Source of the DNA: Pseudomonas nitroreducens TX1
GTDB lineage: Bacteria; Pseudomonadota; Gammaproteobacteria; Pseudomonadales; Pseudomonadaceae
Assembly (NCBI RefSeq): GCF_000313755.1
Contig: NZ_AMZB01000101.1
Coordinates: forward strand, 1 to 64,000
Length of the DNA: 64,000 nt
Reading direction: 5' to 3'
The position numbers were made by a program, and so were the translations under genes. Positions 1 to 64,000 of the stretch are shown here, in pieces (the stretch's first letter is position 1; each line of letters opens with the position of its first letter). The notes under the pieces were generated by a model. It searched no databases and had not been told where the DNA came from. It saw only the letters and a list, made by a program, of their open reading frames with translations.

Positions 1-28
1 CCTTTAGGGAGAGGGTTAGGGAGAGGGC
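1..28. repeat. Partial copy of the CCCTCTCCC/GGGAGAGGG palindromic repeat
   Basis: The first 28 bases carry AGGGAGAGGG twice and match the right half of the longer elements at 19502-19540 and 27125-27160. The left half lies outside the window. It sits just downstream of the binding-protein gene that ends at 42, the usual intergenic place for REP-type repeats. Confidence 0.6.
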
Positions 29-41
29 AAGCGCAGGCGAA

Positions 42-1133
42 TCAGCTACGCGTGCGGAACGCCGACCACAGCCGGGTGCGCTCGCGTTGCTGCTTCAGGG
101 TCAGCAGTTGTTCGCCGAACAATTTCTGGCGCATGGCCACCGGCGGGTAGATGTCCGGATCGCTGGCGACGTCGGCATTGAGCAGCGGCGTGGCCTTGAG
201 GTTGGCGTTGGCGAAGTACAGGGTGTTGGTCAGCTCGGCGATGGCGTCCGGGCGCAGCATGAAGTCGATGAACGCGCGAGCTTCCTGCGGGTGCGGGGCG
301 TCCACCGGGATGGCCATGGTGTCGAACCAGATCAGCGTGCCTTCCCTGGGAATCCGGTAGATCACCTCGAACGGCTTGTTCGCCTGCCTGGCCTGCGCCG
401 CCCCCATCAGCGCGTCACCGGTATAGGTCAGGGCAACGCACAACGAACCATTGGCCAGGTCATTGATGTGCTTGCCGCTGGCGATGTAGCGCACGTTGGG
501 TTGCAGCTTGCCCAGCAGCTCACGGACCTGGGCGAGGTCGGCCGGATCGGTGCTGTAGGGCGGCTTGCCGAGGTAGTTCAGCGCCACGCTGATGACCTCC
601 TGGGGCGAGTCGATCAGCGAGAGGCCGCAGTCGGCCAGGCGGCTGGCGTATTCGGGCTTGAACAGCAGGTCGAGGCTGTCCAGCGGCGCATCGGGGATGC
701 GCTTGAGCACTTCGTCCTGGTTGATCGCCAGGCCCACGGTGCCCCAGGTATAGGGCACGCCGAAGCGGTTGCCGGGGTCGATGGCGGCGAGTTTCGCCAG
801 CAGTTCCGGGTCGAGGTTGGCGAAGTTCTTCAACTGAGTGTCGTCCACCGGCTGCACGGCCCTGGCCTGAATCGCGCGGGCCAACCCGCTGCTGGCCGGG
901 AACACCACGTCGTAGCCGCTGCGTCCGGTCATCAACTTGCTGTCGAGTACCTCGGCACTGTCGAAGGTGTCGTACTTGACACGGATGCCGGTCTCCTTCT
1001 GGAACCGCTGCAGCGCGTCGGCGCCGACGTAATCCGCCCAGTTGTACAGGTTGAGCACCCGCTCCTGCGCCTGCAGGGGCACGGCCAACGACACGGCCAG
1101 TGCCGCGAGAGTCGCCCGGAAGAACACACGCAT
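42..1133 (-). CDS. Periplasmic polyamine-type ABC transporter substrate-binding protein (PotF-like)
   Basis: A 363-residue exported protein resembling the spermidine/putrescine binding proteins PotD/PotF. It starts with a Sec signal peptide (MRVFFRATLAALAVSLAVPL, cleavage near QAQ) followed by the family's opening VLNLYNWADYVG and later GYDVVFP. PotF-like proteins deliver polyamines to an inner-membrane ABC transporter, but no permease or ATPase genes are adjacent. The ligand is therefore uncertain and may be another amine. The ATG at 1133 was chosen because GAGG lies about 8 bases upstream; an ATG at 1139 is only 2 bases from it. It is divergent from a LysR gene at 1249 with an inverted repeat between them, so that regulator probably controls it. 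The family call is firm and the substrate is not. Confidence 0.85.
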   Translation of the reverse strand: MRVFFRATLAALAVSLAVPLQAQERVLNLYNWADYVGADALQRFQKETGIRVKYDTFDSAEVLDSKLMTGRSGYDVVFPASSGLARAIQARAVQPVDDTQLKNFANLDPELLAKLAAIDPGNRFGVPYTWGTVGLAINQDEVLKRIPDAPLDSLDLLFKPEYASRLADCGLSLIDSPQEVISVALNYLGKPPYSTDPADLAQVRELLGKLQPNVRYIASGKHINDLANGSLCVALTYTGDALMGAAQARQANKPFEVIYRIPREGTLIWFDTMAIPVDAPHPQEARAFIDFMLRPDAIAELTNTLYFANANLKATPLLNADVASDPDIYPPVAMRQKLFGEQLLTLKQQRERTRLWSAFRTRS

Positions 1134-1185
1134 GATCATCGCCTCAAGGTTGTTGTGGTCATGGGGCGAGCATGGGGCGGGCTTT

Positions 1186-1205
1186 ACTTTGCAAAAATAC
1201 AAAGT
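1186..1205. promoter_or_regulatory. Inverted repeat in the divergent potF-like/LysR promoter
   Basis: ACTTTG-N8-CAAAGT forms perfect 6-base arms in an AT-rich patch between the two divergent genes. Position and form fit a LysR-type operator (T-N11-A style). That it binds the adjacent regulator is an inference. Confidence 0.5.
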
Positions 1206-1248
1206 TAATTACTTTGGCATTTCACTCTCACAATGTTTGGTGCCCATC

Positions 1249-2157
1249 ATGCTCAGCCAGTTGCGCGACCTCGACCTGCAGTTGCTGCGCCTCTTCGTCA
1301 CGGTGGTGGAGTGCGGCGGCTTCAGCGCGGCACAGGGCGAACTGGGCTTGAGCCAGCCGAGCATCAGCATCCAGATGGCCAAGCTGGAGACACGCCTGGG
1401 CTACCGCCTGTGCGAGCGCGGCAAGGGCGGCTTCCGCCTGACCCCCAAGGGCGAGCACCTGCTGCAATCGACGCGACGGCTGTTCGTTGCCATCGAGGGA
1501 TTCCGCGACGAGGCGCGCGGCGTTGCCGACAAACTGCTGGGCGAGGTGCGCATCGGCCTGTCGGAAAGCCTGGAAGAGAGCGTGCTGGCGCGTCTGTCCG
1601 ACGCCATCCGGCGCTTCCGTCAACGCAACGAGGCGGTCACCCTCGACCTTCTCACCGCCACGCCCGCAGAACTGGAGCGCCTGCTCCTGCAGGATCGCCT
1701 GCACCTGGCGGTCGGCTACTTCGCCGGCACCCAGGCCGCGCTGGAGCATCACACCCTGTTCGTCGAACCCCAGGGCCTGTATTGCGGCGCCGGTCATCCG
1801 GCCTTCAAGGAAAAGAAGCCGAGCCGCGACTCCCTGGCGGAAGCCGATCAGGTGCTACACCCGTATCGTTTCATCGCCGCCGACGAGCCGCTGCAAACCA
1901 GCCGCAGCAGCGCGCGCTGCGAGCAGGTCGACGGCAGCCTGGCGTTCATCCTCTCCGGCGCGCACATCGGCTACCTGCCCAAGCACGTCGCCCAACCGTG
2001 GATCGAGCGCGGCCAGTTGCGCGAACTGCTGCCGGGCGAGTTGGGCTTCGATGTGGCCTTCAGCCTGACCCGCCACCGCGGCCGCCATCCCGGCGACGCC
2101 GAGCAGGCCTTCGTCAGCGACCTGCTGGCAGCCTTCGACCAGCACGCGGCCGATTGA
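1249..2157 (+). CDS. LysR-family transcriptional regulator
   Basis: A 302-residue LysR-type regulator. The N-terminal winged helix-turn-helix is clear (DLQLLRLFVTVVECGGFSAAQGEL continuing to SQPSISIQMAKLE, residues about 7-45), followed by the co-inducer domain with EVRIGLSE at its start. The ATG at 1249 was chosen because it gives the standard LysR N-terminus (MLSQLRDLDLQ); the frame stays open upstream but that part has no LysR character. It is divergent from the PotF-like gene, so regulation of that gene or of polyamine/amine use is likely. No effector can be read from the sequence. Confidence 0.87.
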   Translation: MLSQLRDLDLQLLRLFVTVVECGGFSAAQGELGLSQPSISIQMAKLETRLGYRLCERGKGGFRLTPKGEHLLQSTRRLFVAIEGFRDEARGVADKLLGEVRIGLSESLEESVLARLSDAIRRFRQRNEAVTLDLLTATPAELERLLLQDRLHLAVGYFAGTQAALEHHTLFVEPQGLYCGAGHPAFKEKKPSRDSLAEADQVLHPYRFIAADEPLQTSRSSARCEQVDGSLAFILSGAHIGYLPKHVAQPWIERGQLRELLPGELGFDVAFSLTRHRGRHPGDAEQAFVSDLLAAFDQHAAD

Positions 2158-2313
2158 CGCAGCAGCGCCACGGGAACCGAGCCCAGTAGGCGCAGTCCCA
2201 CAGCGGCTATCACTTCTTGTGACAGCTCATGCGGCAACGCCCCGGGCCGCACCGGAAGCTTTCCGCTATCATGCCCGCCACGTCCTCCGTCCGCCCATTA
2301 CGTAGTCCGCGAG

Positions 2314-4173
2314 ATGTCCATGCGCCGCCTGCTAACCCTGCTCCTGCTCCTGGTCGCCCTGCCCGCTTCCGCCGGCCTGTTCGACAAACCCGCCGACAAG
2401 GGCGGCTTCGCCGTCACGCAACCGGCCAAGGGCGACTTCCTGCCGGTGGCCGAGGCCTTCCGCGTCAGCGTCGAGGACAGCGACAGCCAGCAGGTGAAGC
2501 TGCGCTTTATCAATGCCGACGGCTACTACCTCTACCAGCACCGCTTCAGCTTCAAGGTCGAGCCCGCCGACAGCGGCGTGAGCGTCGGCGAAGTGAAGCT
2601 GCCGCCAGGCAAGCAGCACCACGACGACTATTTCGGCGATACGGTGGTCTACTACGCCATCACCGACATCGACGTGCCGCTGCTCAATCCGCAGCACAAG
2701 CCCTTCACCCTGGTCGTCAGCTACCAGGGCTGCGCCGACAAGGGCCTGTGCTACGCGCCGGAAACCACCCGCCTGCAGATCGCCGACGGCCAGGCCGCCA
2801 GCGTCGTGACCGGCCCCGCCCCCGCTGCCACCGCGGCCAAGTCCACCGCCTCGGGCAACCCGCTGGCCAGCCTGCTGGGCGACCACGAGCCGGGCAAGAT
2901 CAAGAAACTCGGCCGCGCGCTGGTGATCTTCTTCCTGCTGGGCCTGGCGCTGACCTTCACCCCCTGCGTGCTGCCGATGCTGCCGATCCTCTCCGGCGTG
3001 GTCCTGCGCGGTCGTCCGGGCGGCATGCGCGGCCTGGCGCTGTCGCTGGCCTACGTGCTGCCCATGGCGGCCTGCTACGCGGTCCTCGGCACGCTGATGG
3101 GCCTGTTCGGCGCCAAGCTCAACCTGCAGGCGATGCTGCAGTCGCCCTGGGTGCTGATCCCCTTCGCGGCCTTCTTCGTGGTCTTCGCCATCGCCATGTT
3201 CGGCGTGTTCGAGATGCGCCTTCCGGGCTTCCTGCGCGAGCGCCTGGACAACATGGCGAACAACACCCGCGGCGGTTCGATTGCCGGCGCGGCGACCCTG
3301 GGCGTGCTCTCCAGCCTGCTGGTGTCGCCCTGCGTCACCGCACCGCTGGCCGGCCTGCTGCTCTACATCAGCAGCACCGGCGATGCCGTCGGCGGCGGTC
3401 TGCTGCTGTTCTCCCTGGGCCTGGGCATGGGTACGCCGCTGGTGATCTTCGCCGTCGGCGGCGGCGCGCTGCTGCCCAAGAGCGGCGCCTGGATGAACGG
3501 CGTACGCAACGTCTTCGGCGTGATGCTGCTGGCGGTGGCCATCTGGATGCTCGAGCGCCTGGTCTCCGGGCCGGTAGCCCTGACCCTCTGGGGCACTCTC
3601 GCCGGAGGCGTCGCCCTGGCCATCGGCACCCTTGAACTGGGGCCGAAGCAGCCGCTGCAACGACTCGGCCAACTGCTGGGCCTGATGCTGCTGGTCTACG
3701 CCGTGGCAGCCTGGACCGGTGCCCTGCGCGGCGAATCCGACCCGCTGCACCCGCTGGGCCGCAGCGGCGTCAGCACCCACGCCGGCCCTCCGAGCGCCAC
3801 CCCCGGTGATTGGCAGAACATCACCACCCCGGCGCAGCTCAACGCCGCCCTGGCCAGCGCCCGGGCCGCCGGTCGCCCGGTGCTGCTGGACTGGTACGCC
3901 GACTGGTGCATCAGCTGCAAGATCATCGAGCGCCAGGTGTTGCCGGCGCCGGAAGTCCAGTCACAGCTGCCCGGCTTCGTCCTGCTGCGCTTCGACATGA
4001 CCGCCAGCACCGAGGAACAGCGCGCCCTGCTCGACCGCTACAACCTGTTCGGCCCGCCGGCGCTGCTGTTCTTCTCGCCCAAAGGCGACGAATGGTCGGA
4101 CCTGCGCATCATCGGCGAGACCGACGCCGCCACCCTCGCCGACCGCCTGAAACAGGCTGGCAAGCGTTCCTGA
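2314..4173 (+). CDS. dsbD: Thiol:disulfide interchange protein DsbD
   Basis: A 619-residue inner-membrane protein that carries electrons from cytoplasmic thioredoxin to periplasmic disulfide isomerases and cytochrome c maturation. All three DsbD parts are visible. A signal peptide leads to a periplasmic alpha domain with the cysteine pair CADKGLC (about residues 140 and 146). The polytopic beta domain has FTPCVLP (C218) and LLVSPCVTAPL (C340). The C-terminal thioredoxin-like gamma domain has WCISC (C532/C535). Length matches the family. The first ATG at 2314 is followed by a second at 2320 (MRRLLTLLLLL), which is an equally possible start. It lies upstream of aroQ and accBC, the same order as in P. 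aeruginosa. Confidence 0.95.
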   Translation: MSMRRLLTLLLLLVALPASAGLFDKPADKGGFAVTQPAKGDFLPVAEAFRVSVEDSDSQQVKLRFINADGYYLYQHRFSFKVEPADSGVSVGEVKLPPGKQHHDDYFGDTVVYYAITDIDVPLLNPQHKPFTLVVSYQGCADKGLCYAPETTRLQIADGQAASVVTGPAPAATAAKSTASGNPLASLLGDHEPGKIKKLGRALVIFFLLGLALTFTPCVLPMLPILSGVVLRGRPGGMRGLALSLAYVLPMAACYAVLGTLMGLFGAKLNLQAMLQSPWVLIPFAAFFVVFAIAMFGVFEMRLPGFLRERLDNMANNTRGGSIAGAATLGVLSSLLVSPCVTAPLAGLLLYISSTGDAVGGGLLLFSLGLGMGTPLVIFAVGGGALLPKSGAWMNGVRNVFGVMLLAVAIWMLERLVSGPVALTLWGTLAGGVALAIGTLELGPKQPLQRLGQLLGLMLLVYAVAAWTGALRGESDPLHPLGRSGVSTHAGPPSATPGDWQNITTPAQLNAALASARAAGRPVLLDWYADWCISCKIIERQVLPAPEVQSQLPGFVLLRFDMTASTEEQRALLDRYNLFGPPALLFFSPKGDEWSDLRIIGETDAATLADRLKQAGKRS

Positions 4174-4322
4174 CCACCGTTTGATTGCAATGGTTTTGCC
4201 GCAATCGGCTGGCAACATGCTGACATCTACGGCAAAACCCGCATGACTGGACAGTCACGCCAGCTTTCCGGCATAGTCCCGCCCACTCTTTCCCCGCCAA
4301 GAACAAGGACTACCGCATCCAG

Positions 4323-4766
4323 ATGGCGACCTTACTGGTATTGCACGGGCCCAACCTCAACCTGCTGGGTACCCGCGAGCCCGACAAGTACGGCTCCGTC
4401 ACCCTCGAGCAGATCAACCAGGACCTGGAGCGCCGCGCCCGCGAGGCCGGCCACCACCTGATGCACCTGCAGAGCAACGCCGAGTACGAATTGATCGACC
4501 GGATCCATGCCGCGCGCAACGAAGGCGTGGACTTCATCCTCATCAATCCGGCCGCTTTCACGCATACAAGTGTCGCTCTACGTGACGCATTGCTCGCAGT
4601 GAGCATCCCATTCATCGAAGTGCACCTCTCCAACGTGCACAAACGTGAACCTTTCCGGCATCACTCCTACTTCTCCGACGTGGCGGTAGGGGTGATCTGC
4701 GGTCTGGGCGCCACAGGCTACCGCCTGGCCCTGGAATCCGCCCTTGAACAACTTGAACGCCCGTGA
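4323..4766 (+). CDS. aroQ: 3-dehydroquinate dehydratase, type II
   Basis: A 147-residue enzyme of the shikimate pathway converting 3-dehydroquinate to 3-dehydroshikimate. The type II family signatures are present: [14 protein letters not shown] near the N-terminus with the catalytic Tyr shortly after (DKYGS), [14 protein letters not shown], the [17 protein letters not shown] segment, and [20 protein letters not shown]. Type II enzymes are dodecamers of about 150 residues, which fits. The stop is 24 bases before accB, so it may be co-transcribed with accBC, as in P. aeruginosa. Confidence 0.97.
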
Positions 4767-4790
4767 CCTCACCTGGGAGAGCGAACACTG

Positions 4791-5258
4791 ATGGACATCC
4801 GTAAAGTCAAGAAACTGATCGAACTGCTCGAAGAATCCGGTATCGACGAACTGGAGATCAAAGAGGGCGAAGAGTCCGTACGCATCAGCCGTCACAGCAA
4901 GACCGCCGCCCAGCCGATCTACGCTGCCGCCCCGGCCTACGCTCCGGCTCCGGCCGCAGCGCCGGTCGCTGCCGCTGCCGCTGCCGCCCCGGCCGCTGAA
5001 GCCGCTCCGGCTGCGCAGAACCTCGCCGGCGCCGTGCGCTCGCCGATGGTCGGCACCTTCTACCGCGCAGCCTCCCCGACCTCCGCCAACTTCGTCGAAG
5101 TCGGCCAGAGCGTGAAGAAAGGCGACATCCTCTGCATCGTCGAAGCCATGAAGATGATGAACCACATCGAGGCCGAGACCAGCGGCGTGATCGGCCAGAT
5201 CCTCGTGGAGAACGGCCAGCCGGTCGAGTTCGACCAGCCCCTGTTCACCATCGTTTAA
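4791..5258 (+). CDS. accB: Biotin carboxyl carrier protein of acetyl-CoA carboxylase
   Basis: A 155-residue carrier subunit of acetyl-CoA carboxylase, the first committed step of fatty-acid synthesis. The N-terminal [23 protein letters not shown] segment is typical, followed by an Ala/Pro linker (about residues 44-82) and the biotinyl domain. The biotinylated lysine is in EAMKMMN (K121). A ribosome-binding site (GGGAGAG) precedes the ATG. accC follows after 17 bases, so the two form the usual accBC operon and their products work as one carboxylation unit. Confidence 0.97.
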
Positions 5259-5275
5259 ACCGCGGGGAACCTGCG

Positions 5276-6625
5276 ATGTTGGAAAAAGTACTGATCGCCA
5301 ACCGCGGCGAAATCGCGCTGCGCATCCTGCGCGCGTGCAAGGAGCTGGGCATCAAGACAGTGGCCGTGCACTCGACCGCCGACCGCGAGCTGATGCACCT
5401 GTCGCTGGCCGACGAAGCGGTCTGCATCGGTCCGGCCCCGGCCGCGCAGTCCTACCTGCACATCCCGGCGATCATCGCCGCGGCCGAGGTCACCGGCGCC
5501 GTGGGTATCCACCCCGGCTACGGCTTCCTCGCCGAGAACGCCGACTTCGCCGAGCAGGTCGAGCGCTCGGGCTTCACCTTCATCGGCCCCAGCGCCGACG
5601 TCATCCGCCTGATGGGTGACAAGGTGTCGGCCAAGGACGCCATGAAGAAAGCCGGTGTGCCGACCGTGCCGGGCTCCGACGGCCCGCTGCCCGAAGACGA
5701 AGAGACCGCACTGGCGATCGCCCGCGAGGTCGGCTACCCGGTGATCATCAAGGCCGCCGGTGGCGGTGGTGGTCGCGGCATGCGCGTGGTGCACCACGAG
5801 GAAGACCTGATCAAGTCCGCCAAGCTGACCCGCACCGAAGCGGGCGCGGCCTTCGGCAACTCGATGGTCTACCTGGAGAAGTTCCTGACCAACCCGCGTC
5901 ACGTGGAAGTCCAGGTCCTCTCCGACGGCCAGGGCAACGCCATCCACCTGGGCGACCGCGACTGCTCCCTGCAGCGTCGTCACCAGAAGGTGCTGGAAGA
6001 AGCCCCAGCCCCCGGCATCGACGAGAAGGCCCGCGCCGAAGTGCTGGCCCGCTGCGTCCAGGCCTGCGTGGAAATCGGCTACCGTGGCGCCGGCACCTTC
6101 GAGTTCCTCTACGAGAACGGCCGCTTCTACTTCATCGAGATGAACACCCGCGTGCAGGTGGAGCATCCGGTGTCGGAGATGGTCACGGGTATCGACATCG
6201 TCAAGGAAATGCTCAGCATCGCCTCGGGCAACAAGCTGTCGATCCGCCAGGAAGACGTGGTCATCCGTGGCCATGCGCTGGAATGCCGGATCAACGCCGA
6301 AGACCCGAAGACCTTCATGCCCAGCCCCGGCAAGGTGAAGCACTTCCACGCACCGGGCGGCAACGGCGTGCGCGTGGATTCGCACCTGTACAGCGGCTAC
6401 GCCGTACCGCCGAACTACGACTCGCTGGTGGGCAAGATCATCACCTACGGCAAGGACCGCGATGAAGCCATGGCGCGCATGCGCAATGCGCTGGACGAGC
6501 TGATTGTCGACGGCATCAAGACCAACACCGAGCTGCACAAGGAGCTGGTCCGCGATAAAGAGTTCTGCAAGGGTGGCGTGAACATCCACTACCTGGAGAA
6601 GAAGCTGGGCATGGACAAGCACTGA
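5276..6625 (+). CDS. accC: Biotin carboxylase subunit of acetyl-CoA carboxylase
   Basis: A 449-residue ATP-grasp enzyme that carboxylates biotin on AccB using bicarbonate and ATP. It opens with [20 protein letters not shown] and contains the glycine-rich ATP loop [14 protein letters not shown] (about residue 159) and the family segment [16 protein letters not shown]. Length matches E. coli AccC. It lies 17 bases after accB and ends just before a strong hairpin at 6650-6679, which closes the accBC transcription unit. Confidence 0.98.
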
Positions 6626-6649
6626 GCCTGCCTGCTCCGCCTCGCTCCA

Positions 6650-6679
6650 TCACAAGGGCTGCCTCCGGGCGGCCCTTGT
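6650..6679 (+). terminator. Terminator-like hairpin after accC
   Basis: CACAAGGGC and GCCCTTGTG form a perfect 9-base stem around a GC-rich inner part, 24 bases after the accC stop. There is no long T tract (CTTTG follows), so it may be a weak intrinsic terminator or an RNA-stabilising stem. Confidence 0.6.
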
Positions 6680-6807
6680 GCTTTGCGGCCCCTGCACGCT
6701 GGCATGGCAGGGTGCCGTGCAGTAAGCTTGCCGCCTTTATCTGCGGGCCGCCCAGGCGGCCCGTTGTCTTTTCCAGCGCCATCCCAGCACGATCGAGGTA
6801 CCGCCCC

Positions 6808-7686
6808 ATGCCCTGGCTTCAAGTCCGACTCGCCATCACCCCGGATCAGGCGGAAACCTATGAAGATGCGCTGCTGGAAGTCGGCGCCGTCTCCGTGACC
6901 TTCATGGACGCCGAAGACCAGCCGATCTTCGAGCCGGACCTGGGCACCACCCCGCTGTGGAGCCACACCCACCTGCTCGCGCTGTTCGAGGCCGACACCG
7001 ACGAGACGGCGCTGACCGCCCACCTTTCGCTACTTACCGGCGGCGCACTGCCGGAACACCAGATCGAGCGTATCGAGGACCAGGACTGGGAACGCAGCTG
7101 GATGGACAACTTCAAGCCGATGCGCTTCGGTCGCCGCCTGTGGATCGTCCCCAGTTGGCACGAGGCTCCGGAGCCTGAGGCGGTGAACCTGCTGCTCGAC
7201 CCAGGCCTGGCGTTCGGCACCGGCACCCACCCGACCACCGCGCTGTGCCTGGAGTGGCTCGACGGCCAGGAGCTGGCCGGCCAACAGGTGCTGGATTTCG
7301 GCTGCGGCTCGGGCATCCTCGCCATCGCCGCGCTGCTGCTGGGCGCCGAACAGGCTGTCGGCACCGACATCGACCCGCAGGCGCTGGAAGCCTCTCGCGA
7401 CAATGCCTCGCGCAACGGCATCGACCCGGCGAAATTCCCCGTCTACCTGCCCGCCGATCTGCCCAAGGCACAGGCGGACGTCCTGGTGGCGAACATTCTG
7501 GCCGGTCCGCTGGTCACATTGGCAGAACAGCTCACCGGCCTGGTGAAATCCGGTGGCCTGCTGGCCCTCTCGGGCATCCTCGCCGAGCAGGCCGAGGAAG
7601 TTCGCGCCGCCTATGCCGACGCCTTCGATCTCGACCCGACCGCCGAGCGCGACGGCTGGATCCGCATCAGCGGCCGCCGCCGCTGA
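6808..7686 (+). CDS. prmA: Ribosomal protein L11 methyltransferase
   Basis: A 292-residue S-adenosylmethionine-dependent methyltransferase that trimethylates ribosomal protein L11. It starts [10 protein letters not shown], has the substrate-binding N-terminal domain, the linker with [21 protein letters not shown], and the methyltransferase motif [21 protein letters not shown], followed by [12 protein letters not shown] (motif IV region). The ATG at 6808 gives the normal PrmA N-terminus; the frame is open further upstream without family resemblance. It follows accBC after the 6650 hairpin. Confidence 0.97.
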
Positions 7687-7745
7687 TGCCCGCCGCACGG
7701 GGCTTGAGTTAGACTAACCGCCAGTTTTTTCCGCCGGACCGCCGC

Positions 7746-9365
7746 ATGAGCGACAGCTTCATCACACAGTGCCCCCATTGCCAGACCCGTTTCCGCGTCA
7801 ACGCGGCGCAACTGGGCGCGGCCAGCGGTGCTGTGCGCTGCGGAACCTGCCTGAAGGTGTTCAGCGCGCCGCAGAACATGGTGGGCGAGCCGTCCCAGGT
7901 TCCCGCACCGACTGTCAGGGCAGCACCGCCGGTCGAAGCCCCAGGACCTATCCCGAACCCCGAGCCGGTCGCGCCACCTGCTCCGCCGAAAGCTCCGCAG
8001 CCCGTCGCAGCGGCGCCGAGTCCCACGCCAGCCTTCACGACCTTCACCCCCGAAAGGCCAGCGGCACCCGCCACCCCCGGCACCGCCACCCTCGGCTGGC
8101 CGCTGGCGCCCCATGCGGCAAGGCATTCCAGCGATGTGGCGGAAAAACCCGCCGTCGTCGAACCCAAGGCGGAAGCGAAACCGGCCCCCGTGGTCGAACC
8201 TGCCCCGGCCACCACGGTGATCGCCCCCGCGGCAACCCTGACCAGCGAGCCGTCCAGGCCCGCTCCCGTGCCGTCGAAAAAAGACGAAACCCTGTGGATT
8301 CACGACGACCTCGACCTGGACAGCCTCAATCTCGACGAGGAACTGGCCAAGCTCGATGAATTCGAACTGTCCCAGGAGTTCCTCAGCATCGATCGCGCCC
8401 CGCGCCCCAGCGAGGCCCTGCAGACCCGTCAGGAAGAAAAGCGCGACCCGCATGACGAACGCTGGGCCGAAGCGCTGCTGGAAGATGAACAGAACGGCGC
8501 CAGCCGGGCATCCCGCCAGGAGCCCAGCCTCGGCCGACTGTCCGCCGACGAGCCCGAGGAGCCGCCCGCCAGCGCACGCCTGGTAGCCGACACGGCTCCC
8601 CAGCCCGAAGAGCCGGAGGACGAACCGGAAGACGAACCACGCATCGATCCAGCGCCCCGGCGCATGGAGCCCTTGCGGGTAGAGACCGACGAGGAAAAGC
8701 TTCCTGCCTTCAGCGCCCGCCGCGACGATGACGAACCCGAAGCGGACGAGGACCAGGACGAAGCTCCGCCGCTGGCCGACCCCCGCGGCGACAACCGCCG
8801 CGCCGAACCCGCCCTGCACGATGGCGGCCTGCACGACCTGAGCGACGAACCCCTGCAGCTCGACTGGCAGAAGCCCAAGCGCCGCTGGGGCCGCCGCCTG
8901 TTCTGGCTGCTGCTGGTATTGCTGGCCCTGGCCGGCCTCGCCGGCCAGTACATCGCCTATCACTTCGACGAACTGGCGCGCCAGGACCAGTACCGCCCCT
9001 GGTTCGCCCAGGCCTGCCCGGAGCTGGGCTGTACCCTGCCCTCCAAGGTCGATGTGGAGCAGATCCGCAGCAGCAACCTGGTGGTGCGCAGCCACCCGGA
9101 CTTCAGCGGCGCACTGGTGGTCGACGCGATCATCTACAACCGCGCCAACTTCTCCCAGCCTTTCCCGCTGCTGGAGATGCGCTTCGCCGACCTGAATGGC
9201 CAACTGATCGCCAGCCGTCGTTTCAAACCCAGCGAATACCTCTCGGGGGAGTTGGCCGGGCAGGACGAGATGCCGCCGCAGACGCCGATCCACATCTCCC
9301 TGGACATCCTCGATCCGGGTCCGAAGGCAGTGAACTACAGCCTGAGCTTCCACTCGCCGGAATGA
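7746..9365 (+). CDS. Zinc-ribbon and DUF3426 membrane protein
   Basis: A 539-residue protein of unknown function. The N-terminus is an MJ0042-type zinc ribbon with two CxxC pairs (CPHCQTRFRV at about residues 10-13 and CGTCLKVF at about 33-36). A long, low-complexity Pro/Ala- and acid-rich stretch runs from about residue 50 to 370, then one transmembrane helix (LFWLLLVLLALAGLAGQYI, about residues 385-403), then a C-terminal DUF3426 domain containing CPELGCTLP. The topology suggests a cytoplasmic zinc ribbon and a periplasmic C-terminal domain. The gene occupies the same prmA-dusB gap in P. aeruginosa. The middle part is likely disordered. Confidence 0.85.
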   Translation: MSDSFITQCPHCQTRFRVNAAQLGAASGAVRCGTCLKVFSAPQNMVGEPSQVPAPTVRAAPPVEAPGPIPNPEPVAPPAPPKAPQPVAAAPSPTPAFTTFTPERPAAPATPGTATLGWPLAPHAARHSSDVAEKPAVVEPKAEAKPAPVVEPAPATTVIAPAATLTSEPSRPAPVPSKKDETLWIHDDLDLDSLNLDEELAKLDEFELSQEFLSIDRAPRPSEALQTRQEEKRDPHDERWAEALLEDEQNGASRASRQEPSLGRLSADEPEEPPASARLVADTAPQPEEPEDEPEDEPRIDPAPRRMEPLRVETDEEKLPAFSARRDDDEPEADEDQDEAPPLADPRGDNRRAEPALHDGGLHDLSDEPLQLDWQKPKRRWGRRLFWLLLVLLALAGLAGQYIAYHFDELARQDQYRPWFAQACPELGCTLPSKVDVEQIRSSNLVVRSHPDFSGALVVDAIIYNRANFSQPFPLLEMRFADLNGQLIASRRFKPSEYLSGELAGQDEMPPQTPIHISLDILDPGPKAVNYSLSFHSPE

Positions 9366-9464
9366 CCCGGCGGGTAGCTCAAAGCGCCTGAGAACGCCAG
9401 CTCCGCTCGTCTTCCTACCTTGAGTGCTAAGCCCGGAGCTGTTCAGAATTTATCCAAATTCGCC

Positions 9465-9493
9465 TTTATCCGGTCATCGAGAGCGGGTATCAT
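9465..9493 (+). promoter_or_regulatory. Possible sigma-70 promoter of dusB-fis
   Basis: TATCAT at 9488-9493 is a good -10 candidate. The only -35 at 17-base spacing is TTTATC, a weak match. It lies in the AT-richer part of the 221-base gap before dusB. Offered with low confidence. Confidence 0.3.
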
Positions 9494-9586
9494 GCCCTCC
9501 CTTTTTTGCTAGCACCGGTGGCAGGCCCCGAAACGCACCCGCGAGTCCCTAACGCGCGGCGCCTCGGTGTTCCCGCCCCATTGACC

Positions 9587-10594
9587 ATGGAAAACCAGTC
9601 GGTGGTACGCATCGGCTCCTACACACTGCCCAACAGACTGATCCTGGCCCCGATGGCCGGCGTCACCGATCGTCCGTTCCGCCAGCTTTGTCGCCGCCTC
9701 GGCGCCGGCATGGTGGTCTCGGAGATGGTCACCAGCGACGTCCGCCTGTGGAACAGCCGCAAGTCGCGCCTGCGCCTGCAGCACGACCACGAGGACCAGC
9801 CACGTTCGGTGCAGATCGCCGGCGGCGACCCGCAGATGCTCGCGGAAGCCGCAAGGTGCAACGTGGAGCTCGGCGCCCAGATCATCGACATCAACATGGG
9901 CTGTCCGGCGAAGAAGGTTTGCAACAAGGCCGCGGGTTCCGCGCTGATGAAGGATGAACGGCTGGTGGCCGACATCCTCGAGGCGGTGGTCGCGGCCGTA
10001 GAGGTTCCCGTCACCCTGAAGATTCGTACCGGTTGGGACCGGTCGAACAAGAACGGTGTGACGGTGGCGCGGATCGCCGAGCAGTCGGGCATTCAGGCGC
10101 TGGCGGTGCACGGCAGGACGCGTGCCGACCTCTACACCGGCGAGGCGGAGTACGAAACCATCGCGGCGATCAAGCAGGCGGTTTCGATTCCGGTCTTCGC
10201 CAATGGTGATATCGATTCGCCGCGCAAGGCACGGCAGGTTTTCGAGCAGACGGGCGTGGATGCCCTGCTGATCGGCCGCGCCGCCCAGGGCAACCCCTGG
10301 ATATTCCGCGAAATCGATCATTACCTGAGCACCGGCGAGCTGCTGCCGGCGCCGAGTCTGCACGAGGTGCAGGGCATCCTGCTCGAGCACCTCGCTGCAT
10401 TGCATGCGTTTTATGGGGAGGAAATGGGTGTGCGAATTGCCCGCAAGCATGTGGGCTGGTACCTCGCAACCCTACCGGGAGCGGCGGAGTTCCGCTCCCA
10501 GTTCAATCGTTTGCAGGACACGGATGCACAGAGCGCCAGCGTCAGGCAGTTCTTCGCCGAGCGCCACAATAACGGAGAAGGGGTGGCCGCATGA
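9587..10594 (+). CDS. dusB: tRNA-dihydrouridine synthase B
   Basis: A 335-residue FMN-dependent TIM-barrel enzyme that reduces uridine to dihydrouridine in tRNA. It carries [18 protein letters not shown] near the N-terminus, the catalytic cysteine in [20 protein letters not shown], and [15 protein letters not shown] plus [15 protein letters not shown] (phosphate-binding region of FMN). The ATG at 9587 gives the family N-terminus. The last four bases overlap the fis start (ATGA), the classic dusB-fis operon arrangement of gammaproteobacteria, implying translational coupling. Confidence 0.96.
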
Positions 10595-10911
10595 CAACGA
10601 TGACCGAGACATTAGTGAGTGGAATGACACCCGTGAGCGACAACGCCAACCTTAAACAGCACCTGACCACTCCGACGCAGGAGGGCCAGACCCTCCGCGA
10701 CAGCGTGGAAAAGGCGCTGCACAACTATTTCGCCCATCTCGAAGGGCAGCCGGTCACGGACGTGTACAACATGGTGCTTTGCGAAGTCGAAGCACCGCTG
10801 CTGGAAACCGTCATGAACTACGTGAAGGGTAACCAGACCAAAGCCTCCGAACTGCTGGGGCTGAACCGCGGGACCCTGCGCAAGAAACTCAAGCAGTACG
10901 ATCTTCTCTGA
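10591..10911 (+). CDS. fis: DNA-binding protein Fis
   Basis: A 106-residue nucleoid protein that bends DNA and stimulates rRNA and other promoters in fast growth. The C-terminal helix-turn-helix is intact ([20 protein letters not shown], about residues 82-101), as is the preceding dimer core ([15 protein letters not shown]). The start overlaps dusB by four bases. A second ATG at 10624 ([10 protein letters not shown]) could serve as a shorter start of about 95 residues, closer to E. coli Fis. Confidence 0.97.
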
Positions 10912-10998
10912 CAGGTGGCAGGCGCGGGCCCGCGACCTCGAGGTCAGCCGGGCCCGCGCCTGACACGCGAAAAGCCCGAAGCCTTTGTGGAAGCCGCT

Positions 10999-12600
10999 AT
11001 GACCGACCAAACCACCCGCCTGCCCGTCCGCCGTGCGCTGATCAGCGTTTCCGACAAGACCGGCGTCGTCGATTTCGCCCGTGAGCTGGCAGCCCTCGGC
11101 GTGGAGATTCTCTCCACCGGCGGCACCTACAAGCTGCTCAGGGACAACGCCATCGCCGCCGTGGAAGTGGCCGACTACACCGGCTTCCCGGAGATGATGG
11201 ACGGCCGCGTGAAAACCCTGCACCCGAAAGTCCACGGCGGCATCCTCGGTCGTCGCGACATCGACGGCGCGGTGATGCAGGAGCACGGCATCAAGCCGAT
11301 CGACCTGGTCGCGGTCAACCTGTACCCCTTCGCCGCCACCGTGGCCAAACCCGGCTGCACCCTGCCCGACGCCATCGAGAACATCGACATCGGCGGCCCG
11401 ACCATGGTTCGCAGCGCGGCGAAGAACCACAAGGACGTCGCCATCGTGGTCAACTCCACCGACTATGCAGGCGTCATCGCGGCCCTGAAGGACGGAGGCC
11501 TGACCTACGCCCAGCGCTTCAACCTGGCCCTCAAGGCGTTCGAGCACACCTCCGCCTACGACGGCATGATCGCCAACTACCTGGGCACCATCGACCAGGA
11601 CGCCGAGACGCTGTCCACCGAGAATCGCCTGCAGTTCCCGCGCACCTTCAACAGCCAGTTCATCAAGGCCCAGGACATGCGCTACGGCGAGAACCCGCAC
11701 CAGAGCGCGGCGTTCTACGTCGAAGGCGGCGAGGCCAGCGTCTCCACCGCCATCCAGCTGCAGGGCAAGGAGCTGTCGTTCAACAACGTGGCCGACACCG
11801 ACGCCGCGCTGGAATGCGTGAAGAGCTTCGTCAAGCCGGCCTGCGTCATCGTCAAGCACGCCAACCCGTGCGGCGTGGCCGTGGTTCCGGAAAACGAAGG
11901 CGGCATCCGCAAGGCCTATGACCTGGCCTACGCCACCGACACCGAGTCGGCCTTCGGCGGCATCATCGCCTTCAACCGCGAGCTGGACGGCGAGACCGCC
12001 CAGGCCATCGTCGAGCGCCAGTTCGTCGAAGTCATCATCGCCCCGAAAGTCTCCGAAGCCGCCCGCGCCGTGGTTGCCGCCAAGGCCAACGTGCGCCTGC
12101 TGGAATGCGGCGAGTGGCCGGCCGAGCGTCCTGCCGGCTGGGACTTCAAGCGCGTCAACGGCGGCCTGCTGGTACAGAGCCGCGACATCGGCATGATCAC
12201 CGCCGATGACCTGAAGATCGTCACCCAGCGCGCCCCGAGCGAGCAGGAAATCCACGACCTGATCTTCGCCTGGAAAGTCGCCAAGTTCGTGAAATCCAAC
12301 GCCATCGTCTATGCCAAGAACCGCCAGACCGTCGGTGTCGGCGCCGGCCAGATGAGCCGCGTGAACTCCGCCCGTATCGCCGCCATCAAGGCCGAGCACG
12401 CTGGCCTGGAAGTGAAGGGTGCGGTCATGGCCTCCGACGCCTTCTTCCCGTTCCGCGACGGCATCGACAACGCGGCCAAGGCCGGCATCACCGCGGTGAT
12501 CCAGCCGGGTGGCTCGATGCGCGACAACGAAGTGATCGCCGCTGCAGACGAAGCCGGTATTGCCATGGTCTTCACCGGCATGCGCCACTTTAGGCATTAA
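10999..12600 (+). CDS. purH: Bifunctional AICAR transformylase / IMP cyclohydrolase
   Basis: A 533-residue enzyme for the last two steps of IMP synthesis. The N-terminal MGS-like cyclohydrolase domain ([33 protein letters not shown]) is followed by the transformylase domain with [10 protein letters not shown] and [22 protein letters not shown]. The ATG at 10999 gives the usual N-terminus ([17 protein letters not shown]). It is followed by purD after 218 bases, as in many pseudomonads. A perfect 9-base hairpin lies right behind the stop. Confidence 0.97.
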
Positions 12601-12604
12601 CCGG

Positions 12605-12628
12605 GACGGCCGCACTGTAGCGGCCGTC
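12605..12628 (+). terminator. Hairpin after purH
   Basis: GACGGCCGC-N6-GCGGCCGTC is a perfect 9-base stem only four bases after the purH stop. The following bases (TACTGCG) contain no T tract, so termination would be weak or the stem may protect the transcript end. Confidence 0.5.
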
Positions 12629-12750
12629 TACTGCGTTGCGGACGACTTCACCAATGCTCATTGCCAATAGGCAACTCCGCTTGTCGAAGCCGTCCGCGCC
12701 TTGCATCCAGCCACTCCATTGCGCCCTCGCACAGGCTGGAAAAAAGCTCT

Positions 12751-12783
12751 CGTAGGTTGGGTGGAGCGAAGCGATACCCGACA
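12751..12783. repeat. REP-type palindrome between purH and purD
   Basis: GTTGGGT...GATACCCGAC around a GGAGCGAAGCG core. The core pattern (GTAGGTTGGGT...AGCGAAGCGATACCC) resembles dispersed intergenic repeats of pseudomonads. Only one copy was seen in this window, so its repeat status rests on resemblance. Confidence 0.45.
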
Positions 12784-12818
12784 ATCCGGCCAAGCCGGAA
12801 CTGTTCAGGAGATTTCCA

Positions 12819-14108
12819 ATGAACGTACTCATCATCGGCAGCGGCGGTCGCGAGCACGCGCTGGCCTGGAAGGTCGCGCAGGATTCGCGCGTGCAGAAGG
12901 TCTTCGTCGCGCCGGGCAACGCCGGCACCGCTACCGAAGCCAAGTGCGAGAACGTCGCCATCGACGTGCTGGCCCTGGAAGAGCTGGCCGACTTCGCCGC
13001 GAAGAACGTGCAGCTGACCATAGTCGGCCCCGAGGCCCCGCTGGTCAAAGGCGTGGTCGACCTGTTCCGCGCCCGCGGCCTGGACATCTTCGGCCCCACC
13101 GCCGGCGCCGCCCAGCTGGAAGGCTCCAAGGCCTTCACCAAGGACTTCCTCGCGCGCCACAAGATCCCCACCGCCGACTACCAGAACTTCACCGAAGTCG
13201 AGCCGGCGCTGGCCTACCTGAAGGAGAAAGGCGCGCCCATCGTGATCAAGGCCGACGGCCTGGCCGCGGGCAAGGGCGTGATCGTCGCCATGACCCTAGC
13301 CGAAGCCGAAGACGCCGTGCGCGACATGCTCGCCGGCAACGCCTTCGGTGACGCCGGTTCGCGCGTGGTGATCGAGGAATTCCTCGACGGTGAGGAAGCC
13401 AGCTTCATCGTCATGGTCGACGGCCAGAACGTGCTGCCCATGGCCACCAGCCAGGACCACAAGCGCGTCGGCGACGGCGATACCGGCCCGAACACCGGCG
13501 GCATGGGTGCGTACTCCCCCGCTCCGGTGGTGACTGCCGACGTGCACCAGCGCGTAATGGACGAAGTGATCTACCCGACCGTGCGCGGCATGGCCGAGGA
13601 AGGCAACGTCTACACCGGCTTCCTCTACGCCGGCCTGATGATCGACAAGAGCGGCGCGCCGAAGGTCATCGAGTTCAACTGCCGCTTCGGCGACCCGGAA
13701 ACCCAGCCGATCATGGTCCGCCTCGAATCGTCCCTGGTCCTGCTGGTCGAGGCCGCCCTGGCCAAGGCGCTGGACAAGGTCGAAGCCACCTGGGACCCGC
13801 GTCCCACCGTGGGTGTCGTATTGGCCGCCGGCGGCTACCCGGGCGACTACGCCAAGGGTGACGTCATCGAGGGCCTGGACGAAGCCGCCAAGCTCGACGG
13901 CAAGGTGTTCCACGCCGGTACCGCGCTGAAGGACGGCCAGGTCGTCACCAGCGGCGGCCGCGTGCTGTGCGCCACCGCCATCGGCCCGAGCGTTTCCTCG
14001 GCCCAGGAGCAGGCTTATCGCCTGGCCGAGAAGGTCCGCTGGAACGGCAGCTTCTACCGCAAGGACATCGGCTATCGCGCCATCGCTCGCGAACGCGGCG
14101 AGGGCTGA
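12819..14108 (+). CDS. purD: Phosphoribosylamine-glycine ligase
   Basis: A 429-residue ATP-grasp enzyme that joins glycine to phosphoribosylamine in purine synthesis. It begins MNVLIIGSGGREHALAWKVA, and carries the ATP-binding segment IVIKADGLAAGKGVIVA and the family block NTGGMGAYSPAP, then FNCRFGDPETQPIM. Length is normal. It follows purH, and its transcript is followed by a 13-base perfect stem-loop at 14117-14146. Confidence 0.97.
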   Translation: MNVLIIGSGGREHALAWKVAQDSRVQKVFVAPGNAGTATEAKCENVAIDVLALEELADFAAKNVQLTIVGPEAPLVKGVVDLFRARGLDIFGPTAGAAQLEGSKAFTKDFLARHKIPTADYQNFTEVEPALAYLKEKGAPIVIKADGLAAGKGVIVAMTLAEAEDAVRDMLAGNAFGDAGSRVVIEEFLDGEEASFIVMVDGQNVLPMATSQDHKRVGDGDTGPNTGGMGAYSPAPVVTADVHQRVMDEVIYPTVRGMAEEGNVYTGFLYAGLMIDKSGAPKVIEFNCRFGDPETQPIMVRLESSLVLLVEAALAKALDKVEATWDPRPTVGVVLAAGGYPGDYAKGDVIEGLDEAAKLDGKVFHAGTALKDGQVVTSGGRVLCATAIGPSVSSAQEQAYRLAEKVRWNGSFYRKDIGYRAIARERGEG

Positions 14109-14116
14109 TCCGACGG

Positions 14117-14146
14117 GCGGAGGCATCCGCTGTCGGATGCCTCCGC
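14117..14146 (+). terminator. Strong hairpin after purD
   Basis: GCGGAGGCATCCG-N4-CGGATGCCTCCGC is a perfect 13-base stem, 8 bases after the purD stop. No U tract follows. It separates purD from retS. Confidence 0.65.
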
Positions 14147-14197
14147 TACCCTGATCCGCGCGTGCACGGGTGGATTCCGGGCCTCAGTACACTTGGC

Positions 14198-14203
14198 TAT
14201 AAT
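14198..14203 (+). promoter_or_regulatory. Perfect -10 hexamer upstream of retS
   Basis: TATAAT lies 30 bases before the chosen retS start. At 17-base spacing the -35 position reads TTCCGG, a poor match, so an activator or an extended -10 may compensate (TTGGC precedes the hexamer). Confidence 0.5.
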
Positions 14204-14233
14204 TCGACCACTCACTACCGAAGGGACTTCGCC

Positions 14234-17095
14234 GTGCGTCGGCTCTGGATTGCCATAGGACTGCTCATCAGCCTCGTGCTGCTGTTGCCTGCGCTGGCTG
14301 CGTCGAGTAATGGCGATGCAACCCTGGCGGCGCAGTCCGTTGTTCTGCGTGATACCTCGACGCCGCCTCCACCGGCCGCGCAGTGGAACGTCCTGCGCGA
14401 CGAGAGCGCGCAACTGCAGATCGCCGACGTCCTGCAACGCAAACAGCAATTCTTCCCGCTCGACAAACACTCCTTCATCTACCCCGCCAGTTCCCAGGCC
14501 GTCTGGCTGCAAGTGCAACTGCCGGCGCAGCAGCGCCCCAGCTGGCTGTGGATCTTCGCCCCGCGCGTTCAGTACCTCGATTACTACCTGGTGCAGGACG
14601 GTCGGCTGCAAAAGCAGCTGCACACCGGGGAACTCCGGCCGTTCCAGGAGCGCCCGCTGCCTTCGCGTTCCTATCTCTTCGCGCTGCCTACCGATGGCCA
14701 GCCGATGACGCTCTACGTGCGGATGACCTCCAACCATCCGCTGATGGCCTGGTTCGAACAGATCGACGACGCCGGCCTGGTGGCCCTGGAGCGGCCGGCA
14801 TACTTCTTCGGCATGCTCCTGGGCGCCATGCTCCTGCTGATGCTGTACAACCTCACCCGCTTCGCCTACATGCGCGGCAGCACCAGCAGCCTCTGGCTGG
14901 CGGCGATGCATGGGTCGCTGGCGCTTTGCGCCGCCGCCAACCTGGGGCTGGTGGCCTTCGCCCTGCCCTGGCTGACGTTCAACCAGTCGCTGGTTGCCGA
15001 CCTGGGGGCCCTGGGTGCCGCTGTCTGCCTGCTGGGTTTTGCGGCCAGCTTCTTCCGCGGCACCGTGAACAGCCCGCTCAATCGCCTGCTCCACGCCGAG
15101 GCACTGGCAATCCTGCTGATCGGCATGCTCATCGCCTTCACCCAGGTGTTCTGGTTCAGCTGGCTGGTCTACCTGCTGGTGATCCTCTGCTCGCTCAGTG
15201 TGCCGCTGGTGGCCGCCTGGCACTGGTACCACGGCTACCGCCCGGCTCGCCTGGTCACCATCGGCATGCTGGTATTCAACAGTGGCTTCCTGGTGTTCCT
15301 GCCGGTTCTGTTCGGCACCCACCAGCTGGAGCCGGGCTGGCTGGTACTGGGCGTCTTCAGCTTCGCCACCCTCGCCGGTTTCATCCTCAGCGTGTCGCTT
15401 ACCGAGCGCCAGCGCCTGCTGCAGCAGCTCAACCTGCAGCAGCGCACCAGCGAGGCGGCTCATGCGGCGGAGTTGCAGGCCAAGGGCGACTTCCTGGCCA
15501 AGATCAGCCACGAGATCCGCACCCCCATGAACGGGGTGCTGGGCATGACCGAGTTGCTGCTCGGCACCCCGCTCTCGGCCAAGCAGCGCGATTACGTGCA
15601 GACCATCCACAGTGCGGGCAACGAACTGCTGTCGCTGATCAACGAGATTCTCGACATCTCCAAGCTGGAGTCCGGACAGATCGAGCTGGACGAGGTGCAG
15701 TTCGACCTCGGCGCGCTGATCGAGGACTGCCTGGCGATCTTCCGCGCCAAGGCCGAGCAGCAGAAAGTCGAACTGATCAGTTTCACCCAGCCGCAGGTGC
15801 CGCGCATCGTCAGCGGCGACCCGACACGCCTGCGCCAGGCCGTACTGAGCCTGCTGGACAACGCCTTCAAGCAGACCGACGAGGGCGAGATTCTGCTCGT
15901 CGTCGCCCTCGACGGCCCAACAGAGCGTCCGCGCCTGCGCATCGCCGTGCAGGACAGCGGCCGACCGCTGGACAGCGCCGACCGCCAGGCGCTGCTCACC
16001 GCCGAGCTGCACAGCCGCGACTTCCTCTCCGCCACCCGCATCAGCAGCCGCCTTGGCCTGATCATCGCGCGCCAGCTGATCCGCCTGATGTCCGGCGACT
16101 TTGGCATCGAGAGCGGTATCGAAAGCGGCCAAGGCGCCGAAGGCGCCGGCAACCTGTTGTGGCTCAGCCTGCCGCTGGACCCGCAGCAGATCGACCAGGC
16201 CGGCGCCGACCTCGACGGTCCGTTGCAGGGCGCCCGCCTGCTGGTGGTGGACGACAACCAGACCTGCCGCAAGGTGGTGGTGCAGCAGTGCAGCGCCTGG
16301 GGCATGAACGTCAGCGCGGTGTCCTCGGGCAAGGAAGCGCTGGCCCAACTGCGCACCAAGGCGCACCTGCGCGAATACTTCGACGTGGTCCTGCTCGACC
16401 AGGACATGCCCGGCATGACCGGCATGCAGCTGGCCACCAAGATCCAGGAAGACCCGAATATCAACCACGACCTCCTGCTGATCATGCTCACGGGTATCAG
16501 CAATGCGCCGAGCAAGATCATCGCGCGCAATGCGGGCATCAAGCGCATCCTCGCCAAGCCGGTGGCCGGTTACACGCTCAAGGCGACCCTCGCCGAAGAA
16601 CTGTCGCAGCGCGGCCCGAGCGGCGTGAGCAACTACCTCGCGCCGGCCAGCGAGCCGGTGTCCAACGTGCCGCCGACCGACTTCCGCATCCTCGTCGCCG
16701 AGGACAACAGCATCTCCACCAAGGTCATCCGCGGCATGCTGAGCAAGCTCAACCTGCAGCCCGATACCGCCAGCAACGGTGAGGAAGCGCTGGCGGCGAT
16801 GAAGTCCACCCAGTACGACCTGGTGCTGATGGACTGCGAGATGCCGGTACTCGACGGTTTCTCCGCCACCGAACGACTGCGCGCCTGGGAAGCCAGCGAG
16901 CAGCGCCCGCACACCCCGGTGGTGGCGCTCACCGCGCACATCCTCAGCGAGCACAAGGAGCGCGCGCGGCTGGTCGGCATGGACGGCCACATGGCCAAGC
17001 CGGTGGAGCTGTCGCAACTGCGCGAGCTGGTGGCCTACTGGGTCGGCGAACGCGATCGCCGCCTGCGCCAGCAGAGCGATGCGCTGCCGTCCTGA
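14234..17095 (+). CDS. retS: Hybrid sensor kinase RetS
   Basis: A 953-residue hybrid sensor that in P. aeruginosa antagonises GacS and so switches between acute virulence and biofilm programmes. Visible in order: an N-terminal signal/anchor; a periplasmic 7TMR-DISMED2 sensor (about residues 50-190); a seven-helix 7TM-DISM membrane part (about 190-400); an HK domain with HEIRTP (His426) and N-box LLDNAFKQ; a first receiver (ARLLVVDDNQ, Asp722 in LLDQDMPGM); and a second receiver (FRILVAEDNS, Asp867 in LMDCEMPVLDG). All phospho-residues are kept. The GTG at 14234 is preceded by AAGGGA at good spacing and places every key residue nine positions later than in the 942-residue PAO1 protein as I recall it. 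Confidence 0.93.
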   Translation: MRRLWIAIGLLISLVLLLPALAASSNGDATLAAQSVVLRDTSTPPPPAAQWNVLRDESAQLQIADVLQRKQQFFPLDKHSFIYPASSQAVWLQVQLPAQQRPSWLWIFAPRVQYLDYYLVQDGRLQKQLHTGELRPFQERPLPSRSYLFALPTDGQPMTLYVRMTSNHPLMAWFEQIDDAGLVALERPAYFFGMLLGAMLLLMLYNLTRFAYMRGSTSSLWLAAMHGSLALCAAANLGLVAFALPWLTFNQSLVADLGALGAAVCLLGFAASFFRGTVNSPLNRLLHAEALAILLIGMLIAFTQVFWFSWLVYLLVILCSLSVPLVAAWHWYHGYRPARLVTIGMLVFNSGFLVFLPVLFGTHQLEPGWLVLGVFSFATLAGFILSVSLTERQRLLQQLNLQQRTSEAAHAAELQAKGDFLAKISHEIRTPMNGVLGMTELLLGTPLSAKQRDYVQTIHSAGNELLSLINEILDISKLESGQIELDEVQFDLGALIEDCLAIFRAKAEQQKVELISFTQPQVPRIVSGDPTRLRQAVLSLLDNAFKQTDEGEILLVVALDGPTERPRLRIAVQDSGRPLDSADRQALLTAELHSRDFLSATRISSRLGLIIARQLIRLMSGDFGIESGIESGQGAEGAGNLLWLSLPLDPQQIDQAGADLDGPLQGARLLVVDDNQTCRKVVVQQCSAWGMNVSAVSSGKEALAQLRTKAHLREYFDVVLLDQDMPGMTGMQLATKIQEDPNINHDLLLIMLTGISNAPSKIIARNAGIKRILAKPVAGYTLKATLAEELSQRGPSGVSNYLAPASEPVSNVPPTDFRILVAEDNSISTKVIRGMLSKLNLQPDTASNGEEALAAMKSTQYDLVLMDCEMPVLDGFSATERLRAWEASEQRPHTPVVALTAHILSEHKERARLVGMDGHMAKPVELSQLRELVAYWVGERDRRLRQQSDALPS

Positions 17096-17235
17096 TCCCG
17101 CCCTTCCGCCCGTCATATCCCTGGCGTAGGAGCCCGATAGACCGAGCGGGCATTTGCCCCGCCGCAATGCCTCCCGCCGTGCCACCCGCTATGCTGTGCC
17201 CTGCCGCGCCCTCTCAATCCGGACGAGTCGTTCCC

Positions 17236-17826
17236 ATGCAAGTGATGTTCAGCGTGTACCTGAAGATGCTGGTGCTCTACAGCCCGTTCTTCGTCCTTTC
17301 CTGCTTCATCAGCCTGAACCGCGGCTTCGCCCCGCGCGACCGCAAGCGCATGGCCTGGCGCGTGGCCCTGGCGGCGTTGATCGCCAGCGTGCTGCTGTAC
17401 CTGTTCGGGCGCTATATCTTCACCCTGTTCGGCATCACCGCCGACGCCTTCCGCATCGGCGCGGGCAGCGTGCTGTTCATCTCCGCGCTGGGCATGGCCC
17501 AGGGTCGTTCGGCGGTGCAGGCGGACAACGTGCAGCAGGACGTCACCATAGTCCCGCTGACCATTCCCATCACAGTCGGCCCGGGCACCATTGGCGCACT
17601 GCTGGTGATGGGCGTGAACCAGGACTGGGAGCACAAGCTGCTGGCCATGGCGGCGATATTCCTCGCCTGCCTGACGGTGGGCGTCACGCTCTACCTGTCC
17701 GACAAGATCGAGAAGGTCCTCGGCGAGCAGGGCCTGATGATCGTCAGCCGCCTGATGGGCCTGTTCGTCTGCGCCCTCGCCGCGCAGATCATCATGACCG
17801 GCGTGCGCGGCTACTTCATTCCCTAG
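17236..17826 (+). CDS. MarC-family inner-membrane protein
   Basis: A 196-residue polytopic membrane protein of the MarC/UPF0056 family, with about six hydrophobic segments and the family features SCFISLNRGFAPRDRKRMAWR, GAGSVLFISALGMAQGR and VPLTIPITVGPGTIG. The function of the family is not established; MarC was once linked to antibiotic resistance but that has been withdrawn. The ATG at 17236 was preferred over an upstream one at 17167, whose extra residues are not hydrophobic. The gene sits between retS and the urea transporter, as in P. aeruginosa. Confidence 0.85.
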   Translation: MQVMFSVYLKMLVLYSPFFVLSCFISLNRGFAPRDRKRMAWRVALAALIASVLLYLFGRYIFTLFGITADAFRIGAGSVLFISALGMAQGRSAVQADNVQQDVTIVPLTIPITVGPGTIGALLVMGVNQDWEHKLLAMAAIFLACLTVGVTLYLSDKIEKVLGEQGLMIVSRLMGLFVCALAAQIIMTGVRGYFIP

Positions 17827-17831
17827 CCACG

Positions 17832-17848
17832 CGCACCTTTGGGGAGCA
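17832..17848 (+). promoter_or_regulatory. NtrC-like site 1 upstream of urtA
   Basis: CGCACC-TTTGG-GGAGCA compares with the NtrC consensus TGCACC-N5-GGTGCA with five of six matches in each half. It lies about 120 bases upstream of the sigma-54 promoter at 17955, a normal enhancer distance. Confidence 0.5.
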
Positions 17849-17870
17849 TCGCGCAGCAAAGCGTGTTCAA

Positions 17871-17887
17871 CGCACCAAAGCTGCGCA
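17871..17887 (+). promoter_or_regulatory. NtrC-like site 2 upstream of urtA
   Basis: CGCACC-AAAGC-TGCGCA has five of six and four of six matches to the NtrC half-sites. It is centred 39 bases from site 1, on nearly the same helical face, as expected for a paired enhancer. Confidence 0.45.
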
Positions 17888-17954
17888 CTGAAAAACCTCA
17901 TCATCACGACAGAAAATCGCGTGCAGCCCATCTGCGCCAAGGCTTTTGCCTGTT

Positions 17955-17969
17955 TGGCACGGATGCTGC
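17955..17969 (+). promoter_or_regulatory. Sigma-54 promoter of urtA
   Basis: TGGCACGGATGCTGC matches the -24/-12 consensus TGGCACG-N4-TTGC except for one T-to-C change; the invariant GG and GC are present at exact spacing. It lies 97 bases before the urtA start codon. Together with the two NtrC-like sites it indicates nitrogen-limitation control of urea uptake. Confidence 0.75.
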
Positions 17970-18066
17970 GATGGCAGCTTCGATCCGGTCCACGGATCGC
18001 CCCATTTCCGGGGAAGCTGCCGCACCGGCAACTCCCCGCCCCTGGATAGCCAAGGAGGCTGCCGCG

Positions 18067-19335
18067 ATGAAACGTCGTCCGCTGTTGAAAAGTACGCTGG
18101 CCATGAGCGCCCTGCTGCTCACCGGTCTGTTCCCGTTCAGCTCCCAGGCCGCCGAGACCATCAAGGTCGGCATCCTGCATTCGCTGTCCGGCACCATGGC
18201 GATCTCCGAGACCTCGCTCAAGGACATGGCGTTGATGACCATCGACGAGATCAACGCTAAGGGCGGAGTGAACGGCAAGAAGCTCGAGGCGGTAGTGGTC
18301 GACCCGGCCTCCAACTGGCCGCTGTTCGCCGAGAAAGCGCGCCAGCTGCTGACCCAGGACAAGGTCGCGGTGGTCTTCGGCTGCTGGACCAGCGTGTCGC
18401 GCAAATCGGTGTTGCCGGTATTCGAGGAACTCAACGGCCTGCTGTTCTACCCGGTGCAGTACGAGGGTGAAGAAATGTCGCCCAACGTCTTCTACACCGG
18501 TGCCGCACCGAACCAGCAGGCCATCCCGGCCGTGGAATACCTGATGAGCGAGGACGGCGGCGCCGCCAAGCGCTTCTTCCTGCTGGGCACCGACTACGTC
18601 TACCCGCGCACCACCAACAAGATCCTGCGCGCCTTCCTGCACAGCAAGGGCGTGGCCGACAAGGACATCCAGGAGGTCTACACGCCGTTCGGCCACAGCG
18701 ACTATCAAACCATCGTCGCCGACATCAAGAAGTTCTCCGCCGGCGGCAAGACCGCGGTGATCTCCACCGTCAACGGCGACTCCAACGTGCCCTTCTACAA
18801 GGAGCTGGCCAACCAGGGCCTGGAAGCCACCGAAGTGCCGGTGGTGGCCTTCTCCGTGGGCGAGGAAGAACTGCGCGGCATCGACACCAAGCCGCTGGTG
18901 GGCAACCTGGCGGCGTGGAACTACTTCGAATCGGTGAAGAACCCGGAGAACAGCAAGTTCGTCGCTGACTGGAAGGCCTACGCCAAGGCCAGGAACCTGC
19001 CCAACTACAGCACCGCCGTGACCAACGACCCGATGGAGGCCACCTACGTCGGCATCCACATGTGGGCGCAGGCCGTGCAGAAGGCCGGCAGCACCGACGT
19101 GGACAAGGTCCGCGAGGCCATGGGCGGGCAGACCTTCAAGGCGCCGTCGGGCTTCACCCTGACCATGGACAAGACCAACCACCACCTGCACAAGCCGGTG
19201 ATGATCGGCGAGATCGAGGACAACGGTCAGTTCAACGTGGTCTGGAAGACCCCCGAGCCGATCCGCGCCCAGCCGTGGAGCCCGTTCATTCCGGGCAACG
19301 ACAAGAAGCCGGATTACGCGGTGCGCAGCAACTGA
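18067..19335 (+). CDS. urtA: Urea ABC transporter, periplasmic substrate-binding protein
   Basis: A 422-residue periplasmic binding protein of the branched-chain amino-acid/amide type, first component of the high-affinity urea transporter UrtABCDE. After a signal peptide (RRPLLKST start, cut after SSQA) it shows IKVGILHSLSGTMAISE and the urea-specific family block VFGCWTSVSRKSVLPVFEE. The ATG at 18067 is preceded by AGGAGG. The frame is open upstream to 17839 but that part covers the promoter elements. It is the first gene of the urt cluster, with urtB 240 bases on after a pair of inverted repeats. Confidence 0.96.
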   Translation: MKRRPLLKSTLAMSALLLTGLFPFSSQAAETIKVGILHSLSGTMAISETSLKDMALMTIDEINAKGGVNGKKLEAVVVDPASNWPLFAEKARQLLTQDKVAVVFGCWTSVSRKSVLPVFEELNGLLFYPVQYEGEEMSPNVFYTGAAPNQQAIPAVEYLMSEDGGAAKRFFLLGTDYVYPRTTNKILRAFLHSKGVADKDIQEVYTPFGHSDYQTIVADIKKFSAGGKTAVISTVNGDSNVPFYKELANQGLEATEVPVVAFSVGEEELRGIDTKPLVGNLAAWNYFESVKNPENSKFVADWKAYAKARNLPNYSTAVTNDPMEATYVGIHMWAQAVQKAGSTDVDKVREAMGGQTFKAPSGFTLTMDKTNHHLHKPVMIGEIEDNGQFNVVWKTPEPIRAQPWSPFIPGNDKKPDYAVRSN

Positions 19336-19352
19336 TCCGGAGCGGGCTGCAG

Positions 19353-19540
19353 AGCCCCTCTCCCTAACCCTCTCCCTGAAGGGAGAGGGGACCGAATGGC
19401 GCAAGATCAAACGCCAGCGTCAGCCGGCCCAGGCCGTCTCTCCCTGCCGGGGAAGACCGTCTGCGCAGGATGAGGCTGTGAAGTATCCGGCGGCACGGAC
19501 AGCTCCCTCTCCCTTCAGGGAGAGGGCTGGGGAGAGGGCG
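19353..19540. repeat. Inverted pair of CCCTCTCCC/GGGAGAGGG elements between urtA and urtB
   Basis: Copy one is 19353-19391 and copy two 19502-19540, in opposite orientation, separated by about 110 bases. Each has a short hairpin (CCCTCTCCCT-GA-AGGGAGAGGG) plus a flanking CCCTCTCCC or GGGAGAGGG. The same inverted pair occurs at 27043-27160, and half a copy at 1-28. The layout is that of a REPIN. The paired stems could cause partial termination after urtA. Confidence 0.8.
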
Positions 19541-19575
19541 CAGCCGCCCACACCCGCCTCTCAGGGAATACATCC

Positions 19576-21162
19576 ATGCCCACTGCCCTGCTCCCCCTGC
19601 TCCGCCTCTGCGCCCTGGCGCTGGCCGCGCTGCTGCCGCAGCTCGCCTTCGCCAGCGCCGCGCAGGACTTCGCCAGCGCCGACAACGACGCCCGCGCCCA
19701 ATTGCTCGAACAATGGGCCGCCGCCCCCGACGCCGACCGCCTGCCGCTGCTGGACGCCATCCAGTCCGGGCGCCTGGCCGTCGATGCGCAGAACCGCGCC
19801 TTCCTCATGGGTGACGACGGCCATTACCACCCCGCCGAGGGCGGCGCAACCGCGGTCGGCGAGCCCGACAAGCTGCGCCTGAACAACCGCCTGCGCGGCC
19901 TGGTCAACACCGCCATGGCCAGCCACCAACTGGTCGCCGACAGTCCCGAAGTACGCCTGGAAGCCGCGCGCCAGTTGCAGAAGAGCGCCCGCCCGGCACA
20001 ACGCACGCTGCTCGAATACCGCCTAAACGAAGAGTCGAACGAAAGCGTCAAAGCCGCCCTGCAACTGGCCCTGGCCAACCTGCAGTTGGCCGACCCGGCG
20101 CCCGCCGTGCGCCTCTCCGCCGTGCGCCTGCTGGGCGAATCCGGCGATCCGCAGGCGCGCACCCGCCTGGAAAATCTCCTCGACCCCGCTGTCGAACCTG
20201 ACGATTCCGTGCGTACCGCCGCCGCCACCAGCCTCGGCCAGGTCAAGCGCCGTCTGTTGATGGGTGATCTGTTCGGCCAGGCGTTCAGCGGCCTGTCGCT
20301 GGGCTCGATCCTGCTGCTCGCCGCCCTGGGCCTGGCGATCACCTATGGCCTGCTCGGGGTGATCAACATGGCCCACGGCGAGATGCTGATGCTTGGCGCC
20401 TACTCCACCTACGTGGTGCAGCTGCTCTGCCAGCGCTTCGCCCCCGGCCTGCTGGAGCTGTACCCGCTGCTGGCGCTGCCGGTGGCCTTCCTGGTCACCG
20501 CGTGCATCGGCATGGCCCTGGAGCGTACGGTGATCCGCCACCTCTATGGCCGCCCGCTGGAAACCCTGCTCGCCACCTGGGGCATCAGCCTGGTGCTGAT
20601 CCAGCTGGTACGCGTGCTGTTCGGCGCGCAGAACGTCGAGGTCGCCAACCCGGCCTGGCTGTCCGGCGGCATCCAGGTGCTGCCCAATCTCGTGCTGCCG
20701 TGGAACCGCATCGTCATCATCGGCTTCGCGCTGTTCGTGCTGGCGCTCACCTGGTTGCTGCTCAACCGCACGCGGCTGGGCTTGAACGTCCGTGCCGTCA
20801 CCCAGAACCGCAACATGGCCGCCTGCTGCGGGGTGCCCACCGGCCGCGTGGACATGCTCGCCTTCGGCCTGGGCTCGGGCATCGCCGGCCTGGGCGGCGT
20901 GGCGCTGTCGCAGGTCGGCAACGTCGGCCCGGACCTGGGCCAGAGCTACATCATCGACTCCTTCCTGGTGGTGGTGCTCGGCGGTGTCGGCCAGCTCGCC
21001 GGCAGCGTGCTGGCCGCCTTCGGCCTGGGCGTGGCGAACAAGATCCTCGAGCCGCAGATCGGCGCGGTGCTGGGCAAGATCCTGATCCTCGCGCTGATCA
21101 TCCTGTTCATCCAGAAACGTCCGCAGGGGCTCTTCGCTCTGAAAGGGAGGGTCATCGATTGA
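19576..21162 (+). CDS. urtB: Urea ABC transporter, permease UrtB
   Basis: A 528-residue inner-membrane permease of the LivH type for urea. Unlike LivH (about 300 residues) it has a long N-terminal region: a signal-like hydrophobic start (residues 1-26), then about 200 hydrophilic residues with Ala/Leu-rich helical repeats (VRLSAVRLLGESGDPQARTRL), consistent with a periplasmic domain known in UrtB proteins. The membrane part begins near residue 236 (FSGLSLGSILLLAALGLAI) and includes GVINMAHGEMLMLGAY and the coupling segment AVTQNRNMAACCGV. The ATG at 19576 precedes the signal-like segment. Confidence 0.94.
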   Translation: MPTALLPLLRLCALALAALLPQLAFASAAQDFASADNDARAQLLEQWAAAPDADRLPLLDAIQSGRLAVDAQNRAFLMGDDGHYHPAEGGATAVGEPDKLRLNNRLRGLVNTAMASHQLVADSPEVRLEAARQLQKSARPAQRTLLEYRLNEESNESVKAALQLALANLQLADPAPAVRLSAVRLLGESGDPQARTRLENLLDPAVEPDDSVRTAAATSLGQVKRRLLMGDLFGQAFSGLSLGSILLLAALGLAITYGLLGVINMAHGEMLMLGAYSTYVVQLLCQRFAPGLLELYPLLALPVAFLVTACIGMALERTVIRHLYGRPLETLLATWGISLVLIQLVRVLFGAQNVEVANPAWLSGGIQVLPNLVLPWNRIVIIGFALFVLALTWLLLNRTRLGLNVRAVTQNRNMAACCGVPTGRVDMLAFGLGSGIAGLGGVALSQVGNVGPDLGQSYIIDSFLVVVLGGVGQLAGSVLAAFGLGVANKILEPQIGAVLGKILILALIILFIQKRPQGLFALKGRVID

Positions 21163-21194
21163 TGAAAACGTTCCCCTTCTATCCATCCGCTCTT

Positions 21195-21275
21195 CGTAGG
21201 AGCGAGCTTGCTCGCGAACCCGCCCAACTCCGAAGCCAACGGGAAATCTGTTCGCGAGCAAGCTCGCTCCTACAG
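21195..21275. repeat. REPIN: inverted pair of GTAGGAGCGAGCTTGCTCGCGAA repeats between urtB and urtC
   Basis: GTAGGAGCGAGCTTGCTCGCG at 21196 and its reverse complement ending at 21274 flank about 30 unrelated bases. Each arm is itself a palindrome around GCGAGC/GCTCGC. Other copies are at 24180-24249, 40290-40357 and 50297-50392. This is the common pseudomonad REP type. Confidence 0.88.
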
Positions 21276-21295
21276 AAAGCCGGGGAGACTTATTC

Positions 21296-22366
21296 GTGAA
21301 CCAGCCACTCACCGTGACGGCCGCACAGAAGGCCGGCCCGAAACTCACCGCCGGCATCGTCGGCGCCGCGCTCATCGCGCTGCTGATACTACCGCTGCTG
21401 CACCTGCTGCCGGAGAGCCACGCACTGCACCTCTCCGCCTACGGGCTGACGCTCACCGGCAAGATCCTCTGCTACGCCATCGTCGCCCTGGCGCTGGACC
21501 TGGTCTGGGGCTACGCCGGCCTGCTGTCCCTGGGCCACGGGCTGTTCTTCGCCCTGGGCGGCTACGCCATGGGCATGTACCTGATGCGCGAAGCGGCCGG
21601 CGACCAGTTGCCCGCGTTCATGACCTTCCTCTCCTGGACGGAACTGCCCTGGTACTGGGCCGGCACGCAGCACTTCCTCTGGGCGCTGTGCCTGGTGGTG
21701 CTGGCGCCCGGCCTGCTGGCGCTGGTGTTCGGCTTCTTCGCCTTCCGCTCGCGGATCAAGGGCGTGTACTTCTCGATCATGACCCAGGCGCTGACCTTCG
21801 CCGGCATGCTGCTGTTCTTCCGCAACGAGACGGGCTTCGGCGGCAACAACGGCTTCACCAACTTCCGCAGCATCCTCGGTTTTTCGATCACCGCGCCGGG
21901 CACTCGAGCAGCGCTGTTCATTGCCATCGTCCTGCTGCTTGCGGCGAGCCTGGCCATCGGCTTCGCCCTGGCGCGCAGCAAGTTCGGCCGCGTGCTCACC
22001 GCCCTGCGCGACGCGGAGAACCGCCTGATGTTCTGCGGCTACGACCCGCGCGGCTACAAGCTCTTCGTCTGGACCCTGAGCGCGGTGCTCTGCGGCCTGG
22101 CCGGCGCGCTATTCGTGCCGCTGGTGGGCATCATCAACCCCAGCGAGATGTCGCCGACCAACTCCATCGAGGCCGCCGTCTGGGTCGCCCTGGGCGGGCG
22201 CGGCACGCTGATTGGCCCGCTGCTGGGCGCCGGCGTGGTCAACGGCGCGAAGAGCTGGTTCACCGTGGCCTTCCCCGAGTACTGGCTGTTCTTCCTCGGC
22301 GCGCTGTTCATCCTCGTCACCCTGTATCTGCCGCGCGGCATCATCGGCCTGAGGAAATCATCATGA
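21296..22366 (+). CDS. urtC: Urea ABC transporter, permease UrtC
   Basis: A 356-residue permease of the LivM type with about eight to ten membrane segments. Features include LVWGYAGLLSLGHGLFFALGGYAMGMYL, the coupling region ALRDAENRLMFCGYDPRGYKL, and NPSEMSPTNSIEAAVWVALGGRGTLIGPLLGA. It starts with GTG at 21296, with GGGGAG about 8 bases upstream and the REPIN immediately before. It pairs with UrtB to form the channel. Confidence 0.95.
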   Translation: MNQPLTVTAAQKAGPKLTAGIVGAALIALLILPLLHLLPESHALHLSAYGLTLTGKILCYAIVALALDLVWGYAGLLSLGHGLFFALGGYAMGMYLMREAAGDQLPAFMTFLSWTELPWYWAGTQHFLWALCLVVLAPGLLALVFGFFAFRSRIKGVYFSIMTQALTFAGMLLFFRNETGFGGNNGFTNFRSILGFSITAPGTRAALFIAIVLLLAASLAIGFALARSKFGRVLTALRDAENRLMFCGYDPRGYKLFVWTLSAVLCGLAGALFVPLVGIINPSEMSPTNSIEAAVWVALGGRGTLIGPLLGAGVVNGAKSWFTVAFPEYWLFFLGALFILVTLYLPRGIIGLRKSS

Positions 22367-22380
22367 TCGCTACTGCGCAT

Positions 22381-22467
22381 CCCGACTGCGGCGTTGCGCC
22401 GTGCTCACTCCTCACCGTACCCCATCGTACTGTCTCGTCGCTGCGCGCGGCGCGCCTTGCAGTCGGG
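22381..22467. other. Long inverted repeat between urtC and urtD
   Basis: CCCGACTGC at 22381-22389 pairs perfectly with GCAGTCGGG at 22459-22467, enclosing about 70 bases that contain further GCGC-rich complementary pieces. The 145-base gap has no convincing gene. It could be a degenerate repeat element or an RNA stem inside the urt transcript. Confidence 0.5.
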
Positions 22468-22511
22468 ATTGCTCGCGACGCGCTCCTGACGATTTCCGCG
22501 GAGGAAGAGCA

Positions 22512-23357
22512 ATGAGAGCGGTCCCCCACCTGATGCTGGAACCGGCCTATGACCCGTCGGGCGCCAGCCGCGATGCCATCGGCATCGGTTCGAGCGCGAG
22601 CGGCCAGCTGGACGTGCGCCACGGCACCATCCTCACCCTGGAAGACATCAACGTCAGTTTCGACGGCTTCCGCGCCCTGCGCGACCTCACGCTATACATC
22701 GGCGTCGGCGAGCTGCGCTGCATCATCGGCCCCAACGGCGCAGGCAAGACCACGCTGATGGACGTGATCACCGGCAAGACCCGCCCGGACAACGGCAAGG
22801 CCTACTTCGGCGAAACCCTCGACCTCACCCGCATGAGCGAAGTGGAGATCGCCCAGGCCGGCATCGGCCGCAAATTCCAGAAGCCCACGGTGTTCGAGGC
22901 GCTTTCGGTGTTCGAAAACCTGGAGCTCGCGCAGAAGGCCGACAAGTCGGTATGGGCGAGCCTCAAGGCGAAACTCACCGGCGAGCAGAAGGACCGTATC
23001 GAAGAGGTGCTCACCACCATCCGCCTGCGCGAGTCGCGCAATCGCCCCGCAGGATTGCTGTCCCACGGGCAGAAGCAGTTCCTGGAGATCGGCATGCTGC
23101 TGGTGCAGGAGCCGCAACTCCTGTTGCTGGATGAACCGGTGGCGGGCATGACCGACGCCGAGACCGAGTTCACCGCCGAGTTGTTCAAGTCCCTTGCTGG
23201 CAAGCATTCGCTGATGGTGGTGGAGCACGACATGGGCTTCGTCGGCAGCATCGCCGACCACGTCAGCGTGCTGCACCAGGGGCATGTGCTGGCCGAGGGT
23301 TCGCTGGAAGACGTGCAGGCGAATGAGCACGTCATTGAGGTCTATCTAGGGCGCTAG
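22512..23357 (+). CDS. urtD: Urea ABC transporter, ATP-binding protein UrtD
   Basis: A 281-residue ABC ATPase of the LivG type. Walker A is IIGPNGAGKTTLMDVITG, the signature is LLSHGQKQFLEIGMLL, Walker B is LLLLDEPVAGMTDAET and the switch histidine is in MVVEHDMGFV. The ATG at 22512 (MRAVPHLM) is preceded by GGAGGAAGAGC. The first 40 residues have no counterpart in LivG and may be a lineage extension. Confidence 0.95.
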   Translation: MRAVPHLMLEPAYDPSGASRDAIGIGSSASGQLDVRHGTILTLEDINVSFDGFRALRDLTLYIGVGELRCIIGPNGAGKTTLMDVITGKTRPDNGKAYFGETLDLTRMSEVEIAQAGIGRKFQKPTVFEALSVFENLELAQKADKSVWASLKAKLTGEQKDRIEEVLTTIRLRESRNRPAGLLSHGQKQFLEIGMLLVQEPQLLLLDEPVAGMTDAETEFTAELFKSLAGKHSLMVVEHDMGFVGSIADHVSVLHQGHVLAEGSLEDVQANEHVIEVYLGR

Positions 23358-23363
23358 AACGTC

Positions 23364-23441
23364 GGCGGATGAAGCGCTGCGCTTCATTCGCCCTACGCCG
23401 TAGCTAACCGTAGGGCGCATAACGCGCAGCGTTATCCGCCG
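23364..23441. repeat. Inverted pair of GGCGGATGAAGCG...CGCCCTACG repeats between urtD and urtE
   Basis: Copy one, 23364-23397, is a hairpin (GGCGGATGAAGCG / CGCTTCATTCGCC plus CTACG). Copy two, 23409-23441, is a diverged copy in the other orientation (CGTAGGGCG...ATCCGCC). A third copy is at 26169-26202. This is a repeat family distinct from the two others in the window. Confidence 0.75.
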
Positions 23442-23465
23442 CAGCCCAATGCAAAGGAAACACCC

Positions 23466-24164
23466 ATGCTGCAAGTCGACAAACTGCACCAGTACTACGG
23501 CGGCAGCCACATCCTCCGTGGCCTGTCGTTCGACGCGAAGATCGGTGAGGTCACCTGCCTGCTCGGCCGCAACGGCGTGGGCAAGACCACCCTGCTGCGC
23601 TGCCTGATGGGCCTGGTGCCGGCCAAGGAGGGCAAGGTCAGCTGGGAAGGCAAGCCGATCACCGGTTTCAAGCCGCACCAGCGCGTGCACGCCGGTATCG
23701 CCTACGTGCCCCAGGGGCGGGAAATCTTCCCGCGCCTGACGGTGGAGGAAAACCTGCTGATGGGCCTGTCGCGGTTCAGCGCCAACGAAGCCAGGGCGGT
23801 ACCTGAACACATCTACGAACTGTTCCCGGTGCTCAAGGAGATGAAACAGCGCCGCGGCGGTGACCTCTCCGGCGGCCAGCAGCAACAGCTCGCCATCGGC
23901 CGCGCGCTGGCCAGCCAGCCACGCCTGCTGATCCTCGACGAGCCCACCGAAGGCATCCAGCCCTCGGTGATCAAGGAGATCGGCGCGGTGATCCGCAAGC
24001 TCGCCCAGCGCGGCGACATGGCCATCCTGCTGGTGGAGCAGTTCTATGACTTCGCCGCCGAACTGGCCGACCAGTACCTGGTGATGTCCCGTGGCGAAAT
24101 CGTCCAGCAGGGCCGGGGGGCAGATATGGAGGCCGAGGGCGTACGCGGGCTGGTGGCTATCTAG
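23466..24164 (+). CDS. urtE: Urea ABC transporter, ATP-binding protein UrtE
   Basis: A 232-residue ABC ATPase of the LivF type, last gene of the urea transporter. Walker A is LLGRNGVGKTTLLRCLMG, the signature is LSGGQQQQLAIGRAL, Walker B is LLILDEPTEGIQPSV and the switch region is ILLVEQFYDFA. The start MLQVDKLHQYYGGSHIL is typical for UrtE. AAGGAAA precedes the ATG. Confidence 0.96.
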   Translation: MLQVDKLHQYYGGSHILRGLSFDAKIGEVTCLLGRNGVGKTTLLRCLMGLVPAKEGKVSWEGKPITGFKPHQRVHAGIAYVPQGREIFPRLTVEENLLMGLSRFSANEARAVPEHIYELFPVLKEMKQRRGGDLSGGQQQQLAIGRALASQPRLLILDEPTEGIQPSVIKEIGAVIRKLAQRGDMAILLVEQFYDFAAELADQYLVMSRGEIVQQGRGADMEAEGVRGLVAI

Positions 24165-24179
24165 CCGACTGTCGGCGGG

Positions 24180-24249
24180 TTCGCGAGCAAGCTCGCTCCT
24201 ACAAAGAGCATGCAGATCCGATCGGTAGGAGCGAGCGTGCTCGCGAACC
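24180..24249. repeat. REPIN pair after urtE
   Basis: TTCGCGAGCAAGCTCGCTCC at 24180 and GTAGGAGCGAGCGTGCTCGC at 24225 are inverted copies of the GTAGGAGCGAGC repeat with about 20 bases between them. The second copy has one G in place of T in the centre. They separate the urt cluster from the acetyltransferase gene. Confidence 0.88.
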
Positions 24250-24339
24250 ACGCCCCACACCGAGACGACCTGTCACTGGCGAACGACGACAACCGATGGC
24301 AAGCTGCCAGGCCACGCACTGGTTTTTCTGGAGTTCGTC

Positions 24340-24795
24340 ATGCCCCTCGTCCTGCGCCCCGCCGTCTATGACGACGCCGGTTTCGCCGCAGTCTGCGTGG
24401 CAGCCGCCTACGCCCAGTGGATTCCCAGGCTCGGCCGCAAGCCCGGCCCGATGCTGGACGACTACCACGCCATCATCGCCGAGGACCGCGTGCTGATCGC
24501 CGAGCAGGACGGCGCGCCAGTCGGCCTGCTGGTAATGCGCGAGACCGACGAAGGCTTCCTGCTCGACAACATCGCCGTGCTCCCCGAATGCGCCGGCCAG
24601 GGCATCGGCCGCGAGTTGCTGGTGCACGCCGAGACAGCCGCCGCGAAGCTGGGCTACTCGTCGCTGTACCTCTACACCAACGAGCGCATGGTGGAGAACA
24701 TCGAGCTGTACGCCAGGAACGGCTACCAGGAATACGCGCGCCGGCTGGAGAACGGCTTCCGCCGCGTGTACATGCGCAAGCAGCTCTCCGTGTAG
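24340..24795 (+). CDS. GNAT-family N-acetyltransferase
   Basis: A 151-residue acetyltransferase. The acetyl-CoA-binding motif A is visible as LLDNIAVLPECAGQGIGRELL (Q/RxxGxG/A form, about residues 76-96), followed by LYLYTNERMVENIELYARNGYQE, the usual C-terminal GNAT segment. The ATG at 24340 was chosen for MPLVLRPAVYDDA, the standard first strand. It sits between the urea transporter and ureD with its own gap on each side. The substrate is unknown; position alone is weak evidence for a nitrogen role. Confidence 0.85.
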   Translation: MPLVLRPAVYDDAGFAAVCVAAAYAQWIPRLGRKPGPMLDDYHAIIAEDRVLIAEQDGAPVGLLVMRETDEGFLLDNIAVLPECAGQGIGRELLVHAETAAAKLGYSSLYLYTNERMVENIELYARNGYQEYARRLENGFRRVYMRKQLSV

Positions 24796-24799
24796 TCGA

Positions 24800-24816
24800 C
24801 GCACCGAGATGGGGCG
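24800..24816 (+). promoter_or_regulatory. NtrC-like site upstream of ureD
   Basis: CGCACC-GAGAT-GGGGCG has five of six and four of six matches to the NtrC half-sites, with correct N5 spacing. It is about 145 bases upstream of the sigma-54 promoter at 24949. This is the weakest of the NtrC candidates in the window. Confidence 0.35.
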
Positions 24817-24948
24817 CAACGATCGATAACGCACCGCAACCGCGCCCATACCTGACCAACCAGACAATCCCCCTGGGCACCCCATACACCGCACCGAACG
24901 GGCCCTGCGACACCTTGTGCAGGCGCCACGCACTATCCTGGCGCATCC

Positions 24949-24964
24949 CGGCACGCTGATTGCT
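24949..24964 (+). promoter_or_regulatory. Sigma-54 promoter of ureD
   Basis: CGGCACGCTGATTGCT matches the -24/-12 consensus TGGCACG-N4-TTGCW in every position but the first. Its -12 GC lies 35 bases before the ureD ATG, leaving a leader of about 23 bases. It should drive ureD-ureA-pat-ureB and perhaps ureC. Confidence 0.8.
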
Positions 24965-24997
24965 CTGGCCTGAGCATCCTTCGTTTCGAAGCTGCCC

Positions 24998-25831
24998 ATG
25001 AACGCACCGGCCACCCTCTTCCACCCTGCCTGGCACGCCGAGCTGGAGCTTGCCTACGCTCGCTTCGGCGATTGCACGCGGCCGGTCACCCGACGCCACC
25101 TCGGGCCGCTGCGGGTGCAAAAGCACCTTTACGCGGAAGGGCCGCAGGTCTGCCAGCACATCGTCGTGCACCCGCCTGGTGGTATCGCTGGCGGCGATAC
25201 CCTGAGCCTCGACATCCGCGCCGGCAACGGCAGCTGGGCGCAGCTCACCAGCCCCGGCGCCGCCAAGTGGTACCGCGCCAACTGCGTGGCGAAGCAACAG
25301 CTGGACATCCGCGTCGGCCCCGGCGCCACGCTGGAATGGCTGCCGCAGGAAACCATCATCTACTCCGGCGCGCAGGCCGAACTGACGACTCGTATCGATC
25401 TCGAAGCCGACGCCCGATTGTTCTACTGGGACGTGGTCGCCCTCGGCCGCCCAGCCAGCGGCGAGCGTTTCGACAACGGCCACTTCGCCGCCGCCCTGGA
25501 TATCCGCCGCGACGGCCAGCGCTTGTGGCACGAGCGCCAGCGCGTGGAGGGCAACGACCGCCTGCTCGATTCGCCCATCGGCCTCGCCGGCCATCCGGTG
25601 ATGGCGACGCTGATCGCCAGCGGGCAGATCGACGCGTCGCTGCTCGAAACCTGCCGCGCGCTGCCCTGCCAGGGCCGCGGCAACCTCACCCAATTGCCCG
25701 GCCTGGTAGTCGCCCGCTGCCTCGCCGTCGAGGCGCTGCACGCCCGCGCCTGGCTTATCGAACTCTGGCGCCGGCTGCGGCCCGCGCTGCTCGGCCGCGA
25801 GGCCGTCCCGCCACGAATCTGGAGCACCTGA
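24998..25831 (+). CDS. ureD: Urease accessory protein UreD
   Basis: A 277-residue accessory protein that, with UreF and UreG, forms the complex loading nickel into urease. Family blocks are visible: [33 protein letters not shown] near the N-terminus, then [10 protein letters not shown] and [14 protein letters not shown]. The single base between its stop and the ureA start region suggests coupled translation. The remaining accessory genes ureEFG are 25 kb away in this window. Confidence 0.95.
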
Positions 25832-25832
25832 G

Positions 25833-26135
25833 ATGGACCTGACGCCCCGCGAAAAAGACAAACTGCTGATTTTCACCGCCGGCCTGGTCGCCGAGCGTCG
25901 CCTCGCCCGCGGGGTGAAACTCAACTACCCGGAGGCCGTGGCGCTGATTTCCGCCGCGCTGCTCGAAGGCGCGCGGGATGGCCAGACGGTGGCCGACCTG
26001 ATGCACTACGGCACCACGCTGCTGAGCCGTGAACAGGTGATGGAAGGCGTGCCGGAAATGATCCCGGAGATCCAGGTGGAAGCCACCTTCCCGGATGGCA
26101 CCAAGTTGGTCACCGTGCACCAGCCCATCGCTTGA
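25833..26135 (+). CDS. ureA: Urease gamma subunit
   Basis: A 100-residue structural subunit of urease, which hydrolyses urea to ammonia and carbamate in the cytoplasm. [23 protein letters not shown] and [22 protein letters not shown] are the family blocks, ending in [14 protein letters not shown]. The length is the usual 100. It starts directly behind ureD. ureB follows only after an acetyltransferase gene. Confidence 0.97.
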
Positions 26136-26168
26136 TCGCGCGCCCTCCAAGCGGGGTGCAGCGACAAT

Positions 26169-26202
26169 GGCGGATGAAGCGTTCCGCTTCATTCGCCCTA
26201 CG
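26169..26202. repeat. GGCGGATGAAGCG...CGCCCTACG hairpin repeat upstream of the acetyltransferase
   Basis: A single copy of the same hairpin as 23364-23397 (GGCGGATGAAGCG / CGCTTCATTCGCC plus CTACG), with GTTC in the loop in place of CTGC. It sits 16 bases before the acetyltransferase start codon, unusually close to a ribosome-binding site. Confidence 0.75.
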
Positions 26203-26217
26203 TATAGAGGAACCACC

Positions 26218-26724
26218 ATGCTCATCCGCGACGCCAGCCAAGCCGACCTCGGCAGTCTGCGCGACATCTACAACGACGCCGTGCTCAACACCACCGCGAT
26301 CTGGAACGAGGCCGCCATCGACCTGGAGAACCGCCGACAGTGGCTTGCTCTACGTGAGCAGCAGGGGTTGCCGGTGCTGGTGGCCGAGGATGGCGGCGAA
26401 GTGGTGGGCTACGCCAGCTACGGCCCTTGGCGCGCCTTCGATGGCTTCCGCGAGACCGTCGAGCACTCGGTCTATGTGCGCGCTGACCAGCGCGGCAAGG
26501 GCCTGGGTCCGCTGCTGATGCAGGCGCTGATCGAGCGCGCCCACGCCCAAGGGCTGCACGTGATGGTCGCGGCCATCGAGAGCGGCAACGCGGCGTCGAT
26601 CCGCCTGCACGAGCGCCTGGGCTTCTCCATCACCGGGCAGATGCCCCAGGTGGGCCAGAAGTTCGGCCGCTGGCTGGACCTGACCTTCATGCAATTGAAC
26701 CTCGACTCACGGAGCGCCCCATGA
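26218..26724 (+). CDS. Methionine sulfoximine/phosphinothricin-type N-acetyltransferase
   Basis: A 168-residue GNAT enzyme closely resembling the PAO1 protein PA4866, described as an acetyltransferase of L-methionine sulfoximine and sulfone, glutamate-like glutamine synthetase inhibitors. Visible: [27 protein letters not shown], the [24 protein letters not shown] block typical of the phosphinothricin group, motif A ([16 protein letters not shown]) and [14 protein letters not shown]. It lies between ureA and ureB and overlaps the ureB start by four bases, so it is translated with the urease subunits. The substrate call rests on family resemblance. Confidence 0.88.
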
Positions 26725-27026
26725 TTCCTGGCGAATACGACATCCAGAGCGGCGAGATCGAACTCAACGCCGGCCGCCGCACGCTCGGCCTGACGGTCGC
26801 CAACAGCGGCGACCGGCCGATCCAGGTCGGCTCGCACTACCACTTCTTCGAGACCAACGACGCGCTGCTGTTCGACCGCGACGCGGCACGCGGCATGCGC
26901 CTGAATATCCCGGCCGGCACCGCCGTGCGCTTCGAGCCGGGGCAGAGCCGTGAGGTGGAGCTGGTGGAGCTGGCGGGCGAGCGCAAGGTGTATGGATTTG
27001 CCGGGCGGGTGATGGGGGCGTTGTGA
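26721..27026 (+). CDS. ureB: Urease beta subunit
   Basis: A 101-residue structural subunit. [19 protein letters not shown] and [18 protein letters not shown] are the family blocks, and [16 protein letters not shown] with [12 protein letters not shown] closes it. The start overlaps the preceding acetyltransferase (ATGA), implying coupling. ureC follows after 166 bases containing an inverted repeat pair, an unusual break between ureB and ureC. Confidence 0.97.
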
Positions 27027-27042
27027 CTTCCATGCCAATAAG

Positions 27043-27160
27043 AGCCCCTCTCCCCCGCCCTCTCCCTGAAGGGAGAGGGAGAAAGCAGGCCGCCACGGCG
27101 GAACCACACTGTGCTCCGATCAGCGCCCTCTCCCTTCAGGGAGAGGGTTGGGGAGAGGGC
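27043..27160. repeat. Inverted pair of CCCTCTCCC/GGGAGAGGG elements between ureB and ureC
   Basis: Copies at 27043-27080 and 27125-27160 in opposite orientation, about 45 bases apart, the same element as at 19353-19540. A lone degenerate hairpin of the same type (CCCTCTCCC-GGA-GGGAGAGGA) lies at 51089-51109 between ureE and ureF. Confidence 0.82.
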
Positions 27161-27192
27161 AAACCAGCGCAGGGAATGACCAAGGAGCCCCG

Positions 27193-28893
<1,701 letters not shown>

Positions 28894-28993
28894 GAGAAGC
28901 TGCTGTAAGGACAGACTATTCCGAAGACCGATTCCGAAGATTGCGACACATTGCCGGCTTCCGCTATGGCGCAATGATGGCTACCCTTCGCCC

Positions 28994-29016
28994 CCCCTGG
29001 GAAAGAGTCCCAGGGG
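28994..29016 (+). terminator. Hairpin after ureC
   Basis: CCCCTGGGA-AAGAG-TCCCAGGGG is a perfect 9-base stem followed by TTTC. It ends the urease transcript about 100 bases after ureC and sits 22 bases before the next start codon, so it could also influence that gene's leader. Confidence 0.65.
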
Positions 29017-29037
29017 TTTCAATCTCAGGAGAGTCAT

Positions 29038-29364
29038 GTGAAGTTCACCCGTATCGCCGCCACCCTGCTGGCCACCGCCGTCCTTGCCGGCTGCACCGGC
29101 ACCCCGATGAAGACCCAGACCTACAGCCCCGACCAGTACACCGTGGTCGGCCACAGCGAAGGCAAGGCCACTGGCATCCTGCTGTTCGGCTTCATCCCGA
29201 TCCAGCAGAACGACCGCTTCGTCCGCGCGCAGAACGCCGCGGTCAAGACCAAGGGCGGTGATGCGCTGATCAACACCCAGGTGCAGGAAAACTGGTTCTG
29301 GGCCTGGGTCCTGACCGGCTACACCACCACCGTTTCCGGTGAAGTGATCAAGCTGAACAAGTAA
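29038..29364 (+). CDS. Small outer-membrane lipoprotein of unknown function
   Basis: A 108-residue lipoprotein: signal peptide MKFTRIAATLLATAVLAGC with lipobox LAGC (Cys at residue 19). The mature part contains GKATGILLFGFIPIQQNDRF and DALINTQVQENWFWAWVLTGYTTTVSGEVI, a pattern seen in small proteins annotated as conserved lipoproteins in pseudomonads. The start is GTG at 29038 with AGGAG 8 bases upstream; the ATG two bases earlier runs into a stop at once. A 9-base hairpin lies directly behind it. Function unknown. Confidence 0.8.
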   Translation: MKFTRIAATLLATAVLAGCTGTPMKTQTYSPDQYTVVGHSEGKATGILLFGFIPIQQNDRFVRAQNAAVKTKGGDALINTQVQENWFWAWVLTGYTTTVSGEVIKLNK

Positions 29365-29379
29365 GGCTCTGCCTGCTTT

Positions 29380-29407
29380 CCGGACCGGTGTGCAATGCCC
29401 GGTCCGG
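29380..29407 (+). terminator. Hairpin after the small lipoprotein
   Basis: CCGGACCGG-N10-CCGGTCCGG forms a perfect 9-base stem 16 bases after the stop codon. It is followed by CTTCTGCC, not a T tract. Confidence 0.55.
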
Positions 29408-29709
29408 CTTCTGCCATTGCCATAAATCAAACTTTTCCCCATCCCCCGCCCCGCTGCCCACCGATTGAGATTCGTCTTATTCGGCTACCTGAACGCGCGC
29501 TGAACAATGTGCCCACTGATACGGCAAAGCCTTACGCGGCGGCCGATCCGGCGTGGCGCGACAGTTCGCGGCCATGCCTCCCCAACGCAACTTCCAGTGA
29601 AAGCAGGACCCGATCCGGAGTACTCCGATCCCCCGCCAGGACAGGCTCACACAGGCGCTGGAAATCCGCCCCGCATCGCCACTCGGCGACGGGTGCAAGG
29701 AGGTTTGCA
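29408..29709. other. Non-coding leader of the autotransporter gene
   Basis: A 302-base gap with an AT-richer patch near 29417-29480 that could hold a promoter; no clear -35/-10 pair was identified. AGGAGG lies 9 bases before the next ATG. The frame is open through the gap but the encoded residues (basic and Pro-rich) look non-coding. Confidence 0.5.
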
Positions 29710-32388
29710 ATGCGCTTTACCAAGACCCTTCTGGCCACGCACATCGCGCTGGCCATCGCCCTGGCGGGGCAAGTGGGCACAGCCAGTGCCACCTGCACCA
29801 CCAGCGGTGACGGCAAGACATACACCTGCGACGAGACCCTGTGGTGGGGGCTCGATAGCGCTGTGGAGAGCGTCCACGTCGATACCGGCAACGCACGCGG
29901 CAGCATGGGCCCCATGGCAGGCTTCGCCATGTACGGCAACGGCTCGAACTGGAACCTGAAGGAAGCGACGCTGATGACCGGCACCGTCTCGGGCCTGCTC
30001 AGCGGTTACAAGGCCGATGCCATCCAGGCCAACATCGGCACGAACAACATTTCCATCGACAAGCTGACCATCGTCACCAAGGGCTCCTCGGCCGACGGCA
30101 TCAACGTCACCGAGAACGCCTACAACTCCACGGTGACCATCGGCGACAACGCCAGCATCACGACTTCCGGCATGGGCGTGCGCGCCAATACCTCGAAGAA
30201 TGGCGGCACCAACCGCATCCTGCTAGGTAAAGGCGCGGTGATCACTACCACCGGCAGCGGCAGCAATGGCAGCGATGGCAACGGCTACGCAGTCTATGCC
30301 GGCAACCGGGACAGCGAAGCACTGTTGTACAAGGGTGATGCCGAAGTGCGCATCGACGATGGCAGCACCATCAGCACGACGGGTTCTTCCGCCCACGCCG
30401 TGTTCGCCAACCGTGGCGGCGAGATCCACCTGGGCAGCACCGACATCACCACCGGCAGAAACAACGCCTACGGCATCTATGCGCAGACCCTGGAGGACTT
30501 CAATGGCATGCGCGGCGGCAAGGTGCATCTGTATGGCGACACCAAGGTCACCGTGATCGACGGTACCCGCGCCATGTCGGCCAATGGCGCGGACTCCAGC
30601 ATCGTCTCGGAGAATGCTGCGATCTACGTGCTGGACAGCAGCGCCGCAGAAGATCTCGCCAACCGCAAGGGCATCGCCCTGTACGCCGAGAACCAGGGCA
30701 AGCTGGACCTGAAGATGGCTGCCGGCTCCTACCTCAACGGCACCACCAGCACCGCCACCGACGGGGTGATCGACCTCGCCATGGACGGGGCCTCCAGCCA
30801 GTGGTTCATGACCGGCAACTCCAACCTGACCAACCTCACGCTCACCGATGGCGCCCAACTGGTCTATGACCGCCACGACGAACACGGCGCCTACACCTAC
30901 AAGACGCTGACCGTTGATGGCGACTTCACCGGCGGCGGTCACCTGGTGATGAATACCTACCTGGGCGACGACACGTCCGAGACCGACAAGCTCGCCATCA
31001 GCGGCAGCACTTCGGGCGATACGCGCGTCACCGTCAACAACACCGACGGCCCCGGTGCCGAAACCCTGGAAGGCATCCAGATGATCACCGTGGGCGGCAC
31101 CTCCGCTGGCGAGTTCAAGTCCGACCGGGTCACCGAAGGCGGCTACGAGTATGTGCTGCGTCGCGGCGGCAGCTTCGTTGGCTCCACCGGCTCGAACAGC
31201 GACTGGTACCTGACCTCGTACAAACCGACCGATCCCGATCCGGAGGACCCACCACCGGTCGATCCGCCACCGGTTGACCCGCCACCGGTCGATCCGCCGC
31301 CGGTTGACCCGCCGCCGGTCGATCCGCCACCGGTCGATCCGACTCCGGAAGAGCCGGGGCCCGTCGATCCGGGCCCGACCGACCCGGTGCCGGAAAAGCC
31401 CACGCCCAGCGACAAGGACCGCGTGCGTCAGCCCGAAGGTGGCAGCTACACCGCCAACATCGCGGCGGCCAACACCATGTTCCTGCATCGCCTGCATGAC
31501 CGGACCGGCAACCTGACCTACGTCGACCCGGATACCGGCAAGGAAGTTACCTCGATGCTGTGGATGCGCAACGTCGACGGCTCGACCCGCTGGGAAGACA
31601 GCACCGGGCAGCTGAAGACCGAGTCCAACCGCTATGTGCTGCAACTGGGCAGCGACGTGTACCGCAAGGAAACCGACAACGGTGACTGGGTATTCGGCGT
31701 GATGGCCGGCTACGCCAACGGCAACTCCACCACCAAGTCGCGCATCACCGGCTACCGCTCGCGCGGCGAAATCGATGGCTACAGCCTGGGCGTGTATGGC
31801 ACCTGGTACGAAAACAAGGAGGACGAAAACGGCGCCTATGTCGACAGCTGGGTTCTCTACAACGAGTTCGACGCCGACGTGAAGGGCGATCAACTGGCCA
31901 AGGAAAGCTACGACCTCAAGGGCATCACCGCCTCCATCGAGGCCGGCAAGACCTTCGAAGTGGCCAAGACCGAGAGCGCCAGCTACTACGTGCAGCCGCA
32001 GGCGCAAGTGGTCTACATGGGCGTGAAGGCTGACAGCCACCGCGAGGCCAACGGCACCAAGGTCACCGGCAAGGGCGACGGCAACGTCATGACCCGCCTG
32101 GGCGCCCGCGCCGCCGTGCGCAGCAACCAGGCCGGCGGCTTCGCCAACACCTACGGCGTGGAACCCTACGTGGAAACCAACTGGATCCACAACTCCAAGG
32201 ACTTCGGCGCGAAGATGGGCAGCAGCAAGTTCGAGATGGACGGCGCCAGCGACATCTTCGAAGTGAAGCTCGGCGCCACCAGCAAGGTGAACAGCCGGGT
32301 CAACGTCTGGGGTGAAGTGGGCCACCAGTTCGGCGACAACGGCTACCGGGACCAGGCAGTGACCGTAGGGTTCAAGGTCAACTTCTGA
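29710..32388 (+). CDS. Autotransporter with C-terminal beta-barrel
   Basis: An 892-residue type Va autotransporter. A signal peptide (about residues 1-26, ending GTASA) leads to a passenger (about 27-500) rich in Gly, Ser, Thr, Asn and Asp with repeating STISTTGSSAHAVFAN-like stretches, as in pertactin-type beta-helices. Then come a Pro/Asp linker with six DPPPV units (residues 513-542) and a beta-barrel domain (about 570-892) that opens SMLWMRNVDGSTRWEDS and ends in Phe (VTVGFKVNF), the outer-membrane assembly signal. The passenger function is unknown; no protease or lipase motif was seen. It is flanked by terminators on both sides and is not part of the neighbouring operons. No copy is known to me at this place in PAO1. 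Confidence 0.9.
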   Translation: MRFTKTLLATHIALAIALAGQVGTASATCTTSGDGKTYTCDETLWWGLDSAVESVHVDTGNARGSMGPMAGFAMYGNGSNWNLKEATLMTGTVSGLLSGYKADAIQANIGTNNISIDKLTIVTKGSSADGINVTENAYNSTVTIGDNASITTSGMGVRANTSKNGGTNRILLGKGAVITTTGSGSNGSDGNGYAVYAGNRDSEALLYKGDAEVRIDDGSTISTTGSSAHAVFANRGGEIHLGSTDITTGRNNAYGIYAQTLEDFNGMRGGKVHLYGDTKVTVIDGTRAMSANGADSSIVSENAAIYVLDSSAAEDLANRKGIALYAENQGKLDLKMAAGSYLNGTTSTATDGVIDLAMDGASSQWFMTGNSNLTNLTLTDGAQLVYDRHDEHGAYTYKTLTVDGDFTGGGHLVMNTYLGDDTSETDKLAISGSTSGDTRVTVNNTDGPGAETLEGIQMITVGGTSAGEFKSDRVTEGGYEYVLRRGGSFVGSTGSNSDWYLTSYKPTDPDPEDPPPVDPPPVDPPPVDPPPVDPPPVDPPPVDPTPEEPGPVDPGPTDPVPEKPTPSDKDRVRQPEGGSYTANIAAANTMFLHRLHDRTGNLTYVDPDTGKEVTSMLWMRNVDGSTRWEDSTGQLKTESNRYVLQLGSDVYRKETDNGDWVFGVMAGYANGNSTTKSRITGYRSRGEIDGYSLGVYGTWYENKEDENGAYVDSWVLYNEFDADVKGDQLAKESYDLKGITASIEAGKTFEVAKTESASYYVQPQAQVVYMGVKADSHREANGTKVTGKGDGNVMTRLGARAAVRSNQAGGFANTYGVEPYVETNWIHNSKDFGAKMGSSKFEMDGASDIFEVKLGATSKVNSRVNVWGEVGHQFGDNGYRDQAVTVGFKVNF
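31246..31335 (+). repeat. Six 15-base tandem repeats encoding DPPPV
   Basis: Six consecutive 15-base units, each GA(C/T)CC(A/G)CC(A/G)CCGGT(C/T), encode Asp-Pro-Pro-Pro-Val in the autotransporter linker. Variation is confined to synonymous third positions. The next unit breaks to DPTPE. Copy number may vary between strains. Confidence 0.9.
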
Positions 32389-32406
32389 TCCTGTCGTGAC
32401 TCCGGG

Positions 32407-32439
32407 CCGCCGCACGCAACGTGCGGCGGTCTTTTTTTT
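32407..32439 (+). terminator. Rho-independent terminator after the autotransporter
   Basis: CCGCCGCAC-N5-GTGCGGCGG is a perfect 9-base GC-rich stem followed by CT and eight T in total. This is the most canonical intrinsic terminator in the window. Confidence 0.92.
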
Positions 32440-32557
32440 GCTCACTCCGTTGCTTCAAGCACGAAAACCCTGACTACTCAGTCAATTTTCTTCTGTCAGC
32501 CCGGTCGTACCCCTCTGCTGCTATGCTCTGCTGCTCGAGGAAAAAGGTGGACCTGCG

Positions 32558-33172
32558 ATGACGGCGATGACTCCCCAGACGAACGACCGCCCGGGCATCT
32601 CGCCCGCGCTGGCCGCGTTGCGCGCCGCCACCCATGCGCTGCATGCCGATCTCGATAGCCGCTCGCCGCTCACCACGACGCTGACCCACGCCGAGTACCT
32701 CGACCACGCCGCCCGAGTGCTGGGCTGGATGCGGCCGCTGGAGCGGGCCCTGTGGCCGCTCTGGCCGGACAACGAAGACGCACGCCTGCGTCGTGGCAAG
32801 AGCCACTGGCTGGAGGCCGACCTGCTGGCCGGATCGAAGGCCGTCCAAGCCCTGCCCGAGTGCCCCGCCGCGCCAGTTCCGAACAGCCTCGCCGAAGCCT
32901 TCGGCATCGCCTACGTCGCCGAAGGCGCCACCCTGGGCGGACGCGTGCTCTATAAGCGCCTCAAGGTCACCCTCGCCCCGCTGCCGCTGCGCTGGCTGCA
33001 AGGTTACGGCGAGCACACCGGCGAACGCTGGGGCACCTTCCAGCGCCTGCTGGCCGAGCGCGTCACCACGCCCGAGGACATCGCCCTCGCCCAGAATGCC
33101 GCAGTGCGCGCCTTCAGCTCGTTCCGCGACTGGGTGCTGCTCGCCGCGCCAAGCCACGCGGAGCACCCATGA
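32558..33172 (+). CDS. bphO: Biliverdin-producing heme oxygenase BphO
   Basis: A 204-residue heme oxygenase that opens heme to biliverdin, the chromophore of the adjacent phytochrome. The proximal histidine region is ALRAATHALHADLDS (near residue 27-30) and the distal helix shows EAFGIAYVAEGATLGGRVLYKRL (glycine-containing distal helix). It starts at the ATG at 32558 or the one at 32567. It overlaps bphP by four bases (ATGA), the usual bphO-bphP operon. In PAO1 the pair is PA4116-PA4117, far from the urease genes, so its place here is different. Confidence 0.93.
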   Translation: MTAMTPQTNDRPGISPALAALRAATHALHADLDSRSPLTTTLTHAEYLDHAARVLGWMRPLERALWPLWPDNEDARLRRGKSHWLEADLLAGSKAVQALPECPAAPVPNSLAEAFGIAYVAEGATLGGRVLYKRLKVTLAPLPLRWLQGYGEHTGERWGTFQRLLAERVTTPEDIALAQNAAVRAFSSFRDWVLLAAPSHAEHP

Positions 33173-35328
33173 GCGAGCCGCCGGTCACCCTCGCCAACTG
33201 CGAGGACGAGCCTATCCACCTGCCGGGCGCTATCCAGCCGCACGGCGCACTGATCGCTCTCGACGACCAGGGCAACGTGCTCGGCAGCAGCGATAACCTG
33301 GGCACCCTGCTCGGCATCTGTGCCACGCTGGGCGAGCCCCTGGCGGAGTCGGACGTCGGCCCCGGCGTGCTGTCGATGCTCGCCGAAGGCATGCGCGAGG
33401 AAGGCCCCTGGGTGAACAGCGTGGAAGCACGGATCAACCGGCGCTTCTTCGACGTGATCGGCCACAGCCATGAAGGCGTGCGCTACCTGGAATTCGAGCG
33501 GCGCGCAGCCGGCACCGCCTCCTTCACCAGCTTCGCCCTCAATGCCCAGCGCCTGGTCAGCCAGCTGCAGTTGCGCAATGACGTCGAAAGCCTGCTGGTC
33601 AGCGTCACCGAGGAAGTGCGGCGGATGACCGGTTACGACCGTGTCATGGCCTACCGTTTCAACGAGGACGACTCCGGCGAGGTGGTCGCCGAATCCCGCC
33701 GCGAGGACCTGGAAAGTTACCTCGGCCAGCGCTACCCCGCGTCGGACATTCCGGCCCAGGCGCGCCGCCTCTACCTGCAGAACCCGGTGCGACTGATCGG
33801 TGACGTGGCCTACCAGCCGGTGGCGGTGCGGCCGACACTCAACCCGCAGAGCCGCCAGCCGTTCGATCTGAGTTACAGCACGCTGCGCAGCGTTTCGCCG
33901 ATCCATTGCGAATACCTCGCCAACATGGGGGTGCGCGCGTCGATGAGCATTTCCATCGTGGTCGGTGGACGCCTGTGGGGGTTGTTCTCCTGCCACCACA
34001 TGAGCCCGAAGCTGGTGCCGTATCCGATCCGCATGTCCTTCCAGGTGTTCTCCCAGGTGTGCAGCGCCCTGGTCGAACGACTGGAGCAGAGTCGCATCAG
34101 CGAACTGCTGCGCCAGGCCTCGGAGCGCCAGCAGGCGCTGCTGCGCCGCACCCGCGACGCCGACGATCTGCTCAGCGCCCTGACCCGTCCCGGCGCGAGC
34201 GTCGCCGACCTGCTGCCCTGCGACGGCGCGGTGGTGATGCTGGGCGGGCGCGCCAGCAGCATCGGCGGCGACTTCGAGGATCTGGCCGTATCGATCATTT
34301 CGCAGCTGCAGCACGAGGAGGAGCTCGACCTGTTCCACAGCGACCGCCGCCTGGAGTTGAGCGACGACCGCAACGACCCGCGCTACTGCGGCGTCATGGC
34401 CATCCGTTTTCACCGCCAGGAAGCGGGCTGGATCGTCTGGTTGCGCATGGAGCAGGTGCACCGCATCCGCTGGGGCGGCAAGCCGGAGAAGATCGTCAGC
34501 ACCGGCCCGTCCGGCCCGCGCCTGACGCCGCGTGGCTCGTTCGAGGCCTGGGAGGAAGTGGTGCGCGGCCGCTCCATGCCGTGGACCGGCATCGACGTCT
34601 CCATCGCCGAGAAGCTGCGCACCGAACTGGTCGAGTTGTGCCTGAACCGCGCCGGCGAGATCGACCGCATGCGCCAGCGCCTGATCGCCGTGCTCGGCCA
34701 CGACCTGCGCAACCCGCTGCAATCGATTTCCATGGCTGCAGCCATGCTTTCCTCCAGCGATGTACGCAACGCCGAGTTGCGCCAGCACATCACCTACTCC
34801 AGCAGCCGGATGGAGCGGCTGATCAGCCAGATCCTGGAGATGAGCCGCTTGCAGAGCGGCGCGGGAATGACGGTGAAACCGGTGGGCGCCGATCTCTCGC
34901 GTCTGGTGCACGACATCGTTCAGGAAACCGACGTGGCCTATCCGGGCCTGGCCATCGAGACGGCCATCGAGACAGGCGTGCAGGCGCATGTCGACCCGGA
35001 CCGCTACCTGCAGGTGGTCGCCAACCTGCTGAGCAATGCGCGGCACCATGGCCGCCCCGGCCGACCGGTGCTGGTGGAACTGTGCCGCCAGGGCGAACTG
35101 GTCCGCCTGAGCGTGCTCAACGAGGCAGAGCCCCTGGATGACGCGCGCCTGGCCAACCTCTTCGTCCCGTTCAAGCAGGAAGCCGGCGGCCACAGCCGCA
35201 ACAAGAGCGGGCTGGGCATAGGCCTCTACGTTTCCCAGGCCATCGTCCAGGCCCATGGCGGTCGGATCGAAGTCGAACAGGCCGACGGCATCATCACCTT
35301 CAGCGTGCTGGTGCCGCTCAACCCCTGA
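33169..35328 (+). CDS. bphP: Bacteriophytochrome histidine kinase BphP
   Basis: A 719-residue red/far-red photoreceptor kinase. The biliverdin-binding cysteine is at residue 11 (TLANCEDEPIHLPGAIQPHG), followed by PAS and GAF domains with the PASDIP motif (about residue 190-195) and YLANMGVRASMSISIVV, and a PHY domain with the tongue segment. The kinase has the H-box GHDLRNPLQ (His511), N-box NLLSNARHHG and G-box NKSGLGIGLYVSQAIV. There is no fused receiver. A partner response regulator is not adjacent. All chromophore and phosphotransfer residues are intact, so a working sensor is likely. Confidence 0.95.
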   Translation: MSEPPVTLANCEDEPIHLPGAIQPHGALIALDDQGNVLGSSDNLGTLLGICATLGEPLAESDVGPGVLSMLAEGMREEGPWVNSVEARINRRFFDVIGHSHEGVRYLEFERRAAGTASFTSFALNAQRLVSQLQLRNDVESLLVSVTEEVRRMTGYDRVMAYRFNEDDSGEVVAESRREDLESYLGQRYPASDIPAQARRLYLQNPVRLIGDVAYQPVAVRPTLNPQSRQPFDLSYSTLRSVSPIHCEYLANMGVRASMSISIVVGGRLWGLFSCHHMSPKLVPYPIRMSFQVFSQVCSALVERLEQSRISELLRQASERQQALLRRTRDADDLLSALTRPGASVADLLPCDGAVVMLGGRASSIGGDFEDLAVSIISQLQHEEELDLFHSDRRLELSDDRNDPRYCGVMAIRFHRQEAGWIVWLRMEQVHRIRWGGKPEKIVSTGPSGPRLTPRGSFEAWEEVVRGRSMPWTGIDVSIAEKLRTELVELCLNRAGEIDRMRQRLIAVLGHDLRNPLQSISMAAAMLSSSDVRNAELRQHITYSSSRMERLISQILEMSRLQSGAGMTVKPVGADLSRLVHDIVQETDVAYPGLAIETAIETGVQAHVDPDRYLQVVANLLSNARHHGRPGRPVLVELCRQGELVRLSVLNEAEPLDDARLANLFVPFKQEAGGHSRNKSGLGIGLYVSQAIVQAHGGRIEVEQADGIITFSVLVPLNP

Positions 35329-35376
35329 CTCCGTCTTTTCGTAGGCGTGGACTTGCTCCTACAGTTCTTCACGAAG

Positions 35377-35398
35377 AACGGCGCCTTTGGGCGCCGTT
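35377..35398. terminator. Bidirectional terminator between bphP and the convergent DksA-like gene
   Basis: AACGGCGCC-TTTG-GGCGCCGTT is a perfect 9-base stem placed between two converging genes, with short T/A runs on both sides. A degenerate REP half (GTAGGCGTGG...CTCCTACAG) lies just before it at 35341-35364. Confidence 0.75.
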
Positions 35399-35416
35399 TC
35401 AATGTCACAGCCAATG

Positions 35417-35683
35417 TCAACGCAGCTGGCTGTCCTTGCTGCCGCGACGGTTGTAACCGGCGTAGTTCGCCTGCTCCTTGTCATGTTCGGTCTGGCACTT
35501 CACGCACAGGCGCACGCCGGGGATGGCCTTGCGCCGTGCCTCGGGGATCGGTGCATCGCACTCCTCGCAATGGGTCAGGCTTTCGCCCTTGGGCAACTGG
35601 TTGCGCGCCCGCGCGATGGCATCCTCGATGGTGCTGTCGATCTGCTCCTGAACCGCTCCGTCGTTCGCCCAACCACTGGCCAT
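35417..35683 (-). CDS. DksA/TraR-family C4 zinc-finger protein
   Basis: An 88-residue protein with a C-terminal four-cysteine zinc finger (CEECDAPIPEARRKAIPGVRLCVKCQ, about residues 39-64) of the DksA/TraR type, related to YbiI-like short members. It lacks the long coiled-coil of DksA, so direct action in the RNA polymerase secondary channel is uncertain. The ATG at 35683 has GGGAGG 6 bases upstream; the open frame before it is shadow. It resembles PAO1 PA4870, which follows the urease genes there; here it is displaced by the autotransporter-bphOP block. Confidence 0.88.
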   Translation of the reverse strand: MASGWANDGAVQEQIDSTIEDAIARARNQLPKGESLTHCEECDAPIPEARRKAIPGVRLCVKCQTEHDKEQANYAGYNRRGSKDSQLR

Positions 35684-35863
35684 GACGACCTCCCATACCT
35701 CGCTCAGTATGCGTACAGATATGACGGTTGAGATCGTGCTTTGCAAGGGCAACGTCAGGCAGGAAAGCGGAACTTCGCGTGCGATATATCGGATTTATCT
35801 GACATTCATTCCGGAGGCGGACCTCGAAAATGTCGGCACTTTCGATAACTCAAGGACCATATC

Positions 35864-36520
35864 ATGCGCCGCCTCTCCGCGCTGCTGAGCTGCCTGCTGC
35901 TTTCAACCACCGCCGCAACCGCGCTGGCGGGCGAGCCGGAAAGGCTCACCACCGATCCGTTGATGCAGGACATCGAACGCTATCTGCTGCTGTACAGCGC
36001 CACCGGCGATGAACGGTTCCTGACGCGCCTCGACAATCTGGGCACGACCTTTGCCGACAAGCTCGCCGCCCAGCGCAACGCCACCGCCCTCAAGGACATC
36101 TGGGCGCTCTATCAGCAGACGCTCGCCAAGGTACGGGATGCGTACAACAAGAAAGGGGGCGACCTGCCCACCGCCGTCCGGCAAACCCGCGAGGTGGCCC
36201 AATTGTTCGACAGCTTCCTGGAAGCCGGTGCAGACACCTCTTCCAAGCTGCACATCGACCTGCGCGAGCTGGCACTACTGGAAGCGCGCAAGGCCAACGG
36301 CAAGCTGTTGGGCGAGTCGGCCGATGAAGAGTCGCAGCGGATCCTGGCATTGCAGCAAGACATCCAGTCCCAGCTCGAGGCCATGCCAGCCGGCAACGAG
36401 CGAGACGCGCTGCTGATGCGCTGGACCTATCTGCGCAAAGCCGAAGGCCCCTCGGGCACCCTGCTCTACCCGTTCAACGCGCAGATCGAATACCTCACGC
36501 GCTATCTCCCCCAGAGCTGA
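35864..36520 (+). CDS. Exported protein of unknown function
   Basis: A 218-residue protein with a Sec signal peptide (MRRLSALLSCLLLSTTAATALAG). The mature part is mainly helical: ERYLLLYSATGDERFLTRLDNLGTTFADKL, then a central region, then a C-terminal RWTYLRKAEGPSGTLLYPFNAQIEYL. No catalytic motif is recognised. The same place is taken in PAO1 by a conserved hypothetical gene (PA4871 by my recollection). It runs convergent to the oxaloacetate decarboxylase gene with 25 bases between the stops. Confidence 0.75.
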   Translation: MRRLSALLSCLLLSTTAATALAGEPERLTTDPLMQDIERYLLLYSATGDERFLTRLDNLGTTFADKLAAQRNATALKDIWALYQQTLAKVRDAYNKKGGDLPTAVRQTREVAQLFDSFLEAGADTSSKLHIDLRELALLEARKANGKLLGESADEESQRILALQQDIQSQLEAMPAGNERDALLMRWTYLRKAEGPSGTLLYPFNAQIEYLTRYLPQS

Positions 36521-36545
36521 TGTTCCGGGGAACTGCGGCGCGACC

Positions 36546-37409
36546 TTACTCTTTCACTTCCATGTATTCGCGGGCCCAGATCTGGTACTCCTCGGGCAGC
36601 GTGTACTTCTTCGCCAGCTCCGAAGCGGTCAGGTCGGAGGCATGCACGCCGCGCTGCTCGCGCAGGCAGTCATAGGTGGCCTTGATCGCGGCAAAGTAAG
36701 CGGCGTGACCGTCGACCACGATGCGCACGCCCAGCTCGGCCAGGCGCGCGTCATCGCGCAGCTCGGGGTTGCCGTAGGACACCAGCATCAGCGGCACGGA
36801 CAGGTGGCGGGAGATGGCCTCCAGGTGGTCGAAGTCGCGGATGCCGACCATGCAGATGCCATCGGCGCCAGCGGCCTGGTAGGCCAGGGTGCGGCGGATC
36901 ACGTCGTCCACCTCCAGCACTTCGGCATTGGTGCGGGCAATGATCGCCATTTCCGAATCGATGCGCGCTTCCAGCGCCGCGCGGATCTTGCCGACGCCCT
37001 CCTCGACCGGGATCAGGTCAGTGGACTTACGGCCGAACTGCGCGGGCAGCAGGGTATCCTCGATGGTCAGCGCGGCCACGCCGGCGCGTTCCAGCTCGAC
37101 GATGGTGCGCATGGTGTTCAGCGCGTTGCCGTAGCCGTGGTCGGCATCGGCAATCACCGGCAGTCGGGCGACGCGACCGATGCGGGTGGCTTGCTCGGTG
37201 AATTCGCTCAGGGTGATCAGCGCGAAATCAGGCGCCGCCAGAACTTGTAGTGAAGCTACAGAACCGCCCAGGATACCTACTTCGAAACCCAGGTCGCCGG
37301 CGATGCGTGCCGACATGGGGTCGAACACCGAAGCGGTGTGATAGCAGGCTGAAGAATTCAGTAAGGCGCGGAAATCCTTGCGCAATTCGTGGAAGGAGGC
37401 TCTGTGCAT
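36546..37409 (-). CDS. Oxaloacetate decarboxylase of the PEP mutase/isocitrate lyase superfamily
   Basis: A 287-residue TIM-barrel enzyme nearly identical in its motifs to P. aeruginosa PA4872, described as a new class of oxaloacetate decarboxylase. Visible: [22 protein letters not shown], the metal-binding [10 protein letters not shown] block, [30 protein letters not shown], and [11 protein letters not shown]. The isocitrate-lyase KKCGH catalytic loop is absent. The ATG at 37409 ([11 protein letters not shown]) was chosen over one at 37421. Upstream lie two identical-spaced palindromes (37469 and 37493) that suggest a dedicated regulator. Confidence 0.9.
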
Positions 37410-37468
37410 GGTGGGATCCAACGGCTGGTACGGGGTGGGAGAACGGAAATCAGATAGTGGAAAACTCT

Positions 37469-37483
37469 TGTAGGAAAACTACA
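37469..37483. promoter_or_regulatory. Palindrome 1 (TGTAG-N5-CTACA) upstream of the oxaloacetate decarboxylase
   Basis: TGTAGGAAAACTACA has perfect 5-base arms around GAAAA. With the second copy 24 bases further on it forms a twin operator-like site 60 bases upstream of the decarboxylase start. Confidence 0.6.
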
Positions 37484-37492
37484 GGAACACAA

Positions 37493-37507
37493 TGTAGCAA
37501 AACTACA
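37493..37507. promoter_or_regulatory. Palindrome 2 (TGTAG-N5-CTACA) upstream of the oxaloacetate decarboxylase
   Basis: TGTAGCAAAACTACA differs from copy 1 by one base in the spacer. The 24-base start-to-start distance is close to two helical turns, fitting cooperative binding. It could also act on the divergent Hsp70-like gene at 37618. Confidence 0.6.
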
Positions 37508-37617
37508 AGCTACTCCCCAAGCCCTCTTTGCCACCATAGTCTTCCGACGGATACCCTGAATTTCGGCAGACACTCGCGTACACTGCGCGGCCGTTTTTTC
37601 TCCGGACACTCCGCATC

Positions 37618-38883
37618 ATGTTCCCGACCACTGCGGCCCGCGCCCTGGGCATCGACTTCGGCACCTCCAACTCCACCGTCGGCTGGTGGCGTCCGGACAG
37701 CGAACCGCTGATCGCCCTGGAAGACGATAAGATCACCCTGCCCTCGGTGATCTTCTTCAATGTCGAGGAGCGCCGTCCGGTATACGGCCGCATGGCCCTG
37801 CACGAATACCTGGAAGGCTACGAAGGCCGCCTGATGCGCTCGCTGAAAAGCCTGCTGGGCTCCTCGCTGTTGAAAAGCGAGACCACCGTGCTGGGCAGCG
37901 CCATGCCGTTCAAGGATCTGCTCGGGCTGTTCATCGGCGAACTGAAGAAGCGCGCCGAAACGGTCGCCGGGCGCGAGTTCGAGTCCGTCGTGCTGGGTCG
38001 TCCGGTGTTCTTCGTCGACGACGATCCCAAGGCCGACCAGGAAGCCCAGGACACCCTGGTGGCCGTGGCGCAGAAGCTCGGCTTCAAGGATGTCTCCTTC
38101 CAGTACGAACCGCTTGCCGCGGCCTTCGACTACGAGCGCAGCATTGCACGTGAAGAACTGGTGCTGATCGTCGACATCGGTGGTGGTACCTCGGACTTCT
38201 CACTCGTGCGCCTGTCGCCGGAGCGCCGCGAAGTGGCCGACCGCCAGGGCGACATCCTCGCCACCGGCGGCGTGCACATCGGCGGTACCGACTTCGACAA
38301 GCAGCTGAGCATCCAGGGCGTGATGCCGCTGTTCGGCTACGGCAGCAAGATGAAGAGCGACGCCTTCATGCCGACCAGCTACCACCTCAACCTTGCCACC
38401 TGGCACACCATCAACGCGGTGTACGCGCAGAAGTCCCAGCTGGCGCTGCAGAACATGCGCTACGACATCGTCGACGCCACCGGCATCGACCGCCTGTTCA
38501 AGCTCATCGAGCAGCGCGCCGGCCACTGGCTGGCGATGCAGGTGGAAGCCAGCAAGATCGAGCTGTCCGACACCGAGCGCCGCGACATCGACCTGGCGCG
38601 CATCGAAGCCGGCCTGGTAGCCGAGCTGAGCCGCGAACTGTTCGAAAGTGCCATCGGCCCGCTGCTGGAGCGCGTGCGCGGCAGCATCAGCGAGCTGCTG
38701 AGCGCGGCTGACGTAGACCCGGCGCGGGTCGACACTGTGTTCTTCACCGGCGGCTCCTCCGGCGTGCCGGCGCTGCGCCAGAGCGTGGCGGCGATGCTGC
38801 CCAACGCCCGCCACATCGACGGCGACCGCTTTGGCGGCATCGGCAATGGCCTGGCCATCGAGGCGATGAAGCGCTACGGCTGA
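37618..38883 (+). CDS. Hsp70-like ATPase-domain protein (YegD type)
   Basis: A 421-residue protein made of an Hsp70/actin-type ATPase domain without the DnaK substrate-binding domain. Phosphate 1 motif is LGIDFGTSNSTVGWW (residues 9-23), phosphate 2 is VLIVDIGGGTSDFSLVRL (about 181-198), and the adenosine motif is FFTGGSSGVPALRQSV. It resembles E. coli YegD. Clients and co-chaperones are unknown. It is divergent from the oxaloacetate decarboxylase gene, as in PAO1 (PA4872/PA4873). Confidence 0.9.
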   Translation: MFPTTAARALGIDFGTSNSTVGWWRPDSEPLIALEDDKITLPSVIFFNVEERRPVYGRMALHEYLEGYEGRLMRSLKSLLGSSLLKSETTVLGSAMPFKDLLGLFIGELKKRAETVAGREFESVVLGRPVFFVDDDPKADQEAQDTLVAVAQKLGFKDVSFQYEPLAAAFDYERSIAREELVLIVDIGGGTSDFSLVRLSPERREVADRQGDILATGGVHIGGTDFDKQLSIQGVMPLFGYGSKMKSDAFMPTSYHLNLATWHTINAVYAQKSQLALQNMRYDIVDATGIDRLFKLIEQRAGHWLAMQVEASKIELSDTERRDIDLARIEAGLVAELSRELFESAIGPLLERVRGSISELLSAADVDPARVDTVFFTGGSSGVPALRQSVAAMLPNARHIDGDRFGGIGNGLAIEAMKRYG

Positions 38884-38954
38884 GCAGCGGCTCACTGACG
38901 CAACGGCCGCCATGCGCTAGTGTGGCGGTATACCCCTCGCGCTCGGAGCCCGCC

Positions 38955-39173
38955 ATGCGCCCCCTCCAACTGACCAGCCTGCTGCTCCTGTCCGCCGCGT
39001 TGTCCGCCTGCGGCCTGGGCGAGACCGCCGCCACCGCGGCCACCACCGCCAACCTGCAGGCCCAGCAGGCGCAACAGGCCCAGCAGCAGATGCAGCAGCT
39101 CAAGCAGCAGGTCGATGCGGCCAATGTGCAGAACCAGCAGCGGCTGGAGGACGCACTCAAAGCCAGCGAGTAA
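38955..39173 (+). CDS. Small lipoprotein with a Gln-rich helical tail
   Basis: A 72-residue lipoprotein: MRPLQLTSLLLLSAALSAC with lipobox LSAC (Cys at residue 19). The mature 54 residues are Ala/Gln-rich with heptad-like spacing (QAQQAQQAQQQMQQLKQQVD), a likely coiled coil. The ATG at 38955 was preferred over the upstream ATG at 38922, which would bury the signal peptide. Function unknown; the size and form recall small envelope-spacer lipoproteins, but no Lpp-type C-terminal lysine is present. Confidence 0.75.
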   Translation: MRPLQLTSLLLLSAALSACGLGETAATAATTANLQAQQAQQAQQQMQQLKQQVDAANVQNQQRLEDALKASE

Positions 39174-39226
39174 AGGCGGCCGCGATCACAGCACGCAGAT
39201 TTCTTGAACGTCCGCGCGCTCAGGTG

Positions 39227-39240
39227 GCTCAAACTTGAGC
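39227..39240. promoter_or_regulatory. Inverted repeat upstream of osmE
   Basis: GCTCAA-AC-TTGAGC is a perfect palindrome with 6-base arms, 30 bases before the osmE ATG, with further GCTCA copies on both sides. It may be an operator. No binding protein can be named. Confidence 0.45.
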
Positions 39241-39269
39241 GAGTGAGTTGCTCAACCAAGGAGAACACC

Positions 39270-39614
39270 ATGTACAAGCGATCACTGCTGGCGCTGTTGG
39301 TACTGGCCTCGGTGGCGGGCTGCGCTTCCACCAAGGTGCAGAACCCGGTCAACTACATCACCTTCCGCGACCAGCCGCTGGTGCGCAACGTCGAGAAGGG
39401 GATGAGCCAGGAAGAAGTCCTGAAGATCGGCGGCACGCCGTCCTCCACGCAGAAACGCCTGATGAAGCCGGGCAGCTGCAACAGCTACATTCTCAGCAAG
39501 GACGGGCAGCAACAGCCTTTCTACGTGAGTTTCGACGGCAGTGGCCGGGTGGATGGGTCGGGCTTCATGACCTGTTCCGAACTCGACCGCCACGAGCGCG
39601 ATGCCCAGCCGTGA
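39270..39614 (+). CDS. osmE: Osmotically inducible lipoprotein OsmE
   Basis: A 114-residue outer-membrane lipoprotein of the SmpA/OmlA-OsmE type. The signal ends VAGC (Cys at residue 18). The mature domain has VNYITFRDQPLVRNVEKGMSQEEVLKIGG, typical of this fold, then SCNSYILSKDGQQQPFYVSFDGSGRV. AAGGAG precedes the ATG. In P. aeruginosa osmE responds to osmotic stress. A terminator follows at 39636. Confidence 0.92.
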   Translation: MYKRSLLALLVLASVAGCASTKVQNPVNYITFRDQPLVRNVEKGMSQEEVLKIGGTPSSTQKRLMKPGSCNSYILSKDGQQQPFYVSFDGSGRVDGSGFMTCSELDRHERDAQP

Positions 39615-39635
39615 CGGTGCTCCCGGTGTGACCAC

Positions 39636-39665
39636 AAGGCCCTCGCCCATCGGCGGGGGCCTTTT
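39636..39665 (+). terminator. Intrinsic terminator after osmE
   Basis: AAGGCCCTCGCC-N4-GGCGGGGGCCTT forms a 12-base stem with one G-U pair, ending in TTTT. Confidence 0.85.
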
Positions 39666-39769
39666 CATTCGGCAACCTTTCCTGTCACAGCGCCACGATC
39701 ACGGACGCCGGGATGTTCCCACCACTCGGTGGCCATCTATCATCCCAGCAGCGACCTCAGGAGCCGACC

Positions 39770-40225
39770 ATGAAATACCGCATCATCGAATTGCCCGCCT
39801 TCGAAGTGGTGGGCATGGACTACCGTGGCAGTACGCAGGACGACAGTATCGGCCAGCTGTGGCAACGCTTTCTGCCACGCGAGCAGGAAGTCGCGGCCAG
39901 CGCGACGGACAAGACCGCCTATGGCGTCTGCACTCAACTGCCGGGCGGCGAGTTCCACTATATCGCCGGCCTGCCGGTGGCGCCCGGCGCCGACATTCCC
40001 GAGGGCATGGTGAGCTTCCAGGTACCGGCGCAGAAGTACGCGGTGTTCACCCACATTGGCCCGGTCACCGCCATCGCCGACAGTTTCCAGGCCATCTATT
40101 CCAGCCTGCTGTCGCGCCACGGCCTGGAGCCGAAGAAAGGCGTGGACCTTGAGCGTTACACCGAGCGCTTCCTCGGCCCGCAGGACCCGGCGTCGGAGAC
40201 CGATCTCTACATCCCGATTTACTGA
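39770..40225 (+). CDS. GyrI-like/AraC effector-binding domain protein
   Basis: A 151-residue stand-alone GyrI-like (SHS2-fold) small-molecule-binding domain. MKYRIIELPAFEVVGMDYRG at the start, AYGVCTQLPGGEFHYIAGLPV in the middle and QKYAVFTHIGPVTAIADSFQAIY are typical of this family, as is the ending DLYIPIY. There is no DNA-binding part, so it is not itself a regulator. Family members bind or hydrolyse hydrophobic cations; nothing here points to one ligand. The ATG at 39770 is preceded by AGGAG. Confidence 0.85.
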   Translation: MKYRIIELPAFEVVGMDYRGSTQDDSIGQLWQRFLPREQEVAASATDKTAYGVCTQLPGGEFHYIAGLPVAPGADIPEGMVSFQVPAQKYAVFTHIGPVTAIADSFQAIYSSLLSRHGLEPKKGVDLERYTERFLGPQDPASETDLYIPIY

Positions 40226-40289
40226 ACCACCAATCGGAGCGCGTAACATCTAGGGCGTTATACGCTTCATAGCGACCGATCCGGCTTTT

Positions 40290-40357
40290 CGTAGGAACGA
40301 GCTTGCTCGCGAACACCTTCGCTGCAAGGCGGTTCGCGAGCAAGTTCGCTCCTACAG
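40290..40357. repeat. REPIN pair of the GTAGGAGCGAGC family
   Basis: CGTAGGAACGAGCTTGCTCG at 40290 and GGTTCGCGAGCAAGTTCGCTCC at 40331 are inverted copies with one compensating change each, about 14 bases apart, between converging genes. Confidence 0.88.
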
Positions 40358-40370
40358 TTCCCCATCGCCC

Positions 40371-42476
40371 TCACTTGCGCTTCGCCGGTGCCGGCGCCTT
40401 CGACGGCTGCTTCATCTGCTGCAGCAGCGCGGCACACTGGTTGTCGTCCTGCTTGCTCGGCGCGATCAGCGCCAGCAGCGCCGCCGCCGGGGCGACCGCC
40501 ACGCCCAGGGCGACCATCCCCGCGCCACGCGCCGCCAGCGGCACCACATGCACGCCTGCCCTGGGACTCTTGAAAGTGCCTTGCACATAGAGCGGTGAGC
40601 GCAGCGAGAAGATGCGCACGCCCTTGCTCTGCGGGGTGATGTCCAGGTCGAGTTGTTCGCTGGCAAAGTTCGCCGTGCCGTCCACCGTGATAAACGCGTT
40701 CTCGGTGTCGAAGGCGAACAGCCGCGGCTTGGCCAGGCCATTGGTAATATCCACGTCCGCAGCGGCGCAGTTGATCTTCACCTCGTCGTCGCCGAACAGC
40801 TTGTTCACCACGTAGTTGCCCACGTTGAGCCCGGCGATTTCCATCAGGCTGCGGCTGATTCGGCCATCGTTGATCAGCAGCTTCATCTCGCCGTTGGCGC
40901 CCGCCAGGATGGTCGCCACCGAGTTGCCGGTGCCGGTGAGGGCCGCGTCGCCGTTCAGTTCGCCGAAGCTGGACTGCATCGGCGCAAAGCTGGGAAACAG
41001 CTCCTTGAGCTTGAAGCTGCGCGCCTGCAACTGGACCCTGCTCTGCAGCGGCGTCTTGCCGCCGTCCAGGCGGATGTGCGAATCCAGCGTGCCGCCGGCC
41101 ACGCCGAAGCGCAGCGGCTCCAGGGTCAGCAGACCGTCATTGAGCACCAGATGGGTATAGAGGTCGCTGATCGGCAGCTTGTCGCTGTGCACGATGCGCT
41201 TGCCGGTGAACTCCACGTCGGCGTCCATGGCGCGCCAACGGTCGGTGCGGAACTCTTCCACCGGCAGCACTTTGTCCGCCGGCTGGCGGGTGCTCTGGCC
41301 ACGCGCCTGTTTCTCCTTGTTGGAATCGGCGCCGATCAGCGGGCCGAGGTCGGCCATGCGCAACTGCTCGGAACGCAGCTTTCCGGAGAGCTTGGGCCGC
41401 GGCTGGCGATTGACGAACAGCAGGTCGCCATGCAGGTCGCTGTCACCGACCTTGCCGTTGAAGTTCTCGTAGTGGAATTGCGCACCGGCGGGATCGTGCA
41501 GCTCCGCCTTCAAGCGGCCATCGGTCGCGTAGGCCGGGGTATCGGGCAGGGTCACGCCGGTGAGCGGAAAGAGATTGGCCATGCTGGTCCCGGCCAGCTT
41601 CAGGCGCAGGTCCAGGGCACCGAGGTTCAGCGGGTCGACCAGCGTGCCGACGATGCTCGCACGCGTGCTGCCGGCAGACACATCGGCCTGCACCGGGAAG
41701 GGCCGGGCCGCATCCTGCAGGGCGAGCATGCCACCGACCTTGCCGGAGCCACTGAGCGGGAGTCCCTTGTACTGGCCCTTGAGCTTCCAGCCGAACACGT
41801 AGTCCTGGGTGCCGGCCCTCTCGCCGCCGGCCAGCGCCTTGCCCGCCAGCTGGCCGAAGGGTACCGGCTTGCCAAGCGGATCAACCACCAGCTCCAGGCG
41901 GGTCTTCAGGGTCTGGTCATCGAGGGTGACGCTGCCCTTGTCGAAGCCGATCTCGCCGATGTCCAGCGTCCACGAGGACTTCTCGGGCAGGGCGTCGGGG
42001 TCCTCTTCTTTCTTCGGCAACTCGAAGGTCCAGGTCGCCCGCCCATCCGCGAGCCGCAGGAGATCGGCGCTGGGTCGGGTGAGGACGATCTGCGGAATGC
42101 GCACGGTCTGCCACAGCAGCGGCAACGGGGCGAGCCGGAACTCCACCTTCTCCAGGCTGGCGAACAGGTTCTTGCCCGAAAGCGCCGAGTGCGTCTTGCC
42201 GGCCGCCCAGTCGGGGTTGCCCAGGGTGATATCGGCGGCGCTGAAATGCGGCCACGGCACATAGGCACGCCAGCCGCCTTCTGCGGGTTCCGTGCGCCAG
42301 AAAACCTGCAGGTCGCCGTTGATGGCGAAGGTGCGGCCCAACTCAGTGGACACTTTCTCATTGATGGTCGGCTTCAGCCGGTTCCAGTCGAAGGTGGCGA
42401 TGAAGACCACCAGTGCAGCGATCACCGCGAGGATACCGAGGAAGACCCAAAGGCAGATTCTTTTCCCGCGCGTCAT
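40371..42476 (-). CDS. AsmA-family envelope protein
   Basis: A 701-residue AsmA-type protein anchored by one N-terminal helix (ICLWVFLGILAVIAALVVFIA, about residues 6-26) with a long periplasmic part. Family marks: RLKPTINEKVSTELGRTFAINGDL at the start and the C-terminal AsmA domain, with GEMKLLINDGRISRSLMEIAGLNVGNYVV and LDLDITPQSKGVRIFSLRSPLYVQGTFKSPRAGV. The last 20 residues are Lys/Pro-rich. AsmA-like proteins are bridge-type proteins implicated in phospholipid traffic to the outer membrane. The ATG at 42476 has AGGGAG about 9 bases upstream; the longer open frame to 42833 is not convincing. Confidence 0.88.
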   Translation of the reverse strand: MTRGKRICLWVFLGILAVIAALVVFIATFDWNRLKPTINEKVSTELGRTFAINGDLQVFWRTEPAEGGWRAYVPWPHFSAADITLGNPDWAAGKTHSALSGKNLFASLEKVEFRLAPLPLLWQTVRIPQIVLTRPSADLLRLADGRATWTFELPKKEEDPDALPEKSSWTLDIGEIGFDKGSVTLDDQTLKTRLELVVDPLGKPVPFGQLAGKALAGGERAGTQDYVFGWKLKGQYKGLPLSGSGKVGGMLALQDAARPFPVQADVSAGSTRASIVGTLVDPLNLGALDLRLKLAGTSMANLFPLTGVTLPDTPAYATDGRLKAELHDPAGAQFHYENFNGKVGDSDLHGDLLFVNRQPRPKLSGKLRSEQLRMADLGPLIGADSNKEKQARGQSTRQPADKVLPVEEFRTDRWRAMDADVEFTGKRIVHSDKLPISDLYTHLVLNDGLLTLEPLRFGVAGGTLDSHIRLDGGKTPLQSRVQLQARSFKLKELFPSFAPMQSSFGELNGDAALTGTGNSVATILAGANGEMKLLINDGRISRSLMEIAGLNVGNYVVNKLFGDDEVKINCAAADVDITNGLAKPRLFAFDTENAFITVDGTANFASEQLDLDITPQSKGVRIFSLRSPLYVQGTFKSPRAGVHVVPLAARGAGMVALGVAVAPAAALLALIAPSKQDDNQCAALLQQMKQPSKAPAPAKRK

Positions 42477-42774
42477 ATCCGAAAACTCCCTGCTTGCCGC
42501 GTCGGTGGAAGCAGCGGAGCCCCCGCGCCGCTGCCGATAATCGTCGGCCGCCTGAGCATGCCGGGCCGGCATTCTCCCTTGGCCTGTGGTCTTGGACCAG
42601 CATAGCCAGCCGATGGCTCCCGTTAACTGCAAGACAATCGCAGCACGGCAAACAGCCAGGCAAAAAAACCAAACTTTCCGGCGCCACCAGGACTCACATC
42701 CCTTGTGACCCGATTCGCGCCGCGCGCCAACGCAGCGCCGGCCCGTCACAAGGCCCGCCGTAAGGAGACAACTG

Positions 42775-43308
42775 ATGAACCAGGCACAACTGAGCGACGT
42801 CCAGACCCTGCGCGAACGAGCGCGCCGCAACATAGAAGAAGGCGCCGTGACCGAGGGCTACCAGGCCGACCGGCAGACCGTACTGCGGCTGCTCAACGAG
42901 GCGCTGGCCACCGAACTGGTCTGCTACCTGCGCTACAAGCGCCACTACTTCATGGCCACCGGCCTGAAGGCGAGCGTGGCCGCCGCCGAATTTCTCGAAC
43001 ACGCCGGCCAGGAACTGCAGCACGCCGACCAGCTGGCCGAGCGCATCATGCAGCTGGGCGGTGAGCCGGACTTCAACCCAAACGGGCTGACCCAGCGCTC
43101 CCATGCCGAATACGTGGCCGGCGCCAACCTGCGCGAAATGGTCACTGAGAACCTGGTCGCCGAGCGCATCGCCATCGACAGCTACCGCGAGATCATCGTC
43201 TACCTGGGCGATGCCGATCCGACGACGCGCCGGCTGTTCGAGGAGATCCTCGCCCAGGAAGAAGAGCACGCCGACGACATGGCGGACATCCTGCAAGACC
43301 TGAAGTAA
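42775..43308 (+). CDS. Ferritin-like (bacterioferritin/Dps-type) protein
   Basis: A 177-residue four-helix protein with the ferritin diiron pattern: Glu in LLNEALATELVCYLRYKRHYF, ExxH in EFLEHAGQELQHADQLAERI, and a second ExxH near the C-terminus in EEILAQEEEHADDMADIL. It matches the PAO1 gene PA4880, annotated as a probable bacterioferritin. No heme-ligand Met is evident in the usual place, so non-heme iron binding is the safer statement. It is divergent from asmA. A hairpin follows at 43327. Confidence 0.88.
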   Translation: MNQAQLSDVQTLRERARRNIEEGAVTEGYQADRQTVLRLLNEALATELVCYLRYKRHYFMATGLKASVAAAEFLEHAGQELQHADQLAERIMQLGGEPDFNPNGLTQRSHAEYVAGANLREMVTENLVAERIAIDSYREIIVYLGDADPTTRRLFEEILAQEEEHADDMADILQDLK

Positions 43309-43326
43309 CCCTCTCCTGACCTCATC

Positions 43327-43350
43327 GAAGCCCGGCTCCGGCCGGGCTTC
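43327..43350 (+). terminator. Hairpin after the ferritin-like gene
   Basis: GAAGCCCGGC-TCCG-GCCGGGCTTC is a perfect 10-base stem 18 bases after the stop. The T tract is poor (GTGCTGTTGG). Confidence 0.7.
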
Positions 43351-43682
43351 GTGCTGTTGGCGCCGGCGCCGGAGGCCACCGTGGGAGCGGAAACAACCGC
43401 GATGCTTTCCTCCGGCGGCGGGCCTGTCCCGGACGGAGCCCCCTCCTACGAATCCCTGGGACATCCGTGCACCCCATCAGACTCCTGGGCCTGGTGGCCG
43501 CCAACCCTTATCCCAGAGCCTTTCCTCGCCAGCGCCTCACAAAGTATCTATAAATACGATACTAACAATCACAGCGATATCGCCCATCGAAGGCATTGAT
43601 ACAAGTCATTATTAAAAAATAAATACCTGATTTATAAGTATTTTTATAACAATCATCGGCATCGATAGCGACTATCTTCCGG
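43351..43682. other. Gene-free region, GC-rich then strongly AT-rich
   Basis: The first 170 bases have normal composition with no convincing gene. From about 43540 to 43660 the sequence turns AT-rich (runs such as TTATTAAAAAATAAATA and TATTTTTATAA), very unlike the rest of the window. It lies directly upstream of the first repeat-protein gene and probably holds its promoter and regulatory sites; H-NS-type (MvaT/MvaU) binding is possible. Confidence 0.6.
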
Positions 43683-43700
43683 CATCGTTTTCCAATCGAT
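43683..43700 (+). promoter_or_regulatory. Shared palindromic element, copy 1, upstream of the 18-residue repeat protein
   Basis: CATCGTTTTCCAATCGAT matches copy 2 at 44780 in 16 of 18 bases. It is an imperfect palindrome (ATCGTTTT / AATCGAT). Its end is 61 bases before the start codon of the downstream gene, against 63 for copy 2, so it is placed like a core promoter or operator element. Confidence 0.65.
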
Positions 43701-43761
43701 AATCCAGAACAGATACTGAGCCCGTGTCCAACGAACTCCCCACTCTTTCTGGAGCCGCATC

Positions 43762-44529
43762 ATGAAACGCACCCTCGTACTTGGCTTTGCCCTCTCCGTA
43801 CTTGCTGCCAATGCCGCTTTCGCCGGCTCCCAGCAGGACTCCCCTGTAATCAATGCCAGCCAGACCCAGGTTCTGGTTCAGGAAGGCGCCGAACGCAGCC
43901 TGGGTCAACAGCAGAAACTGCTGGACGCGGCCAAGGCCCGTATCGCCGAAAACGGTTCCAGCCAGTCGGTCGATCGCCTGATCCAGAAAATGAACGTGGC
44001 CGAGAATGGCTCCAGCCAGACCGTCGAACGCCTCCACAAGCAACTGGGCGTGGCTGAAAACGGTTCGAGCCAAACCATCGACCGGCTGCACAGCGAGATG
44101 AGCGTTGCAGAAAACGGTTCGAGCCAGTCGGTTGACCGCCTGCATCAGGCAATGAGCGTCGCCGAGAATGGCTCCAGCCAGACCGTCGACCGCCTGCACA
44201 AGCAACTGGGCGTAGCTGAAAACGGCTCGAGCCAAACCATCGACCGGCTGCACAGCGAGATGAGCGTTGCAGAAAACGGTTCGAGCCAGTCGGTTGACCG
44301 CCTGCATCAGGCAATGAGCGTCGCCGAGAATGGCTCCAGCCAGACCGTCGACCGCCTGCACAAGCAACTGGGCGTAGCTGAAAACGGCTCGAGCAAAACC
44401 ATCGACCGTCTGCACAGCGACATGAGCGTTGCCGAAAACGGTTCCGAGCACACCGTCGACCAACTGCACAGCAACATGGTGGCCGAATCCGGTGGCGATA
44501 CCGTCTTCGATGCCCACCTGAAGGCATGA
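43762..44529 (+). CDS. Secreted tandem-repeat protein with 18-residue units
   Basis: A 255-residue exported protein of unknown function. The signal peptide MKRTLVLGFALSVLAANAAFA precedes a mature part that is almost entirely ten tandem units of 18 residues (residues 61-239) of the form VAENGSSQTVDRLHKQLG. The last helix part cycles through three versions (HKQLG, HSEMS, HQAMS), giving a higher-order 54-residue repeat. The tail ends NMVAESGGDTVFDAHLKA, shared with the paralog at 44861. No enzyme motif, cysteine or anchor is present. The 18-residue period equals five alpha-helical turns, so an extended helical rod is possible, though the NGS in every unit may break helices. It has its own promoter region and terminator. 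Confidence 0.85.
   Translation: MKRTLVLGFALSVLAANAAFAGSQQDSPVINASQTQVLVQEGAERSLGQQQKLLDAAKARIAENGSSQSVDRLIQKMNVAENGSSQTVERLHKQLGVAENGSSQTIDRLHSEMSVAENGSSQSVDRLHQAMSVAENGSSQTVDRLHKQLGVAENGSSQTIDRLHSEMSVAENGSSQSVDRLHQAMSVAENGSSQTVDRLHKQLGVAENGSSKTIDRLHSDMSVAENGSEHTVDQLHSNMVAESGGDTVFDAHLKA
43942..44478 (+). repeat. Ten in-frame 54-base tandem repeats with a 162-base higher order
   Basis: Units start at 43942, 43996, 44050 and so on every 54 bases. Units 2-4, 5-7 and 8-10 are nearly identical to one another at the DNA level as 162-base blocks, which points to recent duplication of a three-unit block. Unit 1 and unit 10 are the most diverged. Confidence 0.92.
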
Positions 44530-44560
44530 AGCTCCAGGCAGTACACCGCAAGGTGAGAGA

Positions 44561-44583
44561 AAAGCCCGGTCCCGCCGGGCTTT
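44561..44583 (+). terminator. Terminator after the 18-residue repeat protein
   Basis: AAAGCCCGG-TCCCG-CCGGGCTTT is a perfect 9-base stem followed by CTTA. The same AAAGCCCGG stem recurs at 45387 after the paralog. Confidence 0.82.
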
Positions 44584-44779
44584 CTTATCGCTCGAAACCC
44601 GCGCAACCCCGCCATCGATATCAGGCCAGCCGCGATTTGTAACGGCATCTTGCCTGAAAGCTGCTCAAGCATGCTTGAAAACGCCGCCCTAGAGCGGTTT
44701 TCGTCGTTCCATCATTGACGGCGATAGTTGAAATTAGCCGGCTAAATAATCGACAACACTGATGCTCTGTATTACCCAG

Positions 44780-44797
44780 CATCGTTTTTAAATCGAT
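44780..44797 (+). promoter_or_regulatory. Shared palindromic element, copy 2, upstream of the 21-residue repeat protein
   Basis: CATCGTTTTTAAATCGAT, 16 of 18 bases identical to copy 1. The inner 17 bases form an imperfect palindrome, ATCGTTTT-T-AAATCGAT, with seven of eight arm positions paired. TTATCC follows, close to where a -10 might lie. Confidence 0.65.
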
Positions 44798-44860
44798 TTA
44801 TCCGAAGGGAAAATAACCCTGTAGCCAAAACATTCCGCCCCCCTTTCGGAGCCACACCCC

Positions 44861-45355
44861 ATGAAAACCAAGATCGCCCTCAGCCTTGCACTGACTTCCC
44901 TGATGACCGCCAGCGCCGTCTTCGCCGCCCCGGCCATCCTCAACAACGGCCCGCGCAGCACCGAGCAGCTCCAGCAACAGAGCGCCGAAGCCCGCGTTGC
45001 CGCCAACGGCGCCGAGCGCACCATCGATCGCCTGCACAAGCAGATGGGTGAAGGTCGCGTCGCCGATAACGGTTCCGAACGCACCATCGACCGCCTGCAC
45101 AAGCAAATGGACGAGGCCCGCGTCGCCGACAACGGTTCCGAACGCACCATTGACCGCCTGCACAAGCAAATGGACGAGGCCCGCGTCGCCGACAACGGCT
45201 CCGAGCGCACCATCGACCGCCTGCACAAGCAGATGGATGACGTCCGCGTAGCCGAGAACGGCTCCGAGCACACCATCGACAAGCTGCACGGCAACATGGT
45301 CGCCGAGTCCGGTGGTGACACCGTGTTCGACGCCCACCTCAAGCGTGTTTCCTGA
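44861..45355 (+). CDS. Secreted tandem-repeat protein with 21-residue units
   Basis: A 164-residue exported paralog of the preceding protein. The signal peptide MKTKIALSLALTSLMTASAVFA is followed by four complete 21-residue units of the form RVADNGSERTIDRLHKQMDEA (from residue 45) and a final shorter unit, then the tail NMVAESGGDTVFDAHLKRVS. The core VAxNGSExTIDRLH is common to both proteins but the unit is three residues longer, i.e. exactly three heptads. The units are more charged (Arg, Asp, Glu, Lys) than in the paralog. Function unknown. It is preceded by the same palindromic element and followed by its own terminator. Confidence 0.85.
   Translation: MKTKIALSLALTSLMTASAVFAAPAILNNGPRSTEQLQQQSAEARVAANGAERTIDRLHKQMGEGRVADNGSERTIDRLHKQMDEARVADNGSERTIDRLHKQMDEARVADNGSERTIDRLHKQMDDVRVAENGSEHTIDKLHGNMVAESGGDTVFDAHLKRVS
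44993..45304 (+). repeat. In-frame 63-base tandem repeats
   Basis: Units begin at 44993, 45056, 45119, 45182 and 45245; the last is truncated to 18 codons before the tail. Units 2-4 are nearly identical in DNA, indicating recent expansion. Confidence 0.9.
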
Positions 45356-45386
45356 TCGGCACGAAATACGCCGAACAGGCGAAAGA

Positions 45387-45410
45387 AAAGCCCGGCATCT
45401 GCCGGGCTTT
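45387..45410. terminator. Terminator between the repeat protein and the convergent MFS gene
   Basis: AAAGCCCGGC-ATCT-GCCGGGCTTT is a perfect 10-base stem followed by CTCATTT, and preceded by A-rich sequence on the other side, so it can serve both converging genes. Confidence 0.85.
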
Positions 45411-45436
45411 CTCATTTCTGCGCTGGCGCAATCCGA

Positions 45437-46747
45437 TCAGTGTTTCGTCTCGCCTGCATCCGGCTCGCCATCGGAGCGGCCGATGCTCGCTGGCGCCTCC
45501 ACCACCAGCTCCTCCGGCACCTCCTCGACACGCGGGTCCAGCGCAGCCGCCATCGGGCTGACGGTGTCGGGCATGGCCACGTGATGCAGCGGCGCCTCGT
45601 CGACACGGTGCACACCGGTCACGCGCTTGGGCTGCACCCAGAAGATCAGGATCAACGCATAGGCCGACACCAGCATGTAGAACATGCCCGGCCCGAAGTG
45701 GCGCATCATCGCGCCGGCAAACAGCGGGCCGATACAGGCGCCGACGCCGTAAGTGGTCAGCAGCATGGCCGATAGCGCCACCCGCCGGGACTGCTCGACG
45801 TGGTCGTTGCCCAAGGCCACGGCCAGCGGATAGAGGGTGAACAACAGCATGCCGGTGACGAAACCGTTCACCAGCAGCAAGGTGTACGGCAACTCGATCA
45901 GCCCCCACATCGGCACTGCGGCCAGGCACAGCAGCAGGGCGTTGACGCGGATCAGCCAGCTGCGGTTGACGCGGTCGGACAACCAGCCCAACGGCCACTG
46001 AGCGCAGAAGCCGGCGACAATGCACATGCCGACGAAGAAGCTCGACTGCGCGGTGTCCAGGCCGTTGCGCGCTGCATACACCGGCGCCAGGCCATAGAAG
46101 GCGCCGACCATCAGGCCGGCGACGAAGATGGTGCCCAGCGACTGCGGCACGCGCTTCCAGAAGAAGCCGATCTCCAGCGGCGCCGCCACCAGCTTGGCCG
46201 GGTGCACGCGACGGGTCAGCGCCAGCGGGATCAGGCAGGAGGAGAAGCAGATCGCGACCAGCAGCAGCGGCTTGTAATCCAGCGCCGGGCTCAGCGCCAG
46301 CAGGCCCTGGCCGACCACCAGGCCGGCGTCCACCGCCACCATGTAACCGGCGAACACCTTGCCGCGCTGGTGCCCTTCGGCCTGCTCGTTGAGCCAGCTC
46401 TCGATCACCATGTACTGGTTCATCATCACCGCGCCCATGACAAAGCGCAGGACGATCCACACCTCCAGTTGCGAGACCAGCGCGTGGATCAGCACGATCA
46501 CCGTCGCCATGCCGGCACAGGCGACGTAGGAGCGGATGTGGCCGAAGCCGGCGATCAGCTTGTGGCCGAACTTGCCGCCACAGACCAGGCCGAAGTAGTA
46601 AGCCGCCATCAGGCCGCCGACCCAGAGGTCGCTGACGCCTTCCTGGGTCAGGCGCAGGCCCATGTAGGTGGTGAACAGGCCGGAGCCGGCGAGCATCAGC
46701 AGCGTGGCGGTATAGAGTGCAGGGAACGTGACGAGCGGGCTGAACAT
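45437..46747 (-). CDS. MFS transporter
   Basis: A 436-residue transporter of the major facilitator superfamily with about 12 membrane helices. Visible: TLLMLAGSGLFTTYMGLRLTQEGVSDLWVGGLMAAYYFGLVCGGKFGHKLIAGFGHIRSY, where the loop 2-3 motif is modified (GGKFGHKLI instead of GxxxDRxGRR), and GWLSDRVNRSWLI in the second half. The C-terminal 60 residues are acidic and cytoplasmic. The ATG at 46747 (MFSPLVTFPALY) was preferred over the longer open frame. The position matches the PAO1 MFS gene PA4887 upstream of desB. Substrate unknown. Confidence 0.88.
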   Translation of the reverse strand: MFSPLVTFPALYTATLLMLAGSGLFTTYMGLRLTQEGVSDLWVGGLMAAYYFGLVCGGKFGHKLIAGFGHIRSYVACAGMATVIVLIHALVSQLEVWIVLRFVMGAVMMNQYMVIESWLNEQAEGHQRGKVFAGYMVAVDAGLVVGQGLLALSPALDYKPLLLVAICFSSCLIPLALTRRVHPAKLVAAPLEIGFFWKRVPQSLGTIFVAGLMVGAFYGLAPVYAARNGLDTAQSSFFVGMCIVAGFCAQWPLGWLSDRVNRSWLIRVNALLLCLAAVPMWGLIELPYTLLLVNGFVTGMLLFTLYPLAVALGNDHVEQSRRVALSAMLLTTYGVGACIGPLFAGAMMRHFGPGMFYMLVSAYALILIFWVQPKRVTGVHRVDEAPLHHVAMPDTVSPMAAALDPRVEEVPEELVVEAPASIGRSDGEPDAGETKH

Positions 46748-47061
46748 GGCAGGTCCGGCAGCAGAAAGGAACGAAGGGTGTGGCGGCAGAAACCGGCCGT
46801 CCGGACATCGGACAGCGCCGGCGAGGCAAAGATCACATGCCTGCACCGCCAAGCATTATGGTCGGCAGCCGGCCCGCCGGCTATCGGCCGCGCGCCCGCC
46901 GGGACCCGGTCGGGAGATGGCGATCCGCATCCTGCTGCGGGCAATGGGCGGGCGGGTTGCCACCGGTGCGACATCATGACCGTCCATCCGAAAGCAACTT
47001 GTTGAAATTTATTGGAAATACTCAGGTCGTAGGGTGCGTGCAGTTTTCAGGAGAACACCAC
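46748..47061. other. Intergenic region between divergent MFS and small-protein genes
   Basis: A 314-base gap. It is GC-rich with CCGGC-type self-complementary stretches around 46860-46910, then AT-richer from about 46985 to 47030 (TTGTTGAAATTTATTGGAAATA), where a promoter for the rightward gene could lie. No confident -35/-10 pair and no gene was identified. Confidence 0.5.
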
Positions 47062-47277
47062 GTGAACCACGCAACCCGTAGCCTGCGAAAGACCCTTGAC
47101 GCCGTCGCTGCCAACAATGAAGCCACGGCCCTTGAAGTCATGCGGGCGGTCGAACAGGTCCAGGATGACCTGCTCCGACAGAAGCTGCTCAAGGCCGTCC
47201 ATCATCTCAACCTGGACGCCGCCGAACTGCGCGCCCTGCGTGAAGAGATCGCCTCACCGCTGACCCGTCGCGCCTGA
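47062..47277 (+). CDS. Small hypothetical helical protein
   Basis: A 71-residue protein starting at GTG 47062 with CAGGAG 7-8 bases upstream. It is predicted all-helical and charged: RSLRKTLDAVAANNEATALEVMRAVEQVQDDLLRQKLLKAVHHLNLDAAELRALREEI. No family is recognised. It ends 6 bases before the convergent desB stop. The frame is open further upstream but without a better start. Confidence 0.6.
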   Translation: MNHATRSLRKTLDAVAANNEATALEVMRAVEQVQDDLLRQKLLKAVHHLNLDAAELRALREEIASPLTRRA

Positions 47278-47283
47278 TTCGCC

Positions 47284-48360
47284 TCAGGCGATGGCCGGCT
47301 GTGTCGGCCGGCGGTGAACCCAGATGCGCTTGAGCACCGTGGCGAACTGCGCCGACAGCCGGCCGCTGTTATAGGTCTGGCCATAGCGCGCGGCAATCGC
47401 CTGCACCGCCTTCGACAGCTGCGCATAACGGCGCGCCGGCAGGTCCGGATAGAGGTGATGCTCGATCTGGTGGCTGAGGTTGCCGGTAAGGATATGGAAC
47501 AGCGGCCCGCCCTTCAGGTTGCTCGACCCGCGCAACTGGCGCAGGTACCAGTGGCCGCGCGTCTCGCCCTGCAGCACCTCGGGCGGGAACACCGCCGCCT
47601 TTTCGGTGAAGTGGCCGCAGAAGATCACGGTGAAGGTCCACAGGTTGCGCAAGAGGTTGGCGATCACATTGCCCAGCAGCACCGCGCCGAAAGCGCCGGT
47701 GAACAGCCCGAGCAGCGGGAAAACCCCGTAATCCTTCACCCACTGGCGGCCGACCTTGGCGTTGAACTGGCGCAGCAGCGGGCGCAATTCCTCCTTGCTC
47801 ATCCGCCCTTTAACATACTTGTCCAGGCGCAGGTGCTGCACCGCCACGGCGTACTGGAACAGCAGCGCCTGCAACGTCACCCACAGCGGCTGCCAGCGAT
47901 AGAACGGCTTCCATTTCTGCTCGGGGAACAGCCGCACCACGCCATAACCCACGTCGTCGTCCATGCCCAGCACATTGGTGTAGGTGTGATGCACATGGTT
48001 GTGCGTGTGCCGCCAGAAATCCGCGGGGCCGACGATGTCCCACTCGTACTGCCGCCCGGAGAATTCCGGGTCGTTCATCCAGTCGTACTGGCCATGCATG
48101 ACGTTATGGCCCAGTTCCATGTTCTCCAGGATCTTGCCCAGCCCGAGCAGGAAGGTGCCCAGCAGCCAGGTGGGCGGGAACCAGCCGGCCATCAGCAGCG
48201 CGCGGCCACTCCAGCAGCAGAAGCGCACCGCCGCGCGGATGCGGCGGATGTAGCGGGCGTCGCTCTCGCCCAGATCATGCAGGGTGCGCTGGCGCAGGGC
48301 GTCCAGTTCGGCACCGAAGGCTGCCAGCTCGGCAGCGCTGAGGTCGCGGTCTTCACGCAT
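47284..48360 (-). CDS. desB: Acyl-CoA delta-9 fatty acid desaturase DesB
   Basis: A 358-residue membrane desaturase that introduces a double bond into saturated acyl-CoAs taken up from outside. The three histidine boxes are present: HNVMH (in LENMELGHNVMHGQYDW), HTHNHVHH (in FWRHTHNHVHHTYTNVLG) and HQIEHHLYPDLP. Hydrophobic stretches lie between them. The ATG at 48360 (MREDRDLSAAEL) was chosen; the open frame before it reads into desC. It is 20 bases downstream of desC and forms the desCB operon controlled by DesT. Confidence 0.93.
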   Translation of the reverse strand: MREDRDLSAAELAAFGAELDALRQRTLHDLGESDARYIRRIRAAVRFCCWSGRALLMAGWFPPTWLLGTFLLGLGKILENMELGHNVMHGQYDWMNDPEFSGRQYEWDIVGPADFWRHTHNHVHHTYTNVLGMDDDVGYGVVRLFPEQKWKPFYRWQPLWVTLQALLFQYAVAVQHLRLDKYVKGRMSKEELRPLLRQFNAKVGRQWVKDYGVFPLLGLFTGAFGAVLLGNVIANLLRNLWTFTVIFCGHFTEKAAVFPPEVLQGETRGHWYLRQLRGSSNLKGGPLFHILTGNLSHQIEHHLYPDLPARRYAQLSKAVQAIAARYGQTYNSGRLSAQFATVLKRIWVHRRPTQPAIA

Positions 48361-48380
48361 GGCGGTGGCTTCCAGACTAT

Positions 48381-49481
48381 TCAGAGATCGACAGTCAGGT
48401 CGCCCTGGGGCGCGCTGACACAAATGCGGATGGGCTGGCCGGGCTCGCTTAACAGCTCGCCGCTGCGCAGGTCGCGCACGCAGCCGCTGACCAGCGTGCA
48501 GGTACAACGGGTGCAGACGCCCTGGCGGCAGCCATGCACCGGACGCAGTCCATGGGACTCGGCCTGCTCCAGCAGGCTGCGGCGGCTGTCGCCGGCCACC
48601 TGCAGTGCGCTGCGGGCGAAGCGCAGGTTCACGGCTTTCGCCGGTTCGCGGTCGCCCCAGGCCGGCGGACTGAAGCTTTCGACCTGCAGGCTGCGGCTGC
48701 TCGCCCCCAGCGCTTGGCGCACGGTTTCGACAAATCCGCCGGGGCCGCAGACCAGTACGTGGCGACCATCCAGATCGGCCACGTGCTCGCGCTGGAAACG
48801 CCCGGACAGCTCGCCCTCCAGCGCGGCATCGCCGCTCAGTGCCCAGCGCAGCTCGAGGTTGGGGTATTGCCGCGCCAGCGCTTGAAGGCCCTCGACGAAG
48901 GCCTTCTGGCCGTGCTGGCGGACGTAGTGCAGCAGCGTGACAGGGCCGCCGTAACCGCGCGTCAGTGCCTCGCGCAGCAGACCGAGCAAGGGTGTCAGAC
49001 CACTGCCTGCGGCCAGCAGCAGCACCCCCTGGTCATCGGTCGGCCAGCTCAGGTCGCCGTCCGCCTGGCCAAGCTCCAGCATTTCGCCGACGCACAGTTG
49101 TTGCAGCAGGAAAGTGGAAATCCGTCCGCCCGGTTGCCGCTTCACCGCGAACTCCAGGCAACCGTCCTCGGCGATCCGGGTGAGACTGTAGCTGCGGCTG
49201 TGGCGCACACCGTCGCGCTCGACGAACAGCTGCAGGTGTTGGCCAGGCCGCGCGCCGCGCCAGTGCGCGTTGGGGCGCAGGCGCAGTTCGAGCATGTCGT
49301 CCGCCACCCACCGCCGCGCCTCGACCCGCGCGAACACCCGGCGCAACGACCAGCCACGGTTGCACACGCGCAGCACGGCATCTACATCCGACTCGCGCAG
49401 CCACTGGCTATGCACCAGCGCGCGAAGCGGCGACAGCAGGGGCGAGATGAAACGCAGGCCCTCGAAGGGAAGCAGGGACAT
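48381..49481 (-). CDS. desC: Desaturase electron-transfer oxidoreductase DesC
   Basis: A 366-residue flavin/ferredoxin reductase that passes NADPH electrons to DesB. The FAD part has HSRSYSLTR, the NAD(P)H-binding part has VLLLAAGSGLTPLLGLLREAL and HVLVCGPGGFVETV, and the C-terminal plant-type [2Fe-2S] domain has GCRQGVCTRCTCTLVSG with a later partner Cys (RICVS). The ATG at 49481 (MSLLPFEGLRF) was preferred because the alternative at 49505 lies inside an operator-like palindrome (49497-49514). It is divergent from desT. Confidence 0.92.
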   Translation of the reverse strand: MSLLPFEGLRFISPLLSPLRALVHSQWLRESDVDAVLRVCNRGWSLRRVFARVEARRWVADDMLELRLRPNAHWRGARPGQHLQLFVERDGVRHSRSYSLTRIAEDGCLEFAVKRQPGGRISTFLLQQLCVGEMLELGQADGDLSWPTDDQGVLLLAAGSGLTPLLGLLREALTRGYGGPVTLLHYVRQHGQKAFVEGLQALARQYPNLELRWALSGDAALEGELSGRFQREHVADLDGRHVLVCGPGGFVETVRQALGASSRSLQVESFSPPAWGDREPAKAVNLRFARSALQVAGDSRRSLLEQAESHGLRPVHGCRQGVCTRCTCTLVSGCVRDLRSGELLSEPGQPIRICVSAPQGDLTVDL

Positions 49482-49496
49482 GAAGGCGTACCAAAC

Positions 49497-49514
49497 AGTA
49501 AACATGTGTTCACT
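49497..49514. promoter_or_regulatory. DesT-type operator, copy proximal to desC
   Basis: AGTAAACATGTGTTCACT is an 18-base near-palindrome (14 of 18 positions symmetric). It shares AACAT-N-TGTTCACT-type halves with the second site 43 bases away. It overlaps the upstream alternative desC start. Confidence 0.65.
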
Positions 49515-49539
49515 TAAAATCGCACGACCCGAACTTTTC

Positions 49540-49557
49540 AGTCAACATCTGTTCACT
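49540..49557. promoter_or_regulatory. DesT-type operator, copy proximal to desT
   Basis: AGTCAACATCTGTTCACT (reverse AGTGAACAGATGTTGACT) is an 18-base near-palindrome of the form reported upstream of P. aeruginosa desCB for DesT. It lies in the middle of the desC-desT divergent region, so DesT can control both directions. Confidence 0.75.
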
Positions 49558-49635
49558 GTAATGATCAGGAACCTCCCCGGCGCCGGCTCGCATTTGCTAG
49601 AGTGCCTGCGCCTTCGCCTTGGATAGCAGTGCCTC

Positions 49636-50271
49636 ATGTCCACTCCCCGCGCCGAACAGAAACAACAGACCCGCCTGGCCCTGATGGATGCCGCGCGCAG
49701 CCTGATGGACAGCGGCCGCGGCTTCGGCAGCCTGAGCCTGCGGGAAGTGGCGAAGGCGGCAGGCATCGTGCCTGCCGGGTTCTACCGGCACTTCACCGAC
49801 ATGGACCAGCTCGGCCTCGCCCTGGTCGCCGACGTCGACGAGACCTTCCGCAAAACCCTGCGCGTGGTGCGCCACAACGAGTTCGAGCTGGGTGGCGTGA
49901 TCGAGGCCTCGGTGCGCATCTTCCTTGACGCGGTGACTGCCAACCGCACCCAGTTCCTTTTTCTCGCCCGCGAGCAATACGGCGGCTCGCACCCGATCCG
50001 CCAGGCCGTGGGCGAGCTGCGCCAGCGCATCACCGACGACCTCGCCGCCGACCTTGTGCTGCTCAACAAGCTGCCGCACCTCACCGCCCAGGACATCGAC
50101 GTGATCGCCGACCTGGTGGTGAAGACCGTGTTCGCCACCCTTCCCGAGCTGATCGACCCGCCGGCCGACAGCCTGCCAACGCACCTTTCACCCCAGGCCA
50201 AGATCACCCAGCAGCTGCGCTTCATCATGATCGGCGCCAAGCACTGGACCGGCATCGGCTCGCGGCCCTGA
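49636..50271 (+). CDS. desT: TetR-family regulator DesT
   Basis: A 211-residue TetR-type repressor that senses the ratio of unsaturated to saturated acyl-CoAs and represses desCB. The N-terminal helix-turn-helix is LREVAKAAGIVPAGFYRHFTDMDQLGLALV (about residues 35-65). The ligand domain runs to the C-terminus. It is divergent from desC with two palindromes between them, exactly as for P. aeruginosa DesT (PA4890). A start a few codons later is possible but MSTPRAEQKQQTR fits the family. Confidence 0.94.
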   Translation: MSTPRAEQKQQTRLALMDAARSLMDSGRGFGSLSLREVAKAAGIVPAGFYRHFTDMDQLGLALVADVDETFRKTLRVVRHNEFELGGVIEASVRIFLDAVTANRTQFLFLAREQYGGSHPIRQAVGELRQRITDDLAADLVLLNKLPHLTAQDIDVIADLVVKTVFATLPELIDPPADSLPTHLSPQAKITQQLRFIMIGAKHWTGIGSRP

Positions 50272-50296
50272 GCCAGCCCCTTCGCACCCTGCCCGA

Positions 50297-50392
50297 CCTG
50301 TAGAAGCGAGCTTGCTCGCGAAACCTGTAGAAGCGAGCTTGCTCGCGAACAAATTCTGCAGTGAAGCGGTTCGCGAGCTTGCTCGCTGCTGG
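50297..50392. repeat. REP cluster: tandem 27-base duplication plus an inverted copy
   Basis: CTGTAGAAGCGAGCTTGCTC occurs twice in direct repeat at 27-base distance (50298 and 50325), both of the GTAGGAGCGAGC family with the first GG changed to A. An inverted partial copy (GGTTCGCGAGCTTGCTCGC) follows at 50368-50386. The direct duplication is unlike the inverted pairs elsewhere in the window. Confidence 0.88.
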
Positions 50393-50417
50393 AAAGATCC
50401 GCACCGCCCCGCCTTGG

Positions 50418-50438
50418 TGCGCACCGTTTTCGTGCGCA
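50418..50438 (+). promoter_or_regulatory. NtrC site upstream of ureE
   Basis: TGCGCAC-N7-GTGCGCA is a perfect 7-base palindrome containing the exact NtrC core GCAC-N7-GTGC. It overlaps a second GGTGCGCACC palindrome at 50416-50425. It is 80 bases upstream of the sigma-54 promoter. Confidence 0.7.
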
Positions 50439-50517
50439 CCATCGTCGGGCGCGCACGCCATTCCTGATCGTTCGGACAAGCGCTCCAGCCCGCGCCAAGC
50501 CTGACGGCTACCCACGC

Positions 50518-50533
50518 TGGCAAGCCCCTTGCT
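50518..50533 (+). promoter_or_regulatory. Sigma-54 promoter of ureE
   Basis: TGGCAAGCCCCTTGCT matches TGGCACG-N4-TTGCW with a single change (C to A at the sixth base). The -12 GC lies 35 bases before the ureE ATG, the same distance as in the ureD promoter. Confidence 0.82.
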
Positions 50534-50566
50534 GTAGCACCGCCATTGCTACTGCCGGACGCTGCC

Positions 50567-51067
50567 ATGCTGGTCATTCATCAACGAATCGAACCCCGCG
50601 AACACTGGGACGCCGAGTTGCGCCTGAACTACGAGGCGCGCAGCAAGAGCCGCCTGCGCTGCTTCACCCTTACCGGTGAAGACGTCGGCCTGTTCCTCGA
50701 GCGCGGCCAGTCGCCGCTGGCCGACGGCGAGTGCCTGCTGGCCAACGATGGCCGCGTGGTACGCGTCTGCGCGGCGCCCGAGAAATTGCTGCACGTCACC
50801 TGCGCCAACGCCCGCGAGCTGAACCGCGCGGCCTATCACCTGGGCAACCGCCACGTCGCGCTGCAGGTCGGCGAGGGCTGGCTGCGCCTGCTCGACGACT
50901 ACGTGCTCAAGGCCATGCTCGACCAGCTCGGTGCCACCGTGGAGGCCATCGAAGCCCCCTTCCAGCCCGAGCACGGGGCCTATGGCGGCGGACATCACCA
51001 CTCGCACCATGGCGAGGAAGAGTTCAACTACGCGCCGAAGCTGCACCAGTTCGGAGTGCGGTTGTGA
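50567..51067 (+). CDS. ureE: Urease nickel metallochaperone UreE
   Basis: A 166-residue nickel-binding protein that supplies UreG/UreDFH. It starts MLVIHQRIEPRE, has the peptide-binding domain (LRCFTLTGEDVGLFLERGQ) and the metal-binding domain with NRAAYHLGNRHVALQVGEGWLRLLDDYVLKAML. The C-terminal His-rich tail HGAYGGGHHHSHHGEEEF can bind extra nickel. The ATG at 50567 was preferred over 50546, which would place the start closer to the promoter. It is the first gene of the ureEFG unit. Confidence 0.95.
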   Translation: MLVIHQRIEPREHWDAELRLNYEARSKSRLRCFTLTGEDVGLFLERGQSPLADGECLLANDGRVVRVCAAPEKLLHVTCANARELNRAAYHLGNRHVALQVGEGWLRLLDDYVLKAMLDQLGATVEAIEAPFQPEHGAYGGGHHHSHHGEEEFNYAPKLHQFGVRL

Positions 51068-51142
51068 TGCTCCTGCGCGAGTGTCCTGCCCTCTCCCGGA
51101 GGGAGAGGAGGCAGATCGGCGCACCTGCACAGGCCGTCGCCC

Positions 51143-51820
51143 ATGGCTGAATCTTCGAGCGCCTGGGCGCTGCTGCGCCTGGCCAGCCCGCAGTTGCCCA
51201 TCGGCGGCTACAGCTACTCGCAAGGGCTGGAAAGCGCCATCGACCAGGGCCAGGTGAAGGACGCCGATGAAGCTCGCACCTGGCTCGCCGATCAACTGCA
51301 TCTCAACCTCGCGCGCTTCGAAGGCCCGCTGCTGGCCGAATTGCTGCGCGCCGCGCAGAGCGCCGACTGGGACGCCCTGCGCGATGCCGCCGAGCGCCAT
51401 CGCGCCAGCCGCGAAACCCGCGAGCTGGGGCTGGAGAACCGGCAGATGGGCTTCTCCCTCGGCCAGTTGCTCGAAGCCCTGCCCGAGCTGGACGAACCCG
51501 CTCGCCTGTGGCTCGCCGAGCAGGCCGAACCCTCCTTCGCCGCCGCCTGGGCGCTGGCCGCCCGCGCCTGGGGGCTTTCCCCGGAACAGGCCCTCGGTGC
51601 CTGGCTGTGGAGCTGGCTGGAGAACCAGCTGGCGGTGCTGATGAAAACCCTGCCGCTGGGCCAGCTGGCCGCGCAGAAGCTCACCTCGCACTTGCTTCCC
51701 GAGCTCGACGCCGCCTGCCGGGCCGCGCTGGAAAACGATCCCCACGGCGGCGCGCCCTTCGGCCTGGCGCTGGCCAGCATGAACCACGAAACCCAATACA
51801 GCCGTCTGTTCCGCTCCTAG
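51143..51820 (+). CDS. ureF: Urease accessory protein UreF
   Basis: A 225-residue all-helical accessory protein that joins UreD and UreG in nickel insertion. The N-terminal [25 protein letters not shown] is the family signature, and the C-terminal [14 protein letters not shown] is the UreG-interacting tail. The gap of 75 bases after ureE contains a degenerate GGGAGAGG hairpin at 51089-51109. ureG starts 10 bases after its stop. Confidence 0.96.
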
Positions 51821-51830
51821 GAGAACTGCC

Positions 51831-52445
<615 letters not shown>

Positions 52446-52465
52446 ACAGACCCACAGACCAAGGA

Positions 52466-53044
52466 ATGACCATGACCCTGCGTAAAGCCCTCTACAGCAT
52501 CGCACTGTTCCTCACCCCGGCGGTGGCCTTCGCCCATCCCGGCCACGGCGACCATGGCCTGATCGCCGGCTTGGCACACCCCGTCACCGGTCTCGATCAC
52601 TTGCTGGCGATGTTCGCCGTCGGCCTCTGGGCGGCGCAGCAGCGAGGCGCGGCGCGACTGGCGCTGCCGTGCACCTTCGTCGCGGCCATGCTGGTGGGCG
52701 GGCTGCTCGGCTTCGAGGGGCTGCAGGTGCCGTTCATGGAGACCGGCATTGCCGCTTCGGTACTGGCGCTGGGCCTGTGCGTGTCGCTGGCGGTGCGTCC
52801 GCCGCTGTTGCTGGCGATGGGCGCGACGGCGCTGTTCGCCCTCGCCCACGGGGTGGCGCACGGGCTGGAACTGCCGGACCTGAGCAGCCCGTGGCTGTAT
52901 GCCGCCGGCTTCGTTGGTGCGACCGCCGCGCTGCATGCAGCGGGTTATGGTCTGGTTCGCGTGCTGCCGCAGGCCGCGGCGCCGCTGGTGCGTTTCGCTG
53001 GCCTGGCCTCGGCCGGCGCCGGGGCGTGGCTGCTGGCGGGCTGA
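52466..53044 (+). CDS. HupE/UreJ-family membrane protein
   Basis: A 192-residue polytopic protein with a signal peptide ending AFAHPGHGDHG and six or so hydrophobic helices, including the family block HPVTGLDHLLAMFAVGLWAAQ and LFALAHGVAHGLELP. HupE/UreJ proteins are regarded as nickel permeases serving hydrogenase or urease. The His-rich mature start (HPGHGDHG) is typical. The position right after ureG supports nickel supply for urease. The first ATG at 52466 and a second at 52472 are both possible. Confidence 0.9.
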   Translation: MTMTLRKALYSIALFLTPAVAFAHPGHGDHGLIAGLAHPVTGLDHLLAMFAVGLWAAQQRGAARLALPCTFVAAMLVGGLLGFEGLQVPFMETGIAASVLALGLCVSLAVRPPLLLAMGATALFALAHGVAHGLELPDLSSPWLYAAGFVGATAALHAAGYGLVRVLPQAAAPLVRFAGLASAGAGAWLLAG

Positions 53045-53103
53045 GCCGCCGCCATCGGGCTGGCGAGGCAACCCGCTCGCCAGCCACACCCCCCTGCGTG
53101 CCG

Positions 53104-54360
53104 TCAGAGTGAAATCGGGTAGTTGAAGATCAACCGGGTCTGATCGAAATCGCTGTTGAAGCTGCGTCGGTTGCTGGCGTGGTTGACCCTCACATTGAGC
53201 TTCTTCAGCACCCCGCTCTGCACCGTGTAGCCCAGCTCCACGTCGCGCTCCCATTCCTTGCCGCCGCTGCCCGCCTTGGTGGTGGCATTGTCGCCCTTGC
53301 CGTAGCGCACCATGCTCACCAGGCCCGGCACGCCCACGGCGACGAAGTCATAGTCATAGCGCACCTGCCAGGAGCGCTCGTCCTCGTTGGTGAAGTTGCC
53401 GTTGAACATGTCATTGCCCATCGTCCGTCCGCTACTGCCATAGACCGACTGCCACATGCCGGTGCCACCGACCTTCTGCAGGCCAAGGTACACCGTGTGC
53501 CCGCCACGATTGGCCGAGAGCAGCGCGTAGGCAGTGTGGCTGTCGATGTCACCGGCCAGGGCGCGGCCATCGTCGCGGTCGAAGAACAGGCCGAGGTTGG
53601 CGCCCAGCACCCAGTCGCCCACCGGCTGCTTGTGCAGCAGGTTGAAGTAGCGCTGGGTGTAGATGTCCTCCAACTGCGCATACCAGGCGCCGACCAGGGT
53701 GCGCTGGTCGTTGAAGCGGTACTCCGCGCCGGCATAGTTGAAGGCGTCGGACTTCGCCGTCGGCGCCGACCACGAGGACAGGTCCTGCAGGTCTGCCGAG
53801 TTGCGCAGGCTGACCTGGTCGTAGCGCCCGCCGTACAGGCTCATGCCTTCCCACTCTCGCGACACCAGCGCGGCGCCACGGAAGGTCTGCGGCAACAGGC
53901 GACCGTCGTCATAGCGCAGAACCGGGATATCCGGGAGCATCTCGCCGATCTTCAACTCGCTGGCCGACAGCCGCAGCTTCGCCGCCACCGCCACGCGGCC
54001 GTACTCGTCCGCGGCCTTGCCGTCGTCATGTACCGGCAGCAATTCGGAACCGCTCTGGTCGCGACTGCTGTTCAGCTTCACGCCGTACAGGCCCAGGGCA
54101 TCGACGCCGAAACCCAGCGTGCCACGGGTATAGCCGGAGGTGAACTTGAGAATGAAGCCCTGTGCCCACTCGTTGACCAGGCTCTTGCCGGCGTTGTGGT
54201 CGCGGAAGTCGCGGTTGAAGGCATAGTTGCGCAGCACCAGGTCGGTGCGCGCGTCCTCGAAGAAACCACCCTCCTCGGCGGCCTGGGCGTAGCTGCAGGC
54301 CAGGAGCGGCAGGGTCGCGCAGGCGAGGGACGGCAATACGCGGGTATGACGGCTGATCAT
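53104..54360 (-). CDS. OprD-family porin (OpdK-like, aromatic acid uptake)
   Basis: A 418-residue outer-membrane porin of the OprD family. The signal peptide ends SYAQA, the mature start is AEEGGFFEDARTDLVLRNYAFNRDFRD, typical of OprD, and the protein ends with Leu after LIFNYPI. The order porin-dehydrogenase-permease-mdlC matches PA4898 (opdK) to PA4901 in PAO1, where OpdK takes up vanillate and related aromatic acids. It is the last gene of the leftward operon, so benzoylformate or vanillate is a likely substrate. OprD paralogs are numerous, hence no symbol is given. Confidence 0.88.
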   Translation of the reverse strand: MISRHTRVLPSLACATLPLLACSYAQAAEEGGFFEDARTDLVLRNYAFNRDFRDHNAGKSLVNEWAQGFILKFTSGYTRGTLGFGVDALGLYGVKLNSSRDQSGSELLPVHDDGKAADEYGRVAVAAKLRLSASELKIGEMLPDIPVLRYDDGRLLPQTFRGAALVSREWEGMSLYGGRYDQVSLRNSADLQDLSSWSAPTAKSDAFNYAGAEYRFNDQRTLVGAWYAQLEDIYTQRYFNLLHKQPVGDWVLGANLGLFFDRDDGRALAGDIDSHTAYALLSANRGGHTVYLGLQKVGGTGMWQSVYGSSGRTMGNDMFNGNFTNEDERSWQVRYDYDFVAVGVPGLVSMVRYGKGDNATTKAGSGGKEWERDVELGYTVQSGVLKKLNVRVNHASNRRSFNSDFDQTRLIFNYPISL

Positions 54361-54456
54361 TGTTATTGTTCTCCGTTTTTTCAGGGATGCAGCGACCCGG
54401 GACGCGTCCGCGTGGACACGCCCAGAGCTGAATTCGCAGCGTTGCCGGTCAGGCGA

Positions 54457-55926
54457 TCAGAAGGGGTAGTGGCGTGCCTCCCGCTGCACGCTCACCCAGT
54501 GGTCGCGGGTGAACTCGTCGATCGCCCAGTCGCCGTTGAAGCGGCCCAGGCCGGAGTTCTTCTCGCCACCGAAGGGCGCGTTGGCCTCGTCGTTGACCGG
54601 GATGTCGTTCACATGGGTCATGCCGGCGTGGATGCGGCGGGCAAAGCGCACGCCACGGTCGAGGTCGCGGGTGAACACGGCGCTGGCCAGGCCGTACTCG
54701 CTGGCGTTGGCCAGCTCCAGCGCGTGCTCCTCGTCGCGGGCGCGCAGCAGACCGACCAGCGGGCCGAAAATTTCATCGCGGGCGATCTCCATGTCCGGGC
54801 CGACCTCGCCATACACGTGCGGCGCCAGCAACTGGCCCTGCACGCCACCTTCATACAGCGGCCGGGCACCCTCGCGGCGTGCCAGGGCCACCTTCTCCAG
54901 CAATCCTTCGAGCTGGCGCGCATTGATGATCGGGCCAACCGCCGTCTCCGCCAGTTGCGGGTCGCCGACCTTCACCTGCTTCACCCGCTCGACAAAGCGC
55001 TCGGCGAAAGCGTCGTACAACGCATCGACGACGATGATGCGGTTGATCGCCATGCAGATCTGGCCCTGGTGCAGGAACTTGCCGAACACCGCGGCATTCA
55101 CCGCCTGTTCGAGGTCGGCGTCTTCCAGCACCACGAACGGACTGTTGCCGCCCAGCTCCAGGGCCACATGCTTGAGGTGCGCGCCGCCGCTGGCGATACG
55201 CCCGATATTGCGCCCCACCGGGGTCGACCCGGTGAACGTCACCAGCCCCGGCACCGGATGTTCGACGAACGCATCGCCAATCTCGCTGCCCGCGCCCACC
55301 ACCACGCTGAGCACGCCGGCCGGCAGCCCGGCTTCCTCGAAAACCTTCGCCAGCAGCAGGCCGCCGCATACCGGGGTGTCGCTGGCCGGTTTGACCACCA
55401 CCGCGTTGCCCAGCGCCAGGGCCGGTGCCAGCGAGCGCTGGGTCAGGTGCAGGGGGAAGTTCCACGGACTGATGACGCCTACTACCCCGATGGCGCTGCG
55501 GTACACGCGGCTTTCCTTGCCGGGGATGCTGGAGTCGACGATGCGCCCGTGCACGCGGCTGGGGAACGATGCCGCTTCCAGCGTGATGGCGCGCGCCGCG
55601 CCCCACTCCAGCGTGGCCTTCAGGCGGGTGCTGCCGGACTCACGGATGATCCAGCCGATGATCTCCTCGCGGCGCTCGTCGAACACCGCCACCGCGCGGT
55701 GCAACAGCGCGGCACGCTCCACCGGCGGCAGCGCGGCCCAGGCCGGCTGCACCTGGGCGGCCTTGCGGTAGGCGGCATCGAGATCGTCGCGGCTGGCCTG
55801 GGGAATCTCCACCAGCAGGCTGCCGTCATAGGGGTTGCAGTCGCGCAGCGATTTGCCGGTGCTGCCGGTACGCCATTCGCCGGCCAGGGGTTGCAGGTGG
55901 AAATCGGTGTAGATCGAAGCGGTCAT
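54457..55926 (-). CDS. Benzaldehyde-type NAD(P)-dependent aldehyde dehydrogenase
   Basis: A 489-residue aldehyde dehydrogenase. Cofactor segment [32 protein letters not shown], catalytic Glu in [12 protein letters not shown] and catalytic Cys in [14 protein letters not shown]; the C-terminal [26 protein letters not shown] resembles benzaldehyde and vanillin dehydrogenases. Placed between a benzoylformate decarboxylase operon member and a porin, it most likely oxidises benzaldehyde to benzoate. The ATG at 55926 has AGGAG 7-8 bases upstream; the one at 55932 is too close to it. Confidence 0.9.
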
Positions 55927-55939
55927 GGACATTCTCCTT

Positions 55940-57277
55940 TCAAACGGATTTTTCGCGGGCGACAAAGGCACCGACGGACTCGCGCGGTCGCACGCGGATG
56001 AAACCGATGGCCAGCGCCCCGACTACGCCGGGCAGGGCAAAGGCGAGGAAGTTCTCCTGGAACGGCAGCTCCAGGGCGAGCAGGCTGCCGCCGAGCATGG
56101 GGCCGGCGATGGCGCCGAGCCGGCCGATGCCGGCGGCCCAGCCGACGCCGGTGGAGCGCACGTGGGTCGGGTAGAACTGCGCGGCGTAGGCATGGATCAC
56201 TGCCAGGGTGCCAATGGTGGTGGCGCCGGCGATCACCAGCAGTGTGTTGAGCAGCCACGGGCCGGGATTGATACCCAGCGCCGCCAGCGAAGCCGCGGCC
56301 AGGGCGAAGAACAGCACCAGCGTGCGCTGGGTGCCCAGGCGGTCGGCGAGCCAGCCGCCGAACAGCGCGCCGAGGGTGGCGCCGACGTTCAGGGTGACCA
56401 GGAACACCAGGCTGGAGGTGAGCGGATAGCCGCCGTTGGCCATCAACTTCGGCAGCCAGGTGTTGAGGCCATAGCTCATCAGCATGCACATGGCGAAGCC
56501 GATCCACAGCAGCAAGGTGCCCAGCGCCTGTCCGGCACCGAACAGTTGCGGCAGGCGCGCCCTTTCAGCGTCGGCATCCGGGCTTGCGAGCACCAGCTCG
56601 GTGCCGGGACGGTAGGCCGGGTCGACCCTCGCCAGCAGTACGTCGAGTTCAGCGCGGCGGCCCTTCAGTTCGAGGAAGGCTGCCGACTCCGGCAGGTAGC
56701 GCAGCATCAGCGGCACGGCAAGCACCGGCAGCACCGCCACATAGAACACCGACTGCCAGCCCCACTGCGGGATCAGCGCGATACCGACCAGCGCCGACAG
56801 CACGGCGCCCACCGAGTAGAAGCTGGACATCACCGTGATCAGCGTGGCGCGGCGCCCAGCCGGGGCGAACTCGCTGATCAGGTTGACCGCACTGGGCACC
56901 AGCGCACCCAGCGCCAGGCCGGTGATGAAACGGCAGACGCCCAGTTCCAGCGGCGTACGCGCATGACCGGTAAGGAACGCGGCGAGACTCGCCAGCAGGG
57001 TCATGAGGATCACCAGACGGCGCCGGCCGAAGCGGTCGGCCAGCGGCGCCAGCAGGGTCCCGCCGAAGAGCATGCCGAACAGCGCGCAACTGCCCAGCGT
57101 GCCGGCCTGTACCGGGCTGAGCTGCCACTCGTGCATCAGACGGGGCACGACCGAGCCGTACACCACCATGTCGTAGCCGTCGAACAGCATGATGAAGCAG
57201 CCCCAGGCGAGGATCAGCCAGTGGGTGCGGTTGAACCGGGCGGAATCGATCACCGCCGCGACAGTCGTCTTGTGCAT
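55940..57277 (-). CDS. Aromatic acid:H+ symporter of the MFS
   Basis: A 445-residue permease of the AAHS group. It has the group motif [15 protein letters not shown] in helix 1 (compare DGxD), the loop motif [20 protein letters not shown], and a second-half [14 protein letters not shown]. Twelve helices are evident. The ATG at 57277 fits the AGAGG ribosome-binding site; GTG at 57283 is too close to it. It lies 59 bases after mdlC and 13 before the dehydrogenase, so it probably imports benzoylformate. Confidence 0.9.
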
Positions 57278-57336
57278 AGCCACCTCTTGTTATTTTTGTC
57301 GGTCATGAAAAGCGCCCCAGGCAGGGCGCGCACGCC

Positions 57337-58932
<1,596 letters not shown>

Positions 58933-58988
58933 TCAGGCTCGTTCTTAGGGTTTGCGCTACTCTCGCAGCGGCCTGATAATCGATCAAA

Positions 58989-59007
58989 TCGATAGTCTTT
59001 CTATCGA
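58989..59007. promoter_or_regulatory. LysR-type operator between mdlC and its regulator
   Basis: TCGATAG-TCTTT-CTATCGA is a perfect palindrome with 7-base arms, within ATCGAT-rich sequence, between the two divergent genes. The T-N11-A core is satisfied. It is the clear candidate binding site for the LysR regulator at 59034. Confidence 0.8.
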
Positions 59008-59033
59008 ACATAAAAACCATCTATGTGGATATC

Positions 59034-59930
59034 ATGGCCCAGACCGACCTCAACCTGATCCGCACCTTCGTCACGCTCTACGAGGCCGGCAGCGTGACCG
59101 TCGCCGCCGAACGCCTGTTCGTCACCCAACCCTCGGTGAGCTACGCCCTGGCCCGCTTGCGCGAGCTGTTCGACGACCCGCTGTTCAGCCGCAGCCGCGA
59201 CGGTATCCAGCCGACCTTCGTCGCCGAGCAGTTGTACGGCACCCTGCGCGAAGCGCTGACGCGCATCGAAGGCGCCGTGCAGAGCACCCGCCAGTTCGAC
59301 CCGGCAAGCACCGGACGACGCTTTCGCATCGCCCTCTCCGATCTTGGCGAGCTGGGCTTTCTGCCGCTGATCCTGGCGCGGCTGAATCGCGAGGCGCCGC
59401 TGGCCGAGGTGGAAGTGCTGGCGTTGCAGGTGGATCAAGTCGGCGACTGGCTGGCCAGCGGCAAGGTCGACACCGCCATCTGCCGCCAGGCGGTGCCCGG
59501 CAGCCGCAGCCAGGTACTGATCGAGGAACGCTATGTCTGCCTGCTCAGCGCCGATCACCCGCGCATCGCCGACCACCTGGACCTCGCCAGCTATCTGGGC
59601 GAGCGTCACGTGGTGGTGACCCGCACCTCCGGCCACGGGATCGCCGAGGATGTGCTCCAGGCGATGAAGCTGGAGCGCCGCATCGCCCTGCGCGTGCCGC
59701 ACTTCTCGGTACTGCCGAAGATCATTCCCGGCACCGACCTGCTGACCATCCTGCCGGCGCAGATCGCCCGCATGTTCGTCGCCGAGGGCGGGCTGAAGAT
59801 GCTCGAACTGCCCTTTGCCGTACCGGCGTTCGAGGTATCCCTGCACTGGCGCGCGAGCAGCGAGCACTCGGCGGCGCTGGACTGGTTCCGCACCACCATC
59901 GCCGAGGCGATCATCGACGGTCAGCATTGA
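59034..59930 (+). CDS. LysR-family regulator of the benzoylformate operon
   Basis: A 298-residue LysR-type regulator. The helix-turn-helix is DLNLIRTFVTLYEAGSVTVAAERLFVTQPSVSYALARLRELFDDPLFSR, and the rest is the effector domain (RRFRIALSDLGELGFLPLILARL, characteristic of the NahR/NodD-like subgroup that responds to aromatic acids). The ATG at 59034 was chosen; a GTG at 59025 in frame is possible. It is divergent from mdlC with a perfect palindrome in the gap, and ends 8 bases from the convergent MFS gene. Confidence 0.88.
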   Translation: MAQTDLNLIRTFVTLYEAGSVTVAAERLFVTQPSVSYALARLRELFDDPLFSRSRDGIQPTFVAEQLYGTLREALTRIEGAVQSTRQFDPASTGRRFRIALSDLGELGFLPLILARLNREAPLAEVEVLALQVDQVGDWLASGKVDTAICRQAVPGSRSQVLIEERYVCLLSADHPRIADHLDLASYLGERHVVVTRTSGHGIAEDVLQAMKLERRIALRVPHFSVLPKIIPGTDLLTILPAQIARMFVAEGGLKMLELPFAVPAFEVSLHWRASSEHSAALDWFRTTIAEAIIDGQH

Positions 59931-59937
59931 CTCGCCC

Positions 59938-61263
59938 TCAGTGCGCAGCCAGCGGCGCGCTGGGCCGGGCCGCGGGGCGCAGCCCCAGGAGTACCCCGGC
60001 AGCCAGCACGAAGACCACGGCGAACACCCCGTAGAGGTGCAGCGGCTGCCAGCCATCGTCGAGCAGGAGGCCTGCGACTGTCGGCGAGAGAATCGCCCCC
60101 AGACGGCCGACACCGATCGCCCAGCCCACTCCGGTGGCCCGCACGCCAGCCGGGTAGACCAGTGGCGACAGCGCATAGAGCCCGGCGATGCAGCCATTGG
60201 CGAACAGGCCGATGAGCAGGCCCAGGCCGAGCGCGGCCGCCAGCGAAGTGGCGGAGGCGAGGAACAGCACCAGCAGCGCGGCGGTGACCAGCATGAAGCC
60301 CTGCAGCACCCGCGCCAGCGGCAGCCGTGCCGAGAGCGCGCCGACCAGCGCCGCGCCGAATATCCCGCCGATGCTCAACAGCACCCCGCCGGTGATGCCC
60401 TGCTGCGCCGTCAGGCCGGCGGCTACCAGCAGCTTCGGCGTCCAGCTCATGATGAAGTAGAAGCCGAACATGGCGAGGAAGAACAGCAGCCAGATCAGCA
60501 GGGTCGGACGGCGCAGCTCGGGGGCCAGCAATTGCAGCATGGCCACGCCGCCCGGCTCGCGGACACGGGCTTCGGGCAGCGAGTCCAGGCTCGCCAGGCC
60601 CAGCCGTCCGGCCAGGACGTTGACCCGCGCCAGGGCATTGGCTGGGCGGCGTGCCAGCAGGAAGTCGAGGGATTCGGGCAGGCCCGCCAGCACCAGCGGT
60701 ATGGCCGCCAGGGAAATCAGGCCGCCGGCGAGGAACACCGAGCGCCAGCCCCAGTGGCCGATCAGCCACACGGCCAGCAACCCGCCGAAGGTGGCGCCCA
60801 GGGCGTAGCCGGTGGATTGCAGGCTCACCGCAAGGGGCCGCCAACGCTTGTTGGCGTATTCGGCGGCGATCACGTTGCTGCTGGCGAGGATGCCGCCGAT
60901 GCCCAGACCGGTAAGGCCGCGCAGTATCGCCAGTTGCGCCGGCGTCTGACTCAAGGCCGATAGCAGCATCCCGACACCGCACAGCAGCAGGCAGAAGAGA
61001 ATCAGCGGGCGACGGCCGAACTGGTCGGCGCGCGGGGCGATGAACAGCGATCCGGCCGCCATGCCGAACAGCCCGGCGCTGAGCAGCAGCCCGACCCGGG
61101 CACCGTTGAGGCCCCACTCGGCGGAGACCGATGCGGCGGTGAAGGCCATCACCAGCACATCGAAGCCATCGATCATGTTGAGCACGATGCAGATGCCAAT
61201 GGCCGTCCACTGGAAGCGGTTCATTGGCCCCTGCTCCAGGGCGCTGCGCAGATCGCGATTCAT
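59938..61263 (-). CDS. Aromatic acid MFS transporter (VanK-like)
   Basis: A 441-residue AAHS-type MFS permease. Features: NMIDGFDVLVMAFTAASVSAEWGL (DGxD motif in helix 1), SLFIAPRADQFGRRPLILFC (loop 2-3), and a tail VRATGVGWAIGVGRLGAILSPTVAG typical of the group. AGAGGTG precedes the ATG. It is divergent from vanA across a region with VanR-type operators, so vanillate or protocatechuate uptake is likely. It resembles PAO1 PA4903. Confidence 0.88.
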   Translation of the reverse strand: MNRDLRSALEQGPMNRFQWTAIGICIVLNMIDGFDVLVMAFTAASVSAEWGLNGARVGLLLSAGLFGMAAGSLFIAPRADQFGRRPLILFCLLLCGVGMLLSALSQTPAQLAILRGLTGLGIGGILASSNVIAAEYANKRWRPLAVSLQSTGYALGATFGGLLAVWLIGHWGWRSVFLAGGLISLAAIPLVLAGLPESLDFLLARRPANALARVNVLAGRLGLASLDSLPEARVREPGGVAMLQLLAPELRRPTLLIWLLFFLAMFGFYFIMSWTPKLLVAAGLTAQQGITGGVLLSIGGIFGAALVGALSARLPLARVLQGFMLVTAALLVLFLASATSLAAALGLGLLIGLFANGCIAGLYALSPLVYPAGVRATGVGWAIGVGRLGAILSPTVAGLLLDDGWQPLHLYGVFAVVFVLAAGVLLGLRPAARPSAPLAAH

Positions 61264-61401
61264 GGGCGCACCTCTGCACGAGGGGCACGACGGAAGGCAT
61301 TACGCGGGCTAGGCAAGGCCGGCATGGCAGATTCCTCTTTTTCTTGTTGTGGAGGCTTGATGGCGCACACCCTGGCAGCAGTGGATCCCGAAAACAAGCC
61401 A

Positions 61402-61413
61402 ATTGGATCCCAT
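61402..61413. promoter_or_regulatory. VanR-type operator, distal copy
   Basis: ATTGGATCCCAT differs in one base from the perfect palindrome at 61584. A more degenerate copy (AGTGGATCCCGA) lies at 61379-61390. They sit on the transporter side of the divergent region and could serve that gene. Confidence 0.55.
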
Positions 61414-61555
61414 GCCGCCCATGACTCACCACTCCCTGCGCCTTGCACCGGGCCGCGCCCGAGCCACACACCGTCTGTATCGGCACTTACAGGCTATCAG
61501 CGAATTCGTGCGATCATCGAACTGCTTATTTTTCGAGCGAATGGACCTCTCCGGG

Positions 61556-61561
61556 TTGACA
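61556..61561 (+). promoter_or_regulatory. -35 hexamer of the vanA promoter
   Basis: TTGACA, perfect consensus, 61 bases before the vanA ATG. At 17-base spacing the -10 reads GAACCA and overlaps the VanR operator, so the -10 is weak or displaced. Confidence 0.5.
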
Positions 61562-61583
61562 GCACTTCGCCTCAAAGCGAACC

Positions 61584-61595
61584 ATTGGATCCAAT
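61584..61595. promoter_or_regulatory. VanR operator upstream of vanA
   Basis: ATTGGATCCAAT is a perfect 12-base palindrome and, to my knowledge, identical to the VanR operator described for Caulobacter vanAB. It lies 27 bases before the vanA start, where a bound GntR-type repressor would block transcription. Confidence 0.85.
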
Positions 61596-61621
61596 AACAA
61601 CCAAAAGATGAGGGTCGCCCC

Positions 61622-62677
61622 ATGTTCCCGAAGAATGCCTGGTACGTCGCCTGCACTCCCGACGAGATCGCCGAGAAGCCCCTGGGGCGGCAAGTGTGCG
61701 GCGAGAAGATGGTTTTCTACCGTGGCGCCGAGGGCCGCGTGGCCGCGCTGGAAGACTTCTGCCCGCACCGTGGCGCACCGCTGTCGCTGGGCTTCGTCGA
61801 GGACGGCAAGCTGATCTGCGGCTACCACGGCCTGGCGATGGGCTGCTCGGGCCACACCGAGTCCATGCCCGGCCAGCGCGTGCGTGGCTTCCCGGCGATC
61901 CGCACGTTCGCCGTGGAAGAACGCTACGGCTTCATCTGGGTCTGGCCGGGCGACGCCGCCCAGGCGGACCCGGCGCTGATCCACCACCTGGAATGGGCCG
62001 ACAACCCGGACTGGGCCTATGGCGGCGGCCTGTACCACATCCAGTGCGACTACCGGCTGATGATCGACAACCTCATGGATCTCACCCACGAGACCTACGT
62101 GCACGCCAGCAGCATCGGCCAGAAGGAAATCGACGAGGCGGCGCCCAGGACCCGCGTGGAAGGCGACGAGGTGATCACCGAGCGGCACATGGAGAATGTC
62201 ATGGCCCCGCCGTTCTGGCGCATGGCCCTGCGCGGCAACGGCCTGGCCGACGACGTGCCGGTGGACCGCTGGCAGATCTGCCGCTTCACTCCGCCCAGCC
62301 ACGTGCTGATCGAGGTGGGCGTGGCCCACGCCGGCCACGGCGGCTACCACGCGCCGGCGCAGCACAAGGCGGCGAGCATCGTGGTCGATTTCATTACCCC
62401 CGAGACCGAGACCTCGATCTGGTACTTCTGGGGCATGGCACGCAACTTCCAGCCGCAGGACGCTGCACTCACCGCGACCATTCGCGAGGGACAGGGAAAG
62501 ATCTTCGGCGAAGACCTGGAGATGCTCGAACGACAGCAGCAGAACCTGCTGCTCCATCCGCAACGGCAACTGCTGAAGCTGAACATCGATGCCGGCGGCG
62601 TGCAGTCGCGGCGCATCCTCGAACGGCTCTGCGAAGCCGAGCGACAGCCCGCCAGCGCCCTCATCGCCAGCGCCTGA
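61622..62677 (+). CDS. vanA: Vanillate O-demethylase, oxygenase subunit
   Basis: A 351-residue Rieske non-heme iron oxygenase that converts vanillate to protocatechuate and formaldehyde. The Rieske motif CPHRGAPLSLGFVEDGKLICGYHG (residues 46-69) has the Cys-X-His and Cys-X2-His pairs. The iron site is in DLTHETYVHASSIG (His-X4-His) with the aspartate upstream (MIDNLMD). It starts MFPKNAWYVACTPDEI, typical for VanA. vanB follows after 52 bases. Confidence 0.96.
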   Translation: MFPKNAWYVACTPDEIAEKPLGRQVCGEKMVFYRGAEGRVAALEDFCPHRGAPLSLGFVEDGKLICGYHGLAMGCSGHTESMPGQRVRGFPAIRTFAVEERYGFIWVWPGDAAQADPALIHHLEWADNPDWAYGGGLYHIQCDYRLMIDNLMDLTHETYVHASSIGQKEIDEAAPRTRVEGDEVITERHMENVMAPPFWRMALRGNGLADDVPVDRWQICRFTPPSHVLIEVGVAHAGHGGYHAPAQHKAASIVVDFITPETETSIWYFWGMARNFQPQDAALTATIREGQGKIFGEDLEMLERQQQNLLLHPQRQLLKLNIDAGGVQSRRILERLCEAERQPASALIASA

Positions 62678-62729
62678 CCTCCTCACCCAGCGCCGGCCCG
62701 CGAGGCCGGCCAATCGCGAGAACACCGCC

Positions 62730-63674
62730 GTGCTAGACGTCGTCATTACCCGCCTGCAGCGGGAAACCCCGGACATCCTCAGCCTCGATCTGGCCCGCGC
62801 CGATGCAGGCCCGCTGCCCGCCTTCAGCGCCGGTTCGCACATCGACCTGCACCTGCCCAACGGACTGGTGCGCCAGTACTCGCTGTTCAACGCGCCGGAA
62901 GAAATCCATCGCTACCGAATCGCCGTGCTGCGCTGCAGCGACTCGCGCGGCGGATCACTCGCCGTGCACGAACTGGCCGCCGGCCAGACGCTGCGCATCG
63001 GCCCGCCGCGAAATCTATTCCCGCTCGCGGACGGCATCGGCCGGCGCCTGCTGCTGGCCGGCGGCATCGGCATCACGCCGCTCCTGAGCATGGCCGAGCA
63101 CCTGGCCCGCCAGGGCGCCGAGTTCGAGCTGCACTACTGCGCCCGTTCGGCTGCGCAGGCGGCCTTCGTCGAGCACCTGGCGCAGTGCGAGTTCGCCACC
63201 CGCGTGCATTGTCATTTCGATGACGGCGATCCGGCGCGCCACCTGGACGTGACGGCGCTGCTGGCGTCCCAGGCGAGCGACGCACAGCTCTATACCTGTG
63301 GCCCGGCCGGTTTCATGGCACACGTGCTGGAGAGCGCTCGCGCCCTGGGCTGGGACGAGTCGCGCCTGCACCACGAACATTTCGGCGCCGAAGCGGATGT
63401 CGGCGGCGAAGCCTTCGAGGTCCAGCTGGCGAGCAGTGGCCAGGTGGTGCGCGTGGAGGATGGGCAGAGCGTGGTGGAAGCGCTGCGCGGCATCGGCGTG
63501 GAGGTACAGGTGGCCTGCGAGCAGGGCATCTGCGGCACATGCCTGACCCGCGTGCTGGACGGCGTGCCGGAGCACCGGGACCAGTACCTGACCGACGACG
63601 AACAGGCCGCCAACGACCAGTTCACCCCATGTTGCTCGCGTTCGCGCAGCCCGCGCCTGGTGCTCGACCTCTAG
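62730..63674 (+). CDS. vanB: Vanillate O-demethylase, reductase subunit
   Basis: A 314-residue reductase with FMN and NADH domains and a C-terminal [2Fe-2S] ferredoxin, supplying electrons to VanA. Visible: SAGSHIDLHLPNGLVRQYSLFN, LLLAGGIGITPLLSMAEHLA, YTCGPAGFMAHV and the iron-sulfur ligands in ACEQGICGTCLTRVLDG plus CCSRS near the end. The GTG at 62730 was chosen because it gives the usual length of about 315 residues; the open frame upstream overlaps vanA and is unlike the family. Confidence 0.93.
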   Translation: MLDVVITRLQRETPDILSLDLARADAGPLPAFSAGSHIDLHLPNGLVRQYSLFNAPEEIHRYRIAVLRCSDSRGGSLAVHELAAGQTLRIGPPRNLFPLADGIGRRLLLAGGIGITPLLSMAEHLARQGAEFELHYCARSAAQAAFVEHLAQCEFATRVHCHFDDGDPARHLDVTALLASQASDAQLYTCGPAGFMAHVLESARALGWDESRLHHEHFGAEADVGGEAFEVQLASSGQVVRVEDGQSVVEALRGIGVEVQVACEQGICGTCLTRVLDGVPEHRDQYLTDDEQAANDQFTPCCSRSRSPRLVLDL

Positions 63675-63862
63675 AGTGCCGCCGGGCCGGCCGGCGGCGT
63701 GCTCGTTCGCCCTGCACGTGGCAGCCAGGCGCGGAGAGGGCTTGCGATATCCGCCGGGCGGCCTGAGCGTGCTGACGGCTATGGCTTCGCTCCTGCGAAT
63801 CTGCCGGGACAGCCGCCGCGACAGGGGCAGAGGGCGCATCGACGGCGCCAGGACGACCGTTG

Positions 63863-64000
63863 CTATGACCGGTCGTTTTCCGTGGCCGCGGGCTTCTTCA
63901 GCACTGCCACACCCTCGCGCCGCGGATTGAAGTATTCGGCGTAGCGCAGGGTCGCGTTGGCGTGCTCGCGCATGATCGCCTCCGCCCTCGCGCCCTGGCC
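63863..64000 (-). CDS. vanR: C-terminal end of GntR-family regulator VanR (partial)
   Basis: The last 45 codons of a leftward gene cut by the window edge; the stop (TAG) is at 63863-63865. The encoded tail contains ARAEAIMREHANATLRYAEY followed by FNPRREGVAVLKKPAATENDRS, which fits the C-terminal helix of the FCD ligand domain of GntR regulators. Position downstream of vanAB and the VanR operator at 61584 support VanR, the vanillate-responsive repressor. It is convergent with vanB. Identity rests on context and a short segment. Confidence 0.7.
   Translation of the reverse strand, partial: GQGARAEAIMREHANATLRYAEYFNPRREGVAVLKKPAATENDRS

Follow-up and report, generated by a model that had tools for sequence, protein, structure and literature searches.

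The window analyzed here, a 64,000-nucleotide stretch from Pseudomonas nitroreducens TX1, contains two adjacent rightward-transcribed genes coding for exported tandem-repeat proteins (Table 1). Both products have a Sec-type leader, recognized by eye, followed by tandem copies of a family core, GSxxT[VI]DRL, which in ORF1 mostly reads VAENGSSQ[TS][VI]DRLH. The core-to-core distance is 18 aa nine times in ORF1, giving 10 units, and 21 aa four times in ORF2, giving five cores, the first of which is VAANGAERT. TRF reports arrays with a 54-bp period (9.9 copies, score 480) and a 162-bp three-unit period (94% matches, score 874) in ORF1 and a 63-bp period (4.7 copies, 87% matches, score 422) in ORF2, and the counts and arrays together bear out the original prediction of ten 18-residue units beside a 21-residue array. 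The C-terminal ends of both proteins consist of NMVAESGGDTVFDAHLK plus one to three residues, and neither protein contains Cys or Trp; the ORFs, leaders, shared core and tail, and lack of Cys are as had been predicted, and no anchor signal is seen in either protein.

Table 1. Features of the repeat-gene pair and its flanks
Feature	Position	Strand	Description
Dps-like neighbor, PA4880 type	42775..43308	+	Synteny anchor, outside the repeat family; phmmer, Pfam Ferritin
ORF1 MexT-type (LysR/nod-box) operator-like site	43652..43675	+	5' edge 110 bp before start codon
Second conserved promoter element ATCGTTTTCCAATCGAT, ORF1	43684..43700	+	Also in ORF2 promoter
ORF1	43762..44529	+	255 aa, exported 18-aa-unit repeat protein, PA4881 type
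ORF1 Sec-type leader	43762..43824	+	MKRTLVLGFALSVLAANAAFA followed by G; by eye from sequence
ORF1 repeat array	43942..44481	+	Ten 18-aa units, partly in 162-bp three-unit blocks
ORF1 C-terminal tail	44473..44526	+	NMVAESGGDTVFDAHLKA
Terminator-like hairpin 3' of ORF1	44568..44581	+	
ORF2 core ATCA-N7-CGAT	44711..44725	+	5' edge 150 bp before start; 4 mismatches to 24-bp consensus
ORF2 copy of second promoter element	44781..44797	+	ATCGTTTTTAAATCGAT
ORF2	44861..45355	+	164 aa, exported 21-aa-unit repeat protein
ORF2 Sec-type leader	44861..44926	+	MKTKIALSLALTSLMTASAVFA followed by AP; by eye from sequence
ORF2 repeat array	44996..45292	+	Five motif cores, 21-aa spacing
ORF2 C-terminal tail	45293..45352	+	NMVAESGGDTVFDAHLKRVS
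Terminator-like hairpin 3' of ORF2	45387..45410	+	

The product of the upstream neighbor best matches PDB 8w1d, 'Dps-like protein' (phmmer, 327 bits, residues 2-176). Terminator-like sites number seven across the stretch, compared with 2.4 expected, and because each repeat gene is followed by a hairpin and preceded by an operator-like site of its own, ORF1 and ORF2 both appear to be monocistronic. Seven between-species comparisons give dN/dS values of 0.12-0.18, indicating that the window genes are under purifying selection, and as the units also recur in the genomes of relatives, ORF1 and ORF2 are evidently real, constrained coding sequences.

With ORF2 as the query, matches are found in 23 of 25 genus genomes, its own included; of 298 genomes drawn from the family, 34 match, and two further genera give weak matches; among 369 genomes drawn from the class, only its own genome matches. 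A relative with 15-aa units, used as the query, finds matches in 145 of the 298 family genomes and in 8 of 19 genera, and recovers G006, which the ORF2 query misses, leaving G004 as the single genus genome without a match to either. Six loci come from relatives recorded as P. nicosulfuronedens, P. nitroreducens, P. pseudonitroreducens, and, in three cases, Pseudomonas sp. The near-identical 162-bp blocks of ORF1 reflect recent amplification and could suggest neutral repeat expansion without function, but this is very improbable given the low dN/dS values, the conserved operator described below, and the presence of the family in those 23 of 25 genomes.

Unit length varies among these genes. In 40 genes from 22 of the 23 genus genomes that have window-type matches (all but G037), the 215 spacings are 18 aa (127), 22 aa (38), 21 aa (35), 23 aa (10), 20 aa (3), 26 aa (1), and 17 aa (1). 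Further relatives have spacings of 13, 14, 15, 16, 24, 25, and 26 aa, together with a few larger ones in which a unit may have been missed. Spacings are mixed within single proteins, as in L054 (22, 22, 18, 18, 18, 18) and L056 (20, 22, 22, 22, 23, 22, 23), and genes of the 18-aa class have between 6 and 15 units; as judged from these sequences, the contrast of 18 and 21 aa in the window is one example of a general freedom of unit length. The pattern used for picking units fixes G, S/T/A, T/S/L, a hydrophobic place, D/E, R/K/Q, and L/H, leaving the neighboring V, A, N, H, and M/L positions as the free evidence: among 255 units they hold A in 251, N in 244, V in 225, H in 244, and M or L in 253 (Met in 191, with Leu instead in 62). 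Cys is absent from all 40 genes read, and Trp occurs once in each of four, inside the additional N-terminal stretch that results from a longer start.

Periods of 18 and 21 residues were originally proposed to suit continuous helical packing, an argument that is not supported, as the spacings of relatives run from 13 to ~26 aa (13, 14, 15, 16, 18, and 20-26). AlphaFold2 models were each built with seven close sequences. That of ORF1 (mean pLDDT 39.7, pTM 0.18) shows roughly a single short helix for every unit in a low-confidence helix-with-break pattern, and that of ORF2 (51.7, 0.17) shows a long helix spanning residues 50-133. Neither model is a confident fold, and since shallow alignments alone can cause low pLDDT, these values are not proof of disorder. 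A continuous coiled coil or solenoid spacer, in which unit length sets the packing, follows the helical-packing idea first put forward and is consistent with both models being largely helical; however, it is unlikely given the low pLDDT and pTM values and spacings that differ both between relatives and within L054 and L056. On an ideal helix the observed unit lengths would rotate a face by -160 to +160 degrees per unit, and with spacings of 13 to ~26 aa a fixed helical register is rejected.

Helical units could alternatively act by binding envelope surfaces, coating a membrane leaflet as the amphipathic helices of exchangeable apolipoproteins and synuclein do. The units are candidates for Ser-capped helices with hydrophobic residues at i, i+3, and i+7 and NG breaks, and the unit of the PA4881 counterpart in genome G013 (described below) has a hydrophobic moment of 0.46, which is matched by 0.3% of shuffles. 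The moment of the ORF1 unit is modest, however (0.27-0.34, matched by 8-19% of shuffles), that of a 13-aa unit is not significant (matched by 46% of shuffles), and the mean hydrophobicity of the units is low (-0.09 to 0.24), such that a surface-coating role is doubtful. The window family is repetitive and Cys-free, like hydrophilins and LEA-like proteins. Hydrophilins are defined by a Gly content exceeding 6% together with a mean hydropathy lower than -1; the window proteins have 7.6% Gly in both cases (5.4-11.0% in seven genus members checked), but their GRAVY values of -0.64 and -0.94 place them outside this definition.

MexT has been studied extensively for its control of MexEF-OprN efflux and quorum sensing. 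Its regulon includes the published relative of these genes: the family is uncharacterized, as originally claimed, in that it has no assigned function, but it is not undescribed, because PA4881 of P. aeruginosa is in print as a tandem-repeat protein of unknown function that is strongly MexT-dependent and also linked to PA2206 (PMC3557286, PMC12607905). PA4881 heads one published MexT regulon table (PMC12607905, Table 1), yet the published accounts covered here assign it no function. Deletion of mexT gives log2 changes of -6.5 for PA4881, -5.8 for PA4623, and -2.0 for PA4882 (PMC12607905). PA2206, a LysR regulator on which the oxidative-stress response depends, raises PA4881 and binds its promoter, and because a PA4881 mutant is reported as not more peroxide-sensitive by disk assay (PMC3557286), no protective phenotype of PA4881 is known. 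PA4881 is also listed at -10.68 in a parS mutant and -9.13 in a parR mutant (PMC3848899), its link to MexT or PA2206 is repeated in PMC4521719, PMC10848761, and PMC8466533, and PA4880 is described as a Dps-like protein (PMC11150526). Dependence of the repeat gene on MexT and PA2206 has thus been demonstrated by others in P. aeruginosa, and there only.

Genome G013, which we take to be of the P. aeruginosa group from the leader of its PA4882-like protein, has a Dps-like gene, a gene for a 113-aa repeat protein, and then a PA4882-like gene. The leader of the last is that printed for PA4882 in PMC6085387, bar two residues. Because a Dps-like, PA4880-type gene also precedes ORF1, in the same order as in G013, ORF1 is assigned to the PA4881 type. 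The G013 copy has the same core but differs in that its four cores are spaced 23 aa apart and the ESGGDTVFDAHLK tail is missing, whereas the two window genes use units of 18 and 21 aa. A second repeat gene in G013 adjoins genes resembling, by eye, cdrB and cdrA, and cdrB and cdrA are numbered PA4624/PA4625 (PMC2847200); by gene order and numbering this gene is presumed to be PA4623, which is likewise MexT-dependent. Its product has the same core but is 129 aa long with spacings of 26, 23, and 23, and its operator has two mismatches to the long consensus and lacks the printed core. The proximity of this paralog to genes like those of the CdrB transporter and CdrA adhesin raises the idea of an extracellular matrix or adhesion factor, which is improbable as neither an anchor nor a dedicated secretion signal is seen in the window proteins and the window pair does not adjoin CdrA/CdrB-like genes.

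Sites were scanned with a 24-bp MexT consensus, ATCA-N5-GTCGAT-N4-ACYAT, a longer pattern than the printed cores given below. The site upstream of ORF1 has a single mismatch to it and includes the core ATCA-N7-CGAT, and the PA4881 counterpart of G013 has this core, in its printed form, at -107; as read from the sequence, ORF1 thus has a MexT-type operator-like site and ORF2 a weaker one. Footprinting gave the consensus ATCA(N)7CGAT, according to PMC11144800, and PMC11432991 prints it as ATYA(N7)YGAT. Three sites with no more than 3 mismatches to the 24-bp consensus are present in the window, with 0.8 expected and 5 of 100 shuffles reaching three, and five with no more than 1 mismatch, that of ORF1 among them, are present in the organism's own genome (6.69 Mb), with none for a reversed-pattern control. 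The exact core lies within 200 bp upstream of 36 of the 40 sampled genes, including the two in the window (reversed pattern, 0/40); it is missed in L048, L059, L065, and L053, the last of which has only 40 bp upstream, leaving 36 of 39 testable genes. ORF1-type sites are at 107-113 bp (72 bp if an earlier ATG is the start, and with a second site in two genes) and ORF2-type sites are at 133-152 bp. Alignments of 10 and 9 promoters place the operator-like sites inside conserved promoters with a common second element, and as related promoters these are not independent observations.

The operator-like site extends to distant relatives. In the 30 loci that best match the 15-aa-unit query, mostly from one genus, the 24-bp consensus is found with no more than 1 mismatch in 21 and no more than 2 in 26 (reversed, 0/30), although in four of these genes the scan began from a start codon lying further upstream. 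This was corrected in a scan of 38 distant entries, in which the printed cores are found in 19 (strict) and 28 (loose) cases and the reversed pattern in none; two of the entries, L086 and L087, are duplicates of L160 and L183, respectively, and L085 and L089, with no ORF recognized, were dropped. The core is also present upstream of relatives with 13-15-aa units. In relatives with 22-26-aa spacing, L079, L080, and L082 have the loose core only, with 4-5 mismatches, and L084 has neither the strict nor the loose core; L083 was left out of this and the 38-entry analysis. A relaxed pattern with no more than 1 mismatch gives 51 sites in nine other genus genomes, and 2 in reversed controls. One of the 11 sites in G013 precedes a repeat gene, that of the PA4881 type, and mexEF-oprN, the classical MexT target, was not recovered there (it was not recognized by eye in nine stretches around the other ten sites), so this target does not validate the 24-bp consensus. 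One perfect site in the organism's own genome precedes ArsR-like and MFS-like genes, and in G013 an ArsR-like gene likewise lies 3' of a perfect site (all identities by eye); presumably this is the PA4354-PA4355 arrangement. PA4354 appears in the ParRS table of PMC3848899.

Profile searches with the window proteins reached no well-studied family, in keeping with the original prediction. None of the listed Pfam and NCBIfam matches of ORF1 or ORF2 reaches its curated cut-off, including NF041599, the PtrA N-terminal domain (9.8 bits for ORF1 and 19.1 for ORF2, cut-off 31), and ORF2 has nine chance-level matches to PDB sequences (best E 0.14). NF041599 scores are 72.9, 97.5, and 89.9 bits for one 15-aa-unit and two 13-aa-unit relatives, 35.2 for a relative with 24-25-aa spacing, and 23.5 and 24.4 for the PA4881- and PA4623-type proteins of G013. 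Fragments of about one unit score only 13.3-22.6 bits in 7 of 9 cases, and the two N-terminal fragments from the window give no score at all; the high values therefore add up contributions from successive repeats. According to PMC8872213, PtrA stores copper in the periplasm, is copper-inducible, and has a role in copper tolerance, and relatives with 13-15-aa units resemble it in a short motif after the leader; as judged from sequence, it is possible that this motif is common to PtrA and the repeat family. PtrA-like proteins differ in that their N-terminal 70 residues show no tandem repeats, and a MexT-type core, even in the looser form, is absent upstream of all 26 PtrA-like genes of the same genus (from 31 loci, five of which have no recognized PtrA-like ORF). 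An HMM of the unit ranks PtrA-like proteins no higher than shuffled ones, and membership of the window proteins in PtrA is rejected on the basis of this, the missing sites, and the NF041599 scores.

These data also bear on whether the proteins are a periplasmic buffer for copper or a similar metal, with the His and Met of DRLHxxM binding metal as claimed for PtrA. His in 244 and Met in 191 of 255 units, at places that the picking pattern does not fix, would fit such a buffer, as would the described role of PtrA (PMC8872213) and the weak similarity of ORF2 to its model. However, Leu replaces Met in 62 of the units, and the mature parts of the 13- and 15-aa-unit relatives L087 and L086 have 0 and 1 His and lack Met, Cys, and Lys altogether, a composition that is evidence against shared metal or thiol chemistry and on which metal binding as the shared function is rejected. 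With PtrA-like promoters lacking the MexT-type site, short fragments scoring low against the PtrA model, and the unit HMM favoring PtrA-like proteins no more than shuffles, a metal buffer is quite unlikely.

The family is therefore real, constrained, and widespread, and the publications covered here treat it only as a regulated gene without an assigned function. We favor the explanation that ORF1 and ORF2 are paralogs within a family of Sec-exported tandem-repeat proteins (PA4881/PA4623 type) found in the Pseudomonadaceae, and that the genes of this family are outputs of the MexT redox/electrophile-stress regulon, with MexT binding the upstream sites in this organism. The mature proteins would remain in the periplasm, where each unit may form a short helix starting from the Ser after NG in a chain that is flexible rather than a fixed solenoid. 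The selected property would be the presentation of a short polar/amphipathic motif many times over on a Cys-free polymer; under electrophile or oxidative stress this polymer would shield periplasmic clients or envelope surfaces or bind them loosely, and the unit number could change through recombination between near-identical repeats with function kept. The leaders, repeats, selection, and operator-like sites on which this explanation builds are supported by the sequence. The operator stays in place at a near-constant distance although unit length ranges from 13 to ~26 aa and His, Met, and Lys vary, so that function would rest on motif multiplicity and bulk composition rather than on fold, a pattern that points tentatively to a stress-induced protective polymer. 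We estimate the probability of the complete explanation at about 40%; its regulatory part alone is probable. Counting against the explanation are the ORF2 site, which has the short core only and lies at -150, the findings above on the G013 sites and on the relatives with 22-26-aa spacing, the weak amphipathicity of the ORF1 unit, and the peroxide assay of the PA4881 mutant. If correct, these proteins would represent a novel type of periplasmic protective polymer induced by stress and, across the Pseudomonadaceae, a conserved and very strongly induced MexT output. Definition of the family, its likely second member beside cdrAB, and the operator shared within the Pseudomonadaceae make the function testable in non-pathogenic species, and the repeat family may serve as a marker of MexT-type control where the regulon is unmapped.

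A phage search with ORF2 as the only query gave no matches; a 'phage infection protein' label, used for such proteins in other Pseudomonas, could be tied to no sequence and is not adopted, with the In5 and 2P24 tables as leads. A plasmid search gave no matches for ORF2 or L086 and one for L087, to a 'hypothetical protein' on a P. asturiensis plasmid. In PHROG, ORF1 matches phrog_35043, of unknown function (E 1.7e-12), and phrog_5274 (E 8.9e-9), both across short stretches of repetitive protein.

The promoters of ORF1 and ORF2, which code for exported proteins of the PA4881/PA4623-type tandem-repeat family, share a conserved second element, ATCGTTTT..AATCGAT, that is located downstream of the operator-like MexT-type site and is possibly a second LysR site. 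Perfect MexT-type sites are also present elsewhere in the window genome and in genus genome G013, and in the window genome the ArsR-like gene downstream of the site is followed by an MFS-like gene (both identities judged by eye). At G013 locus L123, each of two further MexT-type sites precedes a gene coding for a small protein, and both products seem to carry an export leader.

Table. Coordinates of promoter elements, MexT-type sites, and repeats.
Feature	Location	Genome or context
Second promoter element, ORF1	window 43684-43700	
Second promoter element, ORF2	window 44781-44797	
Perfect MexT-type site, 5' of ArsR-like regulator gene	G000:C119:62549-62572 (L073)	window genome
Perfect MexT-type site, 5' of ArsR-like regulator gene	L125	G013
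Two further MexT-type sites, 3.4 kb between	L123, positions 1240 and 4662	G013
Three consecutive repeat paralogs	L054 5108-7908	G008
Tandem repeat, periods 15/30/45 bp	window 31246-31371	within long ORF 29395-32388
27-bp unit, two perfect copies	window 50296-50349	

Short stretches of ORF1 (window 43762-44529) match phrog_35043 (E 1.7e-12), a family without an assigned function, as well as phrog_5274 (E 8.9e-9), and these matches may reflect either repeat inflation or a phage-borne relative. Pseudomonas fluorescens In5 may code for a further family member, AL066_13550, named 'Phage infection protein' in a PMC5557065 table; that table lists its 32-fold induction by Rhizoctonia, together with co-induction of an azoreductase, a pirin, and a glutathionyl-hydroquinone reductase. 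Among the paralogs of genus genome G008, one has 15 near-identical units of 18 aa, and in another the spacing changes from 22 to 18 aa within the same protein.
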